From IMG/VR virus record IMGVR_UViG_3300005915_004181, positions 1-24,195 of that record: a DNA stretch of 24,195 bases. One strand, given 5' to 3'. The notes under the pieces were generated by a model. The model did no database searches and was not told the DNA's origin. It saw nothing but the letters and a program-made list of their open reading frames with translations. The position numbers and the translations under genes were made by a program. Source of the DNA: a virus. Of this stretch, positions 1-24,195 are shown piece after piece (position 1 is the stretch's first letter; each line of letters starts with the position of its first letter).

Positions 1-271
1 TAACTTCTTCTATAGGTATTTCTTTCTCTATGGGGCACTCATAACAACTAAAATTATCACCATCAAAATACCCATCGCCTATACGTACTTTATTTTTACA
101 CTTTACGCATATGTGAAATGCTTTCTTAAATCTTTCACAAAATAACTCGGGACACTTTACTCTTCCCTTCAATCCTGAATTATTACTTAATGTAACTATT
201 GCTTTGTACATTTGGCACTTTTCTAGAATACATCCTTCTTTAATTTTTTCTCCAAAACCTATATTTAGCAT
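1..271 (-). CDS. Zinc-ribbon protein, partial (C-terminus beyond left edge)
   Basis: An open frame runs leftward from an ATG at 271-269 to the window edge without a stop (90 codons seen). A very good ribosome binding site, GGAGAAAAAA, lies directly before the ATG. The visible part is rich in cysteine: C14, C19, C40, C45, then C55-x2-C58 and C76-x2-C79, which together look like a zinc ribbon. The gene follows the HAD phosphatase gene by 8 bases, so it is the last visible member of the leftward operon. I do not recognise the family. The spaced CxxC pairs suggest nucleic-acid binding or a structural zinc site, but that is inference. The reading frame and the start are well supported; the function is unknown. 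Confidence 0.7.
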   Translation of the reverse strand, partial: MLNIGFGEKIKEGCILEKCQMYKAIVTLSNNSGLKGRVKCPELFCERFKKAFHICVKCKNKVRIGDGYFDGDNFSCYECPIEKEIPIEEV

Positions 272-279
272 TTTTTCTC

Positions 280-735
280 CTATTTCTCGAGATTTACTTG
301 TACATTTTTAACATTACAATTATTTAGTGCTTGTATTCCTTCATCTAGGTCTTCGTAGGCTATTTGAAAATCAAAAAACTTTTGTAACTTTTTTACCTGC
401 CCCTCTTTATAATTCTCAATTTCTGCATAATCGTCATTTTCTCTCATAACCAATAAATCTATCGGAACTTCATGCTTATCTAAATACTTCATCGTAATTT
501 CTCTTAGCTCTTCCATTCTACCTGTTAGAAAAATAATTTTCAACCCCTCATCTTTATATTTGAGAAGCTTCTTCTTTAGATCAACATTCAATGGGTCCTT
601 CATTAGTAATTCTTTATCAAAATATTTATCCCAGTCTATCTTACCTTCTTCCTTTGTTGCTGCACTCCATCTTCTTTTTTGATTACACATCGTTCCGTCT
701 ACATCAACGAGTATTGCCTTTCTTTTATTTCCCAC
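280..735 (-). CDS. HAD-superfamily phosphatase, similar to the phosphatase domain of phage polynucleotide kinase
   Basis: A small (151 residue) cytoplasmic HAD-fold phosphatase. Motif I is DVDGT at residues 11-15 (D11 nucleophile, D13 acid/base). Motif II is the TGR stretch near residue 71, and the late acidic motif is YEDLDEG near residue 127. This arrangement resembles the C-terminal 3'-phosphatase domain of T4 polynucleotide kinase more than a metabolic HAD enzyme, but no kinase domain is fused. The start codon is GTG (735-733), supported by AGGAG about 8 bases upstream; it overlaps the end of the upstream P-loop gene by 11 bases. That neighbour could supply a kinase activity, giving a two-gene version of an end-healing enzyme. 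This is inference; a nucleotidase role is the main alternative. Confidence 0.75.
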   Translation of the reverse strand: MGNKRKAILVDVDGTMCNQKRRWSAATKEEGKIDWDKYFDKELLMKDPLNVDLKKKLLKYKDEGLKIIFLTGRMEELREITMKYLDKHEVPIDLLVMRENDDYAEIENYKEGQVKKLQKFFDFQIAYEDLDEGIQALNNCNVKNVQVNLEK

Positions 736-1276
736 TAATTGTCTCCTCTATAGCTTGAAGTCTATTTTCCATACTTCCGCTTAAAGTTTTATATTCAACC
801 CTTGAACTATCTAGGAAATACTTAATTTTATTATCAATTCTTCTCTGATAATCCTTGTCAGTAATTCTTATTGAATTATTTTCGCCACTAATCTCGAATT
901 CAATGGGAAAATAAAAATAAAAAATATCTTCCTGTCTCGATAGATATTCAATATAGGTAAAAGTCATTTTCTTAATATTCTCCAACTCCTCCTTATACTT
1001 AGAATCGCAATCTACATAAGCTAGTGTATCTATAAAACTACGACTAGATATAAAATTATCCTCATTGATATATATATTTGCACAATGAGTAAATAAGCCA
1101 ATCTGCATCTTTAAAAATCCCCCTTTATTAGTTTGAATCTGAATCTTCTCTTCTCCAGGCTTTATAAACTTTTTACTAAAAGAATCATATTCCTTTAGAC
1201 TATATTTTTCTATTGGAAACGAATTAACTAGCGCTGACTTTCCTGTTCCTTGAGCTCCACACAAGAATATCTTCAT
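725..1276 (-). CDS. P-loop NTPase, kinase-like (AAA_28/NadR-type or nucleoside kinase-like)
   Basis: A 183-residue single-domain P-loop protein. The Walker A motif is GAQGTGKS at residues 7-14, right after the first beta strand, as in small nucleotide and nucleoside kinases. A segment near residues 77-87 (SSRSFIDTLAY) resembles the 'DRs..D..aY' substrate-lid motif of NadR and AAA_28 proteins. The ATG overlaps the QueC stop as ATGA, and a GGGGGAG binding site sits inside the end of queC, so translation is coupled. Downstream is the HAD phosphatase. Possible roles are phosphorylating a nucleoside or nucleotide made or salvaged for phage DNA, or a polynucleotide 5' kinase acting with the HAD protein. 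The substrate cannot be read from the sequence. Confidence 0.6.
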   Translation of the reverse strand: MKIFLCGAQGTGKSALVNSFPIEKYSLKEYDSFSKKFIKPGEEKIQIQTNKGGFLKMQIGLFTHCANIYINEDNFISSRSFIDTLAYVDCDSKYKEELENIKKMTFTYIEYLSRQEDIFYFYFPIEFEISGENNSIRITDKDYQRRIDNKIKYFLDSSRVEYKTLSGSMENRLQAIEETISGK

Positions 1277-2025
1277 ACTTCTCCCCCTTTATATTTTTCC
1301 CAAATCTCTACTGCTTCTTCGTCTTCTTTTCCTCTACTTAAAATTTTGTCGCCTAAATTTTTCTTAATATCTTTTATCTTTTCCTTCCAATATTCTTCTG
1401 GATTATGATGAAATGTCATCTTTGTATTTTCATACGGAAGTAAATTTAACCACTTCCTAGTACAAGGCTTACAGGTTCCACAACTATGATTATCTATAGG
1501 AGAATAACAGCTAAATGATTTTTCTACTAGGTCCCCTATACTAAATCCTTTTTCTACATACTCATCGATTAGTCTCTTCTTAGTATATTCTTTATATCTT
1601 AAATCAACGTTTATTTCTCTTCCGTCGCTCCACCAAGATTTATTATAAACATAAGATAATAAATCTTGTAGCTTGCTTGCAAATGTTAAATCTTTGTCAA
1701 AACTTCTATCTCCACTTGTTGCCCCTAAAACAATTCTATCTCCGTAGTAACTACCTATTGCAACAAAAAATAAATTTCTCAATGGAACCATTGCACTTTT
1801 ATACTCAACGTCAGAAAGGTCAAGCCTCTCATCAATAATAAGATTCTTAATATGTTGTTTTTTAAGAAATTCTCTCTCTATATGAGAATATTTACTTTTA
1901 GAATCTATAAATAAAAGCGTATCAAACCTTTCCAGCTTTGATATTATATAAGAATCCATTCCTCCTGAATATAGTAGAACCGTTCTCCTTTTACACTCTT
2001 TCCCGCTAATTAAATCGAAGTTCAT
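1273..2025 (-). CDS. queC: 7-cyano-7-deazaguanine (preQ0) synthase QueC
   Basis: QueC converts 7-carboxy-7-deazaguanine (CDG) to preQ0 through an amide intermediate, using ATP and ammonia. The protein (250 residues) shows the PP-loop SGGMDS at 20-25, a PLRN motif at 81-84 and the zinc site formed by C173, C182, C185 and C188 (Cys-x8-Cys-x2-Cys-x2-Cys). The length is normal to slightly long for the family. The ATG at 2025 overlaps the stop of the DpdA gene as ATGA and is preceded by TAGGAGC. A leftward promoter motif sits just upstream, inside the end of the DpdA gene. With FolE, QueD and QueE also encoded here, the phage carries the whole pathway from GTP to preQ0. Confidence 0.93.
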   Translation of the reverse strand: MNFDLISGKECKRRTVLLYSGGMDSYIISKLERFDTLLFIDSKSKYSHIEREFLKKQHIKNLIIDERLDLSDVEYKSAMVPLRNLFFVAIGSYYGDRIVLGATSGDRSFDKDLTFASKLQDLLSYVYNKSWWSDGREINVDLRYKEYTKKRLIDEYVEKGFSIGDLVEKSFSCYSPIDNHSCGTCKPCTRKWLNLLPYENTKMTFHHNPEEYWKEKIKDIKKNLGDKILSRGKEDEEAVEIWEKYKGGEV

Positions 2026-2804
2026 TTTATAAAGCTCCTAAACATCTCTATATTATAGTATATATTTTCTCTTTGTCTTTCATCAATCTCTATCTCGAGT
2101 ACTTTATCTATTCCGGTAAAACTCTTACTTTCTAGTCCCTTCTCACTATATCTTATCCCCTCTATTCCATGAATTATAGGATTTGATGTATCTATCGTCT
2201 CAATAAATGACATACCCTTATATGATTTAAATTCTTGTGGAAGATAGCATCCCAATATATGATGTGGCTTATTATAATTTATTATATTCTCCTGAATAAG
2301 ATAATTTATAAAGCTAATTCTATTTAGTGTCTTATTCAACTCAAGTCCACGACCTAAATCCCGAGAATAAAAATCATCTCCACAATTTATAGCAATCTTA
2401 TCTACCTTCTCTGACATAATTCGATAACACTTTACTAATTCTTCTTCTGTTTTACCATGTATTACCCCAATTTTCTTACCAGGAAGGCTGCCATAATTCT
2501 TTAACCATCTTTCTAAATTTTCTATCGTCTTTTCAAAATCATTGAATTCGTCCGGAATAATATATTCCGTAGGCTTAAATTCCTCCACCCTTTTTGCAAA
2601 TTCTTTAAAATCGAAATACTTTTCATTTTTTAGTTCGGCAGCTGAGTTATCTAACAAAAGCCTTCTGCTAGGATCTCTACTTCTTATTAAATACTCCTCG
2701 CGATATTGTTCGTTCTTTAATAAATGTACAAGCCAATAATCATAGTCATTAAAATTTACAGATTCTCCTAATAGACATAATGGAACCTCATGATTTACTA
2801 ACAT
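2022..2804 (-). CDS. dpdA: Small DpdA-type DNA 7-deazaguanine transglycosylase
   Basis: A 260-residue protein related to tRNA-guanine transglycosylase, of the short phage DpdA kind that exchanges guanine in DNA for a 7-deazaguanine base. Telling motifs are LLLDNSAAE at 49-57 (D52 matches the substrate-binding region of TGT barrels), IPDEF at 83-87, KIGVIHGK at 111-118, HHILGCYLP at 181-189 and IDTSNP at 204-209, whose D205 fits the second catalytic aspartate. It is much shorter than bacterial Tgt or DpdA (about 370-400 residues or more) and lacks the Tgt zinc-site cysteines. The ATG has TAGGAG 6 bases upstream. It lies between queE and queC and overlaps queC by 4 bases, which supports a role using preQ0 or its precursors. 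The family assignment comes from motifs plus context; substrate choice is inferred. Confidence 0.8.
   Translation of the reverse strand: MLVNHEVPLCLLGESVNFNDYDYWLVHLLKNEQYREEYLIRSRDPSRRLLLDNSAAELKNEKYFDFKEFAKRVEEFKPTEYIIPDEFNDFEKTIENLERWLKNYGSLPGKKIGVIHGKTEEELVKCYRIMSEKVDKIAINCGDDFYSRDLGRGLELNKTLNRISFINYLIQENIINYNKPHHILGCYLPQEFKSYKGMSFIETIDTSNPIIHGIEGIRYSEKGLESKSFTGIDKVLEIEIDERQRENIYYNIEMFRSFIK
2051..2063 (-). promoter_or_regulatory. Leftward promoter motif before queC
   Basis: On the minus strand the site reads ATATACTATAATA, with TATAAT at 2057-2052. It lies inside the last codons of the DpdA gene, about 26 bases before the queC ATG. It is one of six near-identical copies in the window (consensus GTNNACTATAATA on the minus strand). 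No good -35 hexamer is visible. Confidence 0.5.
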
Positions 2805-2820
2805 CTCTACTCCTACGTTT

Positions 2821-3579
2821 TTACTTTTTTCTACTATTACCCCAAAGTAGTTTATGCCACTGAGGTAATATTTGTAGATTTATATCTTTCCAAAAATTCC
2901 AATCTTTATTATTTGAATTTACTATTCTTTCTACTAGTAGTCTTCCCCTGTCTAAGTATTCTATCATATTATCTGTCGAACCTTCTGGTTGTAAGACTAT
3001 CAACTCGTCTATTATTTTCAATTCGGTAATTAGGTCCTTTACTACTTGTAAGTCTCTTTCCATTGTTTCGTTTTCTTTTCTACAACCTATTACAAATTTT
3101 ATCTGGCAGTCCTTTGATTTATCTATAATCTTACTTATTACATCTTTCGAATACCAAAGACCTTCTCCCATTCCTTCTAACTTTGGTGACATTGACCAAA
3201 AATCTATAACACCAAGAAATCTTTCTTCTAATAAAGTTGCATTTGTTTCTACCTTTAATACTCCGTCGCAACACTGAGTTTCATCCTTGATTCTTTTACA
3301 TAGTTCATAAAAGATATCTAGTTCTCGTTGTGAGCGATAGAAGGGCTCTCCTCCCGTTATCGAAACGTTTCGACACGAACGTTGCCTTATATAATCTATA
3401 ATTTCGCCGACAGTGTATTCTCTTTCATCAACATTATTACGATTACTAAACTTCGTATCGCAATAATCACAATTTAAATTACAGCCAGAGGTACGAATAA
3501 ATATAAAAGGCATTCCAATGTGCCTTCCTTCTCCCTCTACAGTAGGCCCAAATAATTCACATAATTTTATTTTATCCAT
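2821..3579 (-). CDS. queE: 7-carboxy-7-deazaguanine synthase QueE (radical SAM)
   Basis: QueE is a radical S-adenosylmethionine enzyme that contracts the ring of 6-carboxytetrahydropterin to give CDG. The protein (252 residues) has the short cluster-binding motif C33-x3-C37-x2-C40, the SAM-binding GGEP at 76-79, and the typical C-terminal block ILPQWHKLLWGN. The N-terminal GPTVEGEGRHIG segment is also characteristic. A promoter motif at 3595-3607 and a GGTGAAGG site precede the ATG, so queE probably opens the queE-dpdA-queC operon. All key residues are present, so an active enzyme is likely. Confidence 0.94.
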   Translation of the reverse strand: MDKIKLCELFGPTVEGEGRHIGMPFIFIRTSGCNLNCDYCDTKFSNRNNVDEREYTVGEIIDYIRQRSCRNVSITGGEPFYRSQRELDIFYELCKRIKDETQCCDGVLKVETNATLLEERFLGVIDFWSMSPKLEGMGEGLWYSKDVISKIIDKSKDCQIKFVIGCRKENETMERDLQVVKDLITELKIIDELIVLQPEGSTDNMIEYLDRGRLLVERIVNSNNKDWNFWKDINLQILPQWHKLLWGNSRKK

Positions 3580-3594
3580 TTTCCTTCACCTACA

Positions 3595-3607
3595 TATTAT
3601 AGTATAC
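3595..3607 (-). promoter_or_regulatory. Leftward promoter motif before queE
   Basis: The minus strand reads GTATACTATAATA, with TATAAT at 3601-3596, in the 32-base gap between the metallophosphoesterase stop and the queE ATG. It is identical over 13 bases to the copy at 13104-13116. Confidence 0.55.
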
Positions 3608-3611
3608 TCTA

Positions 3612-4883
3612 CTAATCTAGAAATTTTTCATCATATTCTATTATTTTATCTAATGACTTATCTTCGTCCCCTTTTTTTACTCTTACCAATCTACAATCTC
3701 CTACATAATCTTTTGTTAGTTCTACAATTTGCTGAGTTGGATGATTTCCAAATAATCCTATTGACTGTCCAAAAGTATTTAGCCCCGATAGACATCCATT
3801 TATAAAAACATAAGAACCATTATCTAGTAGAGCAATCATTGGAGTATGAACATGAGCTATAAAAAATATATCTATTTTATCTTCTATTGCCAGGTCACTA
3901 TTATTTATTTTATTTATTTCTGCTCCTATCTTTTCTAAGTTTAGAACCTTACTTGGATTCCCTACATCAAATACCGTATCCCCGTGCGTTGCAAGACATT
4001 TTTTTCCTTGAGCCTCAAATATCACATACGGAGATTCCGGAATTATAAATTTTATATTTGGATATTTTTTAAATTCATTTTTTAATGCTAAGTAGGCCAT
4101 TGTTGCAAAAGAATCCCATTTTTGAGATCTTACTCTATTCTTCGACGCCTTATGTTGAAATCTCATATGATTGTCTGGCGTACAATATACTGTTATTTTG
4201 TCAAATCTCTGTGCTAAATATGTTATCCCTTGTCCTATTATTGTTAGCAATATTGCGAACTGTTTTGTCATTAATTCAACACCATTTTCTTGATTGTGAA
4301 TTATTCCTGCTGCCAAATCACCATTTAATAATAGTACTAAATCTGTCTCTCCCCTATGCTGTATTTTATAATCACTTGTCTGCTTAAAGAACAATGCCGT
4401 TCTTCTAGCTGCCACCAAGGGATTATATTCATTTAATCCTCCCATTTCTCCAAGGGAAATATTTTCTCCATAATGAGTATCTGACAAATGAGCTACTAAA
4501 GTTCTTTTTATTTTACTACTTTTTGTCCTATGTTTAATAGGCTTATGTAATTTAAATTTTACTTTATCTAATAAAAGCGTAAAGGTCTCCCTTGCTTCTT
4601 CGAGATTGGCCATTTCTCCTATTAAAATTTTATTTTCCCTTACTAACCTTGAATCTCTTTTTTTCGTTGAAAAAACTTGCTTAGCGTTAGCAATAAAACT
4701 ATCATTAGAAAAGTCAATATTTCTATATCTTGAATATACCTTCCTTAGAGCACCTATTGTTTTTTCTTTTTCAAATTCATTGTTAAATTTTTTTGCTATA
4801 TTTTTCCACTCTAATTGTTCCTCTTCCTTTAGCTTAATTAAATATTTTATTTGTTCATCCGTATATTGATTATATTGAAGCAT
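3612..4883 (-). CDS. Mre11/SbcD-like metallophosphoesterase with N-terminal helix-turn-helix-like segment
   Basis: A calcineurin-like phosphoesterase of 423 residues. Metal-binding motifs appear in order: SDTHYG (D135, H137), NGDL (D189), PDNH (N238, H239), THGD (H300) and the HVHTP block (H344, H346). The set is complete, so it is probably an active phosphodiesterase or nuclease, as in Mre11/SbcD. Residues 1-55 look like a separate helical domain of Myb/SANT or homeodomain-like type (YTDEQIKYLIKL... W26 ...), followed by a basic linker near 110-128; both suggest DNA binding. No SbcC/Rad50 partner is in this window. The start has AAGGGGAAAAT before the ATG. Its position between recA/resolvase and queE suggests DNA repair or recombination-dependent replication. 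Confidence 0.82.
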   Translation of the reverse strand: MLQYNQYTDEQIKYLIKLKEEEQLEWKNIAKKFNNEFEKEKTIGALRKVYSRYRNIDFSNDSFIANAKQVFSTKKRDSRLVRENKILIGEMANLEEARETFTLLLDKVKFKLHKPIKHRTKSSKIKRTLVAHLSDTHYGENISLGEMGGLNEYNPLVAARRTALFFKQTSDYKIQHRGETDLVLLLNGDLAAGIIHNQENGVELMTKQFAILLTIIGQGITYLAQRFDKITVYCTPDNHMRFQHKASKNRVRSQKWDSFATMAYLALKNEFKKYPNIKFIIPESPYVIFEAQGKKCLATHGDTVFDVGNPSKVLNLEKIGAEINKINNSDLAIEDKIDIFFIAHVHTPMIALLDNGSYVFINGCLSGLNTFGQSIGLFGNHPTQQIVELTKDYVGDCRLVRVKKGDEDKSLDKIIEYDEKFLD

Positions 4884-4892
4884 ATTTTCCCC

Positions 4893-5330
4893 TTATTTAG
4901 AAATTAAACCTAGATTTTTAAAATCATCCCATCCCACTACTATATATGTATCATTTAATAGCAAATTATCCTTTAGTATTCTTTTCGTTAACTTTAAGCC
5001 TTTATTAAATTTCTTACTCCTTAATTTTAATTTATTTTCTTTTTCTTCTGTTATAAGTATTCTTTCAAATATATAAAAAAACTCACCCCTAAATTCTACA
5101 GAAAAAATATAATCCTTGTTTTTTGATAGTCCATCCTTTTTTGCCTTATTTAAATCTTTTAAAGTTAATTTATAACCTGTAGAGGAGAATTTGTTCTGAT
5201 ATACAATTTCTTGGGTTTCATAATCCCCTTTATTAAAGATAGAGCACCCCGATCCCCTTACTAATTCACCTTTTACCAACTTTGCTGCCCTTTTTTCGGA
5301 ATCTAATCCTATTTTTTTAATTTTTTTCAA
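4893..5330 (-). CDS. PD-(D/E)xK nuclease, Holliday-junction-resolvase-like
   Basis: A 145-residue protein that fits the restriction-endonuclease-like fold used by small phage and archaeal Holliday junction resolvases. E12 lies in the first helix (SEKRAAKLV), followed by VRGSGCS at 24-30, KGD with D36, and Q45-N-K47 in place of the usual E-x-K. The GSG...GD...(E/Q)xK...helix order matches this family, and the QxK form is known in Mrr-like members. The start is TTG at 5330, overlapping the recA end by 14 bases; no clear binding site is visible, so translation may be coupled to recA. Being next to recA supports a recombination role. Resolvase activity is inferred; the fold is a moderate-confidence call. 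Confidence 0.65.
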   Translation of the reverse strand: MKKIKKIGLDSEKRAAKLVKGELVRGSGCSIFNKGDYETQEIVYQNKFSSTGYKLTLKDLNKAKKDGLSKNKDYIFSVEFRGEFFYIFERILITEEKENKLKLRSKKFNKGLKLTKRILKDNLLLNDTYIVVGWDDFKNLGLISK

Positions 5331-6492
5331 TTTTCTTTTTTAACTCTTTTTCTTTAGATTTTTCTTCTAATACAAAATCTCCTACTACTCCTTTCTTTAT
5401 CTCTTCTTTTTCCTCCGACAATTCTTTCTTTACATCTACTTCTTCAATTTCAACTTTTTCCCCTTCTGCCTTTTCTATATCTTTAATGACTCCAGAAATT
5501 AAAGATTTTTCTAAATTCTCAAAAATATCGTTATGATCTTTTAGCCAAGTCTTAAACTCATCTTGAGATTTAGCAACAATTTTCCCCTTGAAAGAATATG
5601 TTCTTCCTTGTAAATCCACTCCTTCTCCAAAATCATTTAAGTTTTGGGCTAAATTCCAATAAGTCTCAAACCTATCAACGGTTGCATCATTATAGAAAAC
5701 ATATTCTATAGCCCTTTGCTCAATCCCTACCTTATTCTTTTCTACTTTTACTTTTGCATTATAACCTATTACTGTATCTTTCTTAACTAAATTTTTGCCC
5801 CTTTTTACATTTACTCTTTGAAGTGCATAAAATTTTAAAGCCTTACCACCTGGAGTTGTCGTTCCTCCGCCATAACTTCCAACATTGTCCCTAATTTGGT
5901 TAATAAATAAAATTGTTGCCTTTCTTTGATTTAGAGTATTTAATACACGTAACGCTCTATTTAGCAACTTTGCTACACCAGCTATTCTTGCTTCTTCTTC
6001 CATTTCTTTATTTAACTCATCTTTTGGAGTCAAACAAGCAATGGAATCTAAAACTAAGATGTCAATGTCTTCCGTCTTTATTAAATCAATCATTAATTGG
6101 AGAATAAATTCTGCATCTATTCCTTTATTTTTCTTCTTGGCAATTTCATTAACTTGTTCCTTGTTTAGCACCAACAAATTATCATTATCTACTCCGTTTG
6201 TAGTTGCCCAACCAGGATCATATGCATCTTCAACATCTATATATGCACAAGTTTTTCCTTCTTTTTGAGCTAAAGCCATTGCCTTTAAAGCCAACGTTGA
6301 TTTACCTGAAGAAGGCGGACCATATAATTCAATAAAACCACCTTGGATGAATCCTCCACCTAATGCCCAATCTAAATTTGTTATACCTGTAGGAAACCAT
6401 TTTTTTACTAAAGAAAACCCTTTACCTATTACCTCTTTACCATATTTTTTACTCAATTTATTAATTACGGAATCTATTCTATTCTTTGTCAT
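5317..6492 (-). CDS. recA: RecA-family recombinase
   Basis: A strand-exchange ATPase of 391 residues. Walker A is GPPSSGKST at 58-66, preceded by the RecA-typical 'PTG...LD..LGGG' stretch (34-47). Walker B ends in VLDSIACL, and the NQIRDNVG...GGKALKFYA segment matches RecA loop 2 and its flank. The C-terminus is a long acidic and lysine-rich tail (after about residue 345). This is closer to bacterial RecA than to T4 UvsX. The ATG is preceded by AAGGAG with 8-base spacing. It lies upstream of the resolvase-like and Mre11-like genes, forming a recombination block in the replication operon. Confidence 0.93.
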   Translation of the reverse strand: MTKNRIDSVINKLSKKYGKEVIGKGFSLVKKWFPTGITNLDWALGGGFIQGGFIELYGPPSSGKSTLALKAMALAQKEGKTCAYIDVEDAYDPGWATTNGVDNDNLLVLNKEQVNEIAKKKNKGIDAEFILQLMIDLIKTEDIDILVLDSIACLTPKDELNKEMEEEARIAGVAKLLNRALRVLNTLNQRKATILFINQIRDNVGSYGGGTTTPGGKALKFYALQRVNVKRGKNLVKKDTVIGYNAKVKVEKNKVGIEQRAIEYVFYNDATVDRFETYWNLAQNLNDFGEGVDLQGRTYSFKGKIVAKSQDEFKTWLKDHNDIFENLEKSLISGVIKDIEKAEGEKVEIEEVDVKKELSEEKEEIKKGVVGDFVLEEKSKEKELKKKIEKN

Positions 6493-6503
6493 TATTTAAC
6501 TCC

Positions 6504-7070
6504 TTAACTTTTTATTACTTCCATGAATTCATTTCTTGGTCCTTGTTGTCCATCTTCTCCCTTTATAAAGCAGCCTCTAATTGCAGACGTTACTGTCTTC
6601 GCTCCCGGAGTTTTAACCCCTCTTAAAGACATACATGTATGTTCTGCTTCTATATAAACCATAACTCCTAGCGGTTTTAATTCTTTTTCTAAAAGATCAG
6701 CAATCTGATCAGTTAGCCTTTCTTGAATTTGTAAACGCTTTGCATATACCCTTGCTAATCTAACCAACTTAGAAATTCCTATTACCTTACCATCTGGAAC
6801 ATAACCAATATGTAACTTTCCTATAAATGGAGCAATATGATGTTCGCAATAGCTAAAAAATGGAATATCCTTTACAACAACTAGATTCTTTGTATCGCTT
6901 TCAAAAACTCTTATATGTTCTCTTGGATCTTCTCCATATCCCCCTAATGTTGCTCTATACATTCTCATAACTCTACTTGGTGTATCTTTTAATCCATCTC
7001 TACTAGGATCTTCTCCAATTCCCTCTAATAGTAATCTTACGGCCTCTTGTACTTTTTTATCATCAAACAT
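6504..7070 (-). CDS. folE: GTP cyclohydrolase I
   Basis: Type I FolE converts GTP to 7,8-dihydroneopterin triphosphate, the first step both of folate and of 7-deazaguanine synthesis. The 188-residue length is normal. The zinc ligands are C75 and H78 in YCEHHIAPF together with C146 in HTCMSLRG, and the substrate-binding IGYVPDGKVIGISK segment is intact. AAGGGA precedes the ATG. Because queD, queE and queC are also present, its job here is most likely to feed preQ0 synthesis rather than folate. It lies between dUTPase and recA. Confidence 0.95.
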   Translation of the reverse strand: MFDDKKVQEAVRLLLEGIGEDPSRDGLKDTPSRVMRMYRATLGGYGEDPREHIRVFESDTKNLVVVKDIPFFSYCEHHIAPFIGKLHIGYVPDGKVIGISKLVRLARVYAKRLQIQERLTDQIADLLEKELKPLGVMVYIEAEHTCMSLRGVKTPGAKTVTSAIRGCFIKGEDGQQGPRNEFMEVIKS

Positions 7071-7088
7071 TTGTATTCCCTTATTTTC

Positions 7089-7511
7089 CTATTTTCCTGA
7101 ACTTCCAAAACCTTTTTCACCACGTTCACTTTCAGCTAATTCTTCTACTTCTACAAAATTAACTTCAAGTATTGGTCTTACAGCCCCTTGAGCTATTTTA
7201 TCTCCTATGCTTATTTCAAGCATCTTTTTTGAATGATTAAATACAAAAACACTTAAATAACCTCTATATCCTGTATCTATTGTTCCTGGGTGTATTTGTA
7301 CCCCTTTTCTACCAAAACTACTTCTTGTTCTAAAAGCCATTTCATACCCTTCTGGTAATTCTATAGCAATACCTAAACTTACCTCTCTAAATTCATTACC
7401 AGATATAGATGCTTGATTTACAGAATAAAAATCAAAACATGCATCTCCTTTATAAGCTTGAGTTGGTATTTTCGCAAAGTCATTTAATTTTTTAAATTTT
7501 ACTTCTATCAC
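7089..7511 (-). CDS. dut: dUTP diphosphatase (trimeric type)
   Basis: Hydrolyses dUTP to dUMP and pyrophosphate, keeping uracil out of DNA and supplying dUMP for thymidylate. All five trimeric dUTPase motifs are visible in the 140 residues: DACFDFYS (I), RSSFGRKG (II), GTIDTGYRG (III), GDKIAQG (IV) and the C-terminal RGEKGFGSSG (V). The start is GTG at 7511, overlapping the phosphoribosyltransferase stop as GTGA, with GGGAG about 8 bases upstream. Confidence 0.95.
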   Translation of the reverse strand: MIEVKFKKLNDFAKIPTQAYKGDACFDFYSVNQASISGNEFREVSLGIAIELPEGYEMAFRTRSSFGRKGVQIHPGTIDTGYRGYLSVFVFNHSKKMLEISIGDKIAQGAVRPILEVNFVEVEELAESERGEKGFGSSGK

Positions 7512-7969
7512 TTTTTTTCTCCCTCATATGGGAATTTTATCCAACAATCTTTAGGATATTCTTCTACATATGGTATTTTTTCTAATTTTTGTTTTGCATA
7601 TATAACTGCTGAATATAATTTCAAATAAAAATTCTCACTTAGATACTCTATTACTCTAAGTACAGTATTTCCTGTATCATACAAATCATCCACTATTAAA
7701 ACTTTATACCTATCTTCTAAAGCCCCTACATTACTTATACCCTCAGCTATATTCAGTTCTCTTTGTTTTTTTTGTTTTTTATCTTCATAGCTACTTGCAG
7801 AAATTATTGAAAGTGGGAGATCTAACTTTTCGGAAATTATAGTAGCTGGAATATTTCCCCCTCTTGAAACTCCTAAAATAGTTTGAAATCCTTCATCTTT
7901 GACCTTATCCACTAATTTATAAATATCTTTAATATATTTATCCCAGGAAATATTAACAGTAGTCGGCAT
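7508..7969 (-). CDS. Purine phosphoribosyltransferase (Gpt/HGPRT-like)
   Basis: A type I phosphoribosyltransferase of 153 residues. The PRPP-binding motif is VLIVDDLYDTGNT at 90-102, with a PPi-loop SRGGNIPA near 35-42. The C-terminus (DCWIKFPYE) closely resembles the end of xanthine-guanine phosphoribosyltransferase, where a Trp-Ile-x-Phe-Pro-Trp-Glu block is typical. The likely reaction is purine base plus PRPP to the nucleoside monophosphate. The frame extends to a TTG at 7972, but the ATG at 7969 is better spaced from AAAGGG and is chosen here. It overlaps the end of queD. In this context it may salvage guanine released by DpdA exchange, which is inference. Confidence 0.85.
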   Translation of the reverse strand: MPTTVNISWDKYIKDIYKLVDKVKDEGFQTILGVSRGGNIPATIISEKLDLPLSIISASSYEDKKQKKQRELNIAEGISNVGALEDRYKVLIVDDLYDTGNTVLRVIEYLSENFYLKLYSAVIYAKQKLEKIPYVEEYPKDCWIKFPYEGEKK

Positions 7970-8342
7970 CAAATCCCTTTGTTTGTCTTTGACAATAAGT
8001 TTTCTTTAAAACAGCAGTTTCGTATACCCTGACTCTGAATTCTAACTCTTTTCTTTTATCTTTTAATATTTCTAAAAAGACTTTTGTTATATTTTCTGCT
8101 GTTCCATTAAACCCATCTAATATTTCATCAATATTTTTATGGTCAAACTTATCCTTAATTTCGCCTATTTCTCCAAAATCAAATAAAATTCCTACTTCAT
8201 CTTTTTGTTCATCTCGTCCTTGTATCCAAGCCTGCACAAGCCAAGTGTGACCATGTAAGTTTTTACATTTACCATCATATCCTTCTAAGTGATGACAGGA
8301 ATCTATAGCTGTTTCTGTAAATAGTGTTATTGTTTCATTCAT
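7953..8342 (-). CDS. queD: 6-carboxy-5,6,7,8-tetrahydropterin synthase QueD
   Basis: Converts dihydroneopterin triphosphate to 6-carboxytetrahydropterin, the substrate of QueE. The 129-residue protein has the family's zinc histidines (H17 or H18, then H30 and H32 in NLHGHTW) and the catalytic C26 in DGKCKNLHGH. The FDFGEIGEIKDKFDHKNID segment is also typical of QueD/PTPS. AAGGAAGAATA precedes the ATG. It is the first pathway gene after the single-strand binding protein gene and is separated from folE by two nucleotide-metabolism genes. Confidence 0.93.
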   Translation of the reverse strand: MNETITLFTETAIDSCHHLEGYDGKCKNLHGHTWLVQAWIQGRDEQKDEVGILFDFGEIGEIKDKFDHKNIDEILDGFNGTAENITKVFLEILKDKRKELEFRVRVYETAVLKKTYCQRQTKGFDADYC

Positions 8343-8351
8343 TATTCTTCC

Positions 8352-9278
8352 TTAGAATAAGTCTACGTCTTCTTCCTTTTTAGTCTCAGTCGGGGTTTCT
8401 TTTGCTACTCCTGGCTTCTTTTCGGAAACATCTTCTCCTCTTTCCTTCGCCGCCTTTTTCTCTACTCCATTAAGATACTTTTGAAATAATTCAGTTTGTT
8501 CTCCTGGAGTAGGAACCGTTGCCCTTCTATCTAATTCTTTTGCCAACTTATCCTTTAAAAGGTTATACTTTTCTAAAATCTTCTCTTCTACTGGAGCAGA
8601 ATCTCTTTTCGAAACAATCCACCAATTACCTAGTTGAGCATTATGAGTAATTAAGAAATCGGCCGAAGTATAAGAATAGCCTGGAATTGTAAATGCATTC
8701 TCTATGGCATTAAATACTGCAGGTCCAAATTCATAAATTTTAACAGTTCCTTCTCCATAATCGTAAACAGGTGCCAAAAATTTCGCCTTTGCAAGTTTAC
8801 CTTCTACCCTATTTTTCTTCCACATCAATGAATCATAAATCTTCCTATCTGCTTCCGTTAGTAGACTAGCTATTTCCTTCTCGAAGGTAGTTCCCTCCTC
8901 ATATATTTTTCCGTTATTTAGAACAAGAGTCCCCTTCTTTGTCTCTTCATTCACTTTTATCTCTTTTGCAATACTTGTTGTTCCTAACCACTCTAGTTGC
9001 TCCTTTATTACGGCATTTATCTGATTTACAAATTCTACGCAAAACTTACATGGACTTTCTATATCTAGATTTTCTTGTGTCATATTACAAGCAGAATTTC
9101 CTATCCCTGGGAGATATGAATGAACCTTTAAAAATTTCTTAATCAAATTACTCTCTTTATCTTCCAATAATCTTAAAGTCTTCTTTTGATATTTTTCTAT
9201 TTTCGAAACATATAAATCTAAAAAACTACCTCTATTTGAATTGTTGTTCTTTATTATAAAATCTTCTATACTTACCAT
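8352..9278 (-). CDS. T4 gp32-like single-stranded DNA-binding protein
   Basis: Probable replication single-strand binding protein, 308 residues. A zinc site H53-x10-C64-x12-C77-x2-C80 has the same layout as that of T4 gp32 (His, Cys, then CxxC), inside a domain that would be the OB fold. The C-terminus is low-complexity and charged, ending in EEDVDLF, an acidic hydrophobic tip like those that bind partner proteins in SSBs. A basic N-terminal segment could give cooperativity. AAGGAG precedes the ATG, and a promoter motif lies at 9315-9326. It follows the polymerase gene. Overall identity with gp32 looks low, so the call rests on the zinc pattern, length, tail and context. Confidence 0.75.
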   Translation of the reverse strand: MVSIEDFIIKNNNSNRGSFLDLYVSKIEKYQKKTLRLLEDKESNLIKKFLKVHSYLPGIGNSACNMTQENLDIESPCKFCVEFVNQINAVIKEQLEWLGTTSIAKEIKVNEETKKGTLVLNNGKIYEEGTTFEKEIASLLTEADRKIYDSLMWKKNRVEGKLAKAKFLAPVYDYGEGTVKIYEFGPAVFNAIENAFTIPGYSYTSADFLITHNAQLGNWWIVSKRDSAPVEEKILEKYNLLKDKLAKELDRRATVPTPGEQTELFQKYLNGVEKKAAKERGEDVSEKKPGVAKETPTETKKEEDVDLF

Positions 9279-9314
9279 TTTGTTATTCTCCTTTTTATTT
9301 TTTATTTGTCTAAT

Positions 9315-9326
9315 TATTATAGTTAC
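9315..9326 (-). promoter_or_regulatory. Leftward promoter motif before the SSB gene
   Basis: The minus strand reads GTAACTATAATA, with TATAAT at 9321-9316, overlapping the stop codon of the polymerase gene. It is one base shorter than the other five copies of this motif. It could drive the SSB-queD-recA operon. Confidence 0.5.
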
Positions 9327-12300
9327 TTTTCTGGAAATTTATAGAGTTTTGTTAAATTAAGCATTTTCATTTCATGAAAATAACTAAGTTTCCCCTTAAA
9401 AAAAATGATATCATCTTCAAATAGGGCATTTTCGTAAGAACCAAAATCTTTCTCTATTCTTCTTATTGACTCCGAAAAACACATTAATAATATCGCACCT
9501 CCCTGTAAATCCTCTAATCTTATTTTTAACATATCCTTTCCAGCTTTTGTTTTTTTTGCTTCAATACTTTTAATTATACCGTAAAAATTAACACTTCCTT
9601 TTTTTATATCATCATAGTGAGTAAGTTTCCCTACGCTTATAAATTCATTTATACTTTGTATTTTTCTCTTCTCCTCTGCAGAAATAAAACTTACATTATA
9701 GCGTAATAGGGATTTTTCAATTCTACTTAACAACTTACCTATATTTTCTTCATCTCCTATAACTAGGTTATAAATTGGATATTCTTCTACAATTTCTCCA
9801 ATTGTAGCCGAATCCTTAAATGCATTTGAAAAAATTAAACCAGATATTGTCTTTTTGGTTACGCTTCTACCTAATTTCTTTTTTAAAAGATCAGCTACAG
9901 AATCATATGGTTTATTTTCATCCAATATTTTGGCAGTTTTTTCTCCTACTCCCATTATATTAGATAATCCATATCTTATTGAATCTCCATCTATTGTAAA
10001 GAGTATTCCCGACTTATTAATATCGGGCCTCTTAATACTTATTCCAAATCTTTCCATTTCGCTAAAAATTCTTGGATAATCCTTTTCGTCTTTAGTATTA
10101 GATAACAAAGAACAGAAGAATTCTTTTGGATAATAAGTTTTTAGCCAGGCACATTGATATGCAGTAATTGCATAACATAAAGAGTGAGATAAATTAAAGG
10201 CATATCCTGAGAATTTTCTCATAATCTCCCAAATCTCTTTTGCCTTGTCTCTTGTACAATTATTTTCAATTGCCCCGGCCATAAATTTTTTTCTTAGTTC
10301 GTCCATTAAACTATCAGATTTTCCTTCTAAGCTTCTATCTAACTTTACCAATATCTTTCTTAAATCATTAGATTCGACTTCTGTTAAATTCCCTAACTTC
10401 ATCCCTGTTTGCATAATTTGTTCTTGATATATTAATAATCCATATGTTCTCTTTGAAATTTCTTCCAACCTAGTATCTAAATACTTAACAACTTCTTTTC
10501 CGTTTTTTCTTTTAACATATGTTGAATGAAAATTATTCGCCAATGGTCCTGGTCTAAATAAAGCTATAATATCGGCTACTTCCAAAATCTTTAATGGCTT
10601 TACCTGCTTACAAAGATCCTGCATTCCGATTTCAGAAAATTGAAAAACTCCTAAAAAATTTCCCCTGTGAAAAACCTCCTCATAGACCTTTACATCATCA
10701 AAGTCTATATTATCTGGATTAATTTTCTTCCGTAATTTCTTGTATTTGCTTTTATCTTCTTTAGATATAAGCTTAATAGAGTCATTTATAATTTTAAGCG
10801 TATTCAGCCCTAATAAATCAAATTTTACAAATCCCATTTTACCTAGATTTTTATTTACCACTCCTTCTGTATAAGCTGTTTGAGTCTTTTCTCTCACAAC
10901 TTGTAGGGGCATCTTCTTTATTAAATTATCTACAATCAAAATTCCTGCGGCATGTTTACCTACTTGACGAATTTGTCCATAAAGAGCCTTTATAATTTGC
11001 TCCGCTCCCTTATTATCCTCAATAAATTTCCTAAAGGTAGAAGACTTTAAATAATCCTCGTATGTTAAAAAAACTCCCCCACTTTCTTCATTATTCCCCT
11101 TAGTATTAATTATTTCTCTATCTATTGATTTAGTCAATTGATTAGAGTAAAAAAATCTATCACCTGTATCACCCATTATATCAAAAACCTTACAGTAGTC
11201 CTTTAATAACGCTTTCATTTGATACGTTCCATATGTAGAAATATACGGAACATTTGTTTCTCCATATTTTTTTCTTAAGTGTTCCTTTATTACTTCTGGA
11301 TCTTCAAAATCTGTATCAATATCTGGTAATTCCTTTCTCGATAAATTTATAAATCTAAAGAACAATAAATCATATTTAACTGGATCTACTTTTGTTATAT
11401 CTAACAAATAACAAACTAAAGCCCCAGCCGCTGAGCCTCTACCTACTCCTGATAACATTTGAGTCTTTGCATATTCAACAATATCCTTATATACTAAAAA
11501 GTAATCATATATTTTCTTTTCTTTTAAAATCTCTAATTCCCTATCTAATCTCTTTGAATAAATTTCATAATTTTCTGATATATCTTTATTACTCTTTCTT
11601 TTACTTTCTAATTTCTTCCTACATAATTCTTCAAGTTCTGTAAAGGAGTCCCCACTTAGTGTCTCATACTTAATCAATTTGGTAGAAGTATCTATTTCAA
11701 TATCCTCTATTTTTTCATCTATCTTTAGTGTATTTTTAAAACATTCATCAATTATTTCCCTAGATAAATAGTCATGCCCCATTCTTACTGCTGATTCATA
11801 ATTTTCTTCATCTGTTTTTAAATATAATTCTCTACAATCAATTTCTTCATCATTTATATTCGCAGTATCTAAAATTTCCACTTCCGTAGCACTAGTAATA
11901 CTTTTATTTACCGATTTACTCTTAATAGCCATCATTACATCTCTGGCAAGATTATGACTTCCTTCAATATAGTGACAATCTCCAGTAATAATTACTTCTA
12001 TATTAAATTCTTTTGCCAACTTTAACATTATATTGTTTGAAATCTTTTGGTCAGGAAGCTCATTTATCTGTAATTCAAAGTAAAAATCATCCCCAAAAGT
12101 ATTCTTAAAAAATTCTATATCCTCTCTCGCCACTTCTTTTATTTCATCATACCCCTTATTCTCTATGGAAAGATCTAGAATAATTTGTTGTATTATTCCT
12201 GCAATACAGGCAGTTGAACAGATTAATCCTTCCTTATACTTCTCTAGTAAGGCTCTATCTAGCCTTGGTTTATAATAAAGTCCATCTCTTTGAGCTACAT

Positions 12301-12661
12301 ATATTAGTTCTTGTAAATTTTCTAAACCTTTTTTATTTTTTGCCAATAAAATTAAATGATAGTACTTTCTTAGATTCTTATTCTTTTTTATTGCCTTATT
12401 TTCTTTTGCTATCTCATATTCTTCCTTCCATTTATCTAAACTTCTAATAAAATAAGATTCACAACCATATATAGGTTTTATTCCCCCAAATTCTCTTGCT
12501 GCCAGATAGAGATCAGCGACCATATTCATATTACCGTGATCAGTTAGGGCTATAGATTTAAATCCTAACTTCTTGGCTCTTTCTAATATATCCCTTGGAT
12601 ATCCTATTGAATCTAAAACACTGTAGGTTGAATGACCGTGAAGATTTACATATTTTTGCAT
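9323..12661 (-). CDS. dnaE: DNA polymerase III alpha subunit, DnaE type, with intact-looking PHP domain
   Basis: A C-family replicative DNA polymerase of 1112 residues. The N-terminal PHP domain keeps a full set of candidate metal ligands: H8, H10, D17, D41, H42, E68, H102, C152, D228 and H230. The palm has GVGRGSAAGAL (405-415) and the PDIDTDFED block (D447, D449), with D615 in FVKFDLLGLN as the third catalytic aspartate. Later come a helix-hairpin-helix region (IMGVGEKTAKIL) and a C-terminal OB fold that starts near residue 1010. No DnaQ/PolC-type exonuclease is fused. AAAGGG precedes the ATG, and a 444-base noncoding leader lies upstream. This is presumably the phage's main replicase. The full ligand set suggests the PHP domain may be an active proofreading nuclease. 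Confidence 0.95.
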   Translation of the reverse strand: MQKYVNLHGHSTYSVLDSIGYPRDILERAKKLGFKSIALTDHGNMNMVADLYLAAREFGGIKPIYGCESYFIRSLDKWKEEYEIAKENKAIKKNKNLRKYYHLILLAKNKKGLENLQELIYVAQRDGLYYKPRLDRALLEKYKEGLICSTACIAGIIQQIILDLSIENKGYDEIKEVAREDIEFFKNTFGDDFYFELQINELPDQKISNNIMLKLAKEFNIEVIITGDCHYIEGSHNLARDVMMAIKSKSVNKSITSATEVEILDTANINDEEIDCRELYLKTDEENYESAVRMGHDYLSREIIDECFKNTLKIDEKIEDIEIDTSTKLIKYETLSGDSFTELEELCRKKLESKRKSNKDISENYEIYSKRLDRELEILKEKKIYDYFLVYKDIVEYAKTQMLSGVGRGSAAGALVCYLLDITKVDPVKYDLLFFRFINLSRKELPDIDTDFEDPEVIKEHLRKKYGETNVPYISTYGTYQMKALLKDYCKVFDIMGDTGDRFFYSNQLTKSIDREIINTKGNNEESGGVFLTYEDYLKSSTFRKFIEDNKGAEQIIKALYGQIRQVGKHAAGILIVDNLIKKMPLQVVREKTQTAYTEGVVNKNLGKMGFVKFDLLGLNTLKIINDSIKLISKEDKSKYKKLRKKINPDNIDFDDVKVYEEVFHRGNFLGVFQFSEIGMQDLCKQVKPLKILEVADIIALFRPGPLANNFHSTYVKRKNGKEVVKYLDTRLEEISKRTYGLLIYQEQIMQTGMKLGNLTEVESNDLRKILVKLDRSLEGKSDSLMDELRKKFMAGAIENNCTRDKAKEIWEIMRKFSGYAFNLSHSLCYAITAYQCAWLKTYYPKEFFCSLLSNTKDEKDYPRIFSEMERFGISIKRPDINKSGILFTIDGDSIRYGLSNIMGVGEKTAKILDENKPYDSVADLLKKKLGRSVTKKTISGLIFSNAFKDSATIGEIVEEYPIYNLVIGDEENIGKLLSRIEKSLLRYNVSFISAEEKRKIQSINEFISVGKLTHYDDIKKGSVNFYGIIKSIEAKKTKAGKDMLKIRLEDLQGGAILLMCFSESIRRIEKDFGSYENALFEDDIIFFKGKLSYFHEMKMLNLTKLYKFPEK

Positions 12662-12731
12662 TATCTATCCCTTTCTTTTATTTTAGTTATTATTTCATTA
12701 TTATTTTAGGGTTTATTTTGTATTAAAATAT

Positions 12732-12828
12732 CTTTCCGGAGTACCAATAGAGGTTTTTCACACTTTTTATAAGCGGTTTTTACCTCTAATATGTTATGCT
12801 ATTTAGTCAAGATTAGTAGCGTATTATA
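12732..12828 (-). repeat. Noncoding repeat element, copy B
   Basis: In plus orientation the shared blocks run CTTTCCG (12732-12738), GTAC (12741-12744), ACACTTTTTATAAG (12760-12773), GTCAAGAT (12806-12813), TAGCGT (12817-12822) and ATTATA (12823-12828). The first three blocks match copy A in order and nearly in spacing. This copy can form a hairpin in which AGAGGT (12749-12754) pairs with ACCTCT (12782-12787). Confidence 0.6.
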
Positions 12829-12901
12829 CTTGTTGTTATTTCCCTATTGACCATCCTAATAGGTTGGCGTATCTTACTTACATTTCGTAAAATACTGGGG
12901 A

Positions 12902-12960
12902 CGATAGAAACCATCTTTATTAAAATTTTAATTTAATAAAAACTTACTATAAAACTATCG
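12902..12960. repeat. Imperfect inverted repeat between the two elements
   Basis: Outer arms CGATAG (12902-12907) and CTATCG (12955-12960) enclose a perfect nine-base inverted repeat, TTTATTAAA (12916-12924) with TTTAATAAA (12932-12940), leaving a seven-base loop. It could fold as an RNA hairpin on either strand or serve as an AT-rich unwinding site. It is not followed by a T-run, so it does not look like an intrinsic terminator. Confidence 0.55.
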
Positions 12961-12985
12961 CGCTTAAATCCTTAAATATTTTATT

Positions 12986-13110
12986 CTTTCCGTGTGTACT
13001 GATGTTTTGTTTTACACTCTTTACAAGAATTACGTGAGTGTCAAGATGACATGAAACTTGGGCTTTACGTTTGTTTAAAATATAGCGTCTAAACTTCGCT
13101 CTTTATTATA
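12986..13110 (-). repeat. Noncoding repeat element, copy A
   Basis: Same block order as copy B: CTTTCCG (12986-12992), GTAC (12996-12999), ACACTCTTTACAAG (13014-13027), GTCAAGAT (13040-13047), TAGCGT (13083-13088), ATTATA (13105-13110). ACACTC (13014-13019) can pair with GAGTGT (13036-13041), a hairpin at a place corresponding to that in copy B but with different sequence. The last two blocks have unlike spacing in the two copies and may match by chance. Confidence 0.6.
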
Positions 13111-13116
13111 GTATAC
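13104..13116 (-). promoter_or_regulatory. Leftward promoter motif at the end of the primase gene
   Basis: The minus strand reads GTATACTATAATA, with TATAAT at 13110-13105, overlapping the primase stop codon. It would start a transcript through the noncoding element into dnaE. It is identical to the queE site. Confidence 0.55.
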
Positions 13117-13984
13117 TTTCTAGCTCATATTGTATCTCTTCTTTGCTTAATTCCCCGAGATCACTTTTACCCGTAATCCACTGAAAACTTTTTACTTCAA
13201 TTTTATCTTCCAGTCTTTTCCTCATATCATCTGCACAGACTCTACCTGCCTCATCATTATCTGTTGCAATTATAATTTCATTAAAGTATTGTAGAATTAA
13301 TTTCTCCTGTTCTCTACTCATCTTACTCCCCATAATTCCTACACAATCTTTAAATCCTTTGTCATAGTAGTTAATTACATCGAATTGACCTTCTGTTATA
13401 ATACCTTTATTACCAACTACCTTATCTATTCCGAATAAGGTTAGACTTTTATTTAGCCCATAGCTGTATTTATATTTTGGCTCAACAAACTGTCTATAAA
13501 CAACTCCCATTAATTTTTCATTCCAATGACGAATAGGAATAACATATCTGTTATTTAATCTATCGTACCTAATTTCGAACAACTTTTGTATATCCTTATT
13601 AGATATTCTCTTGTTAATATAGTCCCCTAGTTCAAGTGAATATTTTGATAAAATTCTTTCCTCTAGATATTCAATGTGTTTAACTTCATTTTTCTCTACT
13701 TCCAAAGACTGAATATATTCATTTACAGTCAGAGGATTTATTTCATTGTTAAAAGTAACTCCATGATGTTCTGCTATTTTTCCAAAAAAGGACTTAAAAC
13801 TTTTACCAGATTCCCCGCACTTTGCCGAAAAGCAATTATATTTTCCCGTTTTTATGTTTATTCCAAAGCTTGGATTTATCTCGTCATGAAACGGGCAGCA
13901 GCAAATTAAATTATCCCTATCATCAATTTTATGATTTTTTAAAATATCCAATTCTACTAGCTTTTTTAAATTTTCTACTTCCAT
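13106..13984 (-). CDS. DnaG-like primase, short form
   Basis: A 292-residue primase with an N-terminal zinc-binding domain and a Toprim domain. The zinc site is C30-x2-H33 (CCCPFHDE), then C51 and C56; the last pair is C-x4-C, wider than the usual CxxC. The Toprim motifs are ITEGQFD (E198, D202) and ATDNDEAG (D242, D244), the metal-binding residues for RNA primer synthesis. It lacks the C-terminal helicase-binding domain of bacterial DnaG, so it is about half the usual length, as in several phages. The ATG lies inside the end of the helicase gene (10-base overlap) with only a weak binding site, so coupling is likely. Confidence 0.88.
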   Translation of the reverse strand: MEVENLKKLVELDILKNHKIDDRDNLICCCPFHDEINPSFGINIKTGKYNCFSAKCGESGKSFKSFFGKIAEHHGVTFNNEINPLTVNEYIQSLEVEKNEVKHIEYLEERILSKYSLELGDYINKRISNKDIQKLFEIRYDRLNNRYVIPIRHWNEKLMGVVYRQFVEPKYKYSYGLNKSLTLFGIDKVVGNKGIITEGQFDVINYYDKGFKDCVGIMGSKMSREQEKLILQYFNEIIIATDNDEAGRVCADDMRKRLEDKIEVKSFQWITGKSDLGELSKEEIQYELESIL

Positions 13985-15204
13985 AGTTCGTCTGAATTCT
14001 CTCTTATAACTGAATTATCAATATCCCAGAGTAAATTTATAGTAAACTTCTTTCCGTGTCTATTTTTTATACAAACTAAATTCATTCTATTGACAACTTC
14101 ATCTTCATCTTTTTGATATAAAGAATATAAAGCATCAATAGCATATCCAATTGAATCTGAGGCGGCAATATTTTCTAAATTTGGGGCTCCTTCTTGTTTT
14201 GCTCCTTCTCTATTTGTTGCCGAAATACATATAATTGGTATATTAAATTGCTGGCTATATTCTTTTAAATCATAAATAATATTTTCCATTTGTGTTCGCC
14301 GATCTGAGCCCTTTTCTGAATCTTTTAATAATTGTAAATAATCAATAAAGACTACATTTGGTTGTTCATCTTCTATAAATCCTTTTATAGTTTCTTGAGT
14401 ACAACGCCTAGGATGCTTTACCTCTAAATATTCTTGATTTTCTATTAATTCCAGATACTTTCTATAACCCTCTTTTTCGATATCACTCAACATACCCTTT
14501 TTTAACCTAGAATATGAAATTTCCGAGACGAAAGCGTCGGCTCTCTCTAAAACTTCATCTGTAGACATTTCTTTTGAAATAAAAAGGGTTTTTATTTTCT
14601 TTTTAGCTAGAGCTGCTGCTGTCGCGCAACAAAGAAAAGTTTTACCAATTCCTGGGCGAGCTTGTACTAAATATAATCTACCACCTACTAAAGGAGTTTC
14701 TGTATCTAAACTAGATTCGCTTTTATTTTTAAACCCCCAGTCATATCCAGACATTATAGCATATTTTTTATCTTCATATCTTTTCATTCTTTCGATTGCG
14801 TTTCTACCTATATTATCGGTTATAATATCTTCGTCACTTATTTTTATTTTTCTTATATTATGGGTAAAAACTTTATAAACCTTCTCTAGATCATCTCCAT
14901 TAGCAGTCATTTCTGCAACTTTTTTCGATAAAATTAAAAATTTTTGTCTATTGTTATTCTCCAATATTTTGTCTGCATAATATTTTGGAATTTCAAGTTT
15001 ATCAATTACTTCAAAGCTTTCACTAAATTCTTTTTCTATTGTATTTATAGATGGAACTTCATTATATTTTTTATAATAGTTCCTTATAAAATTAAATTTT
15101 TCTTTTATATCTACTATTTTTAGCTCTTTGTCACTAAAATTATAAACAGATTTGACATTCTTGTGCTTCAAAATCGAAGACAATAGTTCAAATTCAATAT
15201 TCAT
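13975..15204 (-). CDS. Replicative DNA helicase, DnaB-like
   Basis: A RecA-fold hexameric helicase of 409 residues. Walker A is ARPGIGKT at 182-189, Walker B is VVFIDYLQLL with D288, and the later segment (ISATNREGAKQEGAPNLENIAASDSI) matches the DnaB H3/H4 region, with an arginine-bearing C-terminal motif (VCIKNRHGK). The N-terminal part (1-120) is a shortened helical domain. It overlaps the loader gene as ATGA and is preceded by AAGGAG. With the loader, primase and polymerase it forms an almost complete phage replisome. Confidence 0.93.
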   Translation of the reverse strand: MNIEFELLSSILKHKNVKSVYNFSDKELKIVDIKEKFNFIRNYYKKYNEVPSINTIEKEFSESFEVIDKLEIPKYYADKILENNNRQKFLILSKKVAEMTANGDDLEKVYKVFTHNIRKIKISDEDIITDNIGRNAIERMKRYEDKKYAIMSGYDWGFKNKSESSLDTETPLVGGRLYLVQARPGIGKTFLCCATAAALAKKKIKTLFISKEMSTDEVLERADAFVSEISYSRLKKGMLSDIEKEGYRKYLELIENQEYLEVKHPRRCTQETIKGFIEDEQPNVVFIDYLQLLKDSEKGSDRRTQMENIIYDLKEYSQQFNIPIICISATNREGAKQEGAPNLENIAASDSIGYAIDALYSLYQKDEDEVVNRMNLVCIKNRHGKKFTINLLWDIDNSVIRENSDELWK

Positions 15205-15947
15205 TTTATAATCTCCTTTTTAGTTTCTAAAAGTCTATCCCAGTAATCATTTTTATTGTAGGCTTTTGCATGATCAATATGTAGCTCAAAAACCTTTTCT
15301 TTAAGGGATCGCTTTACTATTTTTAAAGTTTCTAGGTCCGCATTCATACTTTCCTGGGAAGTAAATATCGTTGGCTTATATCTTGTCTTTAAAAGTTCTT
15401 CTAAAAAATTTAAAACTTTTAAATCTGATAAAAAAACAGTTTTTATTATTTTATCAATTGAATCAATAACTAAAAAATCATAACTACATAGCTTTTTTAA
15501 ATAATTACCAAAATCTCTTGAATTTGAAATTTCATTATAGATATGAACAAATGGAACAAAGTAAGTAATATAGTTTTTTCTATAAGCTTCTTTTAAAATA
15601 CATGTTGCAAAAAATGTTTTTCCGGTTGACGATGCACCGCTATATAGAAATAAATTAGAACCACTTTCGTAGACAGCATCTATATTTTCAATATATTTTT
15701 TAATATTAATAAAATACCCCTTATTTTCTTCATCATCTATAAATTCATAATCGCTGAAATCTTTGGAATAAAATTGACGTGGAATATTTATAAGTGAATA
15801 ATCTTTCCAAAGCTTATTTTGTTGATAGCAGTTACAATTATTATTTTTCCATTCTTTTAAAGGTCCTTTAAAGTTATTATAATTACTACCGCAGGTAGGA
15901 CAAAGATCTCTATGTTTTTCTATACTTATATCAAATTTTTGAATCAT
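15201..15947 (-). CDS. Helicase loader, DnaC/DnaI-like AAA+ ATPase
   Basis: A 248-residue AAA+ protein with an N-terminal zinc-binding domain (C16-x2-C19 and C38-x-C40), as in DnaI/DnaC-type loaders. Walker A is GASSTGKT at 104-111 and Walker B is DFLVIDSIDK near residue 160; a basic segment near 215 (KRSLKEKV) may hold the arginine sensor. It would load the neighbouring DnaB-like helicase. TAGGAGGAAGT precedes the ATG, and two leftward promoter motifs lie upstream, so it is the first gene of the leftward replication operon. Confidence 0.88.
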   Translation of the reverse strand: MIQKFDISIEKHRDLCPTCGSNYNNFKGPLKEWKNNNCNCYQQNKLWKDYSLINIPRQFYSKDFSDYEFIDDEENKGYFINIKKYIENIDAVYESGSNLFLYSGASSTGKTFFATCILKEAYRKNYITYFVPFVHIYNEISNSRDFGNYLKKLCSYDFLVIDSIDKIIKTVFLSDLKVLNFLEELLKTRYKPTIFTSQESMNADLETLKIVKRSLKEKVFELHIDHAKAYNKNDYWDRLLETKKEIIK

Positions 15948-15978
15948 ACTTCCTCCTACTATATTTATAAGTCTTTAA

Positions 15979-15991
15979 TATTATAGTAAAC
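15979..15991 (-). promoter_or_regulatory. Leftward promoter motif, proximal to the helicase loader
   Basis: The minus strand reads GTTTACTATAATA, with TATAAT at 15985-15980, 33 bases before the loader ATG. No consensus -35 is visible. Confidence 0.5.
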
Positions 15992-16020
15992 ATGTATAAA
16001 AAACATAAGATATGTCACTA

Positions 16021-16033
16021 TATTATAGTTGAC
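16021..16033 (-). promoter_or_regulatory. Leftward promoter motif, distal, overlapping the rightward promoter
   Basis: The minus strand reads GTCAACTATAATA, with TATAAT at 16027-16022. Bases 16029-16033 are shared with the -35 hexamer of the rightward promoter, so both probably cannot be used at once. Confidence 0.5.
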
Positions 16034-16057
16034 TTTTGAGTGTATTTATTATATAAT
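16029..16057 (+). promoter_or_regulatory. Rightward sigma-70-type promoter for the small-gene operon
   Basis: TTGACT (16029-16034), 17-base spacer, TATAAT (16052-16057). It is about 28 bases before the first rightward ATG, which has GAGGAGGTG upstream. A second copy of the same design lies at 16880-16908. Confidence 0.8.
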
Positions 16058-16085
16058 ATGTATATAATAAATGAGGAGGTGAAAA

Positions 16086-16322
16086 ATGAAAATAACATTA
16101 AAAGTAGTAGAAGATAGAATCACTTTTATTAATAATCAGTTAGAACAAAGAGGTAGAAGTTATAGGTTTTCAATAGAAAAAGATTTAACAACTTACAGAT
16201 TTTTTATTATTAATGCACATGATGGTGCAACTGATTTTACATTAGCACATCTTAAAAATTTGCGAGAAATAGATAGTTATTTAGCTGGCGTTATGATGGG
16301 ATTATCTGGACAAAGTATCTAG
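16086..16322 (+). CDS. Small protein of unknown function
   Basis: A 78-residue protein, the first gene of the rightward operon, with a near-perfect binding site (GAGGAGGTGAAAA). I do not recognise it. It begins with a strand-helix pattern (MKITLKVVEDRITFINNQLEQRG), contains a run of alternating hydrophobic residues (TTYRFFIINAHDG), and ends with a glycine-rich tail. There is no signal peptide, membrane segment or cysteine pair. Its position just after a strong promoter suggests early expression. The TAG stop is also the start of a structured element at 16322-16355. Confidence 0.75.
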   Translation: MKITLKVVEDRITFINNQLEQRGRSYRFSIEKDLTTYRFFIINAHDGATDFTLAHLKNLREIDSYLAGVMMGLSGQSI

Positions 16323-16355
16323 CTCTTTATCGCTCCTCTTCAAAAGAGGGGGAGC
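16322..16355 (+). other. Stop-codon-linked hairpin/pseudoknot element, copy 1
   Basis: Begins at the G of the upstream TAG stop. CTCTTT (16323-16328) is complementary to AAAGAG (16343-16348), and GCTCCTC (16332-16338) to GGGGAGC (16349-16355, one T-G pair), in the interleaved order of an H-type pseudoknot. A plain hairpin of ten pairs (16332-16341 with 16346-16355, including two T-G pairs) competes. No T-run follows, so it is not a normal terminator. The 12 bases TAGCTCTTTATC (16320-16331) recur in copy 2. Confidence 0.5.
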
Positions 16356-16384
16356 CATTAAGGAACTAAAAAGGAGAAAATTAA

Positions 16385-16618
16385 ATGAAAAATACAAAAA
16401 AAGCATTTGAAGAATTTCTTAATAAAGAATTCCCAGTAGCAAAACATAAACACAAAAATTGGCGCTATGGAAATACAAAACGAGATTATGGCACATATTT
16501 AAGAAAACAAGACCCTGGAATGTTTGAAGAAAACTATCAAAGATGGATAGAAGACGAATGCAAATATAATTTTGATTCTGGAATAAAAAAGGAGGTGAGA
16601 AATGAAAAGAGAGCATAA
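16385..16618 (+). CDS. Small basic protein of unknown function
   Basis: A 77-residue charged protein starting at an ATG with AAGGAG upstream. It is rich in Lys, Arg, Tyr and Trp (KHKHKNWRYGNTKRDYGTY, then ENYQRWIEDE), with no membrane segment or cysteine pair. I do not recognise the family. It overlaps the next small gene by 17 bases; that gene's GGAGGTGAGA site lies in its last codons. Likely part of the early small-gene set. Confidence 0.7.
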   Translation: MKNTKKAFEEFLNKEFPVAKHKHKNWRYGNTKRDYGTYLRKQDPGMFEENYQRWIEDECKYNFDSGIKKEVRNEKRA

Positions 16619-16748
16619 AAAAGAATTAGAAAAAAGGATTAAAGAATATACAGATTATGTTGGCAGGCTTTTTTATCATAAGGATTTAGAAGACAAAAGA
16701 GTCGCTAAGATATATAAATATTATCTTGCTCTTAAAAAAAGCAAATAG
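16602..16748 (+). CDS. Very small basic protein (48 residues)
   Basis: ATG at 16602-16604 with GGAGGTGAGA immediately upstream, ending at TAG 16746-16748. The protein is strongly basic and helical (MKREHKKELEKRIKEY...), ending in ALKKKSK-like lysines. It may bind nucleic acid or a host protein; function unknown. The stop codon is the start of the second structured element. Confidence 0.65.
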   Translation: MKREHKKELEKRIKEYTDYVGRLFYHKDLEDKRVAKIYKYYLALKKSK

Positions 16749-16788
16749 CTCTTTATCAACCGCCTAGCCTAAAGAGCATTGGGCGGTT
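16748..16788 (+). other. Stop-codon-linked pseudoknot element, copy 2
   Basis: Begins at the G of the upstream TAG stop, as in copy 1. Stem 1: GCTCTTT (16748-16754) with AAAGAGC (16771-16777). Stem 2: AACCGCC (16758-16764) with GGCGGTT (16782-16788). Linkers are ATC (3), TAGCCT (6) and ATTG (4). The stem 2 sequence is largely unlike that of copy 1 but is again fully paired, while stem 1 and the first linker are the same. Confidence 0.55.
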
Positions 16789-16827
16789 CCTTAAAAAGCT
16801 AGAAAGAAAGAAAGGAGGGGAGAAAAG

Positions 16828-16872
16828 ACGGAACAAGATTATATAGATTGGTTATTAGATTGTGATATATAA
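16828..16872 (+). CDS. Possible 14-residue peptide with an ACG start
   Basis: A very strong binding site (AAAGGAGGGG, 16811-16820) is followed at normal spacing not by ATG, GTG or TTG but by ACG, opening a frame TEQDYIDWLLDCDI that stops at 16870-16872. Either a non-standard start is used, or this is the remnant of a gene whose ATG changed to ACG. Low confidence. Confidence 0.2.
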   Translation, partial: TEQDYIDWLLDCDI

Positions 16873-16879
16873 GTAGCAG

Positions 16880-16908
16880 TTGATTTTTAGAAAAAAGTAT
16901 TATATAAT
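16880..16908 (+). promoter_or_regulatory. Second rightward sigma-70-type promoter
   Basis: TTGATT (16880-16885), 17-base spacer, TATAAT (16903-16908). The layout matches the promoter at 16029-16057, including GTTGA(C/T)TTTT and TTATATAATA. It precedes the 54-residue membrane protein gene by about 26 bases. Confidence 0.7.
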
Positions 16909-16934
16909 AAGTTGGTAATAAAGGGGGGATTAAA

Positions 16935-17099
16935 ATGATAATAATAGATGTAAAAGCTCAAGATATAACACCTGCATATAGATACAAAAAGTTATATTTT
17001 AGATTAAATGAGCACACAAGAATAAATTGTTCGAGATTTTTTGGAGCTTTAATAATTGTTGGTTCTTTGATAGGGTTAATATGTTCTGTAGTTTTTTAA
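16935..17099 (+). CDS. Small single-pass membrane protein
   Basis: A 54-residue protein, ATG at 16935 with AAAGGGGGG upstream and TAA at 17097-17099. Residues 1-34 are polar and basic; residues 35-54 form one hydrophobic stretch (FFGALIIVGSLIGLICSVVF), a likely C-terminal membrane anchor. It has its own promoter just upstream. The family is not recognised. Possible roles include altering the host envelope early in infection, but there is no direct evidence. Confidence 0.7.
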   Translation: MIIIDVKAQDITPAYRYKKLYFRLNEHTRINCSRFFGALIIVGSLIGLICSVVF

Positions 17100-17108
17100 G
17101 GAGTAAAT

Positions 17109-17282
17109 ATGAGCGCATCAACAATAAATAAACCAGAAATAAACTTGGAAAAAGATATGCGTGAAAAAGCATGTAAAATTTGTGGTAAAGTAAAGCGCAT
17201 ACATAAGTGGGATGCCTTTTGTAAAAAATGTCAAAATTCTGCATTCAATATTAGGAATAGAAATGGAAGCATATATCACTAA
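17109..17282 (+). CDS. Small zinc-ribbon protein
   Basis: A 57-residue protein with ATG at 17109 and a GGAG site 5 bases upstream (17100-17103). C22-x2-C25 (CKICG) and C38-x2-C41 (CKKCQ) form a compact zinc ribbon with basic residues between and after it. Such ribbons often bind nucleic acid or RNA polymerase. The exact family is unknown. It lies 12 bases before the next gene. Confidence 0.7.
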   Translation: MSASTINKPEINLEKDMREKACKICGKVKRIHKWDAFCKKCQNSAFNIRNRNGSIYH

Positions 17283-17294
17283 AGGAGGAAAATA

Positions 17295-17567
17295 ATGGTA
17301 GCATCAACACAAGATAGTAAATTTTATGTAGGAATTGAGCCTTGCCGTGAACATCCGGAAACAAAAGAAATTTGTAAATATGTTAAAGAGTGTGCAACTA
17401 AAAAATTAGCATGTAGTTATTTTAGAAATTATATATCGCTCAATAAATCAAATATAAAGAAAGAAATTAAATATAATAAAAATGGAAGTGAAAGAAAGGT
17501 AAAAAGTCAAAAAACAAAAATAATCCCAACAAGAGAAATATATAAAAGTATTTTTCCTAATGGATAA
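17295..17567 (+). CDS. Small cysteine-containing basic protein of unknown function
   Basis: A 90-residue protein with AAAGGAGGAAAATA before the ATG. Cysteines at residues 17, 27, 33 and 40 (EPCREH, EICKY, KECAT, LACSY) are spaced so that a zinc site is possible, but they do not form CxxC pairs. The C-terminal half is lysine-rich and probably unstructured. The start MVAST resembles the MVST start of the next gene, which may be chance. Confidence 0.65.
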   Translation: MVASTQDSKFYVGIEPCREHPETKEICKYVKECATKKLACSYFRNYISLNKSNIKKEIKYNKNGSERKVKSQKTKIIPTREIYKSIFPNG

Positions 17568-17602
17568 ATTTTTGAACTAAGGATAAAAGAAGGGAATATA
17601 AA

Positions 17603-17806
17603 GTGGTATCAACATTAAAGAATCCAGATTTAGAAATTTTATGTGCTATTATCGCTAAAAAACACATGAAATTTTTAGACGAAAGGGTAAGATTTTTAAA
17701 AAAAGAAAAATGCTTTACAGTTAATAGATCTGTTGTCTTGCGCAGCATATTAGACAAGGTGATGAATAACGAAAAAGAGAAAGGAGAACAAAATAAGGAT
17801 TTTTAG
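17603..17806 (+). CDS. Small protein, possibly a ribbon-helix-helix regulator
   Basis: A 67-residue protein starting at GTG (17603), with AAGAAGGGA upstream. Residues 24-54 (FLDERVRFLKKEKCFTVNRSVVLRSILDKVM) have the pattern of the two helices of a ribbon-helix-helix domain, with the NRS turn and LRSIL second helix; the first strand is less clear. If right, it would bind DNA as a dimer and could regulate the divergent promoters. This is a pattern match only. Confidence 0.5.
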   Translation: MVSTLKNPDLEILCAIIAKKHMKFLDERVRFLKKEKCFTVNRSVVLRSILDKVMNNEKEKGEQNKDF

Positions 17807-17834
17807 AAGTAAAATAAATGAAAGGATAATAAGA

Positions 17835-18122
17835 ATGAAATATGGTATAGGAAAACATAATAAAGGGGTAATGAAAGGTGGATTAAAATACAATTTGAAT
17901 AAAACCCGAAATACAGTTATAATGTTTAATAGAATTTTTTGTGAGTTGGGTCAATCATGTTATAACTGTAGAAGAAAGTGTATAAATAAAGCCTTGATAA
18001 TCACAGCTGGAAAACAAAATACAAGTGGAGGGGGCAACAATGGGAGAATGTATAGAGATTTTGAAACTAGTAGAGAAAGTACAAAAAAACAACAACGAGG
18101 AGGCTCTCAAAAAACTTATTGA
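17835..18122 (+). CDS. Small cysteine-rich protein overlapping the sigma-factor gene
   Basis: A frame of 95 residues with ATG at 17835 and AAAGGA upstream. Residues 36-49 contain a cysteine cluster (CELGQSCYNCRRKC). The last 28 or so residues are read from DNA that also encodes the start of the sigma factor in another frame, and they are low in complexity; an 83-base overlap is long for this genome. The first 60 residues look like a plausible small protein; the tail may be incidental. The family is not recognised. Confidence 0.45.
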   Translation: MKYGIGKHNKGVMKGGLKYNLNKTRNTVIMFNRIFCELGQSCYNCRRKCINKALIITAGKQNTSGGGNNGRMYRDFETSRESTKKQQRGGSQKTY

Positions 18123-19107
18123 TAAGTATGAAAACATGGGCTCACTTTTTAACAAAGTAAGTTTAGAACCAGAGGACAAAAAACAAATTATAACAATTGC
18201 AATTTATACAGCAGCAATGAAATATAAAAAATCAAAAAAAATAAAATTCTCAACTCATTTATGGCAATATCTAAGATGGTTACTTACAGGACAGGACAAT
18301 ATGAATCGAACAGGAAAGAAAGTTAATCCATTAATTTTTTCAGGAAAGCCAAATCTAAAAAAATCATTAAGGGGAGATAAGGCTAAAAACGTACATATCT
18401 CCCTATTCAAAAAGGGAATTGTAAAGAAAGAATATGTCTCCCCTGATAAATCTTTTGGACTATTAAAGGATGTTATAAATGATATAGGCTTTTATAAAAA
18501 TAATCTCTCCCTATTTAATCAAGACGAATTATCCTTTTTTACTCAAAGAGATATTGAGTACTACGAAAGGGTAAGTGATAGCGGGAAACTTAATACTTCT
18601 AACTTAAGAAGAATAAGAAAAATGAACTTTTTTCTATTAAATCACTTAGTTCCCTTTTACGCAGAAAATGAATTTTTCTTACAATTTGAGAATGAATTTG
18701 AAAATGGAATACGTGAACCTCAAAAAAATAATAATTTTGAATATTCTATTTTTTACGAAGATGCAGTATTTCAAAATTTAACAAATCTAGAAAATTTTAT
18801 TATGAACTATCTTTATAATTTTGATACATATATAGATACACTATATGAACAATTATTAAAGTTTAGAAAAATAACTAAAATTAAATTTAATAAAAAAATA
18901 GCTCCAACAATAATACGTATTTCTAAAAATGGAACGCAGAAAATAATAAAGGAGAAGGAAATAAAAAAGAATGATAAAATAATTAAAAAATATAAATCAG
19001 GTCATAAGATTTTAGCGGATATATTAGACATAAAAATCAATAATGTACGCATTATAGAAAAAAAGTGTTTAAAGAAAATAAAGCAAAAAATGAAAGAAAA
19101 GGAGTAA
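18040..19107 (+). CDS. Divergent sigma-70-family RNA polymerase sigma factor
   Basis: A 355-residue protein. Residues 10-82 fit sigma region 2: VEKVQKNNNEEALKKLIDKY, then EDKKQIITIAIYTAAMKY, then KIKFSTHLWQYLRWLL, the counterpart of the 'kFsTya.~wIr' core and -10 recognition helix. The last 40 residues (KSGHKILADILDIKINNVRIIEKKCLKKIKQK) match the region 4 helix-turn-helix. The roughly 230 residues between are unlike any region 3 I know. The frame extends to a GTG at 18025, but the ATG at 18040 is chosen because GGAGGGGG lies just before it. It probably redirects host RNA polymerase to phage promoters, perhaps the repeated leftward motif; the target is unproven. Confidence 0.7.
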   Translation: MGECIEILKLVEKVQKNNNEEALKKLIDKYENMGSLFNKVSLEPEDKKQIITIAIYTAAMKYKKSKKIKFSTHLWQYLRWLLTGQDNMNRTGKKVNPLIFSGKPNLKKSLRGDKAKNVHISLFKKGIVKKEYVSPDKSFGLLKDVINDIGFYKNNLSLFNQDELSFFTQRDIEYYERVSDSGKLNTSNLRRIRKMNFFLLNHLVPFYAENEFFLQFENEFENGIREPQKNNNFEYSIFYEDAVFQNLTNLENFIMNYLYNFDTYIDTLYEQLLKFRKITKIKFNKKIAPTIIRISKNGTQKIIKEKEIKKNDKIIKKYKSGHKILADILDIKINNVRIIEKKCLKKIKQKMKEKE

Positions 19108-19110
19108 AAA

Positions 19111-20307
19111 ATGAAATACTATGAATTATTTGAGAAATTAGAATGTATGAATGGGAGGAAGATAAAAGAAGAGATTATTAAAAATCATGAATCACCTTTT
19201 TTATTAGATATTTTTGATAGAACATTTAACCCATATAAGCAAACTTATATTAATAAAATCAAAGATGTAAAATTTGGTACTGTAAAAGAATTTGATGATA
19301 TAATTAGTCTTTTTGATACTTTAACTTCGAGAAAAATAACAGGGTATGAAGCTAAAAAGACAGTTTGGGAATATATGAAGTTACAGCCAGAGTTAAAAAG
19401 AAAATGGGATATAAGAATTCTCCTTAAAGATTTAAAAATTGGAATCTCTGGAAAAACTATTAATAAAATTTTTGGAAAATATATTCCATTATTTGAAGTT
19501 ATGTTGTGTAAAAAAGTAGAAAATATAGATAAACTAATTTTTCCTCTTATAGCACAGCCAAAATTAGATGGAATCCGTTGTTTAAAAATAGGAGATTCGT
19601 TAATTAGTAGAAGTGGAAAGGCAATAGCAAATGAAAAATTATATGAACACTTAAAAGATATTATAAAGCACACAGATTTTGTTTTTGATGGAGAATTATA
19701 TTCTCATACAGTGACTTTTAATGATATTCTTTCTAATATAAATAGCGAAGATAAGGATTTAGACCTTTCAATAAGATATGTTATTTATGATTTAATTAGT
19801 AAAAAAGAGTGGGATAATGCAGAAAGTGAAGCAGGGTATAATGATAGAATAGCACACATAAAACTTCTTATAAAAGATGCTCGAAATTGTGAAATTATAG
19901 AAGGAAAAATTGTCAATGATAGATCTGAACTTAATAATTACTACAATAGGTGCTTAGATTATGGTTATGAAGGTATTATGGTTAAAAACCCTCATGGAAG
20001 ATATCAATGGAAAAGAGTAGATCAAACTATAATGAGTAAGATAAAGCCTACTGAAAGTCATGATTTAAAAATTATAGATTTTAAAGAAGGAGAAGGTAGG
20101 CACGAAAAAAGCCTTGGAGCACTTGTTTGTGATTTTAATGGAGTTACAGTTTTTGTTGGTGGTGGTTATTCGGATGATGAAAGAAGACAACTCTGGAATA
20201 ACAAGACTGATTTAGTAGGAAAATGGATTGAGGTTCAAGCTCAAGAAGTAACAAAAGATGGAAGTTTAAGATTTCCAGTTTTCGGAAGGATTAGGGATGA
20301 TAAATAA
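19111..20307 (+). CDS. ATP-dependent DNA ligase
   Basis: Seals nicks in DNA using ATP; 398 residues. The nucleotidyltransferase motif I is PKLDGIR with the lysine nucleophile K151. Later motifs are FDGELYSH (III), GYEGIMVKNP (IV/V region) and the SKIKP stretch (V), followed by a C-terminal OB fold (EGRHEKSLGALVCDFNG). An N-terminal helical domain (1-140) precedes it, as in larger phage ligases. AAAGGAG precedes the ATG, 3 bases after the sigma gene. It would join Okazaki fragments with the FEN-type exonuclease encoded downstream. Confidence 0.93.
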   Translation: MKYYELFEKLECMNGRKIKEEIIKNHESPFLLDIFDRTFNPYKQTYINKIKDVKFGTVKEFDDIISLFDTLTSRKITGYEAKKTVWEYMKLQPELKRKWDIRILLKDLKIGISGKTINKIFGKYIPLFEVMLCKKVENIDKLIFPLIAQPKLDGIRCLKIGDSLISRSGKAIANEKLYEHLKDIIKHTDFVFDGELYSHTVTFNDILSNINSEDKDLDLSIRYVIYDLISKKEWDNAESEAGYNDRIAHIKLLIKDARNCEIIEGKIVNDRSELNNYYNRCLDYGYEGIMVKNPHGRYQWKRVDQTIMSKIKPTESHDLKIIDFKEGEGRHEKSLGALVCDFNGVTVFVGGGYSDDERRQLWNNKTDLVGKWIEVQAQEVTKDGSLRFPVFGRIRDDK

Positions 20308-20563
20308 AAAAATATTAAAACAGGCAACAATAAATACTTTAGAAGAAATTTTGGCTATTGTTGTAATACTTGGAGAGTTTTTCTTTAAACTTCTAAAGTG
20401 GTTTTTAGGATTTCTGCTCCTCATTTCTTTTATTTCACTTTTTGGAACACATCCAGGATATACACTAATTGCCCTTGTTATTTTCGGATTTATTTTTCTT
20501 TTAGTAGTTGAGTATCAAAATTTAGAAAAAAAGAAGGAGAAATGTGGTATAGATGAAAACTAA
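20297..20563 (+). CDS. Small membrane protein, two predicted transmembrane segments
   Basis: An 88-residue protein overlapping the end of the ligase gene by 11 bases. Residues 18-48 and 53-72 are strongly hydrophobic, followed by a charged tail (EYQNLEKKKEKCG). The AGGATTAGGGATGATAA sequence before the ATG gives a weak binding site, so coupling to the ligase gene is likely. There is no recognised family and no holin-specific motif. Confidence 0.65.
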   Translation: MINKKILKQATINTLEEILAIVVILGEFFFKLLKWFLGFLLLISFISLFGTHPGYTLIALVIFGFIFLLVVEYQNLEKKKEKCGIDEN

Positions 20564-20849
20564 TTATATGGCATCATTTAGATTAGAAGGACGAACAAGT
20601 GCAGACTGCGGAGAGATTAGAAATCAATCAATAGACTGGGGACATGAACCCCTCACTGTATATGACGAGATTAACGAGCTAGCTGACAATGGACAGGAAT
20701 TGCGTAAGGCTAGGGAAGTGGGAATTGATATATACGACGTTGATGCATATATAGACCATTTCAAAAACAACAAGTTTTTTCTAAACAAAGTTGACGACAT
20801 GAAAGAGGCTGATTTCAAGGTGTGGATTGATAAGAGTTTAGAGCATTAG
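20553..20849 (+). CDS. Acidic protein of unknown function
   Basis: A 98-residue acidic protein with ATG at 20553 and AAGGAG about 15 bases upstream; it overlaps the membrane protein gene by 11 bases. The sequence (SIDWGHEPLTVYDEINELADNG... DAYIDHFKNNK) looks like a folded soluble protein. Its codon use is less AT-biased than that of its neighbours (CGAACAAGTGCAGACTGCGG), which may mean a separate origin. The family is not recognised. Confidence 0.65.
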   Translation: MKTNYMASFRLEGRTSADCGEIRNQSIDWGHEPLTVYDEINELADNGQELRKAREVGIDIYDVDAYIDHFKNNKFFLNKVDDMKEADFKVWIDKSLEH

Positions 20850-20865
20850 AGAATAGGAATATATA

Positions 20866-20967
20866 ATGGATTTTTGGGATACAGTTTTACTTATATGTTG
20901 TTTTAGAATATTAGAAGAAATAATAGCATTTATTTTAAGAACATTTACTCTAGGAAAGGAAAAATAA
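20866..20967 (+). CDS. Tiny hydrophobic peptide (33 residues)
   Basis: ATG at 20866, TAA at 20965-20967, overlapping the next ATG as TAATG. A short hydrophobic/amphipathic helix (WDTVLLICCFRILEEIIAFIL) is followed by a basic tail. The binding site (AGGAA) is weak. The tight coupling to the next gene, whose binding site lies in its last codons, makes it plausible. It could be a membrane peptide or simply a coupling leader. Confidence 0.4.
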   Translation: MDFWDTVLLICCFRILEEIIAFILRTFTLGKEK

Positions 20968-21158
20968 TGGAAAAAATTAAATATACCTTTAAAGAAGTTT
21001 ATGGTGAAAAGATTGTAGAAAAAAATGTTACATTTAAACAGTTAGAGATCTTAATTTATGCATCTGATTTTCAAAATATTCCAAAAATTAATAATTTGAG
21101 GGAGTACTTTAAGAATCCTCTTGTGTGGAAAGTTGATAAAAGAGAGACAATAAAATAA
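20967..21158 (+). CDS. Small protein of unknown function
   Basis: A 63-residue protein, ATG at 20967, with AGGAAAGGAAA upstream. It is a lysine-rich soluble protein, MEKIKYTFKEVYGEKIVEKNV then a helical part. No motif or family is recognised. It lies 15 bases before the exonuclease gene, in the same operon. Confidence 0.6.
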   Translation: MEKIKYTFKEVYGEKIVEKNVTFKQLEILIYASDFQNIPKINNLREYFKNPLVWKVDKRETIK

Positions 21159-21173
21159 ACGAAAGGAAAAATA

Positions 21174-22082
21174 ATGGATTTTTTATTAATTGATGGCAAT
21201 AACTTGGCCGCGAGAGCTAATTTTGCAGAACCAAATTTAAAAAAAGAAGATGGAACACCAACTGGAGTTACTTACATCTCTATAAAAAGTATAAGATCTC
21301 TTATCGAAAAATTTAAACCAAAAAAAACAATTGTTATTTTTGATAGAGGTTGGAGTAAATGGAGGCTAGAGTTATATCCCGAATATAAGGCAAATAGAAA
21401 AGATATTCATAAAACTCCAGAAGAAGTAGCAGCAAAAGAAAGATATATAAATCAAATAAAAAGATTTGAAGAGTATTTATCTTATCTTCCTGTTTCAGTT
21501 GTATCTGTTAAAAAAACAGAAGCAGATGATATAATTGCTAATATTCTTAACCAAGCTATTGCAAAAAATATTGCTAATAAGTTTTTATTAGTTTCAAATG
21601 ATTCAGATTTTTATCAATTTATTCCATTTGGTGTAAATATATATGATGGTATTAAAAACATCTTTATTGATGAAAAACATATAAAAGAAAAATTAGAAAT
21701 TGATTCTAAAAACTATATTTTTTATAAATCTCTTTTAGGAGATAAATCAGATAACATTGATGCAGTAAAAGGATTTGGAAAAAAAGCAGCTGTAACTCTT
21801 ATAAATTCTGAACCTGTTACTGGATTAAGTGGTTTAAAAGAAGTTGCTAAAACAATAAAGGGTAAAAAATATAAAGACTTGGTAGAAGGATTTGATAAAA
21901 TAGAAAGAAATTTTAAGTTGATCGATCTACTAAATCCAGATAATTTATCAGAAGAAATTCAATCAAAAATTAAAGAAATGCTATCAACAAAAAATGTTTT
22001 TAATAAAAATATATTTAATTTATGTGAAGAAGATGAAATGAGATGGGATGCAGAATTCTTTAAATCATTTGATAAGTTATAA
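21174..22082 (+). CDS. 5'-3' exonuclease / flap endonuclease (T5 D15 / FEN type)
   Basis: A 302-residue structure-specific nuclease that removes RNA primers and flaps. The acidic metal sites are present: D7 (LLIDGNN), D57 (FDRGW), E116, D118 and D119 (EADD), D143 and D145 (NDSDF), and D190 and D193 (GDKSDN). The arch region has PEYKANR, and the helix-hairpin-helix GFGKKAA follows at 200-206. It is free-standing, not fused to a Pol I. GAAAGGAAAA precedes the ATG. With the ligase it would mature lagging strands. Confidence 0.92.
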   Translation: MDFLLIDGNNLAARANFAEPNLKKEDGTPTGVTYISIKSIRSLIEKFKPKKTIVIFDRGWSKWRLELYPEYKANRKDIHKTPEEVAAKERYINQIKRFEEYLSYLPVSVVSVKKTEADDIIANILNQAIAKNIANKFLLVSNDSDFYQFIPFGVNIYDGIKNIFIDEKHIKEKLEIDSKNYIFYKSLLGDKSDNIDAVKGFGKKAAVTLINSEPVTGLSGLKEVAKTIKGKKYKDLVEGFDKIERNFKLIDLLNPDNLSEEIQSKIKEMLSTKNVFNKNIFNLCEEDEMRWDAEFFKSFDKL

Positions 22083-22258
22083 TGGGATATTGTGAAGATT
22101 GTGGAACAAAATTTAGCGATGGGACATGTCCTAATTGTCAAGAAGAATTATTTATTTATGAAACACAATATAAATATATGATTAACCCAATAAGTGATAA
22201 GTTTACAGCTAAAATTAACAAACAAAAAATAGAAAAAAATGAACGTCTCTCTAGATAA
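22082..22258 (+). CDS. Small zinc-ribbon protein
   Basis: A 58-residue protein whose ATG (22082) overlaps the exonuclease stop by one base (TAATG). C4-x2-C7 and C16-x2-C19 (CEDCG...CPNCQ) form a short zinc ribbon at the very N-terminus, followed by a lysine-rich tail. It overlaps the helicase gene by 20 bases. It may be an accessory protein of the exonuclease or helicase; that is inference from position only. Confidence 0.65.
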   Translation: MGYCEDCGTKFSDGTCPNCQEELFIYETQYKYMINPISDKFTAKINKQKIEKNERLSR

Positions 22259-23786
22259 CAAAAAAGTCGTCATCAAGCTTAGTTCTGGTGATGATTTTTA
22301 TACAATTATAGAGAAAATAAAAAAACATTTATCGCCATACGAATATAACCCTCAAACAAAATTATGGACTACAGAAAGAATGAATTTGTTAATCTTTAAA
22401 CATGTTTTTAAAGATGATAGAGTTTTTTATGAAAAAGATGTTTTAGATCTTATAAATAAGCAAGATCATTATGTTAAATATTTAGATAATTTAAAAAATA
22501 CTGAATATGACAAACCAATGAGAGATATTAGCTTAGAATTATTTAAACATCAAATGACAGCTATTAATTTTCAATTAAACGAAACCAATTCTGGTCTATT
22601 CGATGAACAAGGTCTTGGAAAAACCTTAACTACAATAAGCACATTACAGGTATTATTCGATGAGAAAAAAATTGAAAATATTGTTGTTATTTGTCCAAAT
22701 ACATTAAAATATAATTGGAAGGTTGAAATAGATAGTTTTTCTTCACTAACAAGTGCAATAATAGAAGGTTCAAAAAAACAAAAAATAGAATTGCTTGATG
22801 AAAACGCAAATGTTTATATAACAAACTTCGAATCATTAATTATTAGAAAAACAAAAAAATCAAAAGTAGATGCTAAAAGCTTTCAAGAAAAATTTGAAAA
22901 AATAATAACTGAAAAAACATGTATAGTAATTGATGAGGCACATAGAATAAAATCTGGTAATTCAAAAATTTCTAAATTTTTAAGAAAAGTTGGAAAATTA
23001 ACAAACTATAAGTATGTTTTAACTGGTACTCCAATAGCTAATAAACCTGAAGATATTTTTTATTTATTTATGTTTTTGGATGGGGGTAAATTATTAGGTA
23101 CAAATTATTATAAATTTCTTAAACAATATTGTATTTTAGGAAATAGCTTTTCTGATTTTGCCATAGTTGGATATAAAAACTTAGATAAGCTTAAATTTTT
23201 AGTTGGATTAAAATCTTTAAGAAGGTTGAAAAAAAATGTTCAAAAAAATTTACCACAAAAAATATTTCAGAATAGAATTATTGAATTATCACATGAACAT
23301 AAAAAATGTTATGAAAATTTAAAAAAAGAAATTTTAACAATTGTCAAAGAAGACAATTCAGAAAGTATAATAAAATCTTGTTTAATGAGATTGATCCAAT
23401 GTTCAAGTAATCCTCGACTTTTACAACAAGAGATTGATAGTTCAAAAATAAAAGAATTAGACAATTTATTAGAAGAACACATAGAAAGATCTGGAAATAA
23501 AGTAATTATTTGGACTAATTTTATAAATAATTTTCCATTATTACTAGAACGTTATAAAAAATATAATCCACTGTATATTAATGGAAGTGTAGCAATTGAC
23601 CAGAGACAAAAAAACATCCTGGAATTCCAGAATGTTAATAAAGTAAAATTGATAATATGTAATCCACAAGCAGCAAGTACAGGAATCACACTAACTGCAT
23701 CAAGTGTTGCTATTTATTTAGACAGAGGATTTAATCTCGTTGACTATTTACAAAGTGTTGATCGTATTCATAATAGGACAAGATAA
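22239..23786 (+). CDS. SNF2-family DNA helicase, frame broken within motif VI
   Basis: An SF2/SNF2-type ATPase. Residues 1-75 are a small N-terminal domain resembling the HARP-like region of SMARCAL1-type annealing helicases (YNPQTKLWTTE). Motif I is DEQGLGKT (122-129), motif II DEAH (232-235, in VIDEAHRIKSGNSK), motif III TGTPIANKPED, and the C-terminal lobe has VIIWTNF, NPQAASTGITLT and DYLQSVDRIHN (start of motif VI). The frame then runs into a TAA at 23784-23786 after 515 residues. The expected continuation, IGQDK...LIGKNTIDE, lies in another frame from 23773. The start overlaps the zinc-ribbon gene. Likely role: fork or recombination-intermediate remodelling, like T4 UvsW. Confidence 0.85.
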   Translation: MNVSLDNKKVVIKLSSGDDFYTIIEKIKKHLSPYEYNPQTKLWTTERMNLLIFKHVFKDDRVFYEKDVLDLINKQDHYVKYLDNLKNTEYDKPMRDISLELFKHQMTAINFQLNETNSGLFDEQGLGKTLTTISTLQVLFDEKKIENIVVICPNTLKYNWKVEIDSFSSLTSAIIEGSKKQKIELLDENANVYITNFESLIIRKTKKSKVDAKSFQEKFEKIITEKTCIVIDEAHRIKSGNSKISKFLRKVGKLTNYKYVLTGTPIANKPEDIFYLFMFLDGGKLLGTNYYKFLKQYCILGNSFSDFAIVGYKNLDKLKFLVGLKSLRRLKKNVQKNLPQKIFQNRIIELSHEHKKCYENLKKEILTIVKEDNSESIIKSCLMRLIQCSSNPRLLQQEIDSSKIKELDNLLEEHIERSGNKVIIWTNFINNFPLLLERYKKYNPLYINGSVAIDQRQKNILEFQNVNKVKLIICNPQAASTGITLTASSVAIYLDRGFNLVDYLQSVDRIHNRTR

Positions 23787-23952
23787 AATATGTTTAATCA
23801 TTAATCTTATAGGAAAAAATACAATAGATGAAGTTGTAACAAGTTGTTTATTTAAAAAGGAATCTTTGGTGAAATATATTCAAGGTGATTGTGATAAAAT
23901 AGAAAAACAAACAACCAATAAAGAATTATTAAATCAAGCATTAAATGTTTAA
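23773..23952 (+). pseudogene. Out-of-frame C-terminal end of the SNF2-family helicase
   Basis: Read from 23773, this frame gives IGQDKICLIINLIGKNTIDE and then a KKESLVKYIQGD block, the normal end of SNF2 helicases (motif VI 'RIHRIGQ', then 'TIDE.v...l..K'). Joining at codon 512 of the main frame (AAT, 23772-23774) restores RIHNIGQ and a 571-residue protein; this needs a minus-two shift or two extra bases. It has no start codon of its own with a binding site. It could be a mutation, a sequencing or assembly error, or a programmed shift. Confidence 0.75.
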
Positions 23953-24195
23953 TTTTGTAATTTTATCCATTTCTGTATCCTTAAATATTAGAAACTCAAA
24001 ATCTGGATAAGATTCTTGAATTTCTTTTTGTCTTTGTAAATCTTTTGCATTAAAGGCTATTAATAAATCTCTATCTTTTGTATATAAATTTCCAGAACTA
24101 TCTACTGTTGCTCTTTCGTCAGTTATTCCATCTTTTATTTCAACAGCACCAATTTGAATATCGCCACTTATAGTTAAAGATGCCGTTGTTGCTAA
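23941..24195 (-). CDS. C-terminal end of a leftward gene, possibly a virion protein (partial)
   Basis: An open frame enters from the right edge and stops at 23943-23941 (84 residues seen). It converges with the helicase and overlaps its last 12 bases. The segment GAVEIKDGITDERATVDSSGNLYTKD resembles the 'vEikdg.tdtra.Vd.~G.l' stretches found in many tail and baseplate proteins of phages; the tail end is DTEMDKITKLNI. If so, the structural genes begin here on the other strand. The similarity is a recalled pattern, not a search result. Confidence 0.55.
   Translation of the reverse strand, partial: LATTASLTISGDIQIGAVEIKDGITDERATVDSSGNLYTKDRDLLIAFNAKDLQRQKEIQESYPDFEFLIFKDTEMDKITKLNI

Follow-up and report, generated by a model that had tools for sequence, protein, structure and literature searches.

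The window analysed here, a complete virus record of 24,195 bases, carries on its plus strand an operon of small ORFs in which TAGCTCTTTATC occurs in two exact copies, at 16320–16331 and 16746–16757. The copies are non-tandem, with a spacing of 426 nt, and each opens one of two structural elements, referred to as elements 1 and 2. The genes and promoter-like sites around them are as follows.

16029..16057, + strand: promoter-like site TTGACT-17-TATAAT upstream of the small-ORF operon (prediction, 11/12 consensus matches)
16086..16322, + strand: 78-aa ORF of unknown function, whose TAG forms the first 3 bases of element 1 (weak phrog_15513 match)
16385..16618, + strand: 77-aa ORF of unknown function, whose start lies 27 nt past predicted cut 1
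16602..16748, + strand: 48-aa ORF, whose TAG forms the first 3 bases of element 2
16880..16908, + strand: second promoter-like site TTGATT-17-TATAAT, 3′ of element 2 (prediction)

As the initial annotation had observed, the same bases stand right at two TAG stops, since TAG opens TAGCTCTTTATC in both copies. Shared 12-mers are common in this AT-rich sequence, where 254 raw 12-mer repeats were counted, thus the 12-nt identity counts only when taken together with the matching position of both copies in the window's two strongest hairpins. Downstream of element 2, a ribosome-binding-like AGGAGGGGAG is present, but no ATG, GTG or TTG start was found. In the 16814–16872 segment, the strong AGGAGGGGAG is followed by an ACG (16828) opening a 14-codon frame that ends in TAA, which may be a gene using an unusual start codon or the decayed remnant of a tiny gene. 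Two promoter-like or leader segments beginning with TATTATATAATA, one before the first small ORF (16047–16076) and one after element 2 (16898–16927), share 80% identity and, judged from their sequence, look as if a promoter–gene unit had been duplicated.

Folding with ViennaRNA gave both elements a common nested shape, in which a 9-bp lower helix and a 10–11-bp upper helix are separated by an internal loop that is asymmetric, having 2 nt on its 5′ and 3 nt on its 3′ strand. The components are listed below, all on the plus strand; the cut positions are predictions made by analogy.

16320..16368, + strand: element 1, candidate RNase III processing hairpin
16320..16329, + strand: lower helix 5′ arm TAGCTCTTTA, 9/10 positions paired with 16359–16368
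16330..16331, + strand: internal loop 5′ side, TC
16332..16355, + strand: upper hairpin GCTCCTCTTC / GAGGGGGAGC, 10 bp, loop AAAA
16356..16358, + strand: internal loop 3′ side, CAT; predicted cut after 16358 (analogy with T7 R1.1)
16359..16368, + strand: lower helix 3′ arm TAAGGAACTA
16746..16801, + strand: element 2, candidate RNase III processing hairpin
16746..16755, + strand: lower helix 5′ arm TAGCTCTTTA, 9/10 positions paired with 16792–16801
16756..16757, + strand: internal loop 5′ side, TC
16758..16788, + strand: upper hairpin AACCGCCTA / TGGGCGGTT, plus GC/GC past an AT bulge
16789..16791, + strand: internal loop 3′ side, CCT; predicted cut after 16791 (analogy)
16792..16801, + strand: lower helix 3′ arm TAAAAAGCTA

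In dot-bracket form, copy 1 reads '(((.((((((..((((((((((....))))))))))...)))))).)))'. The downstream arms TAAGGAACTA and TAAAAAGCTA, each of which pairs with TAGCTCTTTA at 9/10 positions, had been missed in the initial annotation. When the downstream 45 nt were shuffled, an equally good 9/10 arm match arose in 0.41% (copy 1) and 0.54% (copy 2) of the shuffles, which gives a joint probability of about 2e-5 for both lower-arm matches, and the window-wide background for such a match was 0.68% of positions. The upper hairpin of element 1 had a pairing probability of about 1.0 in all contexts tested. The lower helix was robust with flanks of up to 100 nt and was out-competed in 200-nt AT-rich contexts; despite this competition, the local hairpin would be expected to be favoured by co-transcriptional folding.

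When every 56-nt stretch of the whole window was folded on either strand, the two loci ranked first and second, with best energies of −22.8 (copy 1) and −21.3 kcal/mol (copy 2) against a window mean of −4.4 and an SD of 3.0. At copy 2, folding is similarly strong on the minus and the plus strand (−21.3 and −18.5 kcal/mol, respectively). This ranking indicates that something structural is present, which agrees with the earlier proposal of a real RNA fold. The specificity of the shape was assessed with a descriptor requiring a lower helix of 9–10 positions with at most one mismatch, an internal loop of 1–4 nt on the 5′ side and of the same length or one base more on the 3′ side, an upper helix of 9 positions with at most one mismatch, an apical loop of 3–17 nt and an energy of −16 or lower. 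A first, looser version had been dropped for this stricter one due to its large numbers of hits in the GC-richer T7. The strict descriptor found exactly two places in the window, namely both copies, and two hits in 40 dinucleotide-shuffled windows (0.05 per window); in T7 and T3, all 11 of the 11 hits with a 3′ loop strand one base longer than the 5′ strand (5′ side at least 2 nt) were R sites, as judged by the T3 annotation and the matching T7 positions, while the remaining hits had internal-loop strands of equal length; and 519 kb of other viral loci, GC-rich ones included, gave three hits with this asymmetry, a rate of about 0.14 per 24 kb. All of these numbers are descriptive and no blind test, since the thresholds were set with knowledge of the copies and of T7, and the one-base asymmetry used as a filter came to attention only later.

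Considering these results, we assign both elements, with a rough probability of 0.74, to the class of T7 R-site/SP82-type RNase III processing sites, that is, to an established type of element, here in a phage about which little is known. According to this reading, transcription from the promoter-like site at 16029–16057 would produce a message for several small proteins from an operon of small phage genes on the plus strand, presumably expressed early. Each element would form a two-storey hairpin in the transcript, starting at the stop codon of the upstream gene. Host RNase III would bind the interrupted helix of roughly 20 bp and cleave it where the internal loop ends on its 3′ strand (after approximately 16358 and 16791), so that the upstream mRNA would retain the stable upper hairpin as a protective 3′ end and the downstream message would begin shortly before its ribosome-binding site, in the case of element 1 27 nt before the ATG at 16385. 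T7 R0.3 and R1 presumably leave similar distances, 35 and 33 nt, at what we take to be their cut positions. The benefit for the phage may be the separation and stabilization of the messages, and a role in mRNA 3′-end formation or protection had rightly been named among the candidates in the initial annotation. Transcription across the sites, cutting by RNase III and the exact cut positions are all predicted, the last by analogy with T7 R1.1. Against this reading weigh the failure to find a homologue with such an element, the miss of the copies by a covariance model of T7/T3 sites, the loss of the lower helix in 200-nt contexts, the missing usual start codon after element 2 and the strong minus-strand fold of copy 2.

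An alternative, which we hold to be unlikely, is that the hairpins are left uncut and serve as protective or insulating structures that block 3′ exonucleases or insulate neighbouring genes, their likeness to RNase III sites being incidental. The very stable upper stem, its position between a stop codon and the next ribosome-binding site and the difference between the two upper-stem sequences, which is expected if stability alone matters, are consistent with this explanation, but it leaves the shared lower-arm sequence, the 9/10 lower helix and the asymmetric internal loop unexplained. It is rather improbable that TAGCTCTTTATC acts in addition as a stop-codon-linked switch, by which cutting would report on the translation of the upstream gene. 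In such a switch, ribosomes terminating at TAG may keep the lower helix open, with CUCUUU either paired with the loop as a pseudoknot or covered, while under sparse translation the full RNase III site may form. Slightly less credit still is given to recognition of TAGCTCTTTATC, presented by the stem, by a phage or host protein such as a translational repressor or an antitermination factor. A 12-nt identity within otherwise different elements and the presence of two sites in one operon would fit a protein-binding site; against it stand the mostly paired state of the 12-mer in the best fold, the accessibility of the next gene's ribosome-binding site, which is not sequestered, and the lack of a candidate partner.

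The initial annotation had interpreted the loci as twin interleaved pseudoknots, in which CTCTTT pairs with a downstream AAAGAG. An AAAGAG does lie in each apical region, yet the interleaved pairing is not supported as the fold: the nested hairpin is favoured by about 9 kcal/mol in copy 1 and 3 kcal/mol in copy 2 (−21.8 versus about −13 kcal/mol and −19.6 versus about −17 kcal/mol, respectively, with a standard pseudoknot penalty of 9.6 kcal/mol that is not a value of the folding tool). Two interleaved complementary segments can be written as in H-type pseudoknots, but the loop lengths and energies are unlike those of this class; the third loop has no bases in copy 1, as described before, and 4 nt in copy 2, which is too short to span a stem of 6–7 bp. 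Moreover, CTCTTT itself sits in both copies inside the 10-nt arm that pairs at 9/10 positions with the segment just downstream. The 6–7-nt complement of CTCTTT in each apical region (joint loop-shuffle probability 0.0019) speaks for pseudoknots, but a 6-nt match to the 12-mer appeared in 5.1% (copy 1) and 3.6% (copy 2) of shuffled loops, and in copy 1 the match results for the most part from the arms of the stem itself (CTCTT/AAGAG). The second stem does pair in both copies, as had been noted (GCTCCTC/GGGGAGC with one G-U pair, and AACCGCC/GGCGGTT). The covariation claimed for the fold holds for this inner stem, which is common to both models, and fails for stem 1 of the pseudoknot, both sides of which are identical between the copies. 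No further homologues with paired stems, whose absence had been proposed to speak against the pseudoknots, were found in IMG/VR viral contigs. We therefore consider twin H-type pseudoknots, even if alternating with the hairpin as ribosomes reach the stop codon, very unlikely. An intrinsic terminator or attenuator is the least plausible explanation: a GC-rich hairpin does follow the stop codon, but there is no U-tract behind either hairpin on either strand and the terminator scan found none here, in line with the earlier note that a T-run is missing. Type III toxin–antitoxin RNA repeats (ToxI-like), weighed because decoys had been mentioned and because they too are short structured repeats, were rejected, as the copies are non-tandem and the neighbours match no toxin family.

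Searches for relatives of the putative RNase III sites covered both sequence and structure. Scans of IMG/VR for exact patterns that combine the 12-mer with either its pseudoknot or its lower-stem partner gave only chance matches without the inner stem, protein scans found no relatives of the neighbouring small ORFs, and the Rfam search returned nothing. The scan of genome contigs gave only a distant match of 33%. The only close relative is one viral locus (L006), with 65% identity in the ligase and 67% in DnaB, from which the whole small-ORF block with both elements is absent. In its 8440–9510 segment, compared with 18025–19107 of the window, the gene that occupies the position of the sigma-like gene sits on the opposite strand.

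Elsewhere in the window, four genes on the minus strand probably constitute a 7-deazaguanine DNA-modification cluster.

1273–2025, minus strand: QueC gene
2821–3579, minus strand: radical-SAM (QueE-like) gene
6504–7070, minus strand: GTP cyclohydrolase I gene
7953–8342, minus strand: 6-pyruvoyl-tetrahydropterin-synthase (QueD-like) gene

The 2022–2804 region between the QueC and QueE-like genes gave no Pfam match; its product may be a DpdA-like transglycosylase. A terminator-like hairpin with a T-run lies at 23613–23636 on the minus strand, within the helicase ORF.

With the elements assigned to RNase III processing sites, what had been claimed as a novel RNA fold joins an established class, and mRNA processing by RNase III in the T7/SP82 style is extended to a phage lineage that is divergent, AT-rich and lacks close named relatives. 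The features seen both in the window and in SP82G, namely a lower helix that is fixed and includes a stop codon, an upper stem that is free to vary and a 3′ internal-loop strand longer by one base, also provide a simple search rule for unannotated phage genomes, in which such sites are rarely marked. The pattern suggests a possible link of translation termination to RNase III cutting.

The nearest named relatives of the window's ligase are those of SPO1-like Bacillus phages including SP82G (32%). According to the citing article, the RNase III of B. subtilis cuts early mRNA of SP82 (Panganiban and Whiteley 1983, cited in PMC12502629). This enzyme cuts duplexes of 10–36 bp and has many preferences in common with its E. 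coli counterpart (PMC11780869). On the minus strand of the SP82G genome (L052, OM236513), the descriptor detected three hairpins at 12605–13580 and a pattern search added a fourth, the set of four lying at 12602–13579. All four, which are unannotated in OM236513, are located between small genes of an early-type operon and combine an invariant GTTGCTAG/ATGGAGCC lower part with differing upper stems, and in at least two of the four the TAG stops of sp82g_31 and sp82g_32 are inside the lower arm. The design is the same as in the window, with a fixed lower part, a free upper stem, a stop codon in the 5′ arm and identical geometry, whereas the GTTGCTAG/ATGGAGCC consensus differs from the window sequence. 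These hairpins are likely to be the published RNase III sites of SP82.

When the intergenic regions of T7 were folded, R1 proved to be the closest in shape: its diagram, '((((.(((((..(((((((((....)))))))))...))))).))))', is near-identical to that of copy 1, and the annotated R1 of T3 also matches the copy 1 fold. The other sites of T7 and T3 (R0.3–R18.5) likewise consist of two helices of about 9–10 bp, an asymmetric 2/3 (or 4/5) loop and a small apical loop, from which copy 2 of the window deviates by its larger, bulged apical part. The T7/T3 sites have no sequence in common with the window copies. A covariance model of the T7/T3 sites did not find the window copies, but since it missed most of the SP82G hairpins as well, it cannot decide the question and is no general detector; it is too sequence-bound to be useful. 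T7 R1.1 is cleaved at nt 5887 (PMC8708148); in the predicted R1.1 fold, this nucleotide is the final one of the three that form the 3′ strand of the internal loop. Cleavage is shown for T7, while in the window it is predicted from the fold and this analogy. Most T7/T3 sites lie at or just past a stop codon, a short distance ahead of the next gene, as element 1 does here; in the T3 record, in which RNase III recognition sites are annotated, R0.5, R4.7 and R18.5 each include part of a stop codon or all of it, and the start of R1 lies 3 nt past one. Both window copies show the hallmarks of this class: two stacked helices of about 9–10 bp with the longer internal-loop strand on the 3′ side (2 nt/3 nt), a position between operon genes with a TAG at the start of each element and, for element 1, a predicted cut 27 nt before the ATG at 16385, and, as in SP82G, several sites per phage that have the sequence of their lower helix and internal loop in common and their upper stem free.
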